DNA of 64,000 bases, from contig CP003096.1 in assembly GCA_000233775.1 (NCBI GenBank), positions 1,452,501 through 1,516,500 of the forward strand, in the 5' to 3' direction. Under the pieces are notes generated by a model. The model was given only the letters and a program-made list of their open reading frames with translations, searched no databases and was not told the DNA's origin. The translations under genes were made by a program, and so were the position numbers. This stretch comes from Thermovirga lienii DSM 17291. GTDB lineage: Bacteria; Synergistota; Synergistia; Synergistales; Thermovirgaceae. Numbering within the stretch: the stretch's first letter is position 1; the number at the start of each line of letters is the position of its first letter. This document shows, one piece after another, positions 1 to 64,000 of this stretch.

Positions 1-1676
1 GCGGCCACACCTAATCTTTTCAAAGACTCTTTTATGCGACTCTTCAGGATTGAGGACAAATAATCTTTATCCCCCGGTCTTTTACCCCTTGCCCTTTCAA
101 GAGCTATCTTAATGACCTTTAAAAGCTCCTCTCGCAAAACAACGGCGTCCTTTATATGGATGAAGCCCATGGTCTCTATCACAGGATCCGCTAACAATCT
201 CCCTTTATAATCAAGAACTACGGAGACCACCATCACCCCTTCCTCGGACAAGTCTTTTCTTTCTTTCAACAAACTTCCTTGCATCTCACCTATAGCCATA
301 CCGTCCACCAGAACACCCTCTGCCGGCGCTGCAGCTTTTTTAAGGCTGGCCTTGTGGGCGGTAATTCTTAAGATATCACCGTTTTGCATCAAAAAAATAT
401 TTTTCTTAGGTATGCCCATCTCCTGGGCAACATTCGCGTGCCTAACCAAGTGCCTGTACTCACCGTGGACAGGCACAAAATATCTGGGCTTCACAAGGCT
501 CAACATCATCTTCAGTTCCTCTCTTGATGCGTGACCAGACACATGTACTTGCTGGTCCTTGTCGTAGACCACATCACAACCGCAGGAAAAAAGCTGATTT
601 ATGGTCCTGCTAACCAGCTTTTCATTTCCCGGAATGGGAGAGGCGAAGACAGCTACCACATCCTTGGAGTTCAACGTTATATGCCTATGTTCGCCCTTAC
701 TCATCAGCACCAACCCTGAAAAGGGTTCACCTTGGCTTCCTGTGGTGAACACCACCATCTTCTTTGCAGGCATTTTCTCTATGTCCTCGGCTTTCACAAA
801 AAGGTCATCCTCAGCAGTAATATAGCCAAGCTCCCTTGCCAGCCTAACATTTTGAATCATGCTCCGGCCTACAAGGGCAACCTTCCTGTTGAAGGCCGCT
901 GCAGCGTTGAAGACCAGTTGGGCCCTGTGCAGGTTGCTGGCGAAGGCTGCTATCACGATCCTTTTGTTCCTGTACTGGCGGAAAAGCCGTTCCAGGGTCG
1001 ACCCTATAACACGCTCTGAAGGAGTAAAACCGCTCCTTTCCACATTAGTGGAATCGGACAGCATCAACAGTACGCCTTTTTTACCCAGCTCGGCAAAGGC
1101 TGCATAATCCGTCTCCTTTCCGTCCACAGGCGTGGGGTCCAGCTTGAAATCTCCTGTGTGTACCACTGTGCCCACAGGGGTTTCTATGGCGAGGCCTACA
1201 CCATCGGGTATGGAATGACACACAGAAATCGTCTTAACTTTAAAGTTTTTACCTAATTTGAACACATCTCCTGCCTTGAACTCGTTCATCTGTAGCGGAT
1301 AATCTGGAGCCACATCCAAGAATTTGTTTGCGACCATCCCCAGCGTTAGCTTTGTCCCGTATATAGGAACATCCAGCTTGGGCAAGATGAACGGCAAAGC
1401 ACCTATGTGATCTTCGTGACCATGAGTCAAGATGAGACCTTTTATCTTTTCCTTCCGTTCAAATAAGTATGAGGCATCAGGAATGACAAAATCTATCCCC
1501 AGCATCTCATCATCAGGGAACATCAAACCGCAATCTACTACCATCATCTCATCCTCATACTCCAGGGCGAACATGTTGCGGCCTATTTGGCCAAGACCTC
1601 CCAATGGGACAAAAAGGAGCTCTCCATCCCTTGCGGTCCTTCGCCTCTTTTTGCCCCTACCGATTTTTTTCGCCAT
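1..1676 (-). CDS. rnj: Ribonuclease J (C-terminal end cut by window edge)
   Basis: Zinc-dependent ribonuclease of the beta-CASP metallo-beta-lactamase class, acting in mRNA decay and rRNA maturation in the cytoplasm. The ATG at 1676 follows a good ribosome site (GGAGGTGAATTA). About 558 codons are present, close to the family's usual ~555, so only the last few residues should be missing. A short Lys/Arg-rich N-terminal tail precedes the fold, and the metal-binding motif LTHGHEDHIGALPF lies at about residues 84-97. The aldolase gene upstream ends 29 bp away on the same strand, so the two may be co-transcribed. The family call is firm; whether it is J1 or J2 cannot be told. Confidence 0.93.
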   Translation of the reverse strand, partial: MAKKIGRGKKRRRTARDGELLFVPLGGLGQIGRNMFALEYEDEMMVVDCGLMFPDDEMLGIDFVIPDASYLFERKEKIKGLILTHGHEDHIGALPFILPKLDVPIYGTKLTLGMVANKFLDVAPDYPLQMNEFKAGDVFKLGKNFKVKTISVCHSIPDGVGLAIETPVGTVVHTGDFKLDPTPVDGKETDYAAFAELGKKGVLLMLSDSTNVERSGFTPSERVIGSTLERLFRQYRNKRIVIAAFASNLHRAQLVFNAAAAFNRKVALVGRSMIQNVRLARELGYITAEDDLFVKAEDIEKMPAKKMVVFTTGSQGEPFSGLVLMSKGEHRHITLNSKDVVAVFASPIPGNEKLVSRTINQLFSCGCDVVYDKDQQVHVSGHASREELKMMLSLVKPRYFVPVHGEYRHLVRHANVAQEMGIPKKNIFLMQNGDILRITAHKASLKKAAAPAEGVLVDGMAIGEMQGSLLKERKDLSEEGVMVVSVVLDYKGRLLADPVIETMGFIHIKDAVVLREELLKVIKIALERARGKRPGDKDYLSSILKSRIKESLKRLGVA

Positions 1677-1705
1677 TAATTCACCTCCGAAAAAAACGCA
1701 AGAAA

Positions 1706-2992
1706 TTAATCGGAATAATCCTTTCCTTCTAGTTTTCTTCTGTTAGGAGCTTTCTCCTGTGTGTAATCACTTCGATGAGACAGCACCTTCCTGTAGGGAG
1801 CGCAATTATGATCTTGCCTCTCCGACATTATTTCAAGGACCAGTTCTGCTGTTCCTTCGCAATTAAAGCAATCTATAAACCTTTCAGCCCACTCGGCAGT
1901 TTCCTCCACGATGGATTCTTTTACCTTTTCAGGCAAGGACATTATGGCATCATGGAAGGGCTTATTGGCTTTTTTGTAGTTGCCATCGTTTCGAGAGTAC
2001 CCTTGAGAATCAGCCCATTTTACAATCTCCTGCCACAGGTCTTGAGGTATTCCCCTGTTTGGATCTTTGACGAACTCACCGTTTTCTGTGATTGCGTTAC
2101 CTGTTTCTGGGTCCATCACAAGGCCAAAGACTATGTTTTGCCAAAGGGTCCCTACATTACCCTTGTTTATACCGTACTTGGGGAACAAGGACACTTTATC
2201 CAATGGAGTACCAGATATGCCATGTTGAGCTATGGAAACACCAAATTGGGATATAGCATCTGCTACCTCTTTTGTCCTTTCAAGATTTATTCCTTCCCTT
2301 TCTCCCTTAGTTGTATCGTATGTGCCGTGTTTGCTGCCATTGGATATGGCTAGATAATCTGGGAATATTCCCCAGGCGTTAAGCCCCCCAACCAGGAAAA
2401 GGGCTTCCTCGACCGTGGTCAATTCTCCTGGGCCCTTGATTTCTCCCACTTCTACTTCAAGGCCCAAATATGGAGGTACAGACATTGCCACATCTCGGGT
2501 GTAGCAAAAATTCTCCCAGTCTGGGTTATGGGAAGCGTCAACTGCGACAGAAGTCCACCCCTTTTCCACAATACGGCCTAGATGGGAAATAGCTTTTAAA
2601 AGGTCTTCCTTTGATTTAATTCCGTAGTGGTCCACGTGCAGACCAAATACAACCCCATGTCCAAGCTCTGCGGAATACTGAACGGCAAAATCAGGAACGT
2701 TCTCAAAAGTGCAACCACAGTAGGTTGCCTCTGATTTGGCTAGTTCCAACAAAACGGCAGCTCGTTTTTTCTTAGCTGCTTTCAAAACCCCTTTTATGGT
2801 AAGGGGGTTTCTTACGTTAGCCGCAAGTACTATGGCGCCTTTCCGCTTCGCTGCTTCCGCTATGTCTCTGCCACTGACCAAAGCAACTGGTTCATTTGAA
2901 TATACAGCCTGAACATTTAAAGGCCTCTTGCTCAAGAGCTCTTTATATCCGGCTGACTCTATCTTAATCACAAAAAACACCCCCGCAGACAT
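1706..2992 (-). CDS. Class II fructose-bisphosphate aldolase family protein (long form)
   Basis: Zinc-dependent class II aldolase, TIM-barrel type, probably cleaving or forming fructose- or tagatose-1,6-bisphosphate in central sugar metabolism. Visible motifs are FGLHVDHYG (catalytic Asp and zinc His, about residue 118), LEVEVGEIKG (about 178), ISNGSKHGTYD (about 217) and AQHGISGTP (about 255). At 428 residues it is longer than the ~285-360 usual for the family, with extra sequence at the C-terminus containing a CFNC pair. The start is ambiguous: ATG at 2992 has AAGGAT upstream, while GTG at 2971 has GGGGGTG six bases upstream. The substrate is inferred and not fixed by the sequence. Confidence 0.8.
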   Translation of the reverse strand: MSAGVFFVIKIESAGYKELLSKRPLNVQAVYSNEPVALVSGRDIAEAAKRKGAIVLAANVRNPLTIKGVLKAAKKKRAAVLLELAKSEATYCGCTFENVPDFAVQYSAELGHGVVFGLHVDHYGIKSKEDLLKAISHLGRIVEKGWTSVAVDASHNPDWENFCYTRDVAMSVPPYLGLEVEVGEIKGPGELTTVEEALFLVGGLNAWGIFPDYLAISNGSKHGTYDTTKGEREGINLERTKEVADAISQFGVSIAQHGISGTPLDKVSLFPKYGINKGNVGTLWQNIVFGLVMDPETGNAITENGEFVKDPNRGIPQDLWQEIVKWADSQGYSRNDGNYKKANKPFHDAIMSLPEKVKESIVEETAEWAERFIDCFNCEGTAELVLEIMSERQDHNCAPYRKVLSHRSDYTQEKAPNRRKLEGKDYSD

Positions 2993-3103
2993 ATGATCCT
3001 TACCAAGCCTTTATATTTTATAACACGAAAAGCCCATTAGAGCATGTCAAAACACATCTAAAGGCAAGACGAAAATTTTTATAGCAAAACGTGCAAAACG
3101 GAC

Positions 3104-3132
3104 TTGCATAAAGTGCGAAGCCGTGATAATAT
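3104..3132 (+). promoter_or_regulatory. Promoter of the tRNA-Gln/tRNA-Glu unit
   Basis: A -35 element TTGCAT (3104-3109) and a -10 element TAATAT (3127-3132) are separated by 17 bp and lie about 40 bp upstream of tRNA-Gln. The fit to the sigma-70 consensus is good but not perfect. Confidence 0.6.
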
Positions 3133-3172
3133 AACCGGCGCCGTGGCGAGTTAACGTCATGGCTTCGCAAGT

Positions 3173-3247
3173 TGGGGGATCGTCTAATCGGCAGGACGCT
3201 TGACTCTGGATCAAGAAGTCGGGGTTCGAGTCCCTGTCCCCCAGCCA
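3173..3247 (+). tRNA. tRNA-Gln (anticodon CTG)
   Basis: The acceptor stem TGGGGGA pairs with TCCCCCA. The anticodon stem CTTGA/TCAAG encloses the loop CTCTGGA, giving anticodon CTG. The T-loop is TTCGAGT, the discriminator base is G and CCA is encoded. It is the first gene of a two-tRNA unit with tRNA-Glu. Confidence 0.95.
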
Positions 3248-3256
3248 ACTAATAGT

Positions 3257-3332
3257 GGCCCCATCGTCTAGCGGTCTAGGACTCAGGGTTCTCAGTCCTG
3301 CAACACGGGTTCGAATCCCGTTGGGGCTACCA
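3257..3332 (+). tRNA. tRNA-Glu (anticodon CTC)
   Basis: The acceptor stem GGCCCCA pairs with TGGGGCT. The anticodon stem CAGGG/TCCTG encloses TTCTCAG, giving anticodon CTC. The T-arm carries GGTTCGAATCC and CCA is encoded. It lies 9 bp after tRNA-Gln and just before a terminator hairpin. Confidence 0.95.
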
Positions 3333-3339
3333 AGAAATC

Positions 3340-3373
3340 AAGCGGTGTTCCTTTAGGAGCACCGCTTTTTTAA
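3340..3373 (+). terminator. Rho-independent terminator of the tRNA unit
   Basis: A hairpin with arms AGCGGTG and CACCGCT, extended inside by TCC/GGA, is followed by a run of six T. It lies directly after tRNA-Glu and points away from the convergent rtcB gene. Confidence 0.85.
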
Positions 3374-3395
3374 TGGAACTTCCAGCATTTTGAAG

Positions 3396-4568
3396 CTACT
3401 CAGGAGCTTTGAGGTTGTAAACAGGTTTCAATATTTTTTCTATATCGACAGTTTCTTGAAGCTCCTCCTGTATGTCCTCCCAATTTTTATATGCCATGGG
3501 AGCCTCATCGATTGTGTCTTTACTTATTGAGGTCGAAAAAACTCCCTCCATGCTCTTCCTAAAAGTTTCCAGGGTTATCTGACCCCTTTCAAGCATCCTT
3601 TTCATCTCTTTTCGGCCATAAGCCCGACCTGCACCATGGGGGGCAGAATAATTAAACAATTCGTTACCCTTACCCAAGCCGATCACTACACCCTCTGCCA
3701 TGTTAAGAGGAATTATGACCTTTTCACCCTTATGAGCAGAAATGGCGCCCTTCCTTACTATTCCGTCTTTTTGGCTTATGTAATTATGGACGCTTTGAAT
3801 TAGTCTATCTTCGCGTAACATCTCACCCCAGTATCTCAAAATGATCGCCAAGATGGTAAAGCGATTCAATTCCGCATACCTTTGCGCCACGACAAGCCAC
3901 TTCATGTATTCCGCTCCGCCCTCGTCCAAAGGCAAATACTCCAAGCCGGAGGGCAAATGCTCTGACCTTTTCCTACAGAACTTTTTGGCTTCTCTTTGGA
4001 AGAAATTGGCCACATCGTAACCAAAGTGCCTGCTTCCTGTATGTACCACTAGGTACAACTCTTTTGTTTGAGGATCATGGTCTATCTCTATAAAGTGGTT
4101 ACCTCCCCCCAAGGTACCATATTGGGACCACGGGGGAATCTTGGTTTTCTTCCCCATCTTGCCGCCATAAAAGTCAGTTTCCGCTTTTTCAGACAAACTT
4201 ATCATCTCTTCGTAGAGAGCAGGGTACTCTCTACGCATAATGGCAAGAGCGTTTTTGTCCTTATGATGCTTCATCCCAAGAGGAATCTTTGCCCTTATGT
4301 ATCTGTCAAGATCTCCGAAATTCACATCATCTCTTTTAATCCCATTTAGGCACACCGCAGAAACGCCGCACCCAATATCCACTCCAACCACGTTGGGGAT
4401 GACCCCACCTACGAACTTACCAGTGAAACCTATTACACATCCCGCTCCTGCGTGACAATCAGGCATAATAGCCACCAACCCCTTCACTACGGGGTGGTGG
4501 CTTATGGCTTCTATTTGTTTCATTGTAATTTCGTCAACTTTTTTGGCATGAATCAACACATCTGCCAT
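3396..4568 (-). CDS. rtcB: RtcB-family RNA ligase
   Basis: RNA-splicing ligase that joins 2',3'-cyclic phosphate (3'-phosphate) and 5'-OH RNA ends using GTP and manganese, acting in RNA repair. Recognisable family blocks are VVGVDIGCGV (metal-binding Cys, about residue 65), GGGNHFIEID and HTGSRHFG (metal-binding His) and APHGAGRAYGR near residue 305, which carries the His that takes GMP. At 390 residues it is at the short end of the family. ATG at 4568 is preferred over an upstream GTG at 4577, which has no ribosome site. It lies 31 bp downstream of speD on the same strand, and the convergent tRNA unit ends just beyond its stop. Confidence 0.93.
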   Translation of the reverse strand: MADVLIHAKKVDEITMKQIEAISHHPVVKGLVAIMPDCHAGAGCVIGFTGKFVGGVIPNVVGVDIGCGVSAVCLNGIKRDDVNFGDLDRYIRAKIPLGMKHHKDKNALAIMRREYPALYEEMISLSEKAETDFYGGKMGKKTKIPPWSQYGTLGGGNHFIEIDHDPQTKELYLVVHTGSRHFGYDVANFFQREAKKFCRKRSEHLPSGLEYLPLDEGGAEYMKWLVVAQRYAELNRFTILAIILRYWGEMLREDRLIQSVHNYISQKDGIVRKGAISAHKGEKVIIPLNMAEGVVIGLGKGNELFNYSAPHGAGRAYGRKEMKRMLERGQITLETFRKSMEGVFSTSISKDTIDEAPMAYKNWEDIQEELQETVDIEKILKPVYNLKAPE

Positions 4569-4599
4569 AATCAACACTCTTTTTTCGAAGGAGCAAATC

Positions 4600-5010
4600 T
4601 TATTTATCTTCTTTCAGAACTTCCTCCCATGTTATAAGGGAATGGTAAAATTCATGGTCTCCGTTGTCCTCCAAACCTCTAGTTATCTCCGTCACATGAG
4701 TATGCTTGGCTTCCACCATCTCGAGCACATAATCCACGGCCTTCTCCGGAAGACTTTCCGAACCACAGGTATAGATATCCAACGCTACGTAACCCACTTC
4801 GGGCCATGTATGAACAGAGAGATGAGACTCACTAATAACCACAACTCCACTAACTCCATTCGGCGGAAAACGGTGGAAAGACACAGCCCATATCTGAGCA
4901 TTGGCTCTCCTGGCAGACTCAACTAGTATTTCCTGCATCCTATCTACTTCTCCTATCACAGGAGAACAGCCTGAGGCCTCAACTATGAAATGAACTCCCT
5001 TAGGGTCCAA
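4600..5010 (-). CDS. speD: S-adenosylmethionine decarboxylase proenzyme
   Basis: Pyruvoyl-dependent decarboxylase that makes decarboxylated S-adenosylmethionine for spermidine synthesis. The small prokaryotic type is recognised by ISESHLSVHTWPE near residue 60; the Ser after Glu in ESH is the self-cleavage site that becomes the pyruvoyl group. YVALDIYTCG with the catalytic Cys follows. The length of 136 residues fits the class (~120-140). The start is TTG at 5010 with GGAG eight bases upstream. No spermidine synthase gene is nearby. It probably shares a transcript with rtcB. Confidence 0.94.
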   Translation of the reverse strand: MDPKGVHFIVEASGCSPVIGEVDRMQEILVESARRANAQIWAVSFHRFPPNGVSGVVVISESHLSVHTWPEVGYVALDIYTCGSESLPEKAVDYVLEMVEAKHTHVTEITRGLEDNGDHEFYHSLITWEEVLKEDK

Positions 5011-5231
5011 TTCTCTCGCTCCTTTCTTTTCCCTGGTTACAGGATTATTCTTATCCTATCGAAGTGGTTCGCTGCTTTCGTAATATTATACATCCAACCT
5101 ATGCTTTTGAGGGAAACAAATGGAGTGTCCACAAACCATAAACCGAGTCTCTACAATCAACTAAAAGATAACCCATTAGGCCGCTTTCGCATCTACTAGG
5201 GGAGCAGGAGGAGGGAACAAGACAATAAAAA
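5011..5231. other. Intergenic region between speD and tRNA-Ala
   Basis: No gene is seen in these 221 bp. A TATAAT-like -10 element for speD lies on the minus strand near 5086-5091, without a convincing -35. A riboswitch-like structure was looked for and not found. Confidence 0.4.
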
Positions 5232-5306
5232 TGGTGGAGCGTGGGGGATTCGAACCCCCGACCCCTTGCATGCCATGCAAGTGCTCTCCCGCTGAGCTAA
5301 CGCCCC
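5232..5306 (-). tRNA. tRNA-Ala (anticodon GGC)
   Basis: The acceptor stem GGGGCGT pairs with ACGCTCC and contains the G3-U70 wobble pair that marks alanine tRNAs. The anticodon stem CTTGC/GCAAG encloses ATGGCAT, giving anticodon GGC. The T-arm has GGTTCGAATCC and CCA is encoded. Confidence 0.96.
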
Positions 5307-5320
5307 ACATAACGGCGAAC

Positions 5321-5349
5321 ATTATACGCAGGGACGGCTCAACTGTCAA
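5321..5349 (-). promoter_or_regulatory. Consensus promoter of tRNA-Ala
   Basis: On the minus strand, TTGACA (5344-5349) and TATAAT (5321-5326) are separated by 17 bp, a perfect sigma-70 promoter. The expected transcript start is about 8 bp before the tRNA. The target duplication of the IS481-type element begins 4 bp upstream of the -35 box. Confidence 0.9.
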
Positions 5350-5368
5350 CATAAATGTTTCAGGTAAA

Positions 5369-6648
5369 TGTAGATGAGCCTATATTTCGTTCCGTCTACT
5401 TTGGTAAAGTGAAAGAGATAATGGAAAAGGCGGGTACCTCTCCTTTATACTGGTGCTGCAACAACAACCAAAACAAAGGAAAAAGGAGGTAACCCGCCAT
5501 GACTTCATTATACCAGCGACTAAAGGAATCAGGGAATCCCAAAGCCCCTATGGAAGTTATATGCGACTTGATAGAAAAAGGTAAAACAGCCAAAGAAATA
5601 GCTAACATCATGGGAATTACTGAAAGATGGGTTAGAACATTGATGAAACGGAAAAAAGATGGCCTATCTGCCAAAGAATTATTGCACAAAAAAGGTCCCA
5701 GATCCCCTCATCCAAAAAGAACTAAACCTCACATCGAAGCTTTGGTTATTGAAACTCAACAGAAAACCAACATGGGTCCTAGAAGACTTGCAAGAGAGCT
5801 GAAAAGAACCCTCAATCTGAATATATCTTCCTACACCATCAGAAACATCTTACGCAGAAACAACGTTAAAACTAAAAAAGTACGTTCTAGAAACGGAAAT
5901 AAACGCTACTATGCCAACCTAAACCACTGGGAAGCCCTACAATACTTCCAGATCGATTCAAAACATATAGCAGACGCAAAGACTCTCCCACCAAAAGCAT
6001 ATGCTGCCCTGTTTAAATACAGGCTTCCCAAATACCAATTTACCGCTATCGATATCAAAACAAGAATGAGAATCTTATGCTTCTCCGATGAATGCTCTTT
6101 CGCAAATGGCTTCTCCTTCATACTTTACATCGCCTTCCTCATGCGGGCTTTGGGCATCAGACATAGAATGTTCTTCCAAACTGACAACGGGAGCGAATTC
6201 GGCGGATCTGAAGAAAGCAGAAAAAGAAAAATATTGCAGGAAAAATTCCTAGAACCCTTAGGCGTTACTCTCCTCTCCATACCAAAAGGAGAAAAAGAAG
6301 CCCAAGGTTTTGTGGAACGAAGTCATCGCACCGATGATGAGGAATTCTACATACCTGCACTACCTCACATAACATCCCGAAAGGTCTTTATGACTTCTGC
6401 CGCAAGCTGGGTAAAATATTACAATCAAAAACGATCTCATGGAGGCAGAGATATGAACGGGAAAACTCCAAAGGAAAAAATATTTGAACTCTCACTAGTC
6501 AGTTCTAAAGCCGCTACTTCCATACCCCCTATACTCTTGGACAAAGTAAACACCTTTATACTAAAAATGGTGGGAGCTCAAAACATCTCCTGGGACTCCC
6601 ACCATCTCCTTCAACTAATTAAACGGAAGCAATTTGTGGCCCCTTACA
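5369..6648 (+). mobile_element. IS481-type insertion sequence, copy 1 (1280 bp, intact)
   Basis: The element runs from TGTAGATGAGCC to GGCCCCTTACA, defined by comparison with the second copy at 37432-38710. The ends are imperfect inverted repeats that share TGTA. It is flanked by a 15-bp direct repeat, AATGTTTCAGGTAAA, at 5354-5368 and 6649-6663. One DDE transposase gene fills most of it. Long target duplications (up to about 15 bp) and TGT ends are known for the IS481 family. It lies 19 bp upstream of the -35 box of the tRNA-Ala promoter and reads away from the tRNA. Confidence 0.93.
5429..5498 (+). promoter_or_regulatory. Hairpin that can hide the transposase ribosome site
   Basis: GGCGGGTACCTC (5429-5440) can pair with GAGGTAACCCGCC (5486-5498), with one bulged base. 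The right arm holds the AGGAGG ribosome site and ends next to the transposase ATG at 5499. Such a hairpin would block translation of read-through transcripts entering the element, as known for some other insertion sequences. The same hairpin is in copy 2. Confidence 0.55.
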
Positions 6649-6662
6649 AATGTTTCAGGTAA
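5499..6662 (+). CDS. IS481-type DDE transposase, copy 1
   Basis: Integrase-fold transposase of 387 residues. An N-terminal helix-turn-helix (about residues 24-55, KTAKEIANIMGITERWVRT) is followed by a second DNA-binding segment and the rve catalytic domain. The catalytic residues are the Asp in QIDSKH (about 151), the Asp in TDNGSEFGG (about 228) and the Glu in GFVERSHR (about 269). The ATG follows AAGGAGGTAACCCGCC. The frame has no stop inside the element: the last codons (Lys-Cys-Phe-Arg, then TAA) lie in the target duplication, so the C-terminus depends on the insertion site. All catalytic residues are present, so this copy is probably active. Confidence 0.93.
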   Translation: MTSLYQRLKESGNPKAPMEVICDLIEKGKTAKEIANIMGITERWVRTLMKRKKDGLSAKELLHKKGPRSPHPKRTKPHIEALVIETQQKTNMGPRRLARELKRTLNLNISSYTIRNILRRNNVKTKKVRSRNGNKRYYANLNHWEALQYFQIDSKHIADAKTLPPKAYAALFKYRLPKYQFTAIDIKTRMRILCFSDECSFANGFSFILYIAFLMRALGIRHRMFFQTDNGSEFGGSEESRKRKILQEKFLEPLGVTLLSIPKGEKEAQGFVERSHRTDDEEFYIPALPHITSRKVFMTSAASWVKYYNQKRSHGGRDMNGKTPKEKIFELSLVSSKAATSIPPILLDKVNTFILKMVGAQNISWDSHHLLQLIKRKQFVAPYKCFR

Positions 6663-6700
6663 AGTGGGGGGAAACGAAGAAAAAGCTGATTGAGCTCCAA

Positions 6701-6729
6701 ATGACAATATGAAGTTTCATCGTTACAAT
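6701..6729 (+). promoter_or_regulatory. Possible promoter of the glycosidase gene
   Basis: ATGACA (6701-6706) and TACAAT (6724-6729) are spaced 17 bp apart, each one base off consensus. The expected start site would leave only about ten bases of leader before ATG 6746. Confidence 0.45.
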
Positions 6730-6745
6730 ATACGTAAACTACCTA

Positions 6746-8509
6746 ATGATAAGGCAGGTACGTATATTGAGAAAATCTTTCCTTAGCTTTACCACCATCA
6801 TGATGATACTTCTGACTGCTCTCTTCTGTGATATGGCGGCAGCCGTTGCTGTAACCAGGGGAGAGTTGGTACACGAAATAATCAAAACCCTTGAGATCCC
6901 CTACTGGGAGGGTGAAAAGTACTTCGTTGACATACCGCCCGAGCACCCAGCCAAGGCTGCTGCTGAGACAGCCTTGGCGCTTGGCATAATACTCCCGAAC
7001 GAAACGTTCTACCCTGATCTGGAAGCCACCAACGCAGAAGCTCTGTTCTTTGCACTGAGGGCCATGGGCCTTAGACATGAAGCACAAATAATAGAGAAAC
7101 TGACACCAACAGAAAACTCCCTTAACATACCAGACTACATATTTCCATATTATTTGATCGCCGAAGACATAACTCCAGAAGCACCCAAGGACATCCTATC
7201 GAGGCCGAAGGATACTTTGACGCAAGAAACCCTACACCAACTAATGCAATGGCTAAGAGATTGCAAGGCCGGTTTGGTTTGGGAGAAAACCTTTCAAGGG
7301 GAAAAATCAAGCCTCACATTACACAGGGAGAACATCGGAACTCCTCCCACAGGCTGGATAATTTCGGCGGAGGGGCAGTTCAACTCATTGAACCTGGAAG
7401 ATCTAAAAGCCAGTTTTTCATCCCAAAAACTTCAAGTCTCCTCCGAAACCACCGCCATGGGGAAAAGAATAACCGTTGGCCCATTCATCCACTTCGCCAA
7501 AGCATGGAAAACTGCAGGAAAGATAACTCGGATTTTGAACAAAGAAGCAAAAATTGAAACCTACAAAACCCAGGAGTCACAAGCTCTGTTTTGGGCAGCT
7601 GTAAGGTTCTTGCCGCAAGAAACTTCGCCAAAGATCATCACCGCTGGTGAGATAGCCGGGAAAAGGCTTCCTATATCGTGGATAGCACAGAACACCGGCG
7701 CAGAATGTGCCATAAATGGGGGATTTTTCAATAAAACTAAGATAATAGGAAGCCTAATCGTAAGAGGGATACCGATAAGTAACCCCTACGGTAGCCGCTC
7801 AGCCATAGGCTGGGACGTTAAAGGAAACTTCCACTTTTCAAGAGGTGATTTCAAGGCAAAGGCAACCATAGAGGACATCGACATTCCGATAGACTCCTTC
7901 AACGAAATGAAGGACCATCATCAGGTTGCCCTATTTACCCCACATCTATGGTATTACGCAACGCCCATACCTGATGACGCCATGGAGTTTGTGGTAAGGA
8001 AAGGAAAAATAACAGAGGAGAAATACAGCCACCTTTCAAATCATCTGGTGCCCAAAGATGGCTACTTATTGGTTGCAAGAGGAAGGTTCGCTTCAATATT
8101 AAGGCAGATTGCCAAGCCTGCCGACATAGACATAAAAGTTCAAATGGCCGATGAAATCATGAAAGATGTCTCTTACCTCCTGCAAGCAGGCCCCATGATA
8201 CTGAAAGATGGCACCTTTTGTGCTAACAACGAGGGGTTTAGTGCCAACACCATTTTGGAAAGACACCCAAGAACCATAGTAGGTTACGATGGAGTAAACC
8301 TCTATTGGTTAATAATTGATGGAAGAGACCCCTGGCACAGCAGGGGAACCACATTAAAGGAAGCTGCCTTAATAGCAAGGGAACTGGGTTGCCACAGCGC
8401 GCTGAACCTTGACGGCGGAGGATCTTCCGCCCTGTGGTGGCAAGGAAATATAATAAACAAACCCTCTGGAAATATCGAAAGACCTGTTCCCTACGCGTTG
8501 ATCTTTTGA
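6746..8509 (+). CDS. Secreted phosphodiester glycosidase (NAGPA-like) protein with SLH-like N-terminus
   Basis: Exported protein of 587 residues. A signal peptide or anchor (about residues 10-35, hydrophobic, ending AAAVA) is followed by a segment like an S-layer homology domain (about 35-115). The C-terminal half matches the phosphodiester glycosidase / DUF2233 family (NAGPA-like): ECAINGGFFN near residue 325 and LNLDGGGSSALWW near 555. Enzymes of this family act on phosphodiester-linked sugars, and bacterial members are often linked to envelope polysaccharides; the substrate here is unknown. The start is uncertain: ATG 6746 has no clear ribosome site, and TTG 6767 has a weak one. It overlaps the convergent mscS gene by 19 bp. 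Confidence 0.8.
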   Translation: MIRQVRILRKSFLSFTTIMMILLTALFCDMAAAVAVTRGELVHEIIKTLEIPYWEGEKYFVDIPPEHPAKAAAETALALGIILPNETFYPDLEATNAEALFFALRAMGLRHEAQIIEKLTPTENSLNIPDYIFPYYLIAEDITPEAPKDILSRPKDTLTQETLHQLMQWLRDCKAGLVWEKTFQGEKSSLTLHRENIGTPPTGWIISAEGQFNSLNLEDLKASFSSQKLQVSSETTAMGKRITVGPFIHFAKAWKTAGKITRILNKEAKIETYKTQESQALFWAAVRFLPQETSPKIITAGEIAGKRLPISWIAQNTGAECAINGGFFNKTKIIGSLIVRGIPISNPYGSRSAIGWDVKGNFHFSRGDFKAKATIEDIDIPIDSFNEMKDHHQVALFTPHLWYYATPIPDDAMEFVVRKGKITEEKYSHLSNHLVPKDGYLLVARGRFASILRQIAKPADIDIKVQMADEIMKDVSYLLQAGPMILKDGTFCANNEGFSANTILERHPRTIVGYDGVNLYWLIIDGRDPWHSRGTTLKEAALIARELGCHSALNLDGGGSSALWWQGNIINKPSGNIERPVPYALIF

Positions 8510-9375
8510 TCCTTGGAAAAAGGTGTTTCCTTCACCCAAACGTCCATTTGGGGGAAAGGGATATTTATGCCCTCTCTGTCGAAGGCCTCTTTGAGCCTGA
8601 GCCTATATTCTCTCCCAACGAACCACTGTTCTCCCGGAGCTGTCTTTATAAGCGCCCGTAATATTATGGCACTATCTTCAAACTCTAAAATCCCTTGAAC
8701 ATCCGTCAGCTCCAGTATCTTCTCTGGGAAATCCTTCGCCAAACTCTCAGCCACTTCCCTCATGACCGCCAAGGCTTTCTTTATGTCGGCGTGATAAGAA
8801 ACCCCCACCTTTATCTGAGCTTGCGACCAATGCTTGGTCGCATTTATAACCTCTCCGATCATTCCATTGGGAACTATTATGTGGTTGCCGTCCAGGTCCT
8901 TCAAATAGGTAGCTCTAAGGGTAAATTTCTCCACCACTCCTGAACGACCAGCTATGGTGACCACATCTCCCACTGCGAAGTGGTCCTCCAAGATGGCGAT
9001 AAATCCGTTTAAAAAATCTCTAAGCAGGTTTTGAGCAGCCAAGGATATGGCAAGCCCTGCCAATCCCAGACCCGTCAGGGCCGGCATTATATTTATGCCC
9101 AGGCTATCCAAGAACATCAAAAGTGCCACCGCGAACAAAATAACTCTCAATACATCTATCGCCAATTTTCTGAGGGTGTTGACTCTCTTTTGCCTGGTCG
9201 CTAGCTCTATGGGAGTGAGGTCTGTATTCTTGAATACAAATTTATTCAGCGTTGACTCCAAAACCCTACTTAAAACCCTTGCAGTAAGGCGATCCGCAAA
9301 AAGCCAAATCAAGACTATCAAAACGGGAGAGAACCACTCACTTATAAATATTTTCTCTATCACTTTATCTACCAC
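8491..9375 (-). CDS. MscS-family mechanosensitive channel
   Basis: Small-conductance mechanosensitive channel of the inner membrane that releases solutes on osmotic down-shock. Three N-terminal membrane segments are visible; the pore-lining helix is the Gly/Ala-rich LGLAGLAISLAAQNLL near residue 105, followed by the beta domain (AILEDHFAVGDVV, then LRATYLKDLDGNHIIVPNG). GTG at 9375 is chosen because GGAGGG lies seven bases upstream; an upstream TTG at 9402 would put that ribosome site inside the gene. The length of 294 residues is normal. Its tail overlaps the convergent upstream neighbour. Confidence 0.9.
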   Translation of the reverse strand: MVDKVIEKIFISEWFSPVLIVLIWLFADRLTARVLSRVLESTLNKFVFKNTDLTPIELATRQKRVNTLRKLAIDVLRVILFAVALLMFLDSLGINIMPALTGLGLAGLAISLAAQNLLRDFLNGFIAILEDHFAVGDVVTIAGRSGVVEKFTLRATYLKDLDGNHIIVPNGMIGEVINATKHWSQAQIKVGVSYHADIKKALAVMREVAESLAKDFPEKILELTDVQGILEFEDSAIILRALIKTAPGEQWFVGREYRLRLKEAFDREGINIPFPQMDVWVKETPFSKDQKINA

Positions 9376-9529
9376 AATAAATCCCTCCTGATAAAACTTC
9401 AAACGCCTTTACTAATATAATAAAATTTAGAAAGCCTGAAACTCATCGCTGGACTTAGTGATTATTGTATTGTATTACAGCAACCCACACAAGGAGGCAC
9501 ATTAAAAATTAAAAGAGGGAGGGATTGAT

Positions 9530-9838
9530 ATGGGAAAGGTAATTGCAGAGGTCGTAATCGTACCTCACGGAACTGGTTCAACTAGCCTGAGCCCCTATGT
9601 TGCTGAAGTAGAAAAAATCCTGCGCAGTTACGACCTTAAAGTCATGCTCACTCCGATGGGAACCATATTAGAGGGAGAACTGGACACCGTTCTTAAAGCA
9701 GTAAGAGCAGCTCATGAAGCCCCATTCAAGGCTGGAGCACTGCGAGTAGGAACAACAATAAGAATCGACGATAGAAGGGACAAAAACGCCAGCATGGAAC
9801 AAAAGGTTAAATCAGTGGAAGAAAAACTAAAAGACTAA
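9530..9838 (+). CDS. MTH1187-family thiamine-binding protein
   Basis: Small cytoplasmic ferredoxin-fold protein of 102 residues matching the thiamine_BP (DUF77, YqgV/MTH1187) family. Family marks are the opening beta strand VIAEVVIVPHGTG, SLSPYVAEVEKIL, and LTPMGTILEG near residue 40. Members are thought to bind thiamine or related compounds; the exact role is not established. ATG 9530 follows GGGAGGGATTGAT. It stands alone and ends in a strong terminator. No TPP riboswitch is seen upstream. Confidence 0.85.
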   Translation: MGKVIAEVVIVPHGTGSTSLSPYVAEVEKILRSYDLKVMLTPMGTILEGELDTVLKAVRAAHEAPFKAGALRVGTTIRIDDRRDKNASMEQKVKSVEEKLKD

Positions 9839-9859
9839 ATTTCAATCGCCAACAAAGTT

Positions 9860-9892
9860 AGAGGGGGAAGCTGTTGTGCTCCCCCCTCTTTT
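9860..9892 (+). terminator. Strong terminator between converging genes
   Basis: Arms AGAGGGGGAAGC (9860-9871) and GCTCCCCCCTCT (9878-9889) form a 12-bp stem with one mismatch, followed by T residues. It lies 21 bp after the thiamine-binding protein gene and just before the 3' end of nhaC, and may serve both strands. Confidence 0.85.
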
Positions 9893-9896
9893 CATG

Positions 9897-11411
9897 CTAA
9901 TTACCAGGATGTTCCTTGGCCACTACATCCTCACCGGACTGGGTCCTCCAGTAAACGCCTATCTTCATGTAAGAAATAAGCACAGACATAATTGGGTTCA
10001 AGTAGTTAAGGAACGCATACGGGAGGTAAGCCAAAGTAGGAACGCCAAGGACGCTGCTTTGGAAGGCGCCGCAGGTGTTCCAAGGTACCAATGGTGACGT
10101 CAATGTACCGCAGTCCTCCAGCGCACGGGATAGCATCCTCGGTGCAAGGCCCTTTTCCTCGAATGCTCCCTTAAACATCCTTCCCGGTATAACCAATGAC
10201 AAGTACTGGTCGCCAAGGAACAAGTTAGATACAAACGAAGAGGCGATTACTGCTCCCATCATGCCACCAACGGTCTTCACAGACTTAGTCAAAGACCCTA
10301 CTATAGTCTCAAGGAAACCACAGGCCTCCATGACCCCACCGAAGAACAAGGCGCAGAATATCAGGGATATAGTCCACATCATGGAATCCAATCCTCCACG
10401 AGTCAACAGTTCAGTTAACATGTTCCCCACTTCCTGTGCCAACTCGGGTGCTACGGAGAGATCATTTTGGGCAAGCAGTGCCATTAAAGCATCAGCTTCT
10501 GCATTAGCTATCTCTGAGGAAAGTTGAGCTTCATAGCCGTAGTGAACGGCGTTTATGATATCGGCAAGCCCGTGCCCCTGAAATACGGAAAGCAAAACTG
10601 CCAGAACAACACCAGCAAACAACCCGGGCACGGCCGGGGTCTTTTTGGCCGCCAGCAATATTACGACCACTGGTGGCACAAAGCCCAAAAAGCTTATGGG
10701 GAACTCGGCTTTGAGCATGGTCTGCATCGCTTCGATCTTTGCAGCATCCAATGAGCCTCCTGCGTACTTCATACCCAAAACTATAGTGATTAAGGCCACA
10801 ATGAGGTAAGTAGGACCTGTCGACCAAACCATCGCTTTTATATGGTCGAAAAGGTTCGCTCCGGCTACTGCAGGTGCAAGGTTGGTCGTATCAGAAAGAG
10901 GAGACATCTTATCTCCAAAGTATGCTCCTGAAATAACTATTCCTGCAGAAAGTGGAGCAGGTATTCCAAGGCCATGAGCTATTCCCATCAATGCTATACC
11001 CACAGTTCCAGCTGTGGTCCATGACGAACCGGTGGCCAAAGACACCACAGAACAAACCAAGAGCGTAGCCAGCAAAAAGATTGATGGGGACAATATGGAA
11101 AGACCATAATAAATGAGAGCAGGTACAACTCCACTTTGGATCCATATTCCTATTACCATACCTATGATCATAAGTATAACTATCGCCTGAAGAGCCACCG
11201 CGATGGCGTTGAGGCCTCCTTGCTCTATCTCAGACCAAGGTTTCTTCAAAACCACGACACCAACCAAGCAAACTACGACGGACGAAATAACTATTGGTAT
11301 GTGGGCATCAACCCCTAGAGCTAAAACGCCATAACTTATTATTGCCGCCGCAATAGCAAAGACCCCAACAGACAACCCCAAACTAGGCTTACTTCCTGTA
11401 CCTTCTGCCAT
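9897..11411 (-). CDS. nhaC: NhaC-type Na+/H+ antiporter
   Basis: Inner-membrane sodium/proton antiporter of 504 residues with about a dozen hydrophobic segments. Family blocks seen are ATGSSWTTAGTVG near residue 125, GAYFGDKMSPLSDTTNLAP near 160, and the C-terminal GDQYLSLVIPGRMF and LVPWNTCG near 425-465. ATG 11411 follows AGGAGAGGCTTT. Some members exchange malate or other acids for lactate, so the substrate is inferred at family level. Sodium cycling fits an anaerobe that uses other sodium symporters in this window. Confidence 0.9.
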   Translation of the reverse strand: MAEGTGSKPSLGLSVGVFAIAAAIISYGVLALGVDAHIPIVISSVVVCLVGVVVLKKPWSEIEQGGLNAIAVALQAIVILMIIGMVIGIWIQSGVVPALIYYGLSILSPSIFLLATLLVCSVVSLATGSSWTTAGTVGIALMGIAHGLGIPAPLSAGIVISGAYFGDKMSPLSDTTNLAPAVAGANLFDHIKAMVWSTGPTYLIVALITIVLGMKYAGGSLDAAKIEAMQTMLKAEFPISFLGFVPPVVVILLAAKKTPAVPGLFAGVVLAVLLSVFQGHGLADIINAVHYGYEAQLSSEIANAEADALMALLAQNDLSVAPELAQEVGNMLTELLTRGGLDSMMWTISLIFCALFFGGVMEACGFLETIVGSLTKSVKTVGGMMGAVIASSFVSNLFLGDQYLSLVIPGRMFKGAFEEKGLAPRMLSRALEDCGTLTSPLVPWNTCGAFQSSVLGVPTLAYLPYAFLNYLNPIMSVLISYMKIGVYWRTQSGEDVVAKEHPGN

Positions 11412-11519
11412 AAAGCCTCTCCTCCTTTTTTCTGCTTATTTGCCGTATTTCACGGAAAGATCTTTCTTTAACTAAACGTCACCTCCTTTCACAAAGTAAA
11501 ACAAAAACAGGAAAGCGGT

Positions 11520-11930
11520 CTAGCCCACTTCCCCTATTTCCACATCGGGTATGTATTCAGCAAGTATAGCCCTCAACTTGGGTTCATCTTCAGCGTCGAA
11601 AAGGACCTTCCAACCTGTTATATCCCGTTCGAAAAAGGCCATCATCCTGTTACCTCTTTTTACCAGTCCCACATGTTTTATCTCTTCCCACGGAAGAACC
11701 GTCTTGTATTTTCTAAACCAAGAACCGTTCTCCCTAACCAATCCTTCCGAGGAAACATAGAGTCTCTTTTGATATCCAGATATAAATGCCACCACTACGC
11801 CAACAAATATCTTGTGAAACTCAAATACCCTCATGCCATCCGCTACGAGGAAAATCCCCACTGCTAAAGCAAACCATTTCATCCAACTTGGGAATGGCGT
11901 CCCTGATTTGGATACCAAAAGCTCTTTCAA
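11520..11930 (-). CDS. Hypothetical membrane protein with PH-like C-terminus
   Basis: 136 residues. Two close hydrophobic segments (about residues 17-55) are followed by a soluble domain with alternating strands and a final helix (AEDEPKLRAILAEYI), resembling the bacterial PH-like proteins often annotated as YcxB- or YdbT-like. No catalytic motif is seen. The start is TTG at 11930 with GAGGAGG upstream. It stands between the kamA terminator and nhaC, and could be read with nhaC, 108 bp downstream. The function is unknown. Confidence 0.6.
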   Translation of the reverse strand: MKELLVSKSGTPFPSWMKWFALAVGIFLVADGMRVFEFHKIFVGVVVAFISGYQKRLYVSSEGLVRENGSWFRKYKTVLPWEEIKHVGLVKRGNRMMAFFERDITGWKVLFDAEDEPKLRAILAEYIPDVEIGEVG

Positions 11931-12019
11931 AATACGATTCCTCCTCGTCCAAGCCCATTCGATTAATTTGTTTTTTACATTGAACCGTTTCTATTATATT
12001 TTATACCTCTCGAAAAGGG

Positions 12020-12054
12020 CAAGGGAGACCATGCCATAGTCTCCCTTGTTTTTT
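12020..12054. terminator. Terminator hairpin downstream of kamA
   Basis: Perfect 10-bp arms, CAAGGGAGAC (12020-12029) and GTCTCCCTTG (12039-12048), with a T-run on the plus side and CCCTTTTC on the minus side. The position 3' of kamA (minus strand) suggests it ends kamA transcription; the stronger T-run is on the other strand. Confidence 0.65.
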
Positions 12055-12094
12055 ATTTCCCATTCTATGTTTCAGCCTTGCTTTGTCCTTTTAG

Positions 12095-13378
12095 CTATTT
12101 TCTCTTCTCCGCCCTTTTCCTTCTGTCCAGGTTGGCAGGTTCAAGGGATATGGCCTCACCCTCAAAGAGCTTGATCAGCCCTTCCCTGGATAGCTGCCTC
12201 TGGCGAGATGTGTACTCCTCCCAGTGATAAAGCTCCTCCGGACGGCTCACACTGTCCTCAGGCTCCGTGTAGACCGTGAGCACCCCCTCGTAGTTCCTCA
12301 ATATAACCTTGCGGTCCGAACGGCTCACCACGTAGTTGGGACCCACAGGAATCTTACCTCCTCCACCAGGAGCGTCCACTATGAACAATGGTTGGGCCAT
12401 ACCCGTCGTGTGACCCCTCAAATACTCCATTATCTGTATCCCCTTGCCTATGCTCGTCCTGAAATGCTCTATACCCTCCGACAGGTCGCACTGATATATG
12501 TAATAGGGATTCACCCTTATCTTCAAAAGCTGCTGGTTAAGCTCCCTTATCAAGTACGGACAGTCGTTCACACCCTTCAAAAGCACCGTCTGGTTGCCCA
12601 ACACTATGCCCGCATCCGCAAGCTTGTTGCACGCCTCCGCCGACTCCTTGGTTATCTCCTTGGGATGATTGAAATGAGTATTAAGCCACACAGGATGATA
12701 CTTCTTCAGCATGTTGCAAAGCTTGTCCGTTATCCTCTGAGGACATACCACCGGCACACGGCTCCCCAACCTCACAAAATCCACGTGAGGAATGCTTCTA
12801 AGCTCGCTTATAACCCACTCAAGCATGTCCTCGTTCACCGTCAAAGGATCTCCTCCTGAAAGCAATACATCCCTGAACGTGGGCGTCTCCCTTATGTACT
12901 CTATGCACCTCTTTATCTGCTCCTCAGAGTACGCTCGGTCCGTCTCTCCTGCCTTGCGCCTCCTGGTACAGTGCCTGCAGTACATGCTGCACTGGTCGGT
13001 TATCAACAACAAACCCCTGTCAGGATAACGATGGGTCAAACCAGGAACTGGAGAGTCCACATCCTCGTGAAGGGGATCATGAAGATCTGCCTTGGAAAAC
13101 ATGGTCTCATGAATCGAGGGAACCGCCTGCTTCCTTATGGGACACCGAGGATCATCGGGATCCATCAGCGATGCATAATAAGGCGTTATGGCCATCCTCA
13201 GCTTGGTCAAACTCCTCTCTATTACCTCCGCCTCCTCGTCCGTCAGGTTGATAACCTGCCTCAGCTCATCCACAGTCGTGATCCTGTTACGAATCTGCCA
13301 CCGCCAGTCGTTCCACTCCTCCTCCGTTACTCCCTTCCATAAGGGAACTTCCTTCCAAGAGCGCAGCTTAACAACCAT
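12095..13378 (-). CDS. kamA: Lysine 2,3-aminomutase
   Basis: Radical SAM, PLP-dependent enzyme that converts L-lysine to L-beta-lysine. The cluster motif CSMYCRHCTRRRK lies at about residues 130-142, the LSGGDPL block near 172, and the PLP-binding Lys in APGGGGKIPV near 348. The length of 427 residues fits the family. ATG 13378 follows GGGGAAAGGGAT. Beta-lysine can serve lysine fermentation or, after acetylation, as an osmolyte; neither the kamDE/kdd/kce fermentation genes nor an ablB acetyltransferase is in the window, so its use here is open. It is monocistronic with its own promoter. Confidence 0.95.
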   Translation of the reverse strand: MVVKLRSWKEVPLWKGVTEEEWNDWRWQIRNRITTVDELRQVINLTDEEAEVIERSLTKLRMAITPYYASLMDPDDPRCPIRKQAVPSIHETMFSKADLHDPLHEDVDSPVPGLTHRYPDRGLLLITDQCSMYCRHCTRRRKAGETDRAYSEEQIKRCIEYIRETPTFRDVLLSGGDPLTVNEDMLEWVISELRSIPHVDFVRLGSRVPVVCPQRITDKLCNMLKKYHPVWLNTHFNHPKEITKESAEACNKLADAGIVLGNQTVLLKGVNDCPYLIRELNQQLLKIRVNPYYIYQCDLSEGIEHFRTSIGKGIQIMEYLRGHTTGMAQPLFIVDAPGGGGKIPVGPNYVVSRSDRKVILRNYEGVLTVYTEPEDSVSRPEELYHWEEYTSRQRQLSREGLIKLFEGEAISLEPANLDRRKRAEKRK

Positions 13379-13448
13379 ATCCCTTTCCCCCCACTACAGT
13401 GTTTTTTTGAGCAAACTGTATATTTGTATGCATTCTTGCACCCTTGCT

Positions 13449-13478
13449 AATATACAGCCATGCTGGTACCTTTGTCAA
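13449..13478 (-). promoter_or_regulatory. Promoter of kamA
   Basis: On the minus strand, TTGACA (13473-13478) and TATATT (13449-13454) are spaced 18 bp apart. The leader before kamA is about 65 bp. IS256 copy A lies 66 bp upstream of the -35 box. Confidence 0.65.
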
Positions 13479-13552
13479 TTTTTATGGGATTTGCAACTTC
13501 TGCAGGTTGCTATTAACGATTAGATTACCTAAAAACTGATAATATAGTAATA

Positions 13553-14948
13553 GGTCAAGTCCAAATTTGTGTGTAAATTCCCTCTGGCAGATAAGATCAC
13601 CCCGTTTTAAGCTACATTTACCTGGGTATCGGCATTATTCACCTCCTTCTGCTGTTTTTCTGTGTTAGCCTTCCACTCCCAATACTCTGCCATATCAAAG
13701 TAGCGCTTTCCTGTGGTCCACACCTCGTCGATCTCTACAAGCACTGCTCCGATCAGTCTCACAGCCGACTCCTCGTTAGGGAAGATTCGGATCACCCGCT
13801 CCCGCCGGCGGATCTCCTGGTTGAGCCGCTCGACTCCATTGGTGGTGCGCAGCCGCTTCCGGTAGCGCCCTGGTAGTGCCATCACCGCCATTGCGTCCTC
13901 GAAACCAGCTTCAAGTCGCTCTACCGCCTTTGGCGCCCGGGCGCCAAAGGCCTCTATCGTTTCGTTCAGCAACCGCCTGGCCGTCTCCATATCCGGCGCG
14001 TCGAAGATCAACCGCAGTCGCCCGTGCAGGTCGCCCTGGAGGCTCTTAGGACAGGCGTCCAGGATGTTCCGGATAAAGTGGGTCTGGCACCGCTGCCATG
14101 TCGCTCCTTGGAAGTGGGTTTCTATCGCATTGATCAAGCCCTTGTGATCATCCGAAACAACCAAGTCCACTCCCTTGAGACCGCGCTCCTTGAGCCGGCC
14201 GAAGAACTCCGACCAAGCAGCCTCTGATTCGCTATCCCCGAGCATAAGCCCTAAAATCTCCCGGTATCCCTCCCGGTTGATCCCTGTAGCGAGAAGTACG
14301 CTTGAAAGCCGTACCCGGCCGCCTTTACGCACCCGGATGACAATGGCATCTACCAGGAGAAATGGGTATTCCTGGCTGCTCAAATCTCGCTCGTTCCACT
14401 CCTTTACGATGTCGTCCAGTCTTTTGCACAGGCTGGATACGGTGGATTTGGAGAACTCCGTGCCGCATAGTTCATCAACAACCGCCCTTACCTTCCTGGT
14501 GGATACGCCGTTCACGACCATCTCGACCATGGCCAGCAAGAGCGCCTGCTCGCTCCGCTGGTACCGCTCGAAAAGCTCCGTGGAGAAGTGCCCGCTCCGG
14601 AGACGGGGAACCATAAGCGTAAGTTCTCCTACGCGAGACTTGAGCAGCTTATCCCGATACCCGTTGCGGTACCCCTGCCGCTCTTCGGTACGTTCGTATG
14701 GCTTGGCCCTGAGTTGTTCGGTAGCCTGAGCATCGAGTATCTGATTCACGATGTTCTCCACCAACCGAGCCAATCCATCATCCCGAATAAATAATCCTTG
14801 CAAGAGATCACAGTCTACGGTAACCTGGTAGTGAGCCATCTTTTCTCCCTCCTGATGATTAAGATTAAGCTACTTCTTATCTACCAGAGGGAGGGGTGGC
14901 TCTCCTGCTTCAAGCCATCAATTTTACACCATCATAATGGACACTACT
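13553..14948 (-). mobile_element. IS256-type insertion sequence, copy A (1396 bp)
   Basis: Read in the transposase direction, the element runs from AGTAGTGTCC to GGACTTGACC. The ends were set by comparison with copy B at 32849-34244 and are imperfect inverted repeats. It is flanked by the 8-bp direct repeat TAGTAATA at 13545-13552 and 14949-14956. Target duplications of 8-9 bp are usual for IS256. The base composition is visibly more GC-rich than the neighbouring genes, in line with recent arrival. It sits between kamA and an unknown gene without breaking either. Confidence 0.93.
13607..14839 (-). CDS. IS256-family transposase, copy A
   Basis: DDE transposase of the Transposase_mut (IS256) family, 410 residues. 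The catalytic Asp lies in LLVDAIVIRV (about residue 165), the second Asp in VVSDDHKGL (about 232), the family block CQTHFIRN near 254, and the Glu in TTNGVERLNQEIRRRERV (about 342). ATG 14839 follows CAGGAGGGAGAAAAG. The protein is identical to that of copy B, so both copies are probably active and spread recently. Confidence 0.95.
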   Translation of the reverse strand: MAHYQVTVDCDLLQGLFIRDDGLARLVENIVNQILDAQATEQLRAKPYERTEERQGYRNGYRDKLLKSRVGELTLMVPRLRSGHFSTELFERYQRSEQALLLAMVEMVVNGVSTRKVRAVVDELCGTEFSKSTVSSLCKRLDDIVKEWNERDLSSQEYPFLLVDAIVIRVRKGGRVRLSSVLLATGINREGYREILGLMLGDSESEAAWSEFFGRLKERGLKGVDLVVSDDHKGLINAIETHFQGATWQRCQTHFIRNILDACPKSLQGDLHGRLRLIFDAPDMETARRLLNETIEAFGARAPKAVERLEAGFEDAMAVMALPGRYRKRLRTTNGVERLNQEIRRRERVIRIFPNEESAVRLIGAVLVEIDEVWTTGKRYFDMAEYWEWKANTEKQQKEVNNADTQVNVA

Positions 14949-14989
14949 TAGTAATATAGTTTCGACATAAACTTTGGGGGTAGGCACCT

Positions 14990-15400
14990 ATGACGGACAT
15001 CGAAAGGCAAATAGTAATACTAGCATTGGCCAATTTAAAGAGCGATGATCCCAATTTGTGGGGCTACGCTCGTTTGAGAAAGGCCATCTTTTTCTTACAG
15101 AAAGAAGAAGGTGTCCCCCTGGGATTTCATTTCCAGCTGGAACGAGAAAGGCCCATAAGTCCTCAATTGCAAATCTTTTTGGAAAAAATGAAATATGAAG
15201 GATTGCTCAAGTTCGTCGAAACTCCCCATGGCTACAGGATAAGGCCAAGCGCAAAAGGCAAAAAGATGCTTGAAGATAATCCCGGAGTGGTAGCACGTTA
15301 CAAACAAGAAATACAGAGCACCTTAAACAAAGTAGAACATATGACCCTTACCGAACTTCGGTTAAGGTCTCTTGATGTATTCCTCAAAAACCCCGAGTAA
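14990..15400 (+). CDS. Hypothetical protein, possibly YwgA-like
   Basis: 136 residues, soluble. The N-terminal half (RQIVILALANL, then RLRKAIFFLQKEEG) and the middle (a long helix, then LLKFVETPHGYRIRPSAKG) look like a winged-helix arrangement of the kind found in YwgA-type or PadR-like small proteins. The C-terminus is helical. ATG 14990 follows GGGGGTAGG. It sits 42 bp right of IS256 copy A, so its original promoter may have been displaced, and 104 bp before niaR. The function is not recognised. Confidence 0.55.
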   Translation: MTDIERQIVILALANLKSDDPNLWGYARLRKAIFFLQKEEGVPLGFHFQLERERPISPQLQIFLEKMKYEGLLKFVETPHGYRIRPSAKGKKMLEDNPGVVARYKQEIQSTLNKVEHMTLTELRLRSLDVFLKNPE

Positions 15401-15470
15401 TCTTCCAAAACTATTTTATAACACCCCCTAAGTTCTCATTTGTGGCTTTACAAAATGGATTTTTCTGCTA

Positions 15471-15491
15471 CTATCTGCTAGTAGCAGATAG
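15471..15491. promoter_or_regulatory. Palindromic operator candidate at the niaR start
   Basis: CTATCTGCTA and TAGCAGATAG form perfect 10-bp arms around a single G. The palindrome lies 13 bp before the niaR start and touches its ribosome site, a place suited to self-repression by NiaR. Confidence 0.6.
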
Positions 15492-15504
15492 TGAGGTGTT
15501 ACAA

Positions 15505-16014
15505 GTGACAAGAGAAGAGCGTCTTAAGCAACTCAAAACCCTAATAGAGGAATCGACTGAACCTTTGAGTGGAGAGTACCTATCCAACATATTCAACGTA
15601 AGCAGGCAAGCGATAGTGCAAGACATAGCAATATTGAGAAATAGGGGATTTCAGGTGGTTTCGACCCCTCAAGGTTACTTTTTGCCTAAGGATTCGAAGG
15701 TCTATAGGAGAATCATAGCGGTAAAACACTCACCTGAGGACATAACGACAGAGCTTATGACCATAATTTCTCTTGGTGGAAAGGTAATAGATGTAATAGT
15801 TGAACACCCCATATACGGCGAGATAAGAGGAAATATAAACGTAGCAACACGAGACGACGTAGTGAAGTTTGTAACCTTGATGCAGAGCACAGGGCAAAAC
15901 CCATTACTTTCTTTATCCCAGGGATTTCACCTTCATACGATCGAAGCCGATTCCGAAAGAAACTTAGACGAAATAGAAAAAGCCCTAAAAAATAAAGGAT
16001 TCCTTGTAATGTAG
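15505..16014 (+). CDS. niaR: NiaR-type transcriptional repressor of niacin metabolism
   Basis: 169-residue regulator with an N-terminal winged helix (SGEYLSNIFNVSRQAIVQDI, about residues 21-40) and a C-terminal 3H domain, where conserved His residues appear in VIVEHPIYGEI and in the late GFHLHTIEA. NiaR proteins bind nicotinic acid through the metal-binding 3H domain and repress NAD salvage and niacin uptake genes. GTG 15505 is chosen because GAGGTG lies six bases upstream, giving the usual family length; a longer frame from 15442 would place the palindrome inside the gene. It is followed after 22 bp by a two-gene sodium symporter unit. Confidence 0.9.
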   Translation: MTREERLKQLKTLIEESTEPLSGEYLSNIFNVSRQAIVQDIAILRNRGFQVVSTPQGYFLPKDSKVYRRIIAVKHSPEDITTELMTIISLGGKVIDVIVEHPIYGEIRGNINVATRDDVVKFVTLMQSTGQNPLLSLSQGFHLHTIEADSERNLDEIEKALKNKGFLVM

Positions 16015-16036
16015 TTACAGAAGGGAGCGATATCCG

Positions 16037-16231
16037 TTGGTTGAGAAGGAAAAATATTTACTCTTGGCTGCCGTAACCATCACCATATTGAACTTCATAG
16101 TGCCATATACGGTCCTCAAAAACTCTGGAGCTTTTGCCTTTTGGATCTTTTTGACTCTCCTAACCCTTGGAATAGGTTACGTCTTCACAAGCAGCTGGAT
16201 AAAACCACGGCAAGGAGGAAAACTCAAATGA
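16037..16231 (+). CDS. Small membrane subunit of the sodium symporter
   Basis: 64 residues with two hydrophobic segments (about 7-27 and 31-52) and a basic C-terminus. Small two-helix partners are known beside other solute:sodium symporters (for example YhdT by PanF and YjcH by ActP), and this is inferred to be such a partner. The start is TTG 16037 with GGGAG nine bases upstream. Its stop overlaps the symporter ATG (ATGA), which indicates translational coupling. Confidence 0.65.
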   Translation: MVEKEKYLLLAAVTITILNFIVPYTVLKNSGAFAFWIFLTLLTLGIGYVFTSSWIKPRQGGKLK

Positions 16232-17670
16232 GCGCCTCCGTCTTGATATACTCCATCTTGGCTTGGTTTGCTTTAGGAGCTTTCTTGTCATGGAGAGCAA
16301 AGAAAAAACAGGCTGAAAGCATGGCCGAATATTTTATTGGCAACAGAAGTATTGGTGGGTTTCTCTCATCAATGACATACAGTGCCACCACATACAGCGC
16401 ATTCATGATGGTCGGCCTTGTTGGGATAACATATAAGACTGGAATAACAAGCCTGGGCTTTGAGCTGTCCTACCTTATAGGTACCATTTTCTTGCTTATG
16501 ATCTTTGCACCAAGATATTGGTCGGCAGGTAAGCTTTACAGCGTGGTGACGCCTTCAGAAATGTTCTCCGTTCGTTACGAAAGCCCCAAGGTCGGAGCAG
16601 CTGCGGCCTTCCTGTGTCTGATCATGCTCATACCTTACGCCTCCGTGCAACTCATGGGTACAGGGTACCTGCTGGAGACGTTGTCCAATGGAGCCATATC
16701 GTTCACAACGGCAACCATAATAATAGCCCTCATGTCCTTCGTCTTCTCTTGGTGGGCTGGAATACGTTCGGTCGCCTTGACAGATGCTCTTCAGGCCAGC
16801 GTCATGCTTATAGCTAGTGCAATGCTGGCCGCCTTCGTGGCTTTCGTACTGCTACCTGATGCCGGAGAGAGCATAAAAACCATAAACCCAAACGCCATGA
16901 AGGTTACCTGGCCCTTCCCTATGTTCTTAGGTCTTACCCTTCCCTGGTTCTTTTTTGCCGTAACTAACCCTCAGGTAGTACAAAGGCTCTACATACCAAA
17001 AAATAAAACAAGCATAAGAAACATGATATTGGGTTTTTCCTCTTTTGGTTTTATTTACACCCTTTTGTGCGTATTTTTCGGCATATCCGCATCCAAGTTA
17101 ATACCAGGGATATCTGTAGCAGACAAGGCCATGCCTCGCCTACTATCCATGGTTCCGTACCCTCTGGCCCTGATCGTTACACTCAGCATAATAGCCGCAG
17201 CAGTCTCCACCATGAACTCCATAATATTGACATTGAGCTCCATGTTTGGCAGAGACATCCTTAAGGCCTTGAACCCAAACATCCCAGAGGAAAAAGAGCT
17301 TTTGCTGAGCAAAATATTGATCCCAATAATAACGGGAGTTTGTCTACTCTTCGCCCAATACAAGTTGAACATGATTGCCGTCTTGTCGTCCATGGCCTCA
17401 GGAGGATTACTGATGCAATTGCCAGCAATATGGGGAACCTTTTTCTGGAGAAAGGCCACTGCGGAAGGAGCCTTCTGGAGCATCGTTATCGGTGGGCTAG
17501 CTGTAGGAAGCATGTACGTGACCGGTATGAAACCCCTGGGGCTTTGGCCTCCCGTTTGGGGGATAATAATATCTTTCGCGGTTTTCCTGGCACTTAGCCT
17601 ATTTACAACCCCTCCGTCCAATGCTGACGGCTTCATAGATAGCCTAAAAGAAGAGCTAGAGAAATTTTAA
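16228..17670 (+). CDS. Solute:sodium symporter (SSS family)
   Basis: Sodium-coupled permease of the inner membrane, 480 residues, with about 12-13 hydrophobic segments. The SSS pattern is seen in GGFLSSMTYSATTYSAF near residue 43, the following helices with IRSVALTDALQASVML near 177, and NPQVVQRLYIPKN near 250. ATG 16228 follows AAGGAGGAAAACTCAA and overlaps the small partner's stop. The general shape recalls pantothenate permeases, but the substrate cannot be read. Its place directly behind niaR suggests niacin or a related compound. Confidence 0.85.
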   Translation: MSASVLIYSILAWFALGAFLSWRAKKKQAESMAEYFIGNRSIGGFLSSMTYSATTYSAFMMVGLVGITYKTGITSLGFELSYLIGTIFLLMIFAPRYWSAGKLYSVVTPSEMFSVRYESPKVGAAAAFLCLIMLIPYASVQLMGTGYLLETLSNGAISFTTATIIIALMSFVFSWWAGIRSVALTDALQASVMLIASAMLAAFVAFVLLPDAGESIKTINPNAMKVTWPFPMFLGLTLPWFFFAVTNPQVVQRLYIPKNKTSIRNMILGFSSFGFIYTLLCVFFGISASKLIPGISVADKAMPRLLSMVPYPLALIVTLSIIAAAVSTMNSIILTLSSMFGRDILKALNPNIPEEKELLLSKILIPIITGVCLLFAQYKLNMIAVLSSMASGGLLMQLPAIWGTFFWRKATAEGAFWSIVIGGLAVGSMYVTGMKPLGLWPPVWGIIISFAVFLALSLFTTPPSNADGFIDSLKEELEKF

Positions 17671-17697
17671 CGCCTTTTGCCCCATTGGGTAATCAAC

Positions 17698-17737
17698 GTG
17701 AAGGCCAGCTTTCAAGTAGACTAGCGCTGGCCTTCAC
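17698..17737. repeat. 12-bp inverted repeat at the end of the aldolase gene
   Basis: GTGAAGGCCAGC and GCTGGCCTTCAC form perfect arms around a 16-base loop between two converging genes. The right arm is inside the 3' end of the aldolase gene. No T-run follows on either strand, so it is only a possible terminator or 3' stabiliser. Confidence 0.5.
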
Positions 17738-18368
17738 AATAAGTCTTGAAGGCTTCTCGCAGTTTCTTGATCTCCTCTTTCTCCAACTGCATAGGGGTCC
17801 CTGCACATCTTGCCTTGTAATATATTTCCGCAAGAAGCTCAGCTGCCTCTGCAACCGTCAAAGCTTCTTTTAAAGAGGTTCCAACCGCTACCATACCATG
17901 ATTAGCCAAAAGTACTGCATTGCTGGTCCCTATACTGGTCGCGACATTAAGGGCCAGCTCCTCTGTCCCGAAAGTCGCATAAGGAGCTACTGGGACCTTT
18001 TCCCCACAGAAGGCCATGTAATAGTGAATGGGGGGAATCTCCCATCCAAGACACGCCAGGACGGAGCAGTACAGAGAGTGAGTGTGCACCACCGCTCTTA
18101 TGTCTTCCCTCGCCTTATACAATGCAAGGTGTAAGCTAGTCTCCGTGGAAGGTTTGCAAGAACCGTCTATAACTTGTCCATTTTTTGAAACTATCAAAAC
18201 GTCATCGGGCTCCATGCTGTCGTAAGGAACGGCACTTGGAGTAATCGCGACGTGCTCTCCATCATCCGTCAAGAGACTCAAATTACCACCAGTGCCCTTG
18301 GTCAAGCCTAATTGAAGCATCTTCCTGCCGTAAAAGACTACTGCTTCTCTCTCTGCCTGGTAAATCAT
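17721..18368 (-). CDS. Class II aldolase/adducin family protein (fuculose-phosphate aldolase type)
   Basis: Zinc-dependent sugar-phosphate aldolase or epimerase fold, 215 residues. Zinc ligands are visible in VVHTHSLYCSVLA (two His, about residue 92) and LANHGMVAVG (His, about 154), with the catalytic Glu in PSTETSLH near 73; TGGNLSLL near 26 binds phosphate. Candidate substrates are L-fuculose or other 1-phosphates, and methylthioribulose-1-phosphate dehydratase is a relative. ATG 18368 is chosen, with AAGGTGGTGAA upstream; an earlier in-frame start would overlap the divergent phzF promoter. Confidence 0.82.
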   Translation of the reverse strand: MIYQAEREAVVFYGRKMLQLGLTKGTGGNLSLLTDDGEHVAITPSAVPYDSMEPDDVLIVSKNGQVIDGSCKPSTETSLHLALYKAREDIRAVVHTHSLYCSVLACLGWEIPPIHYYMAFCGEKVPVAPYATFGTEELALNVATSIGTSNAVLLANHGMVAVGTSLKEALTVAEAAELLAEIYYKARCAGTPMQLEKEEIKKLREAFKTYCEGQR

Positions 18369-18467
18369 CTCAAAATTCACCACCTTCTGTAGTATCTTAA
18401 CACGCTCGCGATGCGATAGAAGCAAGAAAATGGTATACTTTGTAAAAAGTACTAGGGAGTGGTCAGT

Positions 18468-19313
18468 ATGCATAACCAAATAGTTTCATCCATACCTATT
18501 TATCAGGTTGATGCCTTTACCACAAAACCTTTCAGAGGAAACCCTGCTGCCGTCTGTCTTCTTGAGACATTCCTGAAAGAAGATCTCATGAAAGACATAG
18601 CTGCAGAAATGAACTTATCTGAGACCGCATTCGTAGTTCCGTTAGAGGAAGAATACGGTAAGGCCAACCTCTTTGCCATACGGTGGTTTACACCAGAGGT
18701 CGAAGTGCCCCTCTGCGGCCATGCAACCCTCGCCTCTTCTTTGGTCCTCTTTAGGGAGGTGGGCGTGCCAACGGAAAGTATAACCTTCGAAAGTAAAAGC
18801 GGAAAATTGGAAGCAAAATTCAAAGAAGGAGAGGTAACACTGGACTTTCCTATCAACCCGCCGGAGGAAGTAACCCCTCCTGAGGACATACTGGCTTCCC
18901 TGAACATAAAAAGCTACATTAACTGCTCTATATCTGAACAAGCAGAAATGCTTTTAATTCACGTCGAAGATGAAGAAGTCGTAAAGACCCTCAAACCTAA
19001 TTTTACAAAGATGCTTCAAGGAAACAAAAAGGGATTGAACTTCCAGGGGGTCATCGTAACCGCTGCATCCAAAGAATTCGATTTTGTCTCCCGATACTTT
19101 GGCCCATGGGAAGGGTTAAACGAGGACCCTGTGACTGGCTCTGCACACACCGTACTGGCTCCCTACTGGGCGCAGATCCTGAAAAAAAATTCCTTCTTGG
19201 CCTACCAGGCATCCAAACGTGGAGGAAAACTGAAAGTGAAAATCAAAGACAAAAGCCGCGTTGAGATAACAGGAGAAGGGAAAATAGTCCTAAAAGGAAG
19301 GCTCTTTCTTTAA
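18468..19313 (+). CDS. PhzF-family isomerase/epimerase
   Basis: 281-residue protein of the PhzF family (two-domain diaminopimelate-epimerase fold). Marks are FRGNPAAVCLL near residue 20, MNLSETAFV with the catalytic Glu near 45, LCGHATLA near 74 and EDPVTGSAHTVLAPYW near 220. Family members catalyse isomerisations, but the substrate outside phenazine producers is mostly unknown. ATG 18468 follows GGGAG by eight bases; a GTG at 18459 overlaps that ribosome site. A TATACT element lies upstream near 18435. No phenazine genes are nearby. Confidence 0.88.
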   Translation: MHNQIVSSIPIYQVDAFTTKPFRGNPAAVCLLETFLKEDLMKDIAAEMNLSETAFVVPLEEEYGKANLFAIRWFTPEVEVPLCGHATLASSLVLFREVGVPTESITFESKSGKLEAKFKEGEVTLDFPINPPEEVTPPEDILASLNIKSYINCSISEQAEMLLIHVEDEEVVKTLKPNFTKMLQGNKKGLNFQGVIVTAASKEFDFVSRYFGPWEGLNEDPVTGSAHTVLAPYWAQILKKNSFLAYQASKRGGKLKVKIKDKSRVEITGEGKIVLKGRLFL

Positions 19314-19349
19314 AAAGGTTTGCGTGGAGGTTTCCCCTCCACGCAAACC
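19312..19349. terminator. Bidirectional terminator between phzF-like gene and prolyl isomerase gene
   Basis: GGTTTGCGTGGAGG (19317-19330) and CCTCCACGCAAACC (19336-19349) form a perfect 14-bp stem. On the minus strand it is followed by TTTTT, so it mainly ends the prolyl isomerase transcript; on the plus strand no T-run follows. Confidence 0.8.
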
Positions 19350-19364
19350 CCATGTTCATTGAAT

Positions 19365-20249
19365 CTACTGAATAGCAGGAAATCCTCCTAACGTAGATAG
19401 CTTGGATTCGTCTACGGATACCTCAAAGCGTCCCTTCAACTTTTCAATCTCCTTATCCAAATACCACTGCTGAATGTCCTCCCTTATCTTCGGAAGAGCT
19501 TCCTCAAAGGTCAATTGCTTGCTGGGCGACTTCTCTAAAACCTCGACTACATGCCAGCCATATTGAGTTTCTACAGGGCCTCCAAGGCTTTTTTCTTTGA
19601 TGGAGAAAATAAGATCCTCGAACTCCTTGACAGTTTGTCCCCTTTGAATCCATCCCAAGTCTCCACCCTTGCTTGCGCTGCCTGAGTCTTGACTATACTC
19701 CTTGGCTGCATCGCTGAAGCTCTTCTCTTTTGCAAGAATCTCAAGCAAAACCCTGTCTGCTTTTTCCTTGGAATCGACCAGTATGTGCCGAACATGAACA
19801 GCTTCTGGCCTAACATACTTGTCCTTGTTTTGCTCGTAATACTTCCTCAGATCCTCTTCCTTGAAGCTCCAGCTGCCGGATATCTTATTTATATAGGATT
19901 GGGCTAGAACGTTTATGGCATTCCACCGCAAGGCAAGGGCCGTCTCCGGATCCAACTGCAGACCTTCCATTTGTGCAGCTTGAGAAAGCAAAAGGGCAGC
20001 AACTACGTGATTGGCAAAATCCTTTCGCTGAGCCATGGTTGTCTGGGCCAACACAAAAGGAGCAAAATTCTTTTGAACACCTGCCTGCTTCACCAATAAA
20101 AGAACTAGCTCGTCTTCACCTACAGTCTCGTCACCAACCGATATAACCTTCTCATTTTCCTTCGCTGCGGCAAAACCTGCGAATACTGCTACAATCGAAA
20201 CCACCAACAATCCCACCAACAGTCGCTTCATTGAAATCTTACTTAACAT
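19365..20249 (-). CDS. Exported peptidyl-prolyl isomerase (SurA/PrsA type)
   Basis: 294 residues with a signal peptide (basic start, hydrophobic stretch at about 9-28, then AAA). An N-terminal helical chaperone segment is followed by a parvulin domain (about residues 150-245): VRHILVDSKEKAD, GGDLGWIQRGQ and VETQYGWHVVEVLE. It should help exported proteins fold outside the inner membrane. ATG 20249 follows AGGAGGACGGTC. A membrane ClpP-fold protease gene lies 40 bp upstream on the same strand, so a shared envelope quality-control role is possible (inference). Confidence 0.88.
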   Translation of the reverse strand: MLSKISMKRLLVGLLVVSIVAVFAGFAAAKENEKVISVGDETVGEDELVLLLVKQAGVQKNFAPFVLAQTTMAQRKDFANHVVAALLLSQAAQMEGLQLDPETALALRWNAINVLAQSYINKISGSWSFKEEDLRKYYEQNKDKYVRPEAVHVRHILVDSKEKADRVLLEILAKEKSFSDAAKEYSQDSGSASKGGDLGWIQRGQTVKEFEDLIFSIKEKSLGGPVETQYGWHVVEVLEKSPSKQLTFEEALPKIREDIQQWYLDKEIEKLKGRFEVSVDESKLSTLGGFPAIQ

Positions 20250-20289
20250 GACCGTCCTCCTAGCTTTATTGTTTTGTGAAACTTAACCG

Positions 20290-21123
20290 CTAATCCTTCT
20301 TGTTCGAAGGAGCTCCATAATAGGGAGCAGGCACATAGTGCACTGAAGGCCTCCGCTGAGTAGATTGGGGATAAAGCTGCATTATCTCCCTTATCTCATC
20401 TGGCATATCCGTGTTGACAAACAGACCCAGTTTTACGGCTTCTTCACTGCTTATTGGATAGTCGTGGGTCCAGGTTCCTTGAGTAAGGACAGTGGCTATC
20501 CTTTCCGCTTCCTCCTCGGATATATTGTCTATCAACAGGTCTTTCACAAACTGCTTGGTCTGGACCATTGCTTTCCTGGATATATCGGCAAGGATCAACG
20601 TCTGATCATCTACCTCCGATATGGGCTTCTCCTCTACGGCCTTGATGATGGATGCAGCAGGAAATTGTCCTATTTGGGGATCCACAGGACCTAAGACCGC
20701 ATGTTTGTCCATAACTATCTCATCCGCGGCAAGGGCTATCAACGTGCCGCCAGACATAGCATAGTGAGGAACGAAGACAGTAACCTTTGCTGGGTGTTTA
20801 TTAAGAGCCGCGGCAATTTGCTCTGCTGCCAAAAGCAACCCACCTGGTGTATGCACTATCAGGTCAATAGGCGTATCCTCCGAGGTCATCCTTATAGCCC
20901 TCAATATCTCCTCTGAATCCTCTATGTTTATGAAGTTCCTTGCGAACATTCCAAAGAACCCCACCGTCTCCTGCCTGTGAATGAGGGTTATCACACGACT
21001 TCCTCTCTTTTTTTCAAGGGTTCTGAGAGCTGCCACCCTCATTCGTTCAAGGTTCCATTGTTTCATCATGGGAAACACAAAAAAGAAAAGCATTAAAATC
21101 CAAAAAATATCTACCCCAAACAT
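20290..21123 (-). CDS. Membrane-anchored ClpP-fold serine protease (SDH/SppA-like)
   Basis: 277 residues with a single N-terminal membrane helix (about 5-20) and a crotonase/ClpP-like domain of the SDH_sah (serine dehydrogenase proteinase) family. HTPGGLLLAAEQIA (about residue 91) holds the oxyanion turn and HYAMSGGTLIALAAD (about 120) the catalytic Ser. The C-terminal tail is Pro/Tyr-rich. It probably cuts membrane or envelope proteins. It stands next to the exported prolyl isomerase gene and downstream of clpC on the same strand. Confidence 0.82.
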   Translation of the reverse strand: MFGVDIFWILMLFFFVFPMMKQWNLERMRVAALRTLEKKRGSRVITLIHRQETVGFFGMFARNFINIEDSEEILRAIRMTSEDTPIDLIVHTPGGLLLAAEQIAAALNKHPAKVTVFVPHYAMSGGTLIALAADEIVMDKHAVLGPVDPQIGQFPAASIIKAVEEKPISEVDDQTLILADISRKAMVQTKQFVKDLLIDNISEEEAERIATVLTQGTWTHDYPISSEEAVKLGLFVNTDMPDEIREIMQLYPQSTQRRPSVHYVPAPYYGAPSNKKD

Positions 21124-21197
21124 GCCTTCACCTTCTTTCTTAGAATATAGGCTAGCTTCCCAGCTTCATGCAAGTATACCAAAATGGTACGAGAAAA

Positions 21198-23660
21198 TCA
21201 TTCCTGATTTAAATTCTTAAACTCCAACTCCCCATCGGACACAACAATCTCTATTTTCGATCCCTTTGAAATCTTCCCCTCCAACAGCATGTCCGCCATC
21301 TTGTCCTCCACCATGCGCTGGAGGGTCCTTCTCAACGGTCTAGCCCCATACTTGGGATCGTAGCCCTGTTCCAACAGGAAGGCCTTGGTTTCATCGGGGA
21401 CCACTATCTCCACGCCCTGTTCTTTTAACCTTGTCTCCACCTCTTTCAGCATGATATCCAATATCTGCAGAAGTTCCTCCCGACCTAAAGGCTTGAATAT
21501 GATTATGTCATCAACTCTATTGAGGAACTCTGGACGGAAAGTTTTACGCAAAGCCTCCATTATGGACCCCTTCATCTTGTTCAAGTCAAAAGATTCCTCA
21601 GCAGACGTACTGAAGCCCAACGAACGAGTCTTCATGAGATCTTGAGCTCCCACGTTACTGGTCATGACTATTACACTGTTTCTAAAATCAACCGTGTGCC
21701 CCTGTCCGTCCGTCAATCTTCCATCCTCCAATATTTGCAGGAGGATATTGAACACGTCGGGATGCGCCTTCTCGATCTCATCAAACAAAACAACCGAATA
21801 AGGCCTCCTTCTCAAAGCTTCGGTAAGTTTGCCTCCCTCTTCGTATCCCACATAACCTGGAGGGGCGCCTATCAATTTGGCCACTTCGTGACGCTCCATA
21901 TATTCGCTCATGTCAAAACGCACCATGGCGTCTTCACTGCCAAACAAAAACTCCGCCAACGATCTGGCAAGTTCAGTCTTCCCTACGCCCGTGGGGCCCA
22001 AAAAGAGGAAACTGCCTATGGGGCGTTTGGGATCCTTCAAGCCGCTCCTTGCCCTTCGGATCGCCCGAGCAACTGCATTGACTGCATCGCACTGATTCAC
22101 CATTCTCTTGTGTATCTCTTCCTCCATCCTCAGCAAACGGGCTGATTCTTCCTCCGTCAACTGTTGTACAGGTATTCCAGTCCACTCTGATACTATTTGG
22201 GCTATCTGCTCCTCATCAACCACGGGTTCCTCGTTATTTCTCTTTACTTGCCACTCTTGCCTTTTTATCTCTATCTGCTTGGATAATTGTCTTTCTCTGT
22301 CCCTTATATGAGCTGCCTTCTCAAACTCCTGGGAAGCCACTGCAGCTTCCTTCTCTTTTCTCAAGGCTTCAAGTTCCCGTTCCAGCTGCTTAATGTCCTC
22401 CGGCAGCTCCATGGTGTTCAGCCTGGCTCTCGCTGCGGCCTCGTCTATCAAGTCTATAGCCTTGTCCGGCAGGAAACGTTCGGTTATATACCTCTCGGAT
22501 AGCTTGGCCGCGGCAACTAGAGCTTCGTCAGTTATCTTGGCCCTGTGGTGCGCCTCATACCTATCCCTGAGCCCCTCAAGTATCTTTATCGAATCCTCGA
22601 CTGAGGGTTCGTCAACTTGAACCGGTTGGAATCTCCTCTCCAGAGCAGGGTCTTTCTCTATGTGCTTTCGGTACTCATCCAATGTCGTTGCTCCTATGAC
22701 CTGAAACTCTCCTCTCGCCAAGCTGGGCTTAAGGATGTTTGCAGCATCAACGGCACCCTCTGCTCCACCAGCTCCCACTATGGTGTGAATCTCATCTATG
22801 AAAAGAACCACATCTTTGCTCTCTCTCAATTCTTTGACTAGCTTCCTCATCCTTTCCTCAAACTCTCCCCGATACTTGGTACCAGCAACAAGGTTGCCGA
22901 CGTTTAGCTGTACAACTCTCTTTCCCTTTAAAACCTCAGGAACATCTCCAGAGATCACCTTCTGCGCCAATCCCTCCACTATGGCGGTCTTGCCGACTCC
23001 AGGATCCCCTATGAGAACAGGGTTGTTCTTCTTGCGCCTGGAAAGGATCTGGATAAGCCTTTGGATCTCCTTTGTCCTACCTACTACTGGATCCAGCTCA
23101 CCTCTTTGCGCCATTTCCGTCAGATCTATCCCAAGTTGATCAAGGGTAGGCGTCCTAGAGCGTCCAGCCCCTTTCTGCTGGAGCTCTCCCCCTTCCCTGT
23201 ATTCTCCTTCTTCCCCTTGCTCTACATTGGTAAGGACCGTCTTCACCTCGGCCCTGACCTTTTGAAGATCCAACCCCAGAGATTGCAATATCTGGGAGGC
23301 TATGCCTTCACCCTCGGAGATGAGTCCCAGCAACATATGCTCCGTTCCCACGTAATTTACTCCCATGTTCCTCGCTTCTCGCATGGCAAGGTCAAGTACC
23401 CTCTTGGCCCTTGGGCTGAGAGGTAAGTCTATGGGCTTTGCCTTAGGCTCTCCTCTACCAACTACCTGCTCTATCCTGGTCCTCACATCGTCGAGTTCCA
23501 CCCCGAAGGACATCAAAACTCTGGCAGCGATGCCTTCACCTTCCGCCAAAAGTCCCAACAATATATGCTCTGTGCCTATAACATCATGCCCCATCTTAAG
23601 GGCTTCTTTATGTGCCAACTGAATGACCCTTTTCCCTCTCTCAGTGAAAAATTGCCACAT
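21198..23660 (-). CDS. clpC: ClpC ATPase (ClpP/McsB partner)
   Basis: 820-residue Hsp100 unfoldase. Two Clp_N repeats (about residues 1-145) are followed by AAA module 1 (Walker A GDPGVGKTAIVEG, about 213; Walker B VVLFIDEIHT), a middle domain with a UvrB-like stretch (about 415-470) and AAA module 2 (GPTGVGKTELARS, about 550). It feeds proteins, including those marked by arginine phosphorylation, to ClpP. ATG 23660 follows GAGGAGGTACAGGAT. It is the last gene of the ctsR-mcsA-mcsB-clpC operon. No clpP is present in the window. Confidence 0.96.
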   Translation of the reverse strand: MWQFFTERGKRVIQLAHKEALKMGHDVIGTEHILLGLLAEGEGIAARVLMSFGVELDDVRTRIEQVVGRGEPKAKPIDLPLSPRAKRVLDLAMREARNMGVNYVGTEHMLLGLISEGEGIASQILQSLGLDLQKVRAEVKTVLTNVEQGEEGEYREGGELQQKGAGRSRTPTLDQLGIDLTEMAQRGELDPVVGRTKEIQRLIQILSRRKKNNPVLIGDPGVGKTAIVEGLAQKVISGDVPEVLKGKRVVQLNVGNLVAGTKYRGEFEERMRKLVKELRESKDVVLFIDEIHTIVGAGGAEGAVDAANILKPSLARGEFQVIGATTLDEYRKHIEKDPALERRFQPVQVDEPSVEDSIKILEGLRDRYEAHHRAKITDEALVAAAKLSERYITERFLPDKAIDLIDEAAARARLNTMELPEDIKQLERELEALRKEKEAAVASQEFEKAAHIRDRERQLSKQIEIKRQEWQVKRNNEEPVVDEEQIAQIVSEWTGIPVQQLTEEESARLLRMEEEIHKRMVNQCDAVNAVARAIRRARSGLKDPKRPIGSFLFLGPTGVGKTELARSLAEFLFGSEDAMVRFDMSEYMERHEVAKLIGAPPGYVGYEEGGKLTEALRRRPYSVVLFDEIEKAHPDVFNILLQILEDGRLTDGQGHTVDFRNSVIVMTSNVGAQDLMKTRSLGFSTSAEESFDLNKMKGSIMEALRKTFRPEFLNRVDDIIIFKPLGREELLQILDIMLKEVETRLKEQGVEIVVPDETKAFLLEQGYDPKYGARPLRRTLQRMVEDKMADMLLEGKISKGSKIEIVVSDGELEFKNLNQE

Positions 23661-23687
23661 ATCCTGTACCTCCTCGCTGATACGTCT

Positions 23688-24773
23688 TTAATTTTCTTTG
23701 CAATTTAAAAACCTGGACATTTTGTCTCTCAATATCTCTGCCCTCCTGGTTGCTATGTATCTTATGTCATTTATCTTTTCTTCCTCGCGGCTTTTGGAAA
23801 GGGCAATTACATGTCCAGGCTGAGAATTAAGGATCATGCGGTTCAACTCACTTTTAGGTATCGGTGGTAAAATTCCCATTTCAGATCCCATTCTCACCTT
23901 CGATAGGAGTTCCAAAGCCTCCTTCACAGAAAGCTTCCGAGCACAGCTTACTATTCCAAAGCTCCTCCATATCTTATCGACAAAATCAATTCCTCTTTGT
24001 TTTATAAGCTTTTCCCTGGCAAAATGCTCTCGTTCAACTATTCCAAGGGCAACGCTATTGACCTTTTCCACTAATTCTTCCTCCGATAGCCCTAGGGTGA
24101 CCTGATTGGAAACCTGAAAGAGACACCCTCCTGCTGGGGTACCTTCACCGTACATTCCTCTAACTGTCAACCCAACCCTGTTGCACTCCCTGGCGACATG
24201 CCCCACGTGCCCCAAGGTGACTATGCCAGGGATATGCAGCATCACCGACGCACGCAGCCCTGTGCCAGTATTTGTAGGGCAAGAGGAAAGGTAACCCCTT
24301 TCGCAGTTAAAGGCATAATCCAGGCATTCCAACTCCCCATCAACTTTCTTGGCAACATGCCATGCTTCATGCAGTTGAAGGCCCCCCAAAAAGACCTGTA
24401 TCCTCAAGTGATCTTCCTCGTTCAGCATTAGAGAAACAATTCCTCTATCGTCGAAAATTACAGCCCTACCTACATCGTCACCCCGTATAAAATTGGGGCT
24501 TACCAGATGGTTTTCCACCAAGACCATTCTCGCTATCTTGTCCATCTGCCTAAGCTTCAAAGTAAAACTACTCCTCAAAACCAAAGATTTGGAGACGGCC
24601 TCAACAACAAGGTCTTCTACTTCACACAGGGAATCTCTATCACATCTCCACGGGAAGGGATACTTCGCCAGGTTTCTAGCCAGGCGTATCCGGCTTGATA
24701 ACACTATGAAGCTTTCATCGCCCCGACCCAAAACCCACTCTAGGGGCATGGAGGCAAGTTCAAGAGCATGCAT
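23688..24773 (-). CDS. mcsB: McsB protein-arginine kinase
   Basis: 361-residue ATP:guanido phosphotransferase-type enzyme that phosphorylates arginines in proteins and marks them for ClpCP. Seen are SSRIRLARNLAKYPF near residue 27, the Cys-bearing SSCPTNTGTGLRASVMLHIPG near 163, and GEGTPAGGCLFQVSNQ near 210. The start overlaps the end of mcsA by 14 bp; ATG 24773 has GAGGA eight bases upstream. In known systems it is activated by McsA and inactivates CtsR on heat or protein stress. Confidence 0.95.
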   Translation of the reverse strand: MHALELASMPLEWVLGRGDESFIVLSSRIRLARNLAKYPFPWRCDRDSLCEVEDLVVEAVSKSLVLRSSFTLKLRQMDKIARMVLVENHLVSPNFIRGDDVGRAVIFDDRGIVSLMLNEEDHLRIQVFLGGLQLHEAWHVAKKVDGELECLDYAFNCERGYLSSCPTNTGTGLRASVMLHIPGIVTLGHVGHVARECNRVGLTVRGMYGEGTPAGGCLFQVSNQVTLGLSEEELVEKVNSVALGIVEREHFAREKLIKQRGIDFVDKIWRSFGIVSCARKLSVKEALELLSKVRMGSEMGILPPIPKSELNRMILNSQPGHVIALSKSREEEKINDIRYIATRRAEILRDKMSRFLNCKEN

Positions 24774-25296
24774 TGCCGCGTTCCTCCAACATCTTTATGC
24801 GATCACGCAACTCTGCGGCCCTTTCGTATTCTTCTCTTTCCACAGCCATCTTCAATTGTGTCTTCAAAGACTGCAGATCATCCTTCAGTCCCTCGTCGGA
24901 CACAATACCCGGTCTTGCCCCTCTATGCACTTCGCACCCATGAATATTCCTCAAAATTGCACCTAAATACCTTTCAAAAGCTCTATAACACTCGGCACAA
25001 CCAAATTTCCCAACCTTTCTGAAGGTCTCCAAATCTATTCCACAATTAGGGCAAGCTATCTTTTCCTTTTTATCTGCCTCAGTTCCTTGATCAATCCCAT
25101 CAGGCTCCACTGGCGAAAGGATCTTCCCCAGCAAGGAGCCAAATTTAAAATCCAGACCAATATCAGGAATGATGCCCTCGTTACTTAACGATTGGGCACA
25201 TTTTTGGCATAAGTGATACTCCGAAATTACACCATCCTGCATGTGCTTTATGTGCAGTGTTGCTTCATTTTCGTTGCACCTTTCGCATCTCATCAC
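24760..25296 (-). CDS. mcsA: McsA activator of McsB (zinc-finger, UVR motif)
   Basis: 178 residues with four CxxC zinc pairs: CERC near residue 4, CQKC near 30, CPNC near 82 and CAEC near 99. A UvrB/UvrC motif helix (LKMAVEREEYERAAELRDRI) lies at the C-terminus. McsA binds and stimulates the McsB kinase. The gene starts 9 bp after ctsR ends and overlaps mcsB. Confidence 0.94.
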   Translation of the reverse strand: MMRCERCNENEATLHIKHMQDGVISEYHLCQKCAQSLSNEGIIPDIGLDFKFGSLLGKILSPVEPDGIDQGTEADKKEKIACPNCGIDLETFRKVGKFGCAECYRAFERYLGAILRNIHGCEVHRGARPGIVSDEGLKDDLQSLKTQLKMAVEREEYERAAELRDRIKMLEERGNACS

Positions 25297-25305
25297 TAGA
25301 CCCCT

Positions 25306-25785
25306 CTATTGGTAAGCTAGGCCCTTGAGCATTCTCTTCAAAAGCTCTGCATGCATGGCCTCCCTTTTATATGGGGAGAGATCAAAAATGTCCCTTGCCA
25401 TCTCCTCTTGAAAGCGAATAGCCATTTCTATTATCAATCGCTCCCGTTGAGATATAAAATTCCTCTGTTGCAGGTTGGCCAAAAGCTTCCGCGCCTCCTG
25501 CTCGCTGATCAAGTCCCCAACCAGCTCCTCCACGTGATTCGCCTTTTCCTCTGGCAGAGAAAGACAAAGCCTTATTATTCTTATGTAGCCGTGGCCTCCT
25601 CGCTGGCTCTCCACAATGTAGCCTCGCTCAGGAGTGAACCTGCTTCTTATTACATAATTTATCTGGCTCGGCACACAACCAAACTTCTCGGCAAGCTCTT
25701 TTCTACTCAGGAAGATTGATTCGTTTCCCTGCTCTTCTAAAAGTTTGTTGATATATCTTTCTATAAGCTTCGTGAGACTTGCCAA
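25306..25785 (-). CDS. ctsR: CtsR stress-response repressor
   Basis: 159-residue repressor of class III heat-shock genes. The N-terminal winged helix includes FLSRKELAEKFGCVPSQINY (about residues 25-44) and the beta-wing GGHGYIRI with its DNA-contacting Gly-Gly turn near 64. The C-terminal helices form the dimer and McsB-target part. The start is TTG 25785, with GGAGGGG six bases upstream. First gene of the operon; two matching operator boxes lie directly upstream, so it should repress itself. Confidence 0.95.
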   Translation of the reverse strand: MASLTKLIERYINKLLEEQGNESIFLSRKELAEKFGCVPSQINYVIRSRFTPERGYIVESQRGGHGYIRIIRLCLSLPEEKANHVEELVGDLISEQEARKLLANLQQRNFISQRERLIIEMAIRFQEEMARDIFDLSPYKREAMHAELLKRMLKGLAYQ

Positions 25786-25798
25786 GGTAGACCCCTCC

Positions 25799-25815
25799 TT
25801 TGACTTATTTTGACA
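25799..25815 (-). promoter_or_regulatory. CtsR box 1
   Basis: The minus strand reads TGTCAAA-ATA-AGTCAAA, a 7-3-7 tandem repeat that fits the known CtsR operator with one base off in the first heptamer. It lies between the -10 element and the ctsR start and abuts the ribosome site. Confidence 0.85.
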
Positions 25816-25820
25816 GCCTC

Positions 25821-25849
25821 ATTATATAAAAATGGTCAATATAAGTCAA
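25821..25849 (-). promoter_or_regulatory. Promoter of the ctsR operon
   Basis: On the minus strand, TTGACT (25844-25849) and TATAAT (25821-25826) are exactly 17 bp apart. The -35 element is covered by CtsR box 2. The promoter lies within 40 bp of the plsY stop codon. Confidence 0.85.
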
Positions 25850-25850
25850 A
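25834..25850 (+). promoter_or_regulatory. CtsR box 2
   Basis: The plus strand reads GGTCAAT-ATA-AGTCAAA, a second 7-3-7 CtsR operator in the opposite orientation to box 1, one base off consensus. It overlaps the -35 element, so binding should block RNA polymerase. Confidence 0.85.
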
Positions 25851-25859
25851 CAAAGGGCT

Positions 25860-26456
25860 TCATCTTTTGTTGCCCACCTTAAGCTCCTTGCCTTCCATTA
25901 GATTTCGGATGTTACTCCTGTGCCTAATTATCACTAAAAGTGCTAGAATTGCACCTCCATAGACGTAGTATGAGTGGGCGCCCAGCAACTTCATAAAAAG
26001 CGGCGCAAGGGACACTGAGAACATAGAGGCCACAGACACATACTTGGTAACCCGCATGGTCACATACCATACCGCGCCGGAAAGCAAGGCCCCTAAAGGG
26101 CAAAGAGCAAATAAAACTCCATATGTAGTTGAAACCCCCTTGCCACCTTTGAAACGTAGCCGCACTGGAAAGTTATGACCCAAGACCGAAGCAATGCCAA
26201 TAACCGTCAAAGCCATAGGATCCATCCCCAAAAGATGCTTGCACAGTAAAACCAGAGCTCCTCCCTTTGCCATGTCAAATATGGCTACTGATATTCCCCA
26301 CGGCTTGCCCAACACTCTTGTCACGTTAGTTGCCCCTATGTTTCCTGAACCTACAGTTCTAATATCTATGTTCTTCTTCCACCGGACCAATAAGAAACCT
26401 ACCGGTATGGAACCTAAAAGATACCCAACTATGGCTCCCAACACGGTCTCCATCAT
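25860..26456 (-). CDS. plsY: Acyl-phosphate:glycerol-3-phosphate acyltransferase
   Basis: Membrane enzyme of 198 residues that puts the first acyl chain on glycerol-3-phosphate in phospholipid synthesis. Family motifs are GYLLGSIPVGFL near residue 11, GSGNIGATNVTRVLG near 37 (substrate loop) and GHNFPVRLRFKGGKGVSTTYG near 93. About five membrane helices are visible. Its ATG overlaps the stop of the acetate-CoA ligase gene upstream. Confidence 0.95.
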   Translation of the reverse strand: MMETVLGAIVGYLLGSIPVGFLLVRWKKNIDIRTVGSGNIGATNVTRVLGKPWGISVAIFDMAKGGALVLLCKHLLGMDPMALTVIGIASVLGHNFPVRLRFKGGKGVSTTYGVLFALCPLGALLSGAVWYVTMRVTKYVSVASMFSVSLAPLFMKLLGAHSYYVYGGAILALLVIIRHRSNIRNLMEGKELKVGNKR

Positions 26457-28558
26457 TGGGGGCCCCTCCTGAGTATCATTGCATCAATTGCCTTAATGCC
26501 ATACCCCTCATCAAAAACGAACACAGGGTTCGCGTCTAACTCCTGGAGATCTTCCTCTATGCTGGCCAGGATAGATATTTTTTCTATGGCTTCCGCCAAG
26601 GCGCCTATGTCCTTCTTGTTCTGTCCCCTAGCTCCCGCCAACAGAGGATATCCCTTAAGCTCTTCAATCATCTTCTCGGCTTCCTTCTTCGATACAGGGG
26701 CTCTCCTAAGGGAGACATCTTTCAACACTTCGACATATATACCTCCAAGTCCCACGGCCACGATGGGACCGAAAAGCTCGTCCCTTTTGACTCCTATCAT
26801 GAATTCCAGGCCTCCCGTTACCATCTCCTGTATCAGAACGCCATGAATATTTTCCCTAGCTGTCACTTTCGAGGCCTTTTCCATAAGACGTCCATAAGCG
26901 TTCCTAACTTCCTCTTGAGATCGTAAATTCAAAGCTACGACTCCTGCATCGGTCTTGTGAAGTATATCAGGGGACATAACTTTAAGAGCGACAGGGTAAC
27001 CTATCTCATCCGCCGCCTCCAAGGCATCGTTCAAGTTCTCACACAACCGCTCCCTGGTTATAGGGACACCATAGGCTGCCAACACCTGCTTTGCTTCATA
27101 TTCCGTCAATCTGGCCGGGTAATCTTTCAATACACCGGTTCTCCTCTTGAACTCTACCTTGTCCTCTTCCTCAAACATCCTGGAGCTTTCGTAGAGCTTA
27201 GACATGGCCCAGGCACATCTACGAGGACTCTGAAACAGGGGAACCCCTCCCTCTCTCAGATAGTCCAAAAACCTGCCCCCCTGCTCCCTGTTTATCAACC
27301 AGCAGCATGCGAAAGGCTTGGGACTCTTGTGAAAAATATTTTTTATGTCTTGGGCCACTCTATACCCCGATTCTCCTGTTATCATCGAGACCACTACGGT
27401 AACCATATCGATATTGGGACTTTCGATGACGGCTTCCACGCTGGAAGCAAACCCTTCAGGCTCGTTTATAACCTGAGCGGTCAAGTCTACTGGGTTTCTA
27501 GAAGAACCAAAGGGAGGAATGTGTTCTTCTATCTTTTTCTTGGCGTCATCTGGAAGTTCAGGGACCTCCAATCCCTCATCATAGGCCCTGTCCGCCATAA
27601 TGATTCCTCCGCCCCCTGAGGTAGTCAAGATTCCTAGTCTTCTACCTTTGGGACGCTTTGGAGAGCCAAATATCTTTCCCAAATCCACTATATCTTGGGC
27701 ATCTTCTATCTCTATGGCACCATATTGTTTGAATATGGTTCTCCATACTGCCTCATCTCCCGCCAATGCGGCTGTATGGCTTCTTACCGCTTCCTGGGCG
27801 GTGGGACTTCTACCTACTTTGAGTACCGCAACTGGCAGGTTCCTTTTTCTGGCCTTTGAAAGCAAATCTATGAAGCGGTTTCCGTCCTTTATACCCTCCA
27901 TGTACATGACCAAAAGCCTTACTTCGGGATCATCTGCAAAAGCCATACCAAAATCAATTACGTCCAAATCAGCTTGATTGCCTGTTGTAACTACGTAACG
28001 GAACCCAACTCCCCTCTCTGCCGCCATTGCAAATGACGCAAAACCAAAGGCACCACTCTGTGACACATAAGCCACATGTCCCTTTGGTCTCGCATCAGAA
28101 TCCAGTGAGGCTGAGAAGCTTAACGGAATGGAGGACACAAAATTGACTAACCCTTGACAATTGGGACCAAGTATCCTGGTACCACCTCTTTTTGCTATAT
28201 CAATCAACTCATCTTGGGCCTGCTGGTTGTCGCTCTCGGCGAAACCGGAAGAAAATATTACAGCAAAGGGAACCCCTCGCTGAACACTCTGTTTTATGAC
28301 CTGGGGCACCAATTCAGCTCTTACACCCACCAAAACAACATCGGGGGTTTCCGGCAACGAAGCGACGTCGGGATAGCACGCCAAACCGTCTATTTCCTTG
28401 TACTTTGGGTTTACAGGATATATTTTACCCTTGTAGTTGTACCTTTTTAGAAGCTTAAGAGGTCGACCAGATATGCTTTCCATGTTGGCAGACGCACCCA
28501 CTATGGCCACTGAGCCAGGTTCCATCAGCCTTTTGATATCTAATGTGCTATTTCCCAT
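26453..28558 (-). CDS. Acetate-CoA ligase (ADP-forming), fused alpha-beta type
   Basis: 701-residue NDP-forming acyl-CoA synthetase. The N-terminal CoA-binding domain (VAIVGASANMESISGRPLK, about residues 13-31) and succinyl-CoA-ligase-like domains make up the alpha part; an ATP-grasp domain (about 480-700, YPVALKVMSPDILHKTDAGVV near 521) makes up the beta part. It turns acetyl-CoA (or branched or aryl acyl-CoA from amino acids) plus ADP into the acid plus ATP, a main energy step in peptide-fermenting anaerobes. ATG 28558 follows AGGAGGCTAAGGCG. The alcohol dehydrogenase gene is 36 bp upstream, so the two probably share a transcript. Confidence 0.92.
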   Translation of the reverse strand: MGNSTLDIKRLMEPGSVAIVGASANMESISGRPLKLLKRYNYKGKIYPVNPKYKEIDGLACYPDVASLPETPDVVLVGVRAELVPQVIKQSVQRGVPFAVIFSSGFAESDNQQAQDELIDIAKRGGTRILGPNCQGLVNFVSSIPLSFSASLDSDARPKGHVAYVSQSGAFGFASFAMAAERGVGFRYVVTTGNQADLDVIDFGMAFADDPEVRLLVMYMEGIKDGNRFIDLLSKARKRNLPVAVLKVGRSPTAQEAVRSHTAALAGDEAVWRTIFKQYGAIEIEDAQDIVDLGKIFGSPKRPKGRRLGILTTSGGGGIIMADRAYDEGLEVPELPDDAKKKIEEHIPPFGSSRNPVDLTAQVINEPEGFASSVEAVIESPNIDMVTVVVSMITGESGYRVAQDIKNIFHKSPKPFACCWLINREQGGRFLDYLREGGVPLFQSPRRCAWAMSKLYESSRMFEEEDKVEFKRRTGVLKDYPARLTEYEAKQVLAAYGVPITRERLCENLNDALEAADEIGYPVALKVMSPDILHKTDAGVVALNLRSQEEVRNAYGRLMEKASKVTARENIHGVLIQEMVTGGLEFMIGVKRDELFGPIVAVGLGGIYVEVLKDVSLRRAPVSKKEAEKMIEELKGYPLLAGARGQNKKDIGALAEAIEKISILASIEEDLQELDANPVFVFDEGYGIKAIDAMILRRGPQ

Positions 28559-28594
28559 CGCCTTAGCCTCCTTAAGTCAAAATAGCCCATTCTT

Positions 28595-29761
28595 CTACCA
28601 AGCTCTCTCGTAAATCAGGCGTATATCTTCAACCGACAGCTGCTTGGGGTTGTTGCCCAAAAGCCTCTTTTCTTCAAAAGCGGCCTCCGCCATCCTTGGA
28701 ATGGCTTCTTTGGGAATACCAAGATCGCGCAACCTGGAGGGTACTTCTATAGCCTCTGCTAGTTTCATGACAAGATCTATTACATCGTCGGGGCAGATCT
28801 TTTTACTCTCCCTATCCTTCAAAGGAGAAATCATGGTTTGTGCCATTTCCTCGTACAGCTTCTCATTTCCCGGGAGATTATACTCCAAAACGTGTCTTAG
28901 CATCACAGTATTGGCAACGCCATGAGGCACGTGGAATTCTCCTCCTAGAGGATACGCCAAAGCGTGCACGGCAGCCGTTCCTGCCATGGAAAAAGCCATC
29001 CCCGCCAACAGGCTTCCAAGGGAGACATTATATCTAGCTTGCCTGTCCTTCCCGTCCAGCACCGCTCTCTCAAGGAACCCATATATTTTCCTTATGGCGG
29101 AGAGAGACAACTCCCTACTAAGGGGATTTGAATTTATGGAAATAAATGACTCTATCCCATGTATCAATGCATCCATTCCAGTGCTGGCAGTAATATGCCT
29201 AGGAACTTCCCACGTAAGGACCGGGTCAACTATGGCCACGTCACACACAAGGTAAGGACTGACTATACCTTTCTTGACTTGCTCCTCTTTGAAAGTAAAT
29301 ATGGCAACTGGGGATACCTCTGAACCGCTTCCGGAGGTCGTGGGAAGCAGAATTACAGGCAACCCTTTTCGGGGAACTTTATTTATCCCTATAATTTGCT
29401 CTAGCACTACATCGTCCCACTTGGCCAAAACCCCTAAAACCTTGGTGAAATCCATGGTGCTTCCCCCACCTAACCCTATAAGGAGGTCGCACCCTTCTTT
29501 TCTTATCATGTTGGAAGCATCCTCCAACAGTTCTATAGGAGGTTCCGGCTCCACTCCGTGGAACATAAAGGGATTTAACCCAGCATCTTGGAGGGTACGC
29601 TTTATCTGCCCGAAAGCCTCTGTCTTTGGCATATTGGGCCCTGTTATCAAAGCAGGCCTTTTGGAACCTAGTTGCAATATATGCTCTGGAAGCTCCCTGG
29701 ACTTACCTTCCCCAAAAATAACCTTGGATGGATAGTTAAAAACTATATCCTCTCTGTTCAT
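28595..29761 (-). CDS. Iron-containing alcohol dehydrogenase
   Basis: 388 residues of the type III (Fe-ADH) family, NAD(P)-dependent. GLGGGSTMDFTKV near residue 85 binds the nucleotide, and the metal site includes His residues in ALAYPLGGEFHVPHGVANTVML near 250. Probably reduces aldehydes to alcohols or makes the reverse step in fermentation. ATG 29761 follows AGGAGGAGGGCC; an upstream in-frame start would overlap the neighbouring gene. It is read together with the ADP-forming ligase downstream. Confidence 0.93.
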   Translation of the reverse strand: MNREDIVFNYPSKVIFGEGKSRELPEHILQLGSKRPALITGPNMPKTEAFGQIKRTLQDAGLNPFMFHGVEPEPPIELLEDASNMIRKEGCDLLIGLGGGSTMDFTKVLGVLAKWDDVVLEQIIGINKVPRKGLPVILLPTTSGSGSEVSPVAIFTFKEEQVKKGIVSPYLVCDVAIVDPVLTWEVPRHITASTGMDALIHGIESFISINSNPLSRELSLSAIRKIYGFLERAVLDGKDRQARYNVSLGSLLAGMAFSMAGTAAVHALAYPLGGEFHVPHGVANTVMLRHVLEYNLPGNEKLYEEMAQTMISPLKDRESKKICPDDVIDLVMKLAEAIEVPSRLRDLGIPKEAIPRMAEAAFEEKRLLGNNPKQLSVEDIRLIYERAW

Positions 29762-29795
29762 GGCCCTCCTCCTTTCATCAAAAACAGTAAACCCT

Positions 29796-30386
29796 TTAAG
29801 GTGCAATAATGACCGTCATACCCTTCGTAACGTTTTTTACCAGTTCCAGCAAATCTTGATTCCTTAGGCGGATACACCCCTCCGTGGCTTTTGTACCTAT
29901 AGAAGCGGGGTCGTGAGTTCCATGGATGCCTATACCTTTGTGAGGAGGAGTTTTTAATCTTATAAAGTAAGGACCGTATGCTCCCGCAATGGGCCCCTTC
30001 CCGTCTCCAAAGTCATGAACCCAATGTCTAGAGTCCTCCACAGACACTACGGAAAATATTCCCTCTGGAGTCCTCATGTCTCCTTCTTCCCTTTTGTCTC
30101 CGTCGTTTTTCCCTATGGCTACAGGATAGCGAGCAAGGACAACTTTTCCATCATACAAGGTCAGTGTAAAATCTCTCTTTCTCACCAAGATCCATTTTTT
30201 ACCCTCCAAGCCATTAGCTTGAACAGCTTCATCAACATTAAAAAATTCGTTTACCGATGAGGAAGCTGAGGCTTCCTTGCATTCTCCAACATTGACCAGG
30301 CATGAACCTACTAAACCTCCAAAGTAGAACAATAAGACTAAAAACAAACATAACAGTGTTGTAATGATGGACTTAAAGGCGCTCAT
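29796..30386 (-). CDS. Exported L,D-transpeptidase (YkuD domain)
   Basis: 196 residues with an N-terminal membrane anchor or signal peptide (about 8-28) and a YkuD domain. The active-site block is GIHGTHDP near residue 150, followed by GTKATEGCIRLRNQDL, with the catalytic Cys near 168. Such enzymes make 3-3 cross-links in peptidoglycan or attach proteins to it. ATG 30386 follows a GGGGGG stretch. The gene lies 34 bp upstream of the alcohol dehydrogenase start on the same strand. Confidence 0.93.
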   Translation of the reverse strand: MSAFKSIITTLLCLFLVLLFYFGGLVGSCLVNVGECKEASASSSVNEFFNVDEAVQANGLEGKKWILVRKRDFTLTLYDGKVVLARYPVAIGKNDGDKREEGDMRTPEGIFSVVSVEDSRHWVHDFGDGKGPIAGAYGPYFIRLKTPPHKGIGIHGTHDPASIGTKATEGCIRLRNQDLLELVKNVTKGMTVIIAP

Positions 30387-30512
30387 AACTACCCCCCTCT
30401 CCTAGCTATAAGGATAACAGCTTTGGTGTTAATTTCCCACCTTCTTGAAAATTTGTATATACTCTATGTAGCCATATAAGTTCCATGCACAAAAAGAGAG
30501 GAGTGCAAAGCG

Positions 30513-30755
30513 TTGCAAAAAGAAATCCAAGCCCTTATTGGAGCCATATTTATGGGAACTGGCGCTTATTTTTTGGCTTATTCATATGGCCCCCGCATAT
30601 GGGGTAGGCGAAAGAAGGTCACAAAAAATTATCCTGAAGGTTTTTATAACCCTAAAGACACTGGCTCATCAGAGCGCAGAATACGCATAATAAAATCGGC
30701 ATTGGCTGGCATCGCCATAGGAATAATGTTCTTTTTCTACTTTTACATGAAGTAA
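30513..30755 (+). CDS. Hypothetical small membrane protein
   Basis: 80 residues with two membrane helices (about 7-25 and 60-78) separated by a basic, Lys/Arg-rich loop. The start is TTG 30513, with GAGGAG upstream. It is followed after 49 bp by the oligoendopeptidase gene and is probably read with it. No family is recognised. The ribosome site and position support a real gene. Confidence 0.6.
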   Translation: MQKEIQALIGAIFMGTGAYFLAYSYGPRIWGRRKKVTKNYPEGFYNPKDTGSSERRIRIIKSALAGIAIGIMFFFYFYMK

Positions 30756-30804
30756 TTTGCAGATAAAGTTCCAAAGACAACACATGCCACAGGGAGGAAA
30801 ACAA

Positions 30805-32643
30805 ATGACAGAAACTACAAAAAACAATAAAAACGCCCACACGAAACCTATACCTGAAAGGGAAAACCTGCCGGAACATTATAAATGGAGACTGGAAGAT
30901 CTTTTCGAGACGATTGAAGATTGGGGAAAAGCAATCTCAGAATTAGAGAATTTGATAAAACAAATGGAAAGCTACAAGGGGAAAATAAAAGAAAGCCCCA
31001 AGAAGTTGCTGGAGTGCCTTAATCTAGCGGACGAGATAGGACAAAAAAGCGATAGAATATTAGTGTACGCCCATATGAAAAGCCATGAGGACACCAGAAA
31101 AGCCGAGGCTCAGTCGAACGCATATAAGGCCACGGCTCTATTCGTGCAGGCTCAGAAAGCATGCTCCTTTATCACCCCCGAAATTCTTCAAATGGGCGAA
31201 GAGAAAATAAACCAATACATCAAGTCTGAGAAAGGACTGGCGATATACGACTTTTTCCTCAAAGATATCCTGAGAAGACGGGCACACACGCTGGGGGCCT
31301 CGGAGGAATACCTTCTAGCAGGAGCTGGCGAGATAGCTCAAGGGCCGGAAAACATATTTTCGTCACTGACTAATGCTGATATAGAGTTTCCCCCCGTAAC
31401 TGACAGTAGTGGAGAAACTATACCTTTATCCGAAGAGAGATTCAGCACCTTTTTAACCTCCAAGGATAGAACCCTCAGAAAAAATGCCTTCTGCGCACTT
31501 TTCAGCACTTATGGTAAATATAAGAACACCCTATCTGCAACGTACAACAGCGCTATAAGGGGGACATTGTTTTTCGCAAGGGCTAGAAAATTCAACTCCA
31601 CCTTGGAGGCTTCACTCTTCAATGACGCCATCCCCCTTTCCGTATACCATCAACTTATCTCTCATGTAAATGACCACCTGGAGTACCTACACGAATACGT
31701 TTCCTTGAAGAAAAAAGCCCTAAACCTGGAAAAGATCCATATGTACGACATGTACGTAAACATAGCAGAAGAACCTTACGAAGATATCCCCTTTGAAGAA
31801 GCTCAAAAAATTGTGCTGGAGGCTTTGAGACCTCTAGGAAAGGAATATCTGCGTCTAGTTGAAGAGGGCTTTTCTTCCCGGTGGATAGACGTATATGAGA
31901 ACAAAGGCAAACGGGGAGGGGCCTATTGCTGGGGCTGCTACGGAGCACACCCCTATGTTCTCCTAAATTACAACGGCAAATTAAAGGACGTATTCACCCT
32001 TGCTCATGAGATGGGGCACGCGATTCATCAGGCCTACACAAACTCTACACAGCCCTATGTGTACTCTGGACACAGCATCTTCGTTGCTGAAGTGGCATCC
32101 ATAGTTAACGAAATCCTTCTCAACCTGGCCTTGACCCAAAAGGCTTCGACAAAAGAGGAAAAGAAATATTTCCTGCACGTTATGACAGAGCAAATAAGAA
32201 CGACGGTGTTCAGGCAAACATTGTTCGCCGAATTTGAACTCGCAGTCCACCAAATGAGCCAAAGGGGCGAGATACCTTCCCATGAGACGTTCTGCTCCCT
32301 ATGGATGGACCTAAACAAAAAATATTACGGTCAAAATATAGAGCTAGATCCTATCCTGTCCTTTGAATGGTCAAGGATTCCTCATTTTTATTCCCCATTC
32401 TACGTATATCAGTACGCCACTGGCTTTGCTGCTGCTTTAAACATAGTGAACCTGATCGTAGCCGAAGGGGAGAAAGCCCAGAAAGCATACATACAGTTCC
32501 TCAAAAGCGGCAAATCAGACTATCCCATAAACCTGCTGAAAAAAGTCGGAATAGACATGGTAAACGGAAAACCAGTGAAAGAAACAATGGAGTTCTTCTC
32601 TGAAAAACTGAAAAAACTAGAGGAGTTACTAAACTCTAAGTAA
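30805..32643 (+). CDS. pepF: Oligoendopeptidase F (M3 family)
   Basis: Cytoplasmic zinc metallopeptidase of 612 residues that cuts short peptides. The zinc motif LAHEMGHAIHQAYT lies near residue 397, with the third-ligand region IFVAEVASIVNEIL about 28 residues later. GALCWGCYG-like substrate-loop sequence precedes it. ATG 30805 follows GGGAGGAAAACAA. It fits peptide-based growth. A 13-bp stem hairpin follows the gene. Confidence 0.93.
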   Translation: MTETTKNNKNAHTKPIPERENLPEHYKWRLEDLFETIEDWGKAISELENLIKQMESYKGKIKESPKKLLECLNLADEIGQKSDRILVYAHMKSHEDTRKAEAQSNAYKATALFVQAQKACSFITPEILQMGEEKINQYIKSEKGLAIYDFFLKDILRRRAHTLGASEEYLLAGAGEIAQGPENIFSSLTNADIEFPPVTDSSGETIPLSEERFSTFLTSKDRTLRKNAFCALFSTYGKYKNTLSATYNSAIRGTLFFARARKFNSTLEASLFNDAIPLSVYHQLISHVNDHLEYLHEYVSLKKKALNLEKIHMYDMYVNIAEEPYEDIPFEEAQKIVLEALRPLGKEYLRLVEEGFSSRWIDVYENKGKRGGAYCWGCYGAHPYVLLNYNGKLKDVFTLAHEMGHAIHQAYTNSTQPYVYSGHSIFVAEVASIVNEILLNLALTQKASTKEEKKYFLHVMTEQIRTTVFRQTLFAEFELAVHQMSQRGEIPSHETFCSLWMDLNKKYYGQNIELDPILSFEWSRIPHFYSPFYVYQYATGFAAALNIVNLIVAEGEKAQKAYIQFLKSGKSDYPINLLKKVGIDMVNGKPVKETMEFFSEKLKKLEELLNSK

Positions 32644-32671
32644 ACGTCACTAAGGGCATCTTATTTTAACA

Positions 32672-32704
32672 TTGAAGGGGCTCTACCAGAGAGAGCCCCT
32701 TCAA
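32672..32704. terminator. Hairpin between pepF and the nitronate monooxygenase remnant
   Basis: TTGAAGGGGCTCT and AGAGCCCCTTCAA form a perfect 13-bp stem with a 7-base loop between converging genes. No strong T-run follows on either side, so it is terminator-like only. Confidence 0.6.
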
Positions 32705-32848
32705 ACCAGTCCAATTACTTTATATACTCATCAGTTTTCGAAAAGGTCTTTGAAAATCTCCGCCACCGATTCTTTCCTAGTCAACTTCGAAACGTTGGAT
32801 CCACAGAAAAACAGCCCTTCTTCCCATCTGCCGAAGAAGGCGTCCACC

Positions 32849-34244
32849 AGTAGTGTCCATTATGATGGTGTAAAATTGATGGCTTGAAGCAGGAGAGCCA
32901 CCCCTCCCTCTGGTAGATAAGAAGTAGCTTAATCTTAATCATCAGGAGGGAGAAAAGATGGCTCACTACCAGGTTACCGTAGACTGTGATCTCTTGCAAG
33001 GATTATTTATTCGGGATGATGGATTGGCTCGGTTGGTGGAGAACATCGTGAATCAGATACTCGATGCTCAGGCTACCGAACAACTCAGGGCCAAGCCATA
33101 CGAACGTACCGAAGAGCGGCAGGGGTACCGCAACGGGTATCGGGATAAGCTGCTCAAGTCTCGCGTAGGAGAACTTACGCTTATGGTTCCCCGTCTCCGG
33201 AGCGGGCACTTCTCCACGGAGCTTTTCGAGCGGTACCAGCGGAGCGAGCAGGCGCTCTTGCTGGCCATGGTCGAGATGGTCGTGAACGGCGTATCCACCA
33301 GGAAGGTAAGGGCGGTTGTTGATGAACTATGCGGCACGGAGTTCTCCAAATCCACCGTATCCAGCCTGTGCAAAAGACTGGACGACATCGTAAAGGAGTG
33401 GAACGAGCGAGATTTGAGCAGCCAGGAATACCCATTTCTCCTGGTAGATGCCATTGTCATCCGGGTGCGTAAAGGCGGCCGGGTACGGCTTTCAAGCGTA
33501 CTTCTCGCTACAGGGATCAACCGGGAGGGATACCGGGAGATTTTAGGGCTTATGCTCGGGGATAGCGAATCAGAGGCTGCTTGGTCGGAGTTCTTCGGCC
33601 GGCTCAAGGAGCGCGGTCTCAAGGGAGTGGACTTGGTTGTTTCGGATGATCACAAGGGCTTGATCAATGCGATAGAAACCCACTTCCAAGGAGCGACATG
33701 GCAGCGGTGCCAGACCCACTTTATCCGGAACATCCTGGACGCCTGTCCTAAGAGCCTCCAGGGCGACCTGCACGGGCGACTGCGGTTGATCTTCGACGCG
33801 CCGGATATGGAGACGGCCAGGCGGTTGCTGAACGAAACGATAGAGGCCTTTGGCGCCCGGGCGCCAAAGGCGGTAGAGCGACTTGAAGCTGGTTTCGAGG
33901 ACGCAATGGCGGTGATGGCACTACCAGGGCGCTACCGGAAGCGGCTGCGCACCACCAATGGAGTCGAGCGGCTCAACCAGGAGATCCGCCGGCGGGAGCG
34001 GGTGATCCGAATCTTCCCTAACGAGGAGTCGGCTGTGAGACTGATCGGAGCAGTGCTTGTAGAGATCGACGAGGTGTGGACCACAGGAAAGCGCTACTTT
34101 GATATGGCAGAGTATTGGGAGTGGAAGGCTAACACAGAAAAACAGCAGAAGGAGGTGAATAATGCCGATACCCAGGTAAATGTAGCTTAAAACGGGGTGA
34201 TCTTATCTGCCAGAGGGAATTTACACACAAATTTGGACTTGACC
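32849..34244 (+). mobile_element. IS256-type insertion sequence, copy B (1396 bp)
   Basis: Same length as copy A with an identical transposase, in the opposite orientation. It runs from AGTAGTGTCC to GGACTTGACC and is flanked by the 9-bp direct repeat GCGTCCACC at 32840-32848 and 34245-34253. It interrupts the nitronate monooxygenase gene near its 3' end. Copies A and B form a large inverted pair 17.9 kb apart. Confidence 0.95.
32958..34190 (+). CDS. IS256-family transposase, copy B
   Basis: 410-residue DDE transposase, identical in protein sequence to copy A, with the catalytic Asp, Asp and Glu all present (LLVDAIVI, VVSDDHKG, NGVERLNQE). ATG 32958 follows CAGGAGGGAGAAAAG. The C-terminus is NADTQVNVA. 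Because nothing separates the two copies at protein level, the spread is recent. Confidence 0.95.
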   Translation: MAHYQVTVDCDLLQGLFIRDDGLARLVENIVNQILDAQATEQLRAKPYERTEERQGYRNGYRDKLLKSRVGELTLMVPRLRSGHFSTELFERYQRSEQALLLAMVEMVVNGVSTRKVRAVVDELCGTEFSKSTVSSLCKRLDDIVKEWNERDLSSQEYPFLLVDAIVIRVRKGGRVRLSSVLLATGINREGYREILGLMLGDSESEAAWSEFFGRLKERGLKGVDLVVSDDHKGLINAIETHFQGATWQRCQTHFIRNILDACPKSLQGDLHGRLRLIFDAPDMETARRLLNETIEAFGARAPKAVERLEAGFEDAMAVMALPGRYRKRLRTTNGVERLNQEIRRRERVIRIFPNEESAVRLIGAVLVEIDEVWTTGKRYFDMAEYWEWKANTEKQQKEVNNADTQVNVA

Positions 34245-35284
34245 GCGTCCACCAGTGCCTGGGCTATACAAAATGTCTTTTCGCCGTTTCTATACGAACA
34301 GTGGTGGAGACAATTGGCAAAACAAGGCTTGCTCTCCACATCGCCTTTGAGATATCTTTCTATGAAGGGTGATAAAAGCACCCTACCGGGGATGCCTACA
34401 GGACTTTTGATTATCACTACTTCATTATCTTTAGCCCTCAAAATTATATCTTTGTATTCCTCCGATGCGTCTCCTTCTACAGCAACAGTAAACCGAGTTC
34501 CCATTTGCACACCACTTGCACCGAGTTCGAACATCCTCAACATATCTCTTCTGTCCCAAACTCCACCCGCAGCTATTATGGGGATGTCAACCTTCAATTC
34601 ATCCTCCAAATAAGCTTTTATCTCTGGAAGGACTCTCTCGGGAGAAAACTCAGGGGAAAACACCTGATCCTCCTTGGTCACACCCAAATGGCCTCCAGCA
34701 TAAAGGGGAGTCTCAACCACAAACCCGTCGGGCAATCTTCCATACTGTTTTTCCCATCGTTTTACAATTATTCTAACTGCCTTCAAGGAGCTGACTATGG
34801 GCACCAAGGCAACATCAGGAAAATCCTTGGTTATCCCAGACAAGTTCAGAGGCAAGCCGGCACCCGAGATTATGACATCCGCGCCCCCCTCGCACGAAGC
34901 CCTTACCTGATCTTCATAGTCAGTCAGAGCTACCATTATATTGACAGCTATGACCCCCTCAGGAGCTTCCTTTCTTGCTTGCTGTAAGCATTTGATGATC
35001 TCCTTTTTATTGGCCTCAAAATAATTGCGTCCATTGTAATCAGGAGAAGTAACGGCAAGACCCACAGTAGCTATGGTTCCCACGCCTCCCGCTTTAGCCA
35101 CCGCTCCTGCAAGCTTTGGTCCAGAAATCCTTACACCCATCCCTCCTTGTACCAAGGGAAACCTGGGTTTGTGTTTCCCCAATCTCAATTCAGGCATCAA
35201 GTTGACATCCTTACAATACAATAGATATACCCCCATTTCATTTATCTCTCTGGCTCTTACTTTTCTAATTTTACCAACAAATTA

Positions 35285-35980
35285 CTACGACCCAGCACCC
35301 TCAATGTTTTGCTTGGTCATCGCCAACTGATAGTTATTACTCATTTTATTACATAAACCCAAAACTCCGTTTATATATTTACTACCGTTCCTACCCAAGT
35401 ACCTTCCAAGAGCCTTTTTAACATCATAAGAACTTGATTTCATATACCATGAAAAGATGTAAGTTCCAGCTAATATGTTGTTCCTAGGCAATAACAAATC
35501 CTGGAGACTCCTTATCTGTTTGAATGCCGCCTTCAAGCCTTTTTTGTGGACTCGCCAGTTAATCTGCATAAGACCATAAGCATACTTAGACCTTGCATTT
35601 TTGTTTACCGTAGACTCCTTAATTATCATCGATGCGATCAGAAAAGGATCCACACCGAAAAGTTTTGAAGCTTCCATGACGTAGCCAGAATACTCCCATG
35701 CTTCCTCCCTCTCTAACTTGCGATTGGCTTTCAGAAAACTTTCCATTATGACGGTTCTCTTCATCAGGTATTCAACTTGGATTTTATCCGATCCATCTTC
35801 AGCGCTTGTGCTTTTTTGCTCCAACCTAACCAAGTAGTCCCCCTCAGCCAGAGAAGGGTTAGGCAAAAACAACGTCAAACTCACTGCAATCAGAACCGCA
35901 ACGATTGTGTATGAAAATATTCCTAGGTTATTCTTCAAATTGGTCCACTCCCTCATCAAATTGGCTGATTTAAAAACCAA
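35285..35980 (-). CDS. Exported lytic transglycosylase (SLT domain)
   Basis: 231 residues with an N-terminal signal/anchor helix (about 22-43, ending SLAEG) and a soluble lytic transglycosylase domain. The catalytic Glu is in SMIIKESTVNKNA near residue 117, followed by the family turn YAYGLMQINW near 133. It cleaves peptidoglycan between MurNAc and GlcNAc. The start is either ATG 35980 or ATG 35956; neither has a strong ribosome site. No partner genes are evident. Confidence 0.85.
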   Translation of the reverse strand: MVFKSANLMREWTNLKNNLGIFSYTIVAVLIAVSLTLFLPNPSLAEGDYLVRLEQKSTSAEDGSDKIQVEYLMKRTVIMESFLKANRKLEREEAWEYSGYVMEASKLFGVDPFLIASMIIKESTVNKNARSKYAYGLMQINWRVHKKGLKAAFKQIRSLQDLLLPRNNILAGTYIFSWYMKSSSYDVKKALGRYLGRNGSKYINGVLGLCNKMSNNYQLAMTKQNIEGAGS

Positions 35981-36008
35981 TCTAAAGTTTATCCTATAAA
36001 AAAGATGA

Positions 36009-36037
36009 GGGGCAAGCTTTTCTTTTCAGCTTGCCCC
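36009..36037 (-). terminator. Terminator of the selenoprotein gene
   Basis: GGGGCAAGCT and AGCTTGCCCC form a 10-bp stem, and on the minus strand it is followed by TCATCTTTTTT. It lies 33 bp after the stop codon at 36070. Confidence 0.85.
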
Positions 36038-36069
36038 ACCCTTTGAATATTAGATTAGATTTAAAGTGT

Positions 36070-36360
36070 CTAAAGTAGAGCCGTTGGCACGAACAAAACC
36101 CAATCGTCCCAGCTTCTCTGGGCCTCAACTCTAGCTGTGTTATGGGAAAACTTCATGTCCTTGGGAACCCAAATGGTTACGTCCTGACCTTCCAATGCAA
36201 CGTAATTCGAAGTGGTTTCAGGCTTGCCACTCTCAACGAGAGCCACAGGCACCCTGCATCAACCACCTCCAATGGAGGCCTCTACCACGTACCCAACGCC
36301 CCCCTGAGAAGTCAAAACCTCTTTAGCCTTATCCGATACCTCTAATTTTAAACTCACCAT
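36070..36360 (-). CDS. Predicted selenoprotein with Sec-Cys motif (in-frame TGA)
   Basis: A 96-residue protein if TGA at 36259-36261 is read as selenocysteine 34. The frame opens at ATG 36360 behind a strong ribosome site (AAGGAGGGTGTTC), codes for MVSLKLEVSDKAKEVL and so on to SIGGG, meets TGA, and continues without a break through CRVPVALVESGKP to TAG at 36070. Sec is followed directly by Cys, giving a redox pair after a Gly-rich turn, like the small HesB/IscA-sized (seleno)proteins with a Cys-Cys or Sec-Cys motif. A hairpin fitting the bacterial SECIS model follows the TGA. It has its own promoter and terminator. The function is unknown; a redox or metal role is inferred. A caller without recoding would report only the last ~60 residues. 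Confidence 0.85.
36219..36256 (-). promoter_or_regulatory. Bacterial SECIS-like hairpin after the TGA codon
   Basis: Counting bases after TGA on the minus strand: bases 3-6 pair with 37-40, 8-11 with 31-34 and 17-21 (CTCTC) with 25-29 (GAGAG), leaving the apical loop GTT at 22-24. The loop starts with G and lies 21 bases after TGA, inside the 16-37 window of the published bacterial model. An internal bulge sits between the two upper stems. Confidence 0.7.
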
Positions 36361-36395
36361 GAACACCCTCCTTAACTGTGAAAATGACAGGGTCA

Positions 36396-36424
36396 TTTAT
36401 ACCACCATAGGGTTATTTTATCAA
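36396..36424 (-). promoter_or_regulatory. Promoter of the selenoprotein gene
   Basis: On the minus strand, TTGATA (36419-36424) and TATAAA (36396-36401) are spaced 17 bp apart, with a leader of about 28 bp to the ATG. Confidence 0.65.
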
Positions 36425-36458
36425 GCAAAATCAAAAGATGTGGTAAAATTACCCTGCC

Positions 36459-37229
36459 ATGACGCCTAGTACTGGAAAAAACGTAAACTTCAACAATCCA
36501 ATAAAGGTACTTTATGAGGACGAATACCTGTTCGCTGTAACTAAGCCTCCTGGGATGTTCGTTCATAGGACGGCTCTAAGCAGGGAAAGGGGATTTTTTT
36601 TGCTGCAGGAGGCTAGAAACCTTTATGGAAGTCACTTGTACCCAGTTCATAGGTTGGACAGACCCACCTCAGGAGTAGTCATTTTCGCAACAACCCCCCA
36701 AGTGGCCAGAGTTTTGGCTGAGTACTTCAGGAAGAAAGAAATAGAAAAATATTACATTGCCGTTGTGAGGGGTTGGACTGACACCTCAGGCGTAATAGAC
36801 TCTCATTTGGTTAAAATCACGGAAAATCCAACCCCGGTTGAGCAGCTCAAACAGCAAGAAGCAGTGACTAAATATGAAACCATCGCTAGAACCGAAATCC
36901 CTGTGGCTGTATCTAGATATCCAACTAGCCGTTACTCCTTGGTTCTTGCCAACCCCATCACGGGAAGGAGACATCAGATACGAAGACACTTCAAGCATAT
37001 CTCACACCCAATAATAGGTGATGTGCTATATGGAGACGGAAAGCACAACAGGTTTTTCCGCGATAACTTTGGCATAAAAAGATTGCTTCTCCACTCCTTC
37101 AGCATGAAGTTTAAGCACCCTGTATATGGACACACAGTAAAAATAACATCCCCCCCTGGAGACGATTTTATGGAAGTATTGTCCAAGTTGGGATGGAAGG
37201 AAGTAATGGAGGCACTTTTAGCAAAATAG
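36459..37229 (+). CDS. RluA-family pseudouridine synthase (TruC-like)
   Basis: 256 residues. Converts uridine to pseudouridine in tRNA or rRNA. The catalytic block YPVHRLDRPTSGVVIFA with its Asp lies near residue 67, KPPGMFVH near 30, and GRRHQIRRHFKHISHPIIGD near 170. The lack of an S4 domain and the short length resemble TruC (tRNA U65); the exact target is inferred. ATG 36459 has no clear ribosome site and may be nearly leaderless. It ends in a strong terminator. Confidence 0.88.
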   Translation: MTPSTGKNVNFNNPIKVLYEDEYLFAVTKPPGMFVHRTALSRERGFFLLQEARNLYGSHLYPVHRLDRPTSGVVIFATTPQVARVLAEYFRKKEIEKYYIAVVRGWTDTSGVIDSHLVKITENPTPVEQLKQQEAVTKYETIARTEIPVAVSRYPTSRYSLVLANPITGRRHQIRRHFKHISHPIIGDVLYGDGKHNRFFRDNFGIKRLLLHSFSMKFKHPVYGHTVKITSPPGDDFMEVLSKLGWKEVMEALLAK

Positions 37230-37238
37230 ACAGCAAAC

Positions 37239-37268
37239 AAAAAGCCCTGCCGTACGACAGGGCTTTTT
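37239..37268 (+). terminator. Terminator between the pseudouridine synthase and tRNA-Leu
   Basis: AAAAAGCCCTG and CAGGGCTTTTT form an 11-bp stem with an 8-base loop and T/A tails on both sides, so it can end transcripts from both strands. Confidence 0.88.
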
Positions 37269-37278
37269 CTATCATCTA

Positions 37279-37365
37279 TGGTGCGGAGGGGGAGACTCGA
37301 ACTCCCACAGCCCGGAGGCCACTAGGCCCTCAACCTAGCGCGTCTACCTGTTCCGCCACCCCCGC
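37279..37365 (-). tRNA. tRNA-Leu (anticodon GAG)
   Basis: An 87-base class II tRNA with a long variable arm. The acceptor stem GCGGGGG pairs with CCTCCGC (one wobble), and the anticodon stem CTAGG/CCTAG encloses TTGAGGG, giving anticodon GAG. The T-arm has AGTTCGAGTCT and CCA is encoded. Confidence 0.95.
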
Positions 37366-37383
37366 ATATCAAACGCGAGTGCA

Positions 37384-37412
37384 ATTATAAAAAAGATGGC
37401 TCAAATCGTCAA
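37384..37412 (-). promoter_or_regulatory. Promoter of tRNA-Leu
   Basis: On the minus strand, TTGACG (37407-37412) and TATAAT (37384-37389) are spaced 17 bp apart. As at tRNA-Ala, the target duplication of an IS481-type element begins exactly 4 bp upstream of the -35 box. Confidence 0.88.
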
Positions 37413-37431
37413 CCACGATTATTACAAACCT

Positions 37432-38710
37432 TGTAGATGAGCCTATATTTCGTTCCGTCTACTTTGGTAAAGTGAAAGAGATAATGGAAAAGGCGGGTAC
37501 CTCTCCTTTATACTGGTGCTGCAACAACAACCAAAACAAAGGAAAAAGGAGGTAACCCGCCATGACTTCATTATACCAGCGACTAAAGGAATCAGGGAAT
37601 CCCAAAGCCCCTATGGAAGTTATATGCGACTTGATAGAAAAAGGTAAAACAGCCAAAGAAATAGCTAACATCATGGGAATTACTGAAAGATGGGTTAGAA
37701 CATTGATGAAACGGAAAAAAGATGGCCTATCTGCCAAAGAATTATTGCACAAAAAAGGTCCCAGATCCCCTCATCCAAAAAGAACTAAACCTCACATCGA
37801 AGCTTTGGTTATTGAAACTCAACAGAAAACCAACATGGGTCCTAGAAGACTTGCAAGAGAGCTGAAAAGAACCCTCAATCTGAATATATCTTCCTACACC
37901 ATCAGAAACATCTTACGCAGAAACAACGTTAAAACTAAAAAAGTACGTTCTAGAAACGGAAATAAACGCTACTATGCCAACCTAAACCACTGGGAAGCCC
38001 TACAATACTTCCAGATCGATTCAAAACATATAGCAGACGCAAAGACTCTCCCACCAAAAGCATATGCTGCCCTGTTTAAATACAGGCTTCCCAAATACCA
38101 ATTTACCGCTATCGATATCAAAACAAGAATGAGAATCTTATGCTTCTCCGATGAATGCTCTTTCGCAAATGGCTTCTCCTTCATACTTTACATCGCCTTC
38201 CTCATGCGGGCTTTGGGCATCAGACATAGAATGTTCTTCCAAACTGACAACGGGAGCGAATTCGGCGGATCTGAAGAAAGCAGAAAAAGAAAAATATTGC
38301 AGGAAAAATTCCTAGAACCCTTAGGCGTTACTCTCCTCTCCATACCAAAAGGAGAAAAAGAAGCCCAAGGTTTGTGGAACGAAGTCATCGCACCGATGAT
38401 GAGGAATTCTACATACCTGCACTACCTCACATAACATCCCGAAAGGTCTTTATGACTTCTGCCGCAAGCTGGGTAAAATATTACAATCAAAAACGATCTC
38501 ATGGAGGCAGAGATATGAACGGGAAAACTCCAAAGGAAAAAATATTTGAACTCTCACTAGTCAGTTCTAAAGCCGCTACTTCCATACCCCCTATACTCTT
38601 GGACAAAGTAAACACCTTTATACTAAAAATGGTGGGAGCTCAAAACATCTCCTGGGACTCCCACCATCTCCTTCAACTAATTAAACGGAAGCAATTTGTG
38701 GCCCCTTACA
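37432..38710 (+). mobile_element. IS481-type insertion sequence, copy 2 (1279 bp, frameshifted)
   Basis: Same ends as copy 1 (TGTAGATGAGCC to GGCCCCTTACA) and one base shorter. It is flanked by the 15-bp direct repeat GATTATTACAAACCT at 37417-37431 and 38711-38725. The left end is 19 bp upstream of the -35 box of tRNA-Leu and the right end reaches the stop codon of the AEC transporter gene, which lies in the right-hand repeat. Orientation relative to the tRNA is the same as for copy 1. Confidence 0.93.
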
Positions 38711-38727
38711 GATTATTACAAACCTAA
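37562..38727 (+). pseudogene. IS481-type transposase, copy 2 (frameshift)
   Basis: Matches copy 1 up to KGEKEAQG, then loses one T of a TTTT run (TTT at 38371-38373, TTTT at 6308-6311 in copy 1). The shifted frame ends at 38434, before the catalytic Glu. The rest (38374-38727) continues in another frame with ERSHRTDDEE and ends in target DNA with other last residues than copy 1 (RLLQT, then TAA). Both catalytic Asp residues remain in the first piece. It is probably inactive unless a ribosome slips at the T-run. Confidence 0.88.
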
Positions 38728-39642
38728 AAAATGAATCCAAATGGGCAAAGTGAAAACAGAAAAAATAGTAGTGGCGACCACTACCTGAGCACAGTATGGA
38801 TAATCCATATCCATTCCTTTGGCCAAAACGAAATTGTTAACCGCCGAAGGCATGGCTGAAACAAGCACTATGGTCTTTATCAAGACACTTTCCACAGGCC
38901 AAACGCAAAATGCGCATAAAACTACTGCCGGGTGAATTACAAGCTTGATTATGGACTCCAGCCACGTATCTCCAAGGGCCTTAAGCATGTGCTCTATCTC
39001 CAACGATGCTCCTAAACTCAAAAGCGCTATGCCACTAGCGGTGTTACCTATTATCACGAATGCTGCATCCAGCCATTGGGGCAACTGGTTTAATCCTACA
39101 GTAGCTCCAGACACACCTAACAGACAACTCCAGATGAGAGGGTTTTTGAGAAGTTTTTTCCCAGTATCAAATATAGATCTCAACGACAGGGTACCACTAA
39201 GGGCCACCTGTGCCCAAGCTATGGTTATAATGTTATATCCTAAAAGCCCAACAGCCAGAAAAAGAGAAAGAGCATCCATTCCTTCTTGGCCTAGGGCCAA
39301 CGTGACAGCAGGAATCCCCATGAATATGTTGTTTGCCCTCACTGAAATTAAAACAGTAACGGCTCTTCTTTCGTTCGACTTATGGCGTAATCTGGCTACA
39401 AACCACGCAAAAAAAGGAACGACCAAGAAAGGAACATGTATCCCCCAAAATAAGTTTATGTTGTCTAGTATGCTTCCTCCGACCCTGAGGGTAGACCTAA
39501 AAAGCAAGACAGGCAGAACAACCCAATAAAGTAAATCGTTCAATTGAGCGACAAGACTTTTCTGAAGAACGCCTACCCTTTTTACCAAATAACCCACTGA
39601 TATAACTATGAATAAAGGCAAAACTATGAAAATACTGTGCAT
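38716..39642 (-). CDS. AEC-family transporter (auxin efflux carrier type)
   Basis: 308 residues with about ten hydrophobic segments in two five-helix halves. Family pattern: the NDLLYWVVLPVLLFRS region near residue 35, RANNIFMGIPAVTLALG near 100, and the C-terminal PSAVNNFVLAKGMD near 268. Members carry organic acids or similar anions; the substrate is unknown. The stop codon TAA lies inside the right-hand 15-bp repeat of IS481 copy 2, so the insertion just spared the reading frame. The gene starts 23 bp left of the rplS terminator. Confidence 0.85.
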   Translation of the reverse strand: MHSIFIVLPLFIVISVGYLVKRVGVLQKSLVAQLNDLLYWVVLPVLLFRSTLRVGGSILDNINLFWGIHVPFLVVPFFAWFVARLRHKSNERRAVTVLISVRANNIFMGIPAVTLALGQEGMDALSLFLAVGLLGYNIITIAWAQVALSGTLSLRSIFDTGKKLLKNPLIWSCLLGVSGATVGLNQLPQWLDAAFVIIGNTASGIALLSLGASLEIEHMLKALGDTWLESIIKLVIHPAVVLCAFCVWPVESVLIKTIVLVSAMPSAVNNFVLAKGMDMDYPYCAQVVVATTIFSVFTLPIWIHFLGL

Positions 39643-39664
39643 TTTTAACCTCTCGCGAAATTAC

Positions 39665-39709
39665 AAAAAGGGGCCATGCTCAGGTACACCAAGGCACCGC
39701 GCATGGCCC
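39665..39709 (-). terminator. Terminator of the ylxM-rplS operon
   Basis: GGGCCATGC (39671-39679) and GCATGGCCC (39701-39709) form a 9-bp stem with a structured loop; on the minus strand it is followed by CTTTTT. It lies 21 bp after the rplS stop. Confidence 0.88.
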
Positions 39710-39729
39710 TCTCACACTTACCTGGATAC

Positions 39730-40080
39730 TTAGAACGTCCTTCTTTCTTTGATTCTCGCAGCTTTACCGCTAAGTTTACGGAGGTAATACAGCTTAGCTC
39801 TCCTGACTTTTCCGTATCTGACAACCTCGATCTTCTCGATTGAAGGAGTGTAAAGGGGGAAAATTCTTTCCACTCCTATGCCACCAGACACTTTTCTTAC
39901 AGTGAAGGTTTCCCTCACTCCACCATGCTTTCTGGCAATCACTACTCCTTCAAAGATCTGAATTCTTTCCCTATTTCCTTCTTTTACCTTGACATGAACC
40001 TTCACCGTATCTCCTGGCCTAAAGTCAGGAATGTCCTTTCTTGCATATTTGCTCTCGACAAGCGCTATTTTCTGATCCAT
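39730..40080 (-). CDS. rplS: 50S ribosomal protein L19
   Basis: 116-residue ribosomal protein at the 30S/50S interface. Typical are [20 protein letters not shown] near residue 18, [15 protein letters not shown] near 38 and the [11 protein letters not shown] block near 91. Of the two adjacent ATG codons, the second (40080) has better spacing from GGGAGGG and overlaps the trmD stop (TGATG). Last gene of the operon. Confidence 0.96.
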
Positions 40081-41327
40081 CATCTATCCCTCCCAATGGG
40101 AACTTCTTTTTTCCCAAATCCTATGGTTTTTTCGAGTGCTACAGCTATGCTGTCCACTCCAGAAAGTATATCTCTTTCATAATCAACCCCCAGCGGATTT
40201 TCGAGGCATACATCCGCCGACCTCTCCACCGGACATTGAAAACAAAAGACCACGGGACGACACATACCTAAAATCTTGATCTTTAACTCATTCCAATCAA
40301 CTTCGTTGCCTTTGCTCTCGCTGCTTAATGCTACAACGTATGGTTTTTCTTTCTCTTTTTCTCTGATCCAACCAAAAGCTTTCGCTATGTCAGGTACCAT
40401 TTTTACCATTTCATCGCAATTACCGAAATCAGGCTCTGTCTCTTTAAGCTTTGAGAGCAAATGTCTTACTCTATGCCTTTCCGTGACTTGCTTAAGTATT
40501 AAAATCACTTTTCTGCAGCCAGCCCTTTGTGCTATGGATATTGCATTCTTCAAAAGCTTTATTGCTACGTCGTCCGAAAGGTGTTCATCCTCGCCAAAGG
40601 CCTTCGAAGCATCTCCCAGAACAACATATAAACCTTTTTCCAAATAGGGAGTTAAAAAGGCTCCCTTTATTATATCGGGTCTTCTAGACAAAGTTCTAGC
40701 TACAGATTCCCTTCGCCGCCACCTGGCAACAGCCCCATGATCTCCCTTCAAAAGCACTTCTGGGACTTCTATCCCTCTCCACACAGAGGGCCGGGTATAG
40801 TGTGGATGATCCAATAACCCCTTGGCGAAAGAATCATCTTCGACCGCACTAGATTTACCCACTACGCCCTCTATCCGCCTGGAGACGGCGTCAACGACTA
40901 TAAGGGCTGGAAGCTCACCACCTGTAAGTACGTAATCTCCCACCGACAGCTCCATGTCAGCATATAGTTGAACGAAACGCTCATCGATGCCCTCATAATG
41001 TCCACAAACCAATATTAAATGTTTTTCTTTTGCAAGTGACTCCACCAGTGCTTGGTTCAACAGCTTGCCTTGAGGACTAAGGCATATAACCTTTGCGTCC
41101 GGGCTTTTAACAAAATCAACTGCTCTTGCCAGTGGTTCCGCTTTGAGGACCATGCCTCCCCCACCATACGCATAATCGTCTATTTGGTTATGTGGGGGTT
41201 CAGCAAACGATCTGGGATTGACAACGTCGTATTCCAGCAACCCTTTCTGGACAGCCTTCCCAATTATGCTGGTCGTAAAGTAGGACTCTATGAAATCGGG
41301 GAAAGCTGTGACCACAGAAAACCGCAT
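40080..41327 (-). CDS. trmD: TrmD tRNA (guanine-37-N1)-methyltransferase fused to a second methyltransferase-like domain
   Basis: 415 residues, against ~240 for ordinary TrmD. Residues 1-~222 are a complete Trm[20 protein letters not shown] near 44, [12 protein letters not shown] near 107, [20 protein letters not shown] near 128 and the DHPHYTRP block near 173. Residues ~230-400 form an extra domain ([43 protein letters not shown], then [13 protein letters not shown]) resembling the knotted RNA-methyltransferase family typified by Thermotoga TM1570, which is encoded beside trmD in other bacteria. ATG 41327 overlaps the rimM stop (TGATG). It makes m1G37 in tRNA; the role of the second domain is inferred and not proven. 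Confidence 0.88.
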
Positions 41328-41857
41328 CAATCCCACAATCCCTCCAAAAGCGAAACTAGCATCTGTTTTTTCTCCAGGTCTATGGATCCTACCATCTCCT
41401 TGGCAGCGGGGATCATCTTTTCTTCGCCTGAGGGGGTCTCAATCAGGAACACATCAACTCCTCCTGTAACAAGGACATCTTTGACGTGCCCCAACTCCTC
41501 AAGGGTTTCGCAGTCCCTCACAGTTAACCCTATAAGGTCGTCTATCCAATAATGACCTTCTGGCAGGGATACCCTCTCCTCTTTTCTTATCTTTATGATC
41601 AATCCCCGCAGGGCTTCCGCTTCTTCCCTGGTATTGACGTTCTCTGCCTTGGCCAAAACCAAACCCTTATCGACCTGGAAACGAACTGACAGCAACCGTA
41701 GCGTCGTCTTGTGAGAGCCTAAAGCCCCGTATAATCTCAGTTCTTCCATGGCTTTGAACCGCTCAGGGAAATCGGTCAAGGGTAAGATTTTAAACTCCCC
41801 TTTGACTCCATGTGCTCCCACAATCTTTCCTATTGCCGTCAAACCTAAATCCTTCAC
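41327..41857 (-). CDS. rimM: 16S rRNA processing protein RimM
   Basis: 176 residues; assists maturation of the 30S subunit by binding S19. LTAIGKIVGAHGVKGEFKIL lies at the N-terminus and the PRC-barrel domain (GHYWIDDLIGLTV near residue 101) at the C-terminus. GTG 41857 is chosen because GAGGTG lies six bases upstream and the resulting length is normal; an upstream frame would overlap khpA. Coupled to trmD by a 1-base overlap. Confidence 0.94.
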   Translation of the reverse strand: MKDLGLTAIGKIVGAHGVKGEFKILPLTDFPERFKAMEELRLYGALGSHKTTLRLLSVRFQVDKGLVLAKAENVNTREEAEALRGLIIKIRKEERVSLPEGHYWIDDLIGLTVRDCETLEELGHVKDVLVTGGVDVFLIETPSGEEKMIPAAKEMVGSIDLEKKQMLVSLLEGLWD

Positions 41858-41867
41858 ACCAAGCACC

Positions 41868-42113
41868 TCATTCTTCCAAAAGATCAACTTCCACCTTCTC
41901 ATTGGGCTTAATGGAAGAAGCCTTGGCTATATAGCGTATTGCGTTTATAGTCACACCGCGCTTCCCTATTACCCTTCCAATGTCTTCTGGAGCTGTCCTT
42001 ATCATGACCTTAACAACGCCATTTTCTGAACGCTTCGAAGTAACCTCCACGTCCTCAGGCTTAGTTACTATGTTTTTTACCAGAAAGCTAATCAGCTCTT
42101 CATATGCTGGCAT
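41868..42113 (-). CDS. khpA: KH-domain RNA-binding protein KhpA
   Basis: 81 residues, a single KH domain with the loop motif IGRVIGKRGVTINAIRYI near residue 45. KhpA binds RNA, usually with KhpB, and affects cell division and translation in related systems. It lies between rpsP and rimM with 9-10 bp gaps, the usual place in bacterial ribosomal operons. Confidence 0.94.
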   Translation of the reverse strand: MPAYEELISFLVKNIVTKPEDVEVTSKRSENGVVKVMIRTAPEDIGRVIGKRGVTINAIRYIAKASSIKPNEKVEVDLLEE

Positions 42114-42122
42114 CGCACACCT

Positions 42123-42392
42123 CTACTGCTTCTTGCCCGAGAGAAACTTCTCCCAAACTCCCGTTTTTACAAATAGGGCCTTCGCTGTCTCCGACGGCTG
42201 GGCACCGTTGAAAAGCCAATGAAGGGCTCTGTCCTCCTTGACGTTGATCTCCGCTGGGTCAGTCATCGGATTGTACGTCCCTATCTGCTCAATATACATA
42301 CCATCTCTTGGTGCCCTAGCATCTGCCACTACCAAACGGTAGAACGGCCTTTTTTTGCGCCCGAAGCGGGCTAACCTTATCCTTACTGCCAT
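42123..42392 (-). CDS. rpsP: 30S ribosomal protein S16
   Basis: 89 residues with the family start [20 protein letters not shown] and the [19 protein letters not shown] block near residue 24. ATG 42392 follows AGGAGGTGTATTAG. Between ffh and khpA in the operon. Confidence 0.97.
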
Positions 42393-42453
42393 CTAATACA
42401 CCTCCTGATTTTTGCTGCTTATATCTAAATAGGTTCCCTTGGAACCCCCCACT

Positions 42454-43794
42454 CTACCTAAAGGGCAATCCCTTTGGGAGCCTAAATCCTTTGCCCTTGC
42501 GTCCCTTAAGCTGCTTAAATATCTCATTCATGTTCTTGTGATAACTTAGGACCTGGTTGACCATTTGGACCGATGTACCGGATCCATAAGCAATCCTTTT
42601 CCTCCTGCTGCCCTTTATGATCTTGGGATTTCTTCTCTCCTCAGGAGTCATCGATAGGATCACGGCCTCTATGTGTTTTAACCTCTTGTCGTCCATCTCG
42701 CTACCAGCAAGCTCTTTAATTTTTCCTCCCCCTGGAAGCATCTCAACGATCTTCTCCAGGGGTCCCATGCGCTTTATCTGTCTTATCTGCTGAAGCAAAT
42801 CTTCCATGGTCAATTTGCCTTTAGTGAGGCTCTTTGCGACCTTTTCCATATCCACGCCCTCGGCAGCTTCCTTTACCTTCTCCGCCAGGGCTTTAAGGTC
42901 GCCCATGCCCAAAATCCTTTGGGCCATCTGTTCCGGATCAAAAACCTCTATATCATCCAGCTTCTCGCCAACACCTATATATTTGACTGGCACATCCGCC
43001 ACGGCTTTTGCGCTAAGCAAAGCGCCTCCCCTGGCATCGCCGTCCATCTTTGTCAGGATCAATCCAGTCAAAGCCAGCTCGCCATGGAAGGCCTCCGCGA
43101 CCCTTATGGCCTCTTGCCCCGTCATGGCATCCAAGACCAACATAATCTCCGTGGGACTTGCAATCTCCTTTATCTCTACGAGCTCTCGCATAAGTTCATC
43201 ATCTATATGCAATCGACCCGCAGTGTCCAAAATGATCACATCATGTAACCTTGACGCAGCATATTCCATAGCGTCCCTGATGAGCTTTTTAAGATCACCT
43301 TCACCTGCCTTAGGACCAAAGAACCCCACCCCTGCAGTGTTTGCCAAAATTTGCAGCTGTTCTACCGCAGCAGGCCTCTTCAAATCGCAAGCTACAACCA
43401 AAGGTTTATGGCCTCCCTTGAGCTTTTTAGCTATCTTCACACAGGTGGTGGTCTTTCCCGCTCCTTGCAATCCGACCATCATGCAGACCGTAGGAGGCTT
43501 AGGGGCAAAAACAATACCTTTGGACGTTTTACCTCCCATCAAATTTACAAGCTCTTCGTATACTATGGCTTGTATCTGCTGAGCGGGAGTTATGGAATCC
43601 AAAACTTCCCTCTGGGTGGCCCTTTCTTTTATTTTTTGGGTGAGTTCCTTGGCAACCTTAAGGCTTACGTCGCCCTCCAGAAGGGCGCGCCTCACTTCCC
43701 TAACAGCTTCGGATACGTCCTCTTCCGTCAGCTTTCCTTTGTTTTTCAAAAGGCCTAGTGCTTTCTCAAATCGTTTTTTAAGGGTATCTAACAT
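42454..43794 (-). CDS. ffh: Signal recognition particle GTPase Ffh
   Basis: 446-residue SRP54 protein that directs nascent membrane proteins to FtsY and SecYEG. N-domain helices, then the G-domain with GLQGAGKTTTCVKIAKKL near residue 107 and LDTAGRLHIDDELM near 187, then the Met-rich M-domain with the RNA-binding SGTSVQMVNQVLSYHKNM near 408. Its ATG lies 4 bp after ylxM. The SRP RNA gene is not in the window. Confidence 0.97.
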   Translation of the reverse strand: MLDTLKKRFEKALGLLKNKGKLTEEDVSEAVREVRRALLEGDVSLKVAKELTQKIKERATQREVLDSITPAQQIQAIVYEELVNLMGGKTSKGIVFAPKPPTVCMMVGLQGAGKTTTCVKIAKKLKGGHKPLVVACDLKRPAAVEQLQILANTAGVGFFGPKAGEGDLKKLIRDAMEYAASRLHDVIILDTAGRLHIDDELMRELVEIKEIASPTEIMLVLDAMTGQEAIRVAEAFHGELALTGLILTKMDGDARGGALLSAKAVADVPVKYIGVGEKLDDIEVFDPEQMAQRILGMGDLKALAEKVKEAAEGVDMEKVAKSLTKGKLTMEDLLQQIRQIKRMGPLEKIVEMLPGGGKIKELAGSEMDDKRLKHIEAVILSMTPEERRNPKIIKGSRRKRIAYGSGTSVQMVNQVLSYHKNMNEIFKQLKGRKGKGFRLPKGLPFR

Positions 43795-43798
43795 GAGA

Positions 43799-44164
43799 TC
43801 ACTCTTCCTCTTCTTCTATTTCCAGCCCAGTCAGTTTTTTTATCTCCAAAACCAAGTCCTCAGGCAAATCTACCCTGGATTCTTTACATATTTCCATAAG
43901 TTTAACGAGGCAATCGTTGTATCTTTGCTCTATGTCGGCAAAACCCAGTAGATTCTCCAACTTAACAAGCCTGGCTTTGGCCCTATTGTATAGGTCATGA
44001 ACCCCTTGGCGAGTCATATTGAGCAGTTCCGCGGACTCCGCCAACGATAAATCCTCATCTTGGTGCATCTGAAAGGCAATCCTCTGCTTCTCCGTCAAGA
44101 GGGCACCATAAACATCAAAAAGCCTATCCACCCGCGTTCTCTCTTCTAGGTCGCTTCTGTTCAT
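43799..44164 (-). CDS. ylxM: YlxM/p13-like helix-turn-helix protein
   Basis: 121 residues. A sigma-like helix-turn-helix is seen in LTEKQRIAFQMHQDEDLSLAE and NMTRQGVHDLYNRAKARL (about residues 23-68). The family is found before ffh in many Gram-positives and relatives and stimulates SRP function in some. The C-terminus is acidic (EIEEEEE). First gene of the ylxM-rplS operon, behind a consensus promoter. Confidence 0.92.
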   Translation of the reverse strand: MNRSDLEERTRVDRLFDVYGALLTEKQRIAFQMHQDEDLSLAESAELLNMTRQGVHDLYNRAKARLVKLENLLGFADIEQRYNDCLVKLMEICKESRVDLPEDLVLEIKKLTGLEIEEEEE

Positions 44165-44193
44165 CTAAGATCATTCTCCCATCAAACAGAGCG

Positions 44194-44222
44194 ATTATAA
44201 GCGGGTACCAAATGCATGTCAA
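44194..44222 (-). promoter_or_regulatory. Consensus promoter of the ylxM-rplS operon
   Basis: On the minus strand, TTGACA (44217-44222) and TATAAT (44194-44199) are exactly 17 bp apart, a perfect match. The -35 element lies inside one arm of an inverted repeat (44213-44242). Confidence 0.88.
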
Positions 44223-44242
44223 GCAATAAACCTTGACATGCA
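44213..44242. repeat. 11-bp inverted repeat over the ylxM -35 element
   Basis: TGCATGTCAAG and CTTGACATGCA form perfect arms around 8 bases. One arm contains the -35 hexamer of the ribosomal operon promoter. It may be an operator or part of the terminator of the gene upstream. Confidence 0.6.
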
Positions 44243-44267
44243 CAAGAGACATTCGCCATATATACAA

Positions 44268-44294
44268 CAAGGTGAGGGGAAGTCCCTCACCTTG
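44268..44294. terminator. Terminator-like hairpin after the ferritin-like gene
   Basis: CAAGGTGAGGG and CCCTCACCTTG form a perfect 11-bp stem with loop GAAGT, 31 bp after the stop at 44325. The minus-strand tail is TTGTATATAT, only moderately T-rich. Confidence 0.6.
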
Positions 44295-44324
44295 CTGGAA
44301 AACAGATTCTGATTTTTCTTTCGT

Positions 44325-44621
44325 TCAATGAGTATGAGGATGAGTATGCTCGTGAGAATGCCCCTCTGATTCTTCAGTCATTACTTTTTCTTCCAGCTTC
44401 TCCAAAGAACTCCACAGCAACCTTATTCCCTTCTGTTTATACTCTATGACATGGGAAAGGGCATGCTTTATCTCTTGATCCTCAATCATATGCCATCGAG
44501 CCACCACATCGTTCATCGAGTGAAGCTCTTCAGCCAAAGTCTCTCTCAATAGCTCTGCTATTGATAAAGGATCGTCTAAATGTTCATGGCCTATTGAATC
44601 GGGCGTAATAACTCTACACAT
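44325..44621 (-). CDS. Small helical, possibly ferritin-like protein with His-rich tail
   Basis: 98 residues, two long helices (about 19-45 and 48-80) with Glu/His positions LAEELHSMN, ARWHMIEDQEIKHALSHVIEYKQ, followed by an acidic link and a His-rich tail (HSHEHTHPHTH). The helical part aligns by eye with small encapsulated ferritins, but not all expected metal ligands are obvious. The tail could bind nickel, zinc or iron. ATG 44621 follows TAGGAGGGATAACC. It is monocistronic. No encapsulin shell gene is nearby. The function is an inference. Confidence 0.6.
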   Translation of the reverse strand: MCRVITPDSIGHEHLDDPLSIAELLRETLAEELHSMNDVVARWHMIEDQEIKHALSHVIEYKQKGIRLLWSSLEKLEEKVMTEESEGHSHEHTHPHTH

Positions 44622-44772
44622 GGTTATCCCTCCTATATGCTAGCAAAATCCATTTAATACTGTCTGCGCTTAAAATCACACTGTCTAATATACCTCAAAA
44701 CATTGAAAACACAAGCCTTTTCACGGATAATAATCAAGAAATCAGCTAAAAAACGGACAGGAGGTATCTGGA

Positions 44773-45435
44773 ATGAACCCCATGTTAGAGAAGAACAAAG
44801 CCATTTGGGAAGAGACCAACAAAAAACTTGGAGAGTCTGTAGTAAAGGCTTTGGTTTCGAAAGGCTATAAAGCATATTATTTCCCATCCTCCAAGGAAGC
44901 AGCCCAAAAAATTCTTGAAATGATTCCCTCCGGATCCACGGTGGGAGTTCCAGGCACATGTACCGTAAGGGAAATGGGACTCATGGAACTATTAGCAGAA
45001 AAAGGATGCACGATAAACCACCACTGGGACCCAAGCTTATCTCCGGAAGAAAGAAAAAAGAAACTACAGGAAGAGCTCTTGAGCGATTACTACATCACCA
45101 GCACCAATGCGCTGACCACGGACGGAACCTTTGTAAACATAGACGGCACAGGGAACCGAGTTGCAGGGATGGCCTGGGGTACAAATAAGCTAATCTTCGT
45201 GGTGGGCATAAACAAAATATGCCCTGACATTGAAAGTGCCATAAAAAGGGTCCATAACGTGGCCACTCCGCCAAACGCCATACGCCTAAACTACGACGTT
45301 CCCTGCACTAAGCTAGGTTATTGCGTGGACTGCAACAGCCCCAATAGGGTATGCAGGGCAACTTTGATCTTGGACCGGGCTCCCTTCGGAAGGGAAATCC
45401 ATGTGTTCATAATAGGGGAGGCTCTAGGTTACTAA
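44773..45435 (+). CDS. LUD-domain protein (LutC/YkgG-like)
   Basis: 220-residue single-domain protein of the LUD (DUF162) family. Features are GVPGTCTVREMGLME near residue 57, YYITSTNALTTDGTFVNIDGTGNR near 110, and a C-terminal Cys cluster (CTKLGYCVDCNSPNRVC near 175). LutC homologues act with LutA/LutB in lactate oxidation, but those are absent here and stand-alone members with this Cys cluster have unknown roles. ATG 44773 follows AGGAGGTATCTGGA. Confidence 0.88.
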   Translation: MNPMLEKNKAIWEETNKKLGESVVKALVSKGYKAYYFPSSKEAAQKILEMIPSGSTVGVPGTCTVREMGLMELLAEKGCTINHHWDPSLSPEERKKKLQEELLSDYYITSTNALTTDGTFVNIDGTGNRVAGMAWGTNKLIFVVGINKICPDIESAIKRVHNVATPPNAIRLNYDVPCTKLGYCVDCNSPNRVCRATLILDRAPFGREIHVFIIGEALGY

Positions 45436-45450
45436 TTTCAGCCTACAACC

Positions 45451-45478
45451 ATGGGGGCTAGGATATACCTGCCCCCAT
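45451..45478. terminator. Terminator-like hairpin between LUD gene and trkH
   Basis: ATGGGGGC and GCCCCCAT, extended inside by AGG/CCT, form a stem between converging genes. T-runs are short on both sides. Confidence 0.6.
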
Positions 45479-45495
45479 TATGCTTTATAAGCTAT

Positions 45496-46947
45496 CTACC
45501 TTCTCCATGTTTCAGGTAAGAACAGGATCATCACGGTGTATATCTCCAATCGGCCCAAAAGCATGCAAAAAGAGAGCACCCATTTGCCCGCCAAAGGAAT
45601 GTGAGCATAGTTTTCCGCAGGACCTACAGTCCCTAACCCTGGCCCAATATTGCCGATGGTAGCGGCGACACTTGCTATAGAGGTCAAAACATCCACACCT
45701 AGGGCACTCATAAACAGCGCTGCAACAGCAAAAAGGCCTATGTACAATATGAAGAAGGCTGTTACAGAGCCAATGACATCTCTTTCTACTACTTGTCCTG
45801 CGGTCCTCACATGCAAAACAGCGGAAGGATGTAGAAGCCTCCTCAACTCGTTTTTGACATGGCGTAAAAGCAACATTATTCTAAGGTTCTTGATGCCTCC
45901 ACCAGTAGAACCTGCACATCCTCCGACAAACATCAAAAAAAGGAGCATGTACTGCACATAGAAGGGCCACTTTTCATAATCCGCCGTAACGTAACCCGTG
46001 GTCGTTACGATGCTGACCACCTGAAAGGCTGCGTACCTCAAAGACTCCAGTAGGGATCCGTATGTCTCGCTGAAATATAGAAAACTGGTAGCAGTAGCTA
46101 TACCCAAAAATATGACTATTGTGTAAAAACGAAATTCCTCGTCTTTCCACCACGCCTTAAGGTCCCCCCTCAGCATCATGTAATGCAGAGCAAAGTTTGC
46201 ACCTGCCAGGAACATGAATATCGTAATGACCCAGTCGAAATAAGGGTTATTGTACTGCCCAATGCTCCCGTTGAGAGGGGAAAAACCTCCTGTGGCCATC
46301 GTGCCGAAAGTGTGGGTAAGGGATTCGAACAAGTTCATCCCTCCTCCCAACAACAAAGCAACCTCAAGGGCGGAAAGAAACACATAAACCCCCCACAACA
46401 GAAGTGCCGTCTGCTGAATCCGGGGAGTTAGCTTCTCTGGGACAGGTCCTGGAACCTCGGCTTTGTACAGCTGCATGCCACCGACCCCTAAAAAGGGTAA
46501 AACTGCAAGGCTCAAAACTATTATCCCCATGCCGCCTAGCCAGTGGGTCAAATCTCTCCAAAAGAGTATGCCTCTAGGGTTGGATTGTATATCTGTCAAA
46601 ACGGAAGCCCCCGTGGTAGTAAATCCAGACATAGCCTCGAAGAAGGCATCCGTAAAAGTCTTCACTGTTCCATTGAACAGGTAAGGAAGTCCTCCTATAG
46701 CCGAGGCCACTATCCAAGATAAGGAAACTATAACGAAAGCTTCCCTCGCCTCAATATCCTGAATTTTTGACTTCCTGCTTAAGAACAGAAAAGCCAAGGA
46801 AGTAAGAAGACCTATCGTCACACTTTTTACAAAAGGTAACACGTCAGATGAACCATCAATGATCGCCCACCCGAGAGGCCAAATCATGAACGCAGAAATT
46901 ATGGCAGACAAAACACCTAAAACTTTCAGCACGACCATGAATCTCAA
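45496..46947 (-). CDS. trkH: TrkH-type potassium uptake protein
   Basis: Inner-membrane K+ channel subunit, 483 residues, with about ten membrane segments and selectivity-filter repeats such as MSGFTTTGASVLTDI near residue 89, TFGTMATGGFSP near 215, IVTTTGYVTADY near 314 and the Gly-rich FVGGCAGSTGGGIKNLR near 340. The start is TTG 46947, overlapping the trkA stop. It works with the TrkA gating ring encoded directly upstream. Confidence 0.95.
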   Translation of the reverse strand: MRFMVVLKVLGVLSAIISAFMIWPLGWAIIDGSSDVLPFVKSVTIGLLTSLAFLFLSRKSKIQDIEAREAFVIVSLSWIVASAIGGLPYLFNGTVKTFTDAFFEAMSGFTTTGASVLTDIQSNPRGILFWRDLTHWLGGMGIIVLSLAVLPFLGVGGMQLYKAEVPGPVPEKLTPRIQQTALLLWGVYVFLSALEVALLLGGGMNLFESLTHTFGTMATGGFSPLNGSIGQYNNPYFDWVITIFMFLAGANFALHYMMLRGDLKAWWKDEEFRFYTIVIFLGIATATSFLYFSETYGSLLESLRYAAFQVVSIVTTTGYVTADYEKWPFYVQYMLLFLMFVGGCAGSTGGGIKNLRIMLLLRHVKNELRRLLHPSAVLHVRTAGQVVERDVIGSVTAFFILYIGLFAVAALFMSALGVDVLTSIASVAATIGNIGPGLGTVGPAENYAHIPLAGKWVLSFCMLLGRLEIYTVMILFLPETWRR

Positions 46948-48326
46948 GATACTTTTACCCCCAAAATATCCAGTACCTGCTGCATTTTATCCGAAGATGC
47001 AAAAAGTACTACCTGATCACCATCTTCGAGCTTCGTGTCCCCTGTCGGAACGAACACCTGACCTCTTCTGTAGACCAAGGCTATCAAAGCTCCTTTCGGG
47101 AACCCTATTTCAGATATCCTAACACCTAGAGCGCTGCTGTCCTTGCTTATGGTAACCTCCAATATTTCTGCATCTATTCTCTCTATTATCGACAGGCCTC
47201 CTGCCGCTGAGGGATAAAGGACATATCTCATTATGACCGACGCCAATGCCTCGTTGGGATTTACCATCGCATCTACAGGCAAATACTTGTCCAACTTTTC
47301 GAAGAAGCCTCTCCTTACAACGGCAATACTCTTATTGGCCCCTAAAGCCTTGCCTATAACTCCCATCAGGATGTTTCTTTCGTCATTCGCAGTCGTAGCC
47401 ACAAACCCGTCGACTCCTTCTACCCCCTCGCGACGCAAAAGCTCTTCATCAGCTCCATCACCAACTAACACAATGGTCCTTTCCAACTCCCTCGCAAGTT
47501 TATCGCACTTTTCCCTGTCTTGATCTATAAGCCGAATGTCCAGCTGTGGGTACCTGCTCTCCAATCTTTTCGCGACTCGAAAACCAATCTTTCCGCCGCC
47601 TACTATTATTACCCTCCTAAGTTTCCTGCTCTTTTGCCTCTGGAAGAGTTCCTCCAACTCTCCCAGCTGCCCTTTCAATGTAATAACAAAACACAGATCA
47701 CCTGGCTGCAGTTTTGTCTCACCGAAAGGAACAAATCCCCCGCCGTCCCTTTCTACGTAGGCTATCAAGGCCATGATGCTTGGGTGCTTTGCCCTAACAT
47801 CTTTCAGGGTGTGGCCTATCAAAGGAGATTCCTTCGAGACTTTGAAGGTATAAAGCCCAGCGACGCCTCCGAAAAACTCAGCGGAATAATCTGAAGCGCT
47901 GACAGACAGAAGTTCCTCTATTTGCCTTGCCACTGAACGCTCAGGGGATATCATCACATCAATACCTAGCTCCCGAGCCCATTCCGGGCTATCGGTGTAT
48001 TCCAACCCTCTCGCCCTAGATATAACCTTAGGAACTCCAGCTCTCTTGGCTATCCAACAAGCTAGTATGTTTACCTCGTCATGATCTGTACATGCTATTA
48101 AAATATCTACATCGCTTTTAGGCTGAGCTATACCTGCTTTTTCAAGGATAGGAGGGCGAGCTCCATTACCTCTTACTACCATTACATCCAGCTCGTTCTC
48201 CACCTTTGATGCCCGCATCTCATCTTTTTCCACCAATGTAACGTCATGGCCCTGTTGTGAAAGGCTTTTAGCAACGGTATAACCTACCTCTCCTGCGCCT
48301 ACGACCACAACTTTCAACTGTATCAA
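46944..48326 (-). CDS. trkA: TrkA potassium uptake regulator
   Basis: 460 residues made of two RCK repeats, each with an NAD-binding TrkA_N domain (VVVVGAGEVGYTVAKSL near residue 5 and VIIVGGGKIGFRVAKRL near 235) and a TrkA_C domain (about 145-225 and 370-455). It forms the cytoplasmic ring that gates TrkH in response to nucleotides. It is transcribed divergently from the asparaginase gene. Confidence 0.95.
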   Translation of the reverse strand: MIQLKVVVVGAGEVGYTVAKSLSQQGHDVTLVEKDEMRASKVENELDVMVVRGNGARPPILEKAGIAQPKSDVDILIACTDHDEVNILACWIAKRAGVPKVISRARGLEYTDSPEWARELGIDVMISPERSVARQIEELLSVSASDYSAEFFGGVAGLYTFKVSKESPLIGHTLKDVRAKHPSIMALIAYVERDGGGFVPFGETKLQPGDLCFVITLKGQLGELEELFQRQKSRKLRRVIIVGGGKIGFRVAKRLESRYPQLDIRLIDQDREKCDKLARELERTIVLVGDGADEELLRREGVEGVDGFVATTANDERNILMGVIGKALGANKSIAVVRRGFFEKLDKYLPVDAMVNPNEALASVIMRYVLYPSAAGGLSIIERIDAEILEVTISKDSSALGVRISEIGFPKGALIALVYRRGQVFVPTGDTKLEDGDQVVLFASSDKMQQVLDILGVKVS

Positions 48327-48414
48327 CCCCTTCTTTTCAATACCTATGAAAGCTTACACGTTTTTTCCGGATAGGAAAAGTGGTAAACTTGCATCTATAA
48401 CGAGGGGGGATTCC

Positions 48415-49404
48415 ATGAGCAAAAGGGGTAAGATCGCATTCGTAGGAACGGGCGGCACCATAAGCATGTCATACAACGACCGTCAGGGAGGATTCATCCC
48501 GACGGAGACGGCAAATTCCATTCTAGGTGCTGTGCCCGATAACTACAAAGAAAATTTGGAAATCATCGACTGGGGGCATCAACCAAGCAGTCATTACACC
48601 ATAAGGATGACTGTAGATTTGGTTCAACTCCTTAAAAAGCTTGTTCAAGACGGAATAAACGGCATAGTGGTAGCAAGTGGCACAGATGCCTTGGAAGAAA
48701 TGGCGTACCTGACAGACTTACTATGGCCCTACCCTCAGCCAGTCATCTTCACCGGCTCCATGCTTCCCATAGGTGTGCCAGGCTCAGAGGCCGCATCAAA
48801 CCTCATCCAATCTTTGGTTGCTGCTTCTTGTGAACGCCTGTGGGGAATGGGTGTCCTTGCATGCCTTCAAGATCAGTTGTTCGCCGCGTCAGAGGTAGCA
48901 AAAGAAATCGGCCATAGAAAGGATGCTTTCTACGCTCCTGGGAGAGGCCCCATTGCGGAGTTCGTTGACGGCAAAATATACGTAATAAGACAACCCAAAA
49001 GACCTCCATTCTTGGGCCATGACATCAATCCTGCTGGTAAGATAGCAGTCCTGTGGGCCACCTTGGGAGGAGGAGAAGAGATCCTCTCCTGTATTGCAGA
49101 ATGCTGCGATCTGGATGGCATTGTGTTGGCGGGTTTCGGTGCAGGAAACGTGCCCCCTTCCTGGATTAAACACCTTAAACCACTCATCAAAAAAGGGCTA
49201 CCTGTCGTAATTACCTCGCGCTGCCACAGGGGACACACAAGCATACAATACGCTTACGAAGGAAGCACCAAAAAGCTACTCGAAATGGGAGTATATGATG
49301 GAGGCTGGCTAAGACCTCATCAAGCCAGGCTACGTCTTGCCGTTGCCCTAGGAGCCGGATTGAAAGGAGAAACTCTCCAAAAATACCTTAGGGACGAACT
49401 TTAA
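48415..49404 (+). CDS. ansA: L-asparaginase (type I)
   Basis: 329-residue amidohydrolase making aspartate and ammonia from asparagine. Catalytic Thr blocks are VGTGGTISM near residue 10 and VVASGTDALEEMAYL near 85. Lacks a signal peptide, so cytoplasmic. ATG 48415 follows GAGGGGGGATTCC; an in-frame ATG at 48346 has no such site. It feeds amino-acid fermentation. Confidence 0.92.
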   Translation: MSKRGKIAFVGTGGTISMSYNDRQGGFIPTETANSILGAVPDNYKENLEIIDWGHQPSSHYTIRMTVDLVQLLKKLVQDGINGIVVASGTDALEEMAYLTDLLWPYPQPVIFTGSMLPIGVPGSEAASNLIQSLVAASCERLWGMGVLACLQDQLFAASEVAKEIGHRKDAFYAPGRGPIAEFVDGKIYVIRQPKRPPFLGHDINPAGKIAVLWATLGGGEEILSCIAECCDLDGIVLAGFGAGNVPPSWIKHLKPLIKKGLPVVITSRCHRGHTSIQYAYEGSTKKLLEMGVYDGGWLRPHQARLRLAVALGAGLKGETLQKYLRDEL

Positions 49405-49415
49405 ACAGTTCGCCC

Positions 49416-50177
49416 CTAAGCTCCCAAAGCGCCCATAGCCATCCGAATAGCACTTACAAAAACTGCCGCCGCGAGGATGTAACGAATCCACCTGTTACCC
49501 TTGCTCACGGCGAACCATGCTCCAATATATGCCCCACACATATTCCCCGCCGCCAGGGAAAAGCCGATTGCGAAATCGACCATCCCTTTAGACATAAAAA
49601 GAGCCAAACTGACTGTGGTGTAAGCTAAGACAATAGCCACCTTCAAAGCGTTAGCCCTTACAAGATCCTTTCCCACTACTCCTACAAGAGCCCATATCAA
49701 GATGAACCCTACACCTGCCTGAATAAAGCCGCCATATACTCCTATCAGGAAAAATATGGGAACTTTTGCCCAAATGGGGAAGTGCTTTTCCTTTTGGGTT
49801 TCCCACATCTTCGGTTTGAACACCAAAAGAAAGGCCATAATAGATATGACAGCGGCTATCACCAGCTTCAAAAACCTTTCTTCGATGTTTATAACCACAT
49901 ATGTCCCCAGAACGGCTCCTAAAAGTGCGGGAAAAGCTAAGAACATCGCTTCCTTTAAATCCAAAACACCTTTTCGCCTAAATCTTAAGGTTCCAACGAC
50001 GTTCTGAAGAAGGATGGCCACTCTATTGGTTGCATTTGCAACAGATGCCTCCAAGCCCAAAAAAACCAAAAAAGGCAAGGTAAGTAAACTTCCTCCTCCT
50101 GCGATTGTATTGAGAAAACCTGCAACCACTCCAACCAACATAGTAAGGATAAGGGTAATAAAATCCATCCACTTCAC
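49416..50177 (-). CDS. TauE/SafE-family (TSUP) permease
   Basis: 253 residues with about eight membrane helices. Family blocks are GFLNTIAGGGSLLTLPFLVFLG near residue 21 with the Gly-rich turn, and IGVYGGFIQAGVGFILIWAL near 145. Relatives export or take up sulfite, sulfoacetate or other small anions; the substrate is unknown. It converges with ansA 11 bp away. Confidence 0.88.
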   Translation of the reverse strand: MKWMDFITLILTMLVGVVAGFLNTIAGGGSLLTLPFLVFLGLEASVANATNRVAILLQNVVGTLRFRRKGVLDLKEAMFLAFPALLGAVLGTYVVINIEERFLKLVIAAVISIMAFLLVFKPKMWETQKEKHFPIWAKVPIFFLIGVYGGFIQAGVGFILIWALVGVVGKDLVRANALKVAIVLAYTTVSLALFMSKGMVDFAIGFSLAAGNMCGAYIGAWFAVSKGNRWIRYILAAAVFVSAIRMAMGALGA

Positions 50178-50248
50178 CTCGAATAACTTTTTGTTTCCTT
50201 CATTATTGTGCTAAAATGCTATATATAACCATTACAGGAGGTGGTATC

Positions 50249-50671
50249 ATGCGATATGCAGTTAGCTCTGACTGCATTTTTATAAGGCCTGGGAACGACG
50301 AGGAGCTTCTTACGTGTATAGCTACTGCCTGTGAAGAGTACTCTATAGACTCCGCCGTGGTGGTTACTGGCCTAGGCATGCTCAAAGAAGTTACCTTCGG
50401 ATGGTACACAGGTACCGATTACGCAAAAGAAGACCTAGTTGGCCCCTTTGAGCTTTCGGCTTTGAGCGGAAACGTAAGCATTAAAGGAGCTTCTTTATAT
50501 CCCCATCTGCATGCCGTAATAAACAAGTCGGACCACAGACCTTATAGCGGCCACATACTACGAGCCATTTGCTATCACAACCTTGAGATAACCCTGATTC
50601 CTCTCAATACCATCAGGCTTCGCCGCGAGCACAACGGGTGGTTCGAAGCAATCGTTCCCGAAAAAAGGTAG
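50249..50671 (+). CDS. PPC-domain (DUF296) protein
   Basis: 140-residue single PPC/DUF296 domain, as in bacterial stand-alone homologues of plant AT-hook proteins. Marks are FIRPGNDEELLTCI near residue 11, VGPFELSALSGNVS near 66 and HLHAVINKSDHRPYSGHI near 86, with a His pattern that may bind metal. ATG 50249 follows AGGAGGTGGTATC. The function is unknown, and DNA binding is not indicated because no AT-hook is present. Confidence 0.85.
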   Translation: MRYAVSSDCIFIRPGNDEELLTCIATACEEYSIDSAVVVTGLGMLKEVTFGWYTGTDYAKEDLVGPFELSALSGNVSIKGASLYPHLHAVINKSDHRPYSGHILRAICYHNLEITLIPLNTIRLRREHNGWFEAIVPEKR

Positions 50672-50678
50672 ACTTCCC

Positions 50679-51164
50679 TCAATGCTTAGAAATATCGGCC
50701 ACCTCTGCAGAAGTATACACTACAAGATCCCGGGGAGGAACAGGGAAATACGCAAATTCCGATCCTGCAGCTGCCCATACCATGTCGAATTTCAATAAAT
50801 CCCTGTCCAACAAGGTGGGGGGGTGTTGTTCATATCCCAAAGGCGGCACTCCCCCAACTTCATATCCAAAGTTTTCTCTTATGTACTCAGGCGATGCAAA
50901 TTTTACCTTTTTTGCGTTCAAAAGTTCCTTAACCTTCTTCAAGTCCACCTTGTTTACCCCCGACATCAAAACCAAAACGGGGCCATCCTCTGTCAGTAAA
51001 ATCAAGCTTTTGAGGATCTTGCCAGGCTCTACTCCGATCGCCTGGGCTGCATCCTCAACTGTCTTTATGGTCCTTTGACTCTCTATAATATCTCCTTCAT
51101 AACCTAGCCGATTGAGCTCGGTTCTCACTTTTTCTATAGATTTCTCTGAAATGCATCCATTCAT
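50679..51164 (-). CDS. YbaK/ProX-family aminoacyl-tRNA deacylase
   Basis: 161 residues of the YbaK/EbsC fold. IVESQRTIKTVEDAAQAIG near residue 30, ILKSLILLTEDGPVLVLMSG near 56, and GYEVGGVPPLGYE near 103 are characteristic. Members hydrolyse mischarged tRNA such as Ala- or Cys-tRNA(Pro). ATG 51164 follows GGGGGGAACTAT. It converges with the PPC gene, 7 bp away. Confidence 0.88.
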   Translation of the reverse strand: MNGCISEKSIEKVRTELNRLGYEGDIIESQRTIKTVEDAAQAIGVEPGKILKSLILLTEDGPVLVLMSGVNKVDLKKVKELLNAKKVKFASPEYIRENFGYEVGGVPPLGYEQHPPTLLDRDLLKFDMVWAAAGSEFAYFPVPPRDLVVYTSAEVADISKH

Positions 51165-51259
51165 ATAGTTCCCCCCAGTTGAAAGCAACCCAAAATAGCG
51201 TTTACCTTGCCATCTGAAGACTACAACTCTTTTAGCATTTTAACAAGCGCGTCAGCAAC

Positions 51260-51739
51260 CTAATTAGATCCATATTTTTGGGGACAATTATCACATTGAG
51301 GTTTTTCCCCGGTCTCCACAAACTCCTTGAAGTGCTCTAACCACCTCGGTGAACCGTAATGGCAATGGGAGAGAAACTTTATGAAGCTTATCAACCTCTC
51401 ACGGCAGGCAGGAGTGATGTAATGTTCTATGCTGCATGCGTTGGTCCTGGCCTCCTCTTCTCCTAAATTCAATATCTTCTCGAAGAAGTCAACCAGTATC
51501 CTTTCCCTACCTATCAGTTCCTCAGCCAATACCTTACCCTCGTCGCTTAAAGTAACATAACCGTAGCTTCCCTGTATCACTAGCCCGGCTTCCTTTAGCC
51601 CATAGAGGCTCCCCACCACGGTCGGCGACTTAACGCCCAGCGCCTGGGCCAAGTCTTTTACCCTCACTACCTTGTTTTCTTGCTCTAATTTGTATATTGT
51701 TTTCAGGTAGTCTTCGCTTCTTGCAGTTAATCGCTCCAT
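51260..51739 (-). CDS. DtxR/MntR-family metal-dependent regulator
   Basis: 159 residues with an N-terminal winged helix (VVRVKDLAQALGVKSPTVVGS, about residues 24-44) and a C-terminal dimer/metal domain in which TNACSIEHYITPAC (near 98) carries Cys, Glu and His ligands. A C-terminal CDNCPQ pair is extra. It senses iron or manganese and represses uptake genes; the targets are not visible here. It is divergent from the citG-like operon, whose promoter lies in the shared 77-bp gap. Confidence 0.9.
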   Translation of the reverse strand: MERLTARSEDYLKTIYKLEQENKVVRVKDLAQALGVKSPTVVGSLYGLKEAGLVIQGSYGYVTLSDEGKVLAEELIGRERILVDFFEKILNLGEEEARTNACSIEHYITPACRERLISFIKFLSHCHYGSPRWLEHFKEFVETGEKPQCDNCPQKYGSN

Positions 51740-51756
51740 GTTAGCTTCACCTATCT

Positions 51757-51785
51757 TTGTTAGTTTTTATAAAACATAGTATGAT
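51757..51785 (+). promoter_or_regulatory. Promoter of the citG-like operon
   Basis: TTGTTA (51757-51762) and TATGAT (51780-51785) are spaced 17 bp apart, in the gap between the DtxR-type regulator and the citG-like gene. The regulator could act here, but no clear operator was recognised. Confidence 0.6.
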
Positions 51786-51816
51786 CACAAACATTTTATT
51801 AGTCAAGGAGGCTCAC

Positions 51817-52752
51817 ATGTACTACTCAGTTCAACTGGCACAATTGGCCACTGCCGCATGCATTCAGGAGGTAATGGCATCTCCAAAACCTGGATTGGTC
51901 GATAAGTACAACTCAGGGGCTCATAAAGACATGGACTTCACAACCTTCCTACTCAGCGCTTCAGCTCTTGCTCCTTTCTGGCAAAGGCAGGCCAATGTGG
52001 GACTCTCAGGCATATCTCCACAAAAGGCGCTACCCTACCTAAGGGAGACCGGCAGGACAATGGAAGCTGCCATGCTGGAAGCGACAAATGGCATTAACAC
52101 GCACAAAGGACTTATTTTTGCCCTATCCCTCTTATTGTATGGTGCCGGATTTGCACTGCATATGAAAGTTCCCATAACGGCTCAATCCTGCGCGAACTTT
52201 GCCGCACAAGTTGTCGGGGGGTGCTGCAAAAAAGAACTCGAAAGCCTTAGAACTTCTCCACCAAAAAGGCCTTTGACACACGGAGAAAAGCTATACCTTG
52301 AATACGGGTTGACGGGCATTAGAGGGGAAGCAGAAAAAGGGTTTCCAACAGTTATAAATTGGGGATTGCCAGCGCTAAAACACGCACTGTCCTTTGGGAT
52401 GTCAATGAACGACAGCTGCCTTTACGCTCTATTCCGCATAATGAGACACTGCGAGGACACCAACGTGGTCTCCCGATCAAGCTACTATTTTTGGGCACAC
52501 ATATACCCCACATACGTCGACAAGCTATTAAGACTCCCCATACCTTTCTCTAAACGCGAAAAGAAGATCATAGAAAAAATCGATGAGTTGTTCAGTGAAA
52601 AAGGTGTAAGCCCCGGCGGTGCTGCCGACCTTTTGAGTTGCACTGTGTTCCTCTACTGGGTAGAAAAATGCTATCCTTTTTCCAGCGGCCACAAGTACCT
52701 AAAGTCCCGCGGGAGGCTATCTGAAAACCTAATCGGGGAGGAGAAATTTTGA
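51817..52752 (+). CDS. CitG/MdcB-like triphosphoribosyl-dephospho-CoA synthase family protein
   Basis: 311 residues of the CitG family, which joins ATP and dephospho-CoA into the prosthetic group precursor of citrate lyase or malonate decarboxylase. Family blocks are EVMASPKPGLVDKYNSGAHKDMD near residue 18 (in pieces), GINTHKGLIFALSLLLY near 91 and GGAADLLSC near 267. ATG 51817 follows AGGAGGCTCAC. No lyase or decarboxylase subunit is nearby; instead it leads an operon with XRE, radical SAM and MATE genes. The true substrate may differ. Confidence 0.82.
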   Translation: MYYSVQLAQLATAACIQEVMASPKPGLVDKYNSGAHKDMDFTTFLLSASALAPFWQRQANVGLSGISPQKALPYLRETGRTMEAAMLEATNGINTHKGLIFALSLLLYGAGFALHMKVPITAQSCANFAAQVVGGCCKKELESLRTSPPKRPLTHGEKLYLEYGLTGIRGEAEKGFPTVINWGLPALKHALSFGMSMNDSCLYALFRIMRHCEDTNVVSRSSYYFWAHIYPTYVDKLLRLPIPFSKREKKIIEKIDELFSEKGVSPGGAADLLSCTVFLYWVEKCYPFSSGHKYLKSRGRLSENLIGEEKF

Positions 52753-53111
52753 GTTTAGGGTTAAGGATAAAAACCATAAGAAAAGCAAAGGGCCTCACGC
52801 AGCAAAAATTGGCAGAAATGGTTGGGGTAAGCAGAACGTACATACAAGCCTTGGAGGGAAACAAACGAACGCCGTCTATGAAACTTCTGCGAAACCTTGC
52901 CCACACACTGGACGTAGAGCTTTCCGACTTGCTCTTTCACCCCCCCATCATTGCCACGAGGCGCTTATACCTGGAAGAAATATTGGACTACAACGACGAG
53001 TTCGAAATATGGTATAAAAATACGAAACTGACAAAACGGGAGACAGAGTTTATAAAGCAGATGATCGATTTAGTCCTGAACTACATCCAAAAAGACAGAG
53101 GCTCTAATTAA
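52749..53111 (+). CDS. XRE-family transcriptional regulator
   Basis: 120 residues. The N-terminal helix-turn-helix (about 6-60) includes KGLTQQKLAEMVGVSRTYIQ and NKRTPSMKLLRNLA. The C-terminal helical part (about 75-115) is of unknown type. The start is TTG 52749, overlapping the citG-like stop by 4 bp, with GGAGGAGAAAT upstream. It probably controls this operon. Confidence 0.88.
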   Translation: MSLGLRIKTIRKAKGLTQQKLAEMVGVSRTYIQALEGNKRTPSMKLLRNLAHTLDVELSDLLFHPPIIATRRLYLEEILDYNDEFEIWYKNTKLTKRETEFIKQMIDLVLNYIQKDRGSN

Positions 53112-53143
53112 CCTTAAGACCTTTAGCTAGGGGAGACAGATAA

Positions 53144-54079
53144 TTGAAAAAGCTTCCTTTTTTCATACCCATGCAATCGTGCCCTAATAGATGTATATAT
53201 TGTGACCAGTGGGCTATAACAGGCCACACAAATGACGTCACTGCAGAGAAAGTGCTTTCAGAGATAAAAAAATCAGAAGAGCCGGTAGAGATATGCTTCT
53301 TCGGAGGAAGTTTCACTTGCCTTCCTCCGAAAGTTCGTTCAAACTTACTTGATGCTGCGTCAAAGGCCCCCAAAGGAAGCCGTATAAGGATCTCCACTCA
53401 CCCTTCATGCATTGACGAAGACATAATCTGCGAGTTGGGAAGATACAACGTGTACGCTGTAGAGCTTGGCATATCGTCCTTGGACGACAGGGTACTTGCT
53501 GCATGCAGAAGGGGCTATACTTCAGATGTAGCCCTAAAAAAGCTCAGGATGCTAATATCCGCAGGGTTCGTAGTGGGAGCCCAACTCATGATGGGATTAC
53601 CCTATCAAGATACAGAAAGCTCCATAAGGGACTTGGAAAAGCTCTGCAAAATCAAGGGACCTTCATCGATGCAGATAAGGCTCTATCCTTGCCTGGTGTT
53701 CCCAAAAACGGAGCTGTTCTCTCTGTGGATCAATGGTCAATTCACCCCCCTGAGCACAGAGCGCTGCATAAACCAGGCTGCGCGGATACTCCTTTCCGCA
53801 GAGAACATGGGATTCGAAATTTTAAGAATAGGGCTACATGAAACTGACTCATTGAGAGAATCGGTGGCCGCTGGACCTTCACATCCAGCACTGGGAGAGC
53901 TCATACGGTCTGAGGCTCTAACAGAAAAATTAAATAAAATAAACCCCAGAGGGCCTTGGGTAGTATCAGCAAAACACCGCTCCCTGCTTTCTGGACACTC
54001 AAAAAGAGGAATAAAGAGCCTGGCGCATAAAACTGGCATAACAGAATCAGATGTATTGGAGAGAATCATATGGTGGTAA
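53144..54079 (+). CDS. Radical SAM protein (Elp3-like)
   Basis: 311 residues. The cluster motif CPNRCIYCDQWAITG lies near residue 13 and CFFGGSFTCLP near 49, followed by the radical SAM barrel (ELGISSLDDRVLAACRRGY near 109). The C-terminus (AAGPSHPALGELIRSEA near 248) matches the small Elp3-like proteins of anaerobes, which lack the acetyltransferase domain. The start is TTG 53144 with GGGGAG eight bases upstream. Cotranscribed with its neighbours. The substrate is unknown. Confidence 0.85.
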   Translation: MKKLPFFIPMQSCPNRCIYCDQWAITGHTNDVTAEKVLSEIKKSEEPVEICFFGGSFTCLPPKVRSNLLDAASKAPKGSRIRISTHPSCIDEDIICELGRYNVYAVELGISSLDDRVLAACRRGYTSDVALKKLRMLISAGFVVGAQLMMGLPYQDTESSIRDLEKLCKIKGPSSMQIRLYPCLVFPKTELFSLWINGQFTPLSTERCINQAARILLSAENMGFEILRIGLHETDSLRESVAAGPSHPALGELIRSEALTEKLNKINPRGPWVVSAKHRSLLSGHSKRGIKSLAHKTGITESDVLERIIWW

Positions 54080-54121
54080 GGGCACTTAAAAAGTTCCAGG
54101 CTGGAGGTCAAGAGTAAGGTT

Positions 54122-55477
54122 ATGCTCAAAACTAAACTACAGGTTGACATGGGATCAGAAACCGTAGGTAAAGCCCTCCTAAAACTAGCAGTTCCATCGG
54201 TGCTTTCCATGTTTTTTCATACGCTATTTCACCTAATGGACACTATCTTTGTATCATGGCTGGGAGAAGTATCGCTGGCAGCCATGTCCTTGTCCTTTCC
54301 TCTTTTGTTCGTCATATTCGCCGTAGCCAATGGCATGGCCGTGGGAACCACTACATGTGTAACCAAGGAGTTAGGGGCAAAAAGAACAAAAGAAGCTCAA
54401 AGCTTCGCCAACACCTCCTTTATGCTGATTTTGTTCTTATCACTCTTACCCTTCCCTCTTTTGTCCCCTGAGCTGTCAGATAGGTTCTACTCTCTACTGG
54501 GAGCAAAAGATGGAGTTCTTTCGGAATGCTACGCATACTCCTCATGGATGATCATAGGAGCCCCCTTAATGGGCCTTGCATTGCTATGGGAAGCCCTTTT
54601 CAGAAGCCAAGGGGACACTTTCACACCTATGGCAAGCATGCTCCTGGGAAACCTCATAAACATAGTGCTAGACCCTATACTTATCTTCGGCTTGAAGTGG
54701 GGAATCGCAGGAGCATCGATAGCCACACTCATAGGCAGGATAATCTCTCTCATATACTTGGTTAACCGACTCAAGCAACGCACCGTCATACATCCTATGC
54801 TAACCTTGAAGAGCAACTTTCTCCAAAACAGCAAAGACATTTCCATCGTCGGATTTCCCGTGGCTCTTTCACAGGCGAGCATGGCAATTGGCTCAGCGCT
54901 AATGAACAAAGTATTATCCATATTTGGCCCCGCAGCCATAAGCGCATGGATGCTGGGCAATAGAATAGAGATGTTTGCGTTCCTCCCTGTTTTTGGGATC
55001 AACTCGGGACTTATACCGTTTTTGAGCTACAACATAGGGAAAGGAGACCTCCAAAGAGTAAAAGAAGCACTGAAGATAGCTGCAAAGGCGGCAATAACCC
55101 TCATGCTAGCTATAGGCCTTCTGATCTACACTTTCCCTGATTTTTTTCTCATTCCATTTGCACCCACACCCCAAATGGCCTCTATGGCGATAGATTCCAT
55201 CAGGGCCTCTGCGACAGGCTATGTTTTCGCCGCCGTGGACATAACATTATGGGGGCTTTTTCAAGGAAGCGGCTATGCTTATTTCGGCATGATATCGCAG
55301 ATAACGAGAACTCTCCTCCTGAGGGCTCCTTTGGCTTACATTATGGGATTATACCTGGGAATAAAGTTTCTCTGGTGGAGCCAACCCCTATCGGCCTTAG
55401 GTTCCTTCCTTTTGTCTTTACTCTTCGCTGGCAAGGTTTTAAAGCTAATTCTAAAAGATATAAACTCTAAAGCTTAA
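54122..55477 (+). CDS. MATE-family efflux transporter
   Basis: 451 residues with 12 membrane helices in two halves. Family pattern MDTIFVSWLGEVSLAAMSLSF near residue 39 and GAALMNKV/GNRIEMFAFLPVFGINSG near 280. Sodium- or proton-driven export of cationic or other compounds. It closes the citG-like/XRE/radical SAM/MATE unit, 42 bp after the radical SAM gene. Confidence 0.9.
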   Translation: MLKTKLQVDMGSETVGKALLKLAVPSVLSMFFHTLFHLMDTIFVSWLGEVSLAAMSLSFPLLFVIFAVANGMAVGTTTCVTKELGAKRTKEAQSFANTSFMLILFLSLLPFPLLSPELSDRFYSLLGAKDGVLSECYAYSSWMIIGAPLMGLALLWEALFRSQGDTFTPMASMLLGNLINIVLDPILIFGLKWGIAGASIATLIGRIISLIYLVNRLKQRTVIHPMLTLKSNFLQNSKDISIVGFPVALSQASMAIGSALMNKVLSIFGPAAISAWMLGNRIEMFAFLPVFGINSGLIPFLSYNIGKGDLQRVKEALKIAAKAAITLMLAIGLLIYTFPDFFLIPFAPTPQMASMAIDSIRASATGYVFAAVDITLWGLFQGSGYAYFGMISQITRTLLLRAPLAYIMGLYLGIKFLWWSQPLSALGSFLLSLLFAGKVLKLILKDINSKA

Positions 55478-55480
55478 AAC

Positions 55481-55509
55481 GTTGACTATCCACCCCCTTC
55501 AATTTATAC
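55481..55509 (+). promoter_or_regulatory. Promoter of the RpiR-type regulator
   Basis: TTGACT (55481-55486) and TATACT (55504-55509) are spaced exactly 17 bp apart. A short palindrome-like AAACAAATGTTT follows at about 55527 and could be an operator. Confidence 0.75.
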
Positions 55510-55566
55510 TGAAAGTGTATTTTATAAACAAATGTTTACTAATTGACAATGCAAGGAGTGCGAGAG

Positions 55567-56436
55567 ATGGAGCCCAAGGATCTGCAAGAACTTCTAAGAG
55601 AAAAAATGGACGATATGCCCAAGAAGGCAAAGCGAGTCGTAGAATATCTCCTTTCCAATATGAGGGAAGCCGCCTTTAAATCCATAGGAGAGGTAGCTGA
55701 TGAGCTAGAGGTATCGAAAGCCCAGCTCGTAAGAGTGGCAAGGATGCTAGGGTTTGAGGGATACTCGGAATTGAAGGAGGTTCTGCAACAAGCCATACTT
55801 GAACAGGTGAACCCTGCTGCCATGCTAACCAAGGTGTTGAAAAACCGCCAAGACCTCCCCACCCAAATATTGGAACTGGAGCACGCAAACCTGGAGGAAA
55901 CTTGGAAGCAGTTGACTCCTGAAAAGGTAAGCAGCTTCTGCGACATCATAAGCAGTTCAACCATAACCTACTGCATGGGATGGGGTATATCCTCCCTGGT
56001 CGCCGAGTCACTGTACATGAGGCTTAGGGTGATGGGAATGCGTTCCGTTTTGCTGAAGCGCTCGAGCCTCACCCTTCAAGAACAAACGCGCTCGGTCGGC
56101 CCCGACGATGCCGTGGTGGTGTGTGAACTTCCCAGTTTCGTACTTGAAGTTACGGAGTCAGTGGCATTGGCCAAGGAACAGGGCGCAAAAATAATAACCA
56201 TGACTGACAGCCCCGCTGCACCAATATGTAAGTATTCCGACCTGCAGTTTTTCGTAAGCGCAGCGAGTCCCATGTTTGGAAGCAGCATATTGGGCCCTCT
56301 GTTCCTGGTACACCTTCTTTCCTCCGTCTTAGCAGTCAACATGGGAGATAAGGTGCAATTGGCCCTCGAAAAACAAGCTCAGTTTTTACATGACGAAAGG
56401 ATTTTCCACCCCATTTTCGGGCTCAAATACACCTAA
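55567..56436 (+). CDS. MurR/RpiR-family transcriptional regulator
   Basis: 289 residues. An N-terminal HTH_6 domain (FKSIGEVADELEVSKAQLVRVARMLGF, in about residues 37-65) is followed by a SIS sugar-phosphate isomerase-like domain (about 120-255). Such proteins sense sugar phosphates and control sugar or amino-sugar use. ATG 55567 follows AAGGAGTGCGAGAG. No target operon adjoins, so its role is open. Confidence 0.88.
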   Translation: MEPKDLQELLREKMDDMPKKAKRVVEYLLSNMREAAFKSIGEVADELEVSKAQLVRVARMLGFEGYSELKEVLQQAILEQVNPAAMLTKVLKNRQDLPTQILELEHANLEETWKQLTPEKVSSFCDIISSSTITYCMGWGISSLVAESLYMRLRVMGMRSVLLKRSSLTLQEQTRSVGPDDAVVVCELPSFVLEVTESVALAKEQGAKIITMTDSPAAPICKYSDLQFFVSAASPMFGSSILGPLFLVHLLSSVLAVNMGDKVQLALEKQAQFLHDERIFHPIFGLKYT

Positions 56437-56441
56437 TAATT

Positions 56442-56470
56442 AAAGGGGGAGTCCTTTAGACTCCCCCTTT
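56442..56470. terminator. Terminator after the RpiR-type gene
   Basis: AAAGGGGGAGTC and GACTCCCCCTTT form a perfect 12-bp stem with a 5-base loop between converging genes; A/T tails on both sides allow two-way use. Confidence 0.85.
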
Positions 56471-56507
56471 AAGCAAACTCAAAAGCACATAACCATGTTC
56501 GAAAAGT

Positions 56508-57191
56508 CTAAACCTCTAAGGTCTCTCCCACTTTCAGAATCCTAACTTCCGCAAAGCTTGACGCCTTCTTAGCAAAGTCCTCCGGTGAGGCCTTTATTAC
56601 CTCAAAGGTGTCGTAGTGCATGGGGACCACTATACGTGGTTTTATCAAACGAACGGCCCTAACTGCATCATCGATATCCATCGTGTAGTTTCCTCCTATA
56701 GGCAGAAGGGCAACATCGACGTTTTCTTCCTCCAACAACTTCATCTCGTAGGTTAGCCCCGTGTCTCCTGCATGGTATATCTTCTTGCCTTCCACTTCTA
56801 TTAAAAACCCTCCAGGCGTTCCTCCATACAACATGGTGTCCCCTTCCTGAATCCCTGAACCATGCCAAGCTGGAGTCATCTTAACCTTACCGAATGGGAA
56901 GGTGAAGGTGCCCCCTACCTGCATGAAATGGCACTTGGCTCCCTTTTTCGCTAGGTAGTGGCAAACCTCAACGTTGGAGACCACCGTAGCTTTGCTTTTT
57001 TGAGCTATCTCAATTGTGTCTCCTATATGGTCACCATGCCCATGGGTTACGAAAATGTAATTTCTGTCGTAAAAAGAAGACAGATCCACGTTTGCTAATC
57101 CGCTACCGGTTATGAAGGGATCGATAAGCCCTTTCAACCCCTCACCATCGACCGCAAAAGCAGCATGACCTAAAAATTTGATACTGACCAC
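56508..57191 (-). CDS. Metal-dependent hydrolase (UPF0173, metallo-beta-lactamase fold)
   Basis: 227 residues. [12 protein letters not shown] at the N-terminus, the zinc motif [13 protein letters not shown] near residue 48, HAGDTGL near 141 and the C-terminal MHYDTFE near 197. Substrate unknown. The start is GTG 57191 with GGGGGG six bases upstream. Probably the last gene of the hisS-aspS unit. Confidence 0.9.
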
Positions 57192-57237
57192 GTGTATCCC
57201 CCCTTTACGCTTCTAAAAGCTATTTTATCTAGTATTA

Positions 57238-57528
57238 TCAGGTTTTCTCAATAGTTCCCCTCACGACTATCTCCGCTTGGGAGTAGTGTCCCGACTCATG
57301 AACCTTCAATCCCATCGGGGCCACCTCTAGTATGCTTCCATCTTGCAGAGACAACTTTACTTTTTTGCCTTTATTCAGTTCATACCACATTTTCATTTCT
57401 TGGGAGTCTTCCCATCCCTGCATAACTAAAAGGCCTTCCAACGCTCCATCGTCCTGCAGTGTGAGAGTATATCGCCACGGTCTGTATTTAGTTCCTTCAG
57501 TAATTACTCCTCTTCCTTCGATGAGCAA
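57238..57528 (-). CDS. Hypothetical small protein, overlapping aspS
   Basis: 96 residues, rich in beta strands (RYTLTLQDDGALEGLLVM, KVKLSLQDGSILEVA), without signal or membrane segment. The start TTG 57528 lies 25 bp inside the 3' end of aspS, with GAGGGG seven bases upstream, so it is translationally linked. No family is recognised. Confidence 0.6.
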   Translation of the reverse strand: MLIEGRGVITEGTKYRPWRYTLTLQDDGALEGLLVMQGWEDSQEMKMWYELNKGKKVKLSLQDGSILEVAPMGLKVHESGHYSQAEIVVRGTIEKT

Positions 57529-59336
57529 ATATCCGCACCGCCCCTCGCTTCTTCCTTGAGTTCCAGGAACAACTCTTCCAGCTGGCTCTCATCTACATCC
57601 GAAGGAGCCCCAGTCATTAGGCACTGCCCTTTCTGAGTCTTGGGAAAGGCAATGACCTCTCGAATGGATTTCTTCCTGCCAAGGAGCATAACCAATCTAT
57701 CCAAGCCCAAAGCTATTCCTCCATGGGGAGGAGTACCGTAGGATAAGGCCTCCAAAAGGAACCCAAAGCGCTCTTTGGCTTTATCAGGGCTTATGGAAAG
57801 GGCCTCAAACATCCTCTTTTGTACCTCTGCATCGTGAATTCTTATGGAGCCTCCGCCTATCTCGTTTCCATTCAAGACTATATCGTAGGCCCTCGACCTG
57901 ACCTTTCCAGGCTCTTTCAAGAGGAGCTCCAGGTCCTCGTTCTTTGGAGCTGTAAAGGGATGGTGGACGGAAACCCAGCGACCTTCTTCTTCGTCCCATT
58001 CGAACAAGGGGAAGTCGGTTACCCACAAGATCTCCCAGCTATCTTCGTTTATCATGTTCATTCTCTTGGCTACTTTTAACCTGACCTGCCCAAGGACCTC
58101 ACAAGCCTTCTTGAAATCCAGATCCGCTACAATTAAAAGCAAATCCCCATCCCGCATCTGGAGCTTCTCCAGCAGCGCCCTCTTTTCTTCTTCGCTGAGT
58201 TTCTTAGCCAGGGGGCCCTTCATCTCCTGTTCCTTCAATACGCATGGAACCATTCCCTTGGCACCTAGTTCCTTGGCGTAATCTTCCAGTTCTGCCAGTT
58301 CCTTCCTGGAGAGCTCTCCTCCACCAGGAACCAGAAGGCCTCTTATGGTCCCATTCTCCTCCAGGGTCTTGGCAAAGGGGATGAAGGAACTGCCGGCAAA
58401 TATGGGTGTAAGGTCCGTTATCTCCAGAGGTATCCTAAGGTCTGGCTTATCTGAGCCAAAACGCTCCATGGCCTCCCTGTATGACAAGCGCATGAAGGGC
58501 CTCTTTAGGTTAAGTCCTAAAACCGCTTCAAAGAGGCCTACCATGTATTCCTCTATCAGCTCCATTATGTCTTCCTCAGTTATGAAGCTCATCTCTATAT
58601 CTATCTGAGTAAATTCAGGCTGCCTGTCTGCTCGCAAATCCTCATCACGGAAACACTTGGCTATTTGATAATATCTATCTACTCCACCTACCATGAGTAT
58701 CTGCTTGAAAATCTGAGGTGATTGGGGCAGAGCATAGAATTTTCCTGGCATTATCCTGCTTGGAACCAGAAAATCCCTGGCTCCTTCAGGAGTTGATTTG
58801 GTAAGCATTGGGGTTTCTACTTCTATAAAGCCCCTGGCACCAAGAAAATTACGGGTAAAAGACGAAACGGCGTTTCTAAGGCGAAGAGCCTCCTGCATCT
58901 TGGGTCTTCTTATGTCAAGATAACGATATTGGAGCCTTAAATTTTCATAAACTTTGTCGGTGTCCCAAAGGTCAAAAGGAGGCAAGTTGGCAGCAGATAA
59001 GACCACCATATCTTCTGCTTTCACTTCCCAATCACCAGTTTCAAGAGAAGGGTTTTCCGTTCCCTCGGGTCTCCGCCTCACGGTTCCCTTAATTGCGACC
59101 ACATATTCACTTCTTAGGTCCTTGGCCGCTTCGTGAAGCTCTGGAGCCTCCTCGGGATTAAAGACCACCTGAACAAGGCCGGTATGGTCCCATAACTCTA
59201 TGAATATCAACCCGCCAAGGTCTCTTCTTCTTCGTACCCAACCGTTGAGAACAACGATTTCTCCTTCATCGGTCCCTCTAATATGGCCGCAGTACTTGGT
59301 ACGCTTCCATTGGGCTTCAAAAATACCTTTCTTCAT
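57504..59336 (-). CDS. aspS: Aspartyl-tRNA synthetase
   Basis: 610-residue class II synthetase of the bacterial type. An OB-fold anticodon domain (about residues 15-110, VLNGWVRRRRDLGGLIFIEL) is followed by the catalytic core with motif 2 (CFRDEDLRADRQPEFTQIDIE near 228, in pieces), the bacterial insert (about 300-430), and motif 3 (GGIALGLDRLVMLL near 545). ATG 59336 follows GGGAGGAAGCGTAC. Directly downstream of hisS by 28 bp. Whether it also charges tRNA-Asn is not decidable here. Confidence 0.96.
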   Translation of the reverse strand: MKKGIFEAQWKRTKYCGHIRGTDEGEIVVLNGWVRRRRDLGGLIFIELWDHTGLVQVVFNPEEAPELHEAAKDLRSEYVVAIKGTVRRRPEGTENPSLETGDWEVKAEDMVVLSAANLPPFDLWDTDKVYENLRLQYRYLDIRRPKMQEALRLRNAVSSFTRNFLGARGFIEVETPMLTKSTPEGARDFLVPSRIMPGKFYALPQSPQIFKQILMVGGVDRYYQIAKCFRDEDLRADRQPEFTQIDIEMSFITEEDIMELIEEYMVGLFEAVLGLNLKRPFMRLSYREAMERFGSDKPDLRIPLEITDLTPIFAGSSFIPFAKTLEENGTIRGLLVPGGGELSRKELAELEDYAKELGAKGMVPCVLKEQEMKGPLAKKLSEEEKRALLEKLQMRDGDLLLIVADLDFKKACEVLGQVRLKVAKRMNMINEDSWEILWVTDFPLFEWDEEEGRWVSVHHPFTAPKNEDLELLLKEPGKVRSRAYDIVLNGNEIGGGSIRIHDAEVQKRMFEALSISPDKAKERFGFLLEALSYGTPPHGGIALGLDRLVMLLGRKKSIREVIAFPKTQKGQCLMTGAPSDVDESQLEELFLELKEEARGGADICSSKEEE

Positions 59337-59364
59337 GTACGCTTCCTCCCGATACTTGCTAGCT

Positions 59365-60633
59365 TTATTCCCCTAGCTTGGTCCTGACAAATGGCACCCC
59401 TTCCTCCAAAGGCACCTCAACCTGCTGGCCTGTTTCCATATCCTTTATGGAAACCTTCCCGGCTTTCAGCTCTTCTTCACCTAAGATACAAACAATTGGC
59501 GCACCCATCTGATTAGCAACCTTCAACTGGGCCCTGAAGCTTTTACCATTGAAATCCATATCAGCAGATATTCCCGCTTTCCTGAACTCGTGCATCAACT
59601 TCAAGGCCTCCTTGCGCTCAATGTCTCCAACAGCGACCACGAACACTTCAAGAGCTGGCTCTTTCCCAAAGGAACACCCCTGCTGCTCCATGGTGAGAAC
59701 TATCCTCTCCAAGCCAGCAGCAAAACCTACCCCTGGAGTGTGCTTACCTCCTATTGCCTCCGCCAAGTTGTCGTATCTGCCTCCACCACACACGGCGTTC
59801 TGGGCTCCCAGCTCACCGGAAAGGACTTCGTATGCCGTCTTGGTGTAGTAGTCCAATCCTCTAACAAGGCGGTTGTCTATGGAATAGTGGAGTCCTAAAG
59901 CATCAAGTCCTGCTTTCAAGCCCTCAAAATGCTCCTTACATTCAGGACATAGGTAGCTTATTGTGTCTGGAGCATTGTCCGTTATGGCTCTACATGTGGG
60001 GTTTTTACAATCCAAAATCCTGAGAGGATTTCTGTTGTATCTGTCCTGACATGTAGGACACAATTCAGATAAATGGGGTTTCAGAAAGCTCTGCAGTGCC
60101 TCCTTGTGTACTGGTCTGCACATTGGACATCCCACAGAGTTTATGACCACATCTAATCCCTTCATCCCCAGCCTGCGAAACAGCTCAACGGACAAGGCGA
60201 TTACCTCCACGTCCACATACGGATCTTGGGAGCCTATAGCCTCAAAATCCAATTGCCAGAACTGACGGTAACGGCCTTTCTGGGGACGTTCGTACCGAAA
60301 CATAGGGCCGGCACTCCACAGCTTTACAGGTTGAGGCCTTTGATCCATCCTGTTCTCCAGGTAAGCCCTCACCATCGAAGCCGAGAGTTCTGGACGCAAA
60401 GTCAAACTTCTGCCTCCCCTATCCTCAAAGGTGTACATTTCTTTCTCCACTATGTCCGTAGTGTCCCCCACACCTCTTGCAAAAAGTTCGGTCTGCTCAA
60501 AAATTGGAAGGTGAACTTCTCTGTAATTGAAATCTTGTGCGACTTCCGAAGCTGTCTTAAGCACGAAAGCCCACTTCCACGACTCTTCCGGGAGAATATC
60601 CCTCACACCACGAGGAGCTTTTATGCTCACCAT
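59365..60633 (-). CDS. hisS: Histidyl-tRNA synthetase
   Basis: 422-residue class II synthetase. PRGVRDILPEES at the N-terminus, motif 2 (MFRYERPQKGRYRQFWQLDFE near residue 112), the histidine-binding LVRGLDYYTKTAYEVL near 256 and motif 3 (GVGFAAGLERIVL near 302) are all present, with a zinc-like Cys cluster in the insert (about 168-232). ATG 60633 follows AAGGGGGTTTTTTC. No T-box leader was found. Confidence 0.96.
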   Translation of the reverse strand: MVSIKAPRGVRDILPEESWKWAFVLKTASEVAQDFNYREVHLPIFEQTELFARGVGDTTDIVEKEMYTFEDRGGRSLTLRPELSASMVRAYLENRMDQRPQPVKLWSAGPMFRYERPQKGRYRQFWQLDFEAIGSQDPYVDVEVIALSVELFRRLGMKGLDVVINSVGCPMCRPVHKEALQSFLKPHLSELCPTCQDRYNRNPLRILDCKNPTCRAITDNAPDTISYLCPECKEHFEGLKAGLDALGLHYSIDNRLVRGLDYYTKTAYEVLSGELGAQNAVCGGGRYDNLAEAIGGKHTPGVGFAAGLERIVLTMEQQGCSFGKEPALEVFVVAVGDIERKEALKLMHEFRKAGISADMDFNGKSFRAQLKVANQMGAPIVCILGEEELKAGKVSIKDMETGQQVEVPLEEGVPFVRTKLGE

Positions 60634-60724
60634 GAAAAAACCCCCTTAAATCTTCATATGCCATAGAGGCTTTTTATCGATCCACATCTGGTTGATTCTA
60701 CCATTCAAAGGAAAAGTTGTTAAT

Positions 60725-60756
60725 GGATAAAAAGGCCTGCCTTATCGGCAGGCCTT
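60725..60756 (-). terminator. Terminator of spoVS
   Basis: AAGGCCTGCC (60732-60741) and GGCAGGCCTT (60747-60756) form a 10-bp stem; on the minus strand it continues into TTTTTATCC. It separates spoVS from hisS. Confidence 0.88.
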
Positions 60757-60798
60757 CTAGGCTTTTCGTCTTGCAGAAGTCAAATTTCTCTGCGGAAC

Positions 60799-61059
60799 TT
60801 ACCTGCTCTCCAGCTGGAACTTGATGGCGGTACGCTCTTCTCCGTCGATTTCTATCTTCGCAAAAGCAGGTATGCATATCAAGTCTATGCCGTTGGGGGC
60901 AACGTATCCCCGCGCTATCGCAATAGACTTAACTGACTGATTAACAGCGCCAGCACCTACAGCCTGAACTTCCACTGCTCCCTTCTCACGCAGCACAGCT
61001 GCGATCGCTCCTGCAACGGACTTGGGTTGAGAGTTTGCAGAGACCTTGAGAACTTCCAT
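60799..61059 (-). CDS. spoVS: SpoVS (stage V sporulation S family) protein
   Basis: 86 residues with the family start MEVLKVSANSQPKSVAGAIA and the AVNQSVKSIAIARGYVAPNG block near residue 41, an Alba-like small nucleic-acid-binding fold. ATG 61059 follows GAGGAGGGC and gives the usual family length; an upstream ATG would add 13 residues. The family occurs in many non-sporulating bacteria, so sporulation is not implied. Confidence 0.95.
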   Translation of the reverse strand: MEVLKVSANSQPKSVAGAIAAVLREKGAVEVQAVGAGAVNQSVKSIAIARGYVAPNGIDLICIPAFAKIEIDGEERTAIKFQLESR

Positions 61060-61121
61060 GTTTTTTCGCCCTCCTCTTAATCTTCCAACAGGATTCATGC
61101 TGGGTTTTGCTTCTTTGTTAA

Positions 61122-61140
61122 AACTGTGAAACTCACAGTT
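61122..61140. promoter_or_regulatory. Palindrome next to the spoVS promoter
   Basis: AACTGTGA and TCACAGTT form perfect 8-bp arms around AAC. On the minus strand the -10 element TATACT (61142-61147) lies directly upstream, so the palindrome covers the expected start site. Candidate operator. Confidence 0.6.
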
Positions 61141-61207
61141 AAGTATACCTTGACTTCATATGGCAACGCAAGTTCAGAAAATTCTGCTGAAACAAAACCT
61201 GCCTAAC

Positions 61208-63049
61208 CTATGCTTGCAGCCAATGGGCAAACTCCCCAATGCCAAGTTTATCCAAATTTTCTTTACCAGGAACACCATTTGCTTTCCATCCGCGGAAATT
61301 ATAATACTCTTCGAGCTGTCTTTCCAGATCCGGCAAAAGTCCCTGTGATCCCCCACTATCCCTTGGTTCCTTAAGGATTCTTTCGGGCAAGGTATCATGC
61401 TCCCTCGCCAAGCCAACACCAACGTTAAAGGCTTTCTTCATAGTGTATATCCTCTCACCGGTTTGGAGGAAATCTTCCAAAGAGAGGTTGAAACCCGTCA
61501 CACATAGAAGCCAGTCACACATCGTTGCGATATCTATGCCTAAAAGAACGGCAAACTTGCATATCTTGAGGGAATCCACCATTGAACAAAGGTTCTGGAA
61601 TTTGGCGGTCATTATTCCCTTGCCTTTATCTTCCTTTCTATCCACCGTATCGGGATATCCAAGCTCAGGGAAGGTCATGGACCTCTCCCACGGATAGGAA
61701 TAACTGTTTAAGTGGCAGGCACCCCTCACTGAGGTGGCATATCCGGATGCAAGGCTCTTGAAGCACCTTGGATCATGCGCTGGAAGCTCCAAACCTTTAA
61801 CATGTATGGCAAACTGCGCTGAGCCCTTACCTATATGCTCTGAAGCCTTCTTCGTGCCTTGACCCAAGATCGCTCCTATGCCTTCTTTAAAGGTTATCAT
61901 GGAAATCAGCCTCAAGACCCCGCGCCCATCTCCCCACCTCAGGGCCCCTTGCACATCGGAATCCACCAATATCCCTCTCTCGTAGAGTTCCATAGCAAAA
62001 GCTATTACTGCTCCTGTAGATATGGTATCCAGGCCCCACCTGTTACACAAGGCGTTAGCTTCAGCGATCACGTTGAGGTCGTCCACCATGCAATTACTGC
62101 CCAACATAGCCACTGTTTCGTACTCAGGACCACCACATATGGTCCCGTCAAGATCTACAACCCTGCCACATCTTATGGGACATGCCATGCAGCCATAGTT
62201 TCCGGCCAAGATAGTTTCGGCCATGCGCTGTCCTGTTATCAAGGTAACCTTATCCTTGAAGGAACCTAGGCTCCAGTTCTTTATAGGCAGGTCACCCAGC
62301 TCCTCAGCCAGCGCTGTGCCACCTGATGTCCCGTAGAGGCTCAGCCCATAGCCTCTATCTTTCAGGAGCTTAACTTTCTCTTTGACGGACGCAGCCAATC
62401 TCTCCTTATGGAAGGACTCAACCGTTCTGTCCCCTCCAACTACTATGGCCTTCAGGTTCTTAGAGCCCATAACAGCGCCGGCACCACCCCTGCCCGCTGC
62501 TCTTGCGTCAGGGCCATCGTGGAATATACCAGCCAGGGGAACCATGTTCTCTCCGGCGGGCCCTATACAAGAAACGCCCACTGCTCTGCCGTAGAGCTTC
62601 TTTAAAACCCCTTCAGTCTCTACTGTGTCCAGTCCCCACAACTGTTGTGCATCATTGAAGGCAACAGAGCCATTGAAAATTGACAAATAAACAGGCTTCT
62701 CTGACTTGCCCACTATGATGAGCCCATCAAACCCTGAACGCTTGAGGAAAAAGCCGAAAGTCCCCCCCGCATCAGACTCCAAGAAAGCTCCAGTCAAAGG
62801 AGATCTTGTAACAACCTGGTGCCTGCCAGACGTAGGTATGCCTGTTCCTTGGTAAGGGCCTACCATGTATATTAGAGGGTTATCCTGACTTAGGGGTTCC
62901 GTATTTGGGGTACAATATTTCAACAAAAAATAACTACCCATTCCAGAACCCCCGATAAACTTTCGGGCAAACTCTTCGTCGTAATCTATGGTCCTCGTAG
63001 CCCTATTGGCAAGGTCTACCAAGGCCACCTTTCCATTGTACCCATACAT
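61208..63049 (-). CDS. aor: Aldehyde:ferredoxin oxidoreductase (tungsten-type)
   Basis: 613 residues. Oxidises aldehydes from amino-acid breakdown to acids while reducing ferredoxin; binds a tungsten/molybdenum bis-pterin and one [4Fe-4S] cluster. The N-terminal AFOR domain has IGGSGMGSYFLLKY near residue 33 and AAGRGGAGAVMGSKNLKAIV near 185; cluster Cys are in YGCMACPIRCGR near 287 and a late Cys in LKICKFAVLLGID near 500. ATG 63049 follows GGAGGAGCCGCC. It follows the CBS gene by 33 bp and is probably read with it. Confidence 0.94.
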   Translation of the reverse strand: MYGYNGKVALVDLANRATRTIDYDEEFARKFIGGSGMGSYFLLKYCTPNTEPLSQDNPLIYMVGPYQGTGIPTSGRHQVVTRSPLTGAFLESDAGGTFGFFLKRSGFDGLIIVGKSEKPVYLSIFNGSVAFNDAQQLWGLDTVETEGVLKKLYGRAVGVSCIGPAGENMVPLAGIFHDGPDARAAGRGGAGAVMGSKNLKAIVVGGDRTVESFHKERLAASVKEKVKLLKDRGYGLSLYGTSGGTALAEELGDLPIKNWSLGSFKDKVTLITGQRMAETILAGNYGCMACPIRCGRVVDLDGTICGGPEYETVAMLGSNCMVDDLNVIAEANALCNRWGLDTISTGAVIAFAMELYERGILVDSDVQGALRWGDGRGVLRLISMITFKEGIGAILGQGTKKASEHIGKGSAQFAIHVKGLELPAHDPRCFKSLASGYATSVRGACHLNSYSYPWERSMTFPELGYPDTVDRKEDKGKGIMTAKFQNLCSMVDSLKICKFAVLLGIDIATMCDWLLCVTGFNLSLEDFLQTGERIYTMKKAFNVGVGLAREHDTLPERILKEPRDSGGSQGLLPDLERQLEEYYNFRGWKANGVPGKENLDKLGIGEFAHWLQA

Positions 63050-63082
63050 GGCGGCTCCTCCTCTCAAAAGCTTTCACCGGGC

Positions 63083-63541
63083 TCAGCTTTCAGCTTCTTC
63101 CCTGGCGCTGCGCAGGATGCGATCCAAAAGATCTGCTCGGCTTACCATGCCCACGAAAATCCCATTGGAAAGAACTGGAGCTCTCTTCAGGTTGGACTTC
63201 ATCATGATCATGGCAACCTGGAAATCACTGTCATTTTCGTCAAAGGCTATAACCTTCTTGACCATGTATTTCTCAACAGGGTCGTTACTTATCTTCAAAA
63301 GCCTTTTGCCGAATTGACCAAAATCAGGCAAGAACGAAGGATCCTTCAAAAAATCGAAATATCCCGGCAAAGCGGCCCTTATAATGTCGTTCTCGCTTAT
63401 GAAACCGACCAAACGCCCTTCCTCATCCGCCACCGGCAGGCCAGAAACCCTGTGAGTTGAAAGGACCTCTACAGCCTCGGCTATGGTTGTCTCAGGAAAC
63501 AGAGCGGTTAAATCCCTATCCATCAATTCTCCTATGCGCAT
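63083..63541 (-). CDS. Tandem CBS-domain protein
   Basis: 152 residues, two CBS domains (about 1-60, MRIGELMDRDLTALFPETTI and RLVGFISENDII; and about 90-150, MVKKVIAFDEND, KLRAPVLSNGIFVG-like end). Such proteins sense adenine nucleotides. ATG 63541 follows GGAGGCGAGGGGC. It lies directly upstream of the aldehyde:ferredoxin oxidoreductase gene, so it may tie that enzyme to energy state (inference). Confidence 0.9.
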   Translation of the reverse strand: MRIGELMDRDLTALFPETTIAEAVEVLSTHRVSGLPVADEEGRLVGFISENDIIRAALPGYFDFLKDPSFLPDFGQFGKRLLKISNDPVEKYMVKKVIAFDENDSDFQVAMIMMKSNLKRAPVLSNGIFVGMVSRADLLDRILRSAREEAES

Positions 63542-63581
63542 GCCCCTCGCCTCCAAAAATTCGTTCTCAACACAGCAAAAA

Positions 63582-64000
63582 TTATACCGAAGAGACAGAA
63601 ACAGGACGCAACCTTACGAAAACCCTCCTAGGCTTGCCTCCCTCGAAAGTTCCTTCCTTTAGCTCCTTTATTTTCTCAACCCAAGCAAAGGCCTCATCCT
63701 TATGATCGAAGAATAGGTTCAAGGCATCCTTGGCTCCTTTAAGGACAAGGGTTAGCACCATTTTCTTGCCTTCGCCTTCCACAAGTGAGACATCTTCTAT
63801 GTCTTTAGCCTTGTGGATCCAAAAATCCTCACCAAATTTCATCCTCAATGCCAAAGAACCCTCTTTTTGATCAACCAAAATGACAGTACCTTTGTCGTTT
63901 ACTATGTCTCCAACGTCCGGAACGAAATCTTCCAAAAAATAAAAAAAACTTGACTGAAGGGAATCAGAACCGTCATCATGCCTCGGGAAAAGGGTCTTGC
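63582..64000 (-). CDS. Unknown protein, N-terminus beyond the window edge
   Basis: The frame is open from the stop at 63582 to the last base, 139 codons, with no stop, so the gene very likely starts right of 64000. The readable part has strands (TVILVDQKEGSLALRMKFGEDF) and a helix (HKDEAFAWVEKIKEL), resembling a PH-like or OB-like fold. A TTG at 63935 could also be a start but has no ribosome site. It precedes the CBS gene by 40 bp. No family is recognised. Confidence 0.6.
   Translation of the reverse strand, partial: KTLFPRHDDGSDSLQSSFFYFLEDFVPDVGDIVNDKGTVILVDQKEGSLALRMKFGEDFWIHKAKDIEDVSLVEGEGKKMVLTLVLKGAKDALNLFFDHKDEAFAWVEKIKELKEGTFEGGKPRRVFVRLRPVSVSSV

Follow-up and report, generated by a model that had tools for sequence, protein, structure and literature searches.

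Two described families of small selenoproteins bear on the gene studied here. The model NCBIfam NF041239, "CC/Se motif family (seleno)protein", covers a family predicted in Moorella thermoacetica with one selenocysteine (Sec) in the motif CxxU (PMC13188914, a 2026 review), and the motif of the HesB-like selenoprotein TIGR01911 is UxGP (PMC13188914). We analyzed a window of 64,000 nucleotides, i.e., the whole stretch from position 1,452,501 to 1,516,500 of contig CP003096.1 of Thermovirga lienii DSM 17291, to which the coordinates below refer. It contains a gene that standard annotation would split in two and that the comparisons below identify, almost with certainty, as a real selenoprotein gene.

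Layout of the gene and decoding of its in-frame TGA

When the minus strand is read from the ATG at 36360, 33 codons lead to an in-frame TGA, which is preceded by Gly-Gly-Gly and directly followed by a Cys codon; 62 further codons then reach the TAG (Table 1). The elements listed by the first-pass annotation (ribosome site, promoter, 33-codon frame, TGA-Cys, 62 codons, TAG and terminator) are all present, the promoter as a promoter-like site, and the Gly-Gly-Gly turn and the joined chain of 96 residues are likewise read in the sequence. The stretch that it had delimited is the gene itself, to which we can now assign the minus strand. The true start may be the GTG at 36357 (codon 2), giving 95 residues, because the congeneric orthologue (L016) has ATA at the position of the ATG of the window, followed by GTG.

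Framed by a promoter-like site, a ribosome site and a terminator, the gene is a single-gene transcription unit. The 50 nt around the terminator hairpin fold with -23.2 kcal/mol (z -5.24). A simple promoter/terminator scanner called no promoter and no terminator at this gene, since it accepts a -10 element only if this ends in T and a terminator loop only up to 8 nt, and an Rfam search around the gene returned chance hits alone. Elsewhere in the window, a 410-aa frame (32958-34190) adjoining a FabK-like gene has by eye the look of an IS256/mutator-type transposase.

Table 1. Features at the selenoprotein locus, in coordinates of the window
Feature	Position	Strand	Basis and remarks
Selenoprotein gene	36070..36360	-	96 residues; stop TAG 36072-36070 included; homologues align along the length
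TGA codon (Sec34)	36259..36261	-	TGA in 95/112 homologues, Cys in 10/112
Cys35 codon	36258-36256	-	directly after Sec34
Ribosome-binding site AAGGAGGG	36366..36373	-	direct reading; same motif upstream of orthologue L016
Promoter-like TTGATA-17-TATAAA	36396..36424	-	direct reading; scanner call absent
Intrinsic terminator	35997..36037	-	hairpin 36037-36009 plus T-run
Predicted SECIS apical hairpin	36229..36243	-	6-bp stem GCTCTC/GAGAGT, loop GTT 36237-36235; covariation
Wider fold around the UGA, perhaps the full SECIS	36202..36271	-	-29.4 kcal/mol, z -4.07
TruC-like RluA-family pseudouridine synthase, divergent neighbour	36459..37229	+	268 bits to NF008321; arrangement kept in congener
Lytic-transglycosylase-like protein, downstream neighbour	35285..35980	-	weak matches; neighbour conserved in congener

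When 188 genomes of the phylum were searched, the protein found homologues in 60 of them and its profile in 73. Among 112 distinct homologues, whose alignment spans the TGA, the seven sequences with neither TGA nor Cys in the Sec column carry another residue; the replacement of TGA by Cys, proposed as a check in the first-pass annotation, is found in ten. The homologues begin upstream of the TGA and not after it, the latter being the outcome that the same annotation had named as contrary to its reading. Four copies of the gene are present in the window's own genome, each with a TGA. It is these homologues that exclude chance, since a frame that stays open this far beyond a stop is by itself not very improbable. 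Comparison with the congeneric orthologue gives dN/dS of about 0.13 before the TGA and about 0.06 after it, and these values, rough because dS is high, point to purifying selection on both sides. A match in a Haloterrigena contig (L045) was rejected as a chance match within a membrane protein, and no plasmid relatives were found.

The window genome (2.0 Mb, 99.96% complete) contains selA, selB, selC and selD, the four genes whose presence it had been proposed to verify. SelB scores 374.7 bits and its gene lies close to selA; tRNA-Sec (selC) scores 77.5 bits; SelD scores 347 bits, and selD itself carries a TGA. With the conservation of the TGA, the selection on both sides of it, this machinery and the covarying hairpin described below, Sec insertion as first proposed is borne out, and the in-frame TGA is almost certainly read as Sec.

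A predicted SECIS hairpin and a tandem Sec-Sec family

The apical hairpin of the predicted SECIS lies within the codons for Ala-Leu-Val-Glu-Ser. A stem of 6 bp closed by a loop of 3 nt, for the most part GTN, recurs at a fixed position in the 95 genes that have the TGA, the loop being at +25 from the U of the UGA. Pairing is found in 497/570 cells of the alignment (87%), compared with 416 +/- 5 in shuffled alignments, none of 1000 shuffles being as good; all other loop registers reach a pairing of at most 0.69, and this slid-register comparison, unlike the shuffle test, does not ignore relatedness. Compensatory stems are recognized by eye, for instance GCTCTC/GAGAGC, GCCCTC/GAGGGC, GTCCTG/CAGGAC, GCCACG/CGTGGC and GCGCTG/CGGCGC. 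The choice of the Ala codon varies as well, being mostly GCT with a following Ser (AGY) and GCC with a following Gly (GGY). In the 17 homologues without TGA only 54% of the cells are paired, and most of these homologues have lost the GTN loop. Finally, a control stretch from the same genes folds less well than the region just 3' of the UGA. The comparative data thus predict a SECIS hairpin downstream of the UGA which covaries strongly and is degraded in the homologues without TGA. The conserved protein motif A-L-V-E/K/Q-S/G would then be partly dictated by an RNA signal within the coding sequence.

In one genome (G114; L066 / L040), a Sec copy (GAGUG) and a Cys copy (GLGCG) stand in tandem, the hairpin of the Cys copy being partly decayed; the pair is apparently the product of a recent Sec-Cys exchange.

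A distant relative of 96 residues with two consecutive in-frame TGA codons lies in the window's genome outside the window (L058:3300-3587, minus strand; G000:C1:1850300-1850587). Such relatives occur in 27 of 61 genomes and in 14 genera, most of them with both TGAs. The two codons are kept in 25 distinct sequences, and Cys-Cys occupies these two columns in four sequences. The hairpin, with its loop at +24 from the first UGA, is paired in 99% of cells vs 38% in the Cys-Cys forms. This family matches that of the window gene in a profile comparison (E 2.5e-7). None of its Pfam matches is convincing, and its NCBIfam matches, that to NF041239 among them, are only weak. The tandem UU motif has no entry in the table of the 2026 review (PMC13188914), and a literature search found none for bacteria. 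These sequences define a conserved, predicted Sec-Sec family related to that of the window gene.

Family, scaffold and gene neighbourhoods

NF041239 matches the window protein with E 4e-10 over 79/91 profile positions; the score of 39.6-39.7 bits, obtained with C put for Sec, falls 0.3-0.4 short of the curated 40-bit cut-off. Each of the 41 aligned members hits this model. The first-pass annotation had pointed to a family of (seleno)proteins with a Cys-Cys or Sec-Cys motif; the family stands, but the Sec-Cys pair does not hold as its conserved feature in this phylum. Indeed, this pair is real in the window protein, whereas among the homologues of the phylum it is Sec that is nearly invariant and the residue after it is Cys in only 18/95 Sec members, being otherwise Ala, Ser, Gly, Arg or another.

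A second, more remote relationship concerns the A-type carriers of Fe-S clusters. Profile-profile comparison with E. coli IscA/SufA/ErpA gives E 1.8e-5 with a probability of 78% over 88 columns, and in this alignment Sec34 falls on IscA Cys35, the first cluster-binding Cys. The Pfam model Fe-S_biosyn matches 6 of the 41 aligned family members (best 2.3e-5), the best relative scoring 25.0 bits with PF01521, below the Pfam gathering threshold of 26.3, and family members give weak hits to IscA, SufA, ErpA-related and IscA/HesB models. For the window protein itself, Pfam gave no match. Neither the protein nor the profile found anything in the PDB, and a single-sequence AlphaFold model (pLDDT 41) was uninformative and was not used. 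Overall, the protein looks distantly related to the A-type (IscA/SufA/ErpA, HesB) scaffold, from which it would have diverged far. Among 61 related genomes, the window genome included, no canonical A-type carrier scores above the PF01521 cut-off, and the sole weak match is a TGA-bearing member of the window gene's family.

The window copy stands alone and has no metalloenzyme neighbour; in the congener, as here, a TruC-like gene is divergent and a lytic-transglycosylase-like gene lies downstream. In about 15 genera, the commonest paralogue mostly follows an RluA-family pseudouridine synthase at a distance of 33-60 bp. The gene order observed there (L056 and its equivalents, about 15 genera) is phosphoglycerate mutase, YhaM-like HD protein, pseudouridine synthase, Sec protein and often glutamate dehydrogenase. 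Some neighbours (labelled 'c5') were set aside as probable antisense shadows of the pseudouridine synthase frame. The other paralogues, each on the same strand as its neighbours, are found within a NiFe-hydrogenase cluster (in the window's own genome, in the congener and in G184), with a 4-bp overlap into the start of an aldehyde:ferredoxin oxidoreductase gene (own genome), and 16-22 bp before iorAB, encoding indolepyruvate oxidoreductase (several genera). Oxygen-sensitive metalloenzymes thus account for three of the four paralogue settings.

Proposed function and comparison with known systems

From what was computed, namely Sec decoding, SECIS, conservation, the distant A-type kinship and the neighbourhoods, we infer a biochemical role and clients, most tentatively for the window copy. 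SelB, recruited by the SECIS hairpin inside the coding region just 3' of the UGA, would deliver Sec34 beside Cys35, and an A-type-like scaffold would carry this Sec where the A-type carriers have their first cluster-binding Cys. Together with Cys35, or with a C-terminal Cys in sister groups, Sec would bind or protect a metal, Fe-S or persulphide group, and the client enzymes would differ from one paralogue to another. As a whole, this explanation, a Sec protein on an A-type-like scaffold with a role in metal or Fe-S handling, seems to us probable. Its most specific part, in which the selenol-thiol pair binds, protects or delivers a soft metal, an Fe-S cluster or a persulphide for oxygen-sensitive enzymes with paralogue-specific clients, is quite possible and is put forward with reserve. 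Against an A-type-like role stands the position of the commonest paralogues, behind a pseudouridine synthase rather than a metalloenzyme. The lack of a metalloenzyme beside the window copy, and of a Pfam match and a C-terminal Cys-Gly-Cys in its protein, likewise counts against it.

The main rival of the metal/Fe-S role is a plain redox protein, in which a selenenylsulphide formed by Sec34 and Cys35 (in sister groups, by Sec and the C-terminal Cys) would reduce a partner or a peroxide without any metal. Sec beside Cys is a typical redox pair, and the placement of the second thiol appears complementary: core members with Cys after Sec have no C-terminal Cys (11/11), and those without it mostly have one (41/44), as if one partner thiol were needed. 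However, this pattern carries little weight despite a Fisher value of 3e-9, because it goes back to about two independent events and is without significance once the tree is taken into account; moreover, it would fit either role. Since most members have a residue other than Cys behind Sec, the scaffold is similar to that of A-type carriers and several paralogues sit with metalloenzymes, we consider the plain redox protein possible, if rather doubtful.

A selenol-thiol pair is a good ligand for soft metals. This property and the monocistronic window copy would suit a sequestering protein, binding a toxic soft metal or excess selenium for no client enzyme; such a role is nevertheless improbable, as the paralogues are coupled to specific enzyme genes and not to metal efflux or resistance genes. 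Finally, the reading in which the TGA is an ordinary stop, as in the standard bacterial code, closing a 33-codon frame or pseudogene before an unrelated or re-initiated 60-codon frame (a 60-aa ORF does open at a GTG downstream), is exceedingly improbable and is already refuted by the TGA kept in 95 homologues with Cys in 10 others, by the purifying selection on both sides, by the covarying SECIS and by the full Sec machinery.

Returning to the metal/Fe-S role, a broader proposal can be made for the phylum, speculative and on balance unlikely. The A-type scaffold would survive there solely in Sec-containing or Sec-derived form, as a set of diverging Sec proteins that includes a branch with two Sec in a row. 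Each of these proteins would use its selenol to handle Fe-S or metal for an enzyme or operon of its own, be it hydrogenase, aldehyde oxidoreductase, indolepyruvate oxidoreductase or an RNA-modification operon. In any case, an uncharacterised Sec family gains a testable frame: its scaffold resembles the A-type, a second thiol may be the partner of Sec, and enzyme genes lie next to several members.

Compared with the known systems, the A-type carriers (PF01521) have three conserved Cys, the last two in a C-terminal CGC, whereas the window protein has Sec in the first position and no C-terminal Cys; lacking this CGC and a Pfam match of its own, it would be a distant relative of these carriers, not a member. 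The HesB-like selenoprotein TIGR01911 is similarly a small Sec protein of the HesB superfamily, but its UxGP motif is not found in the window family, and its model has no match in 41 related genomes, the window genome included. The sequence places the window protein with NF041239, as a variant of this known family: the two are alike in size and in having Sec next to Cys (Gly-Gly-Gly-Sec-Cys in the window protein), and they differ in that the CxxU motif is absent from the window protein, where the residue three before Sec is Gly, the signature in this phylum being G-x-G-U-x.
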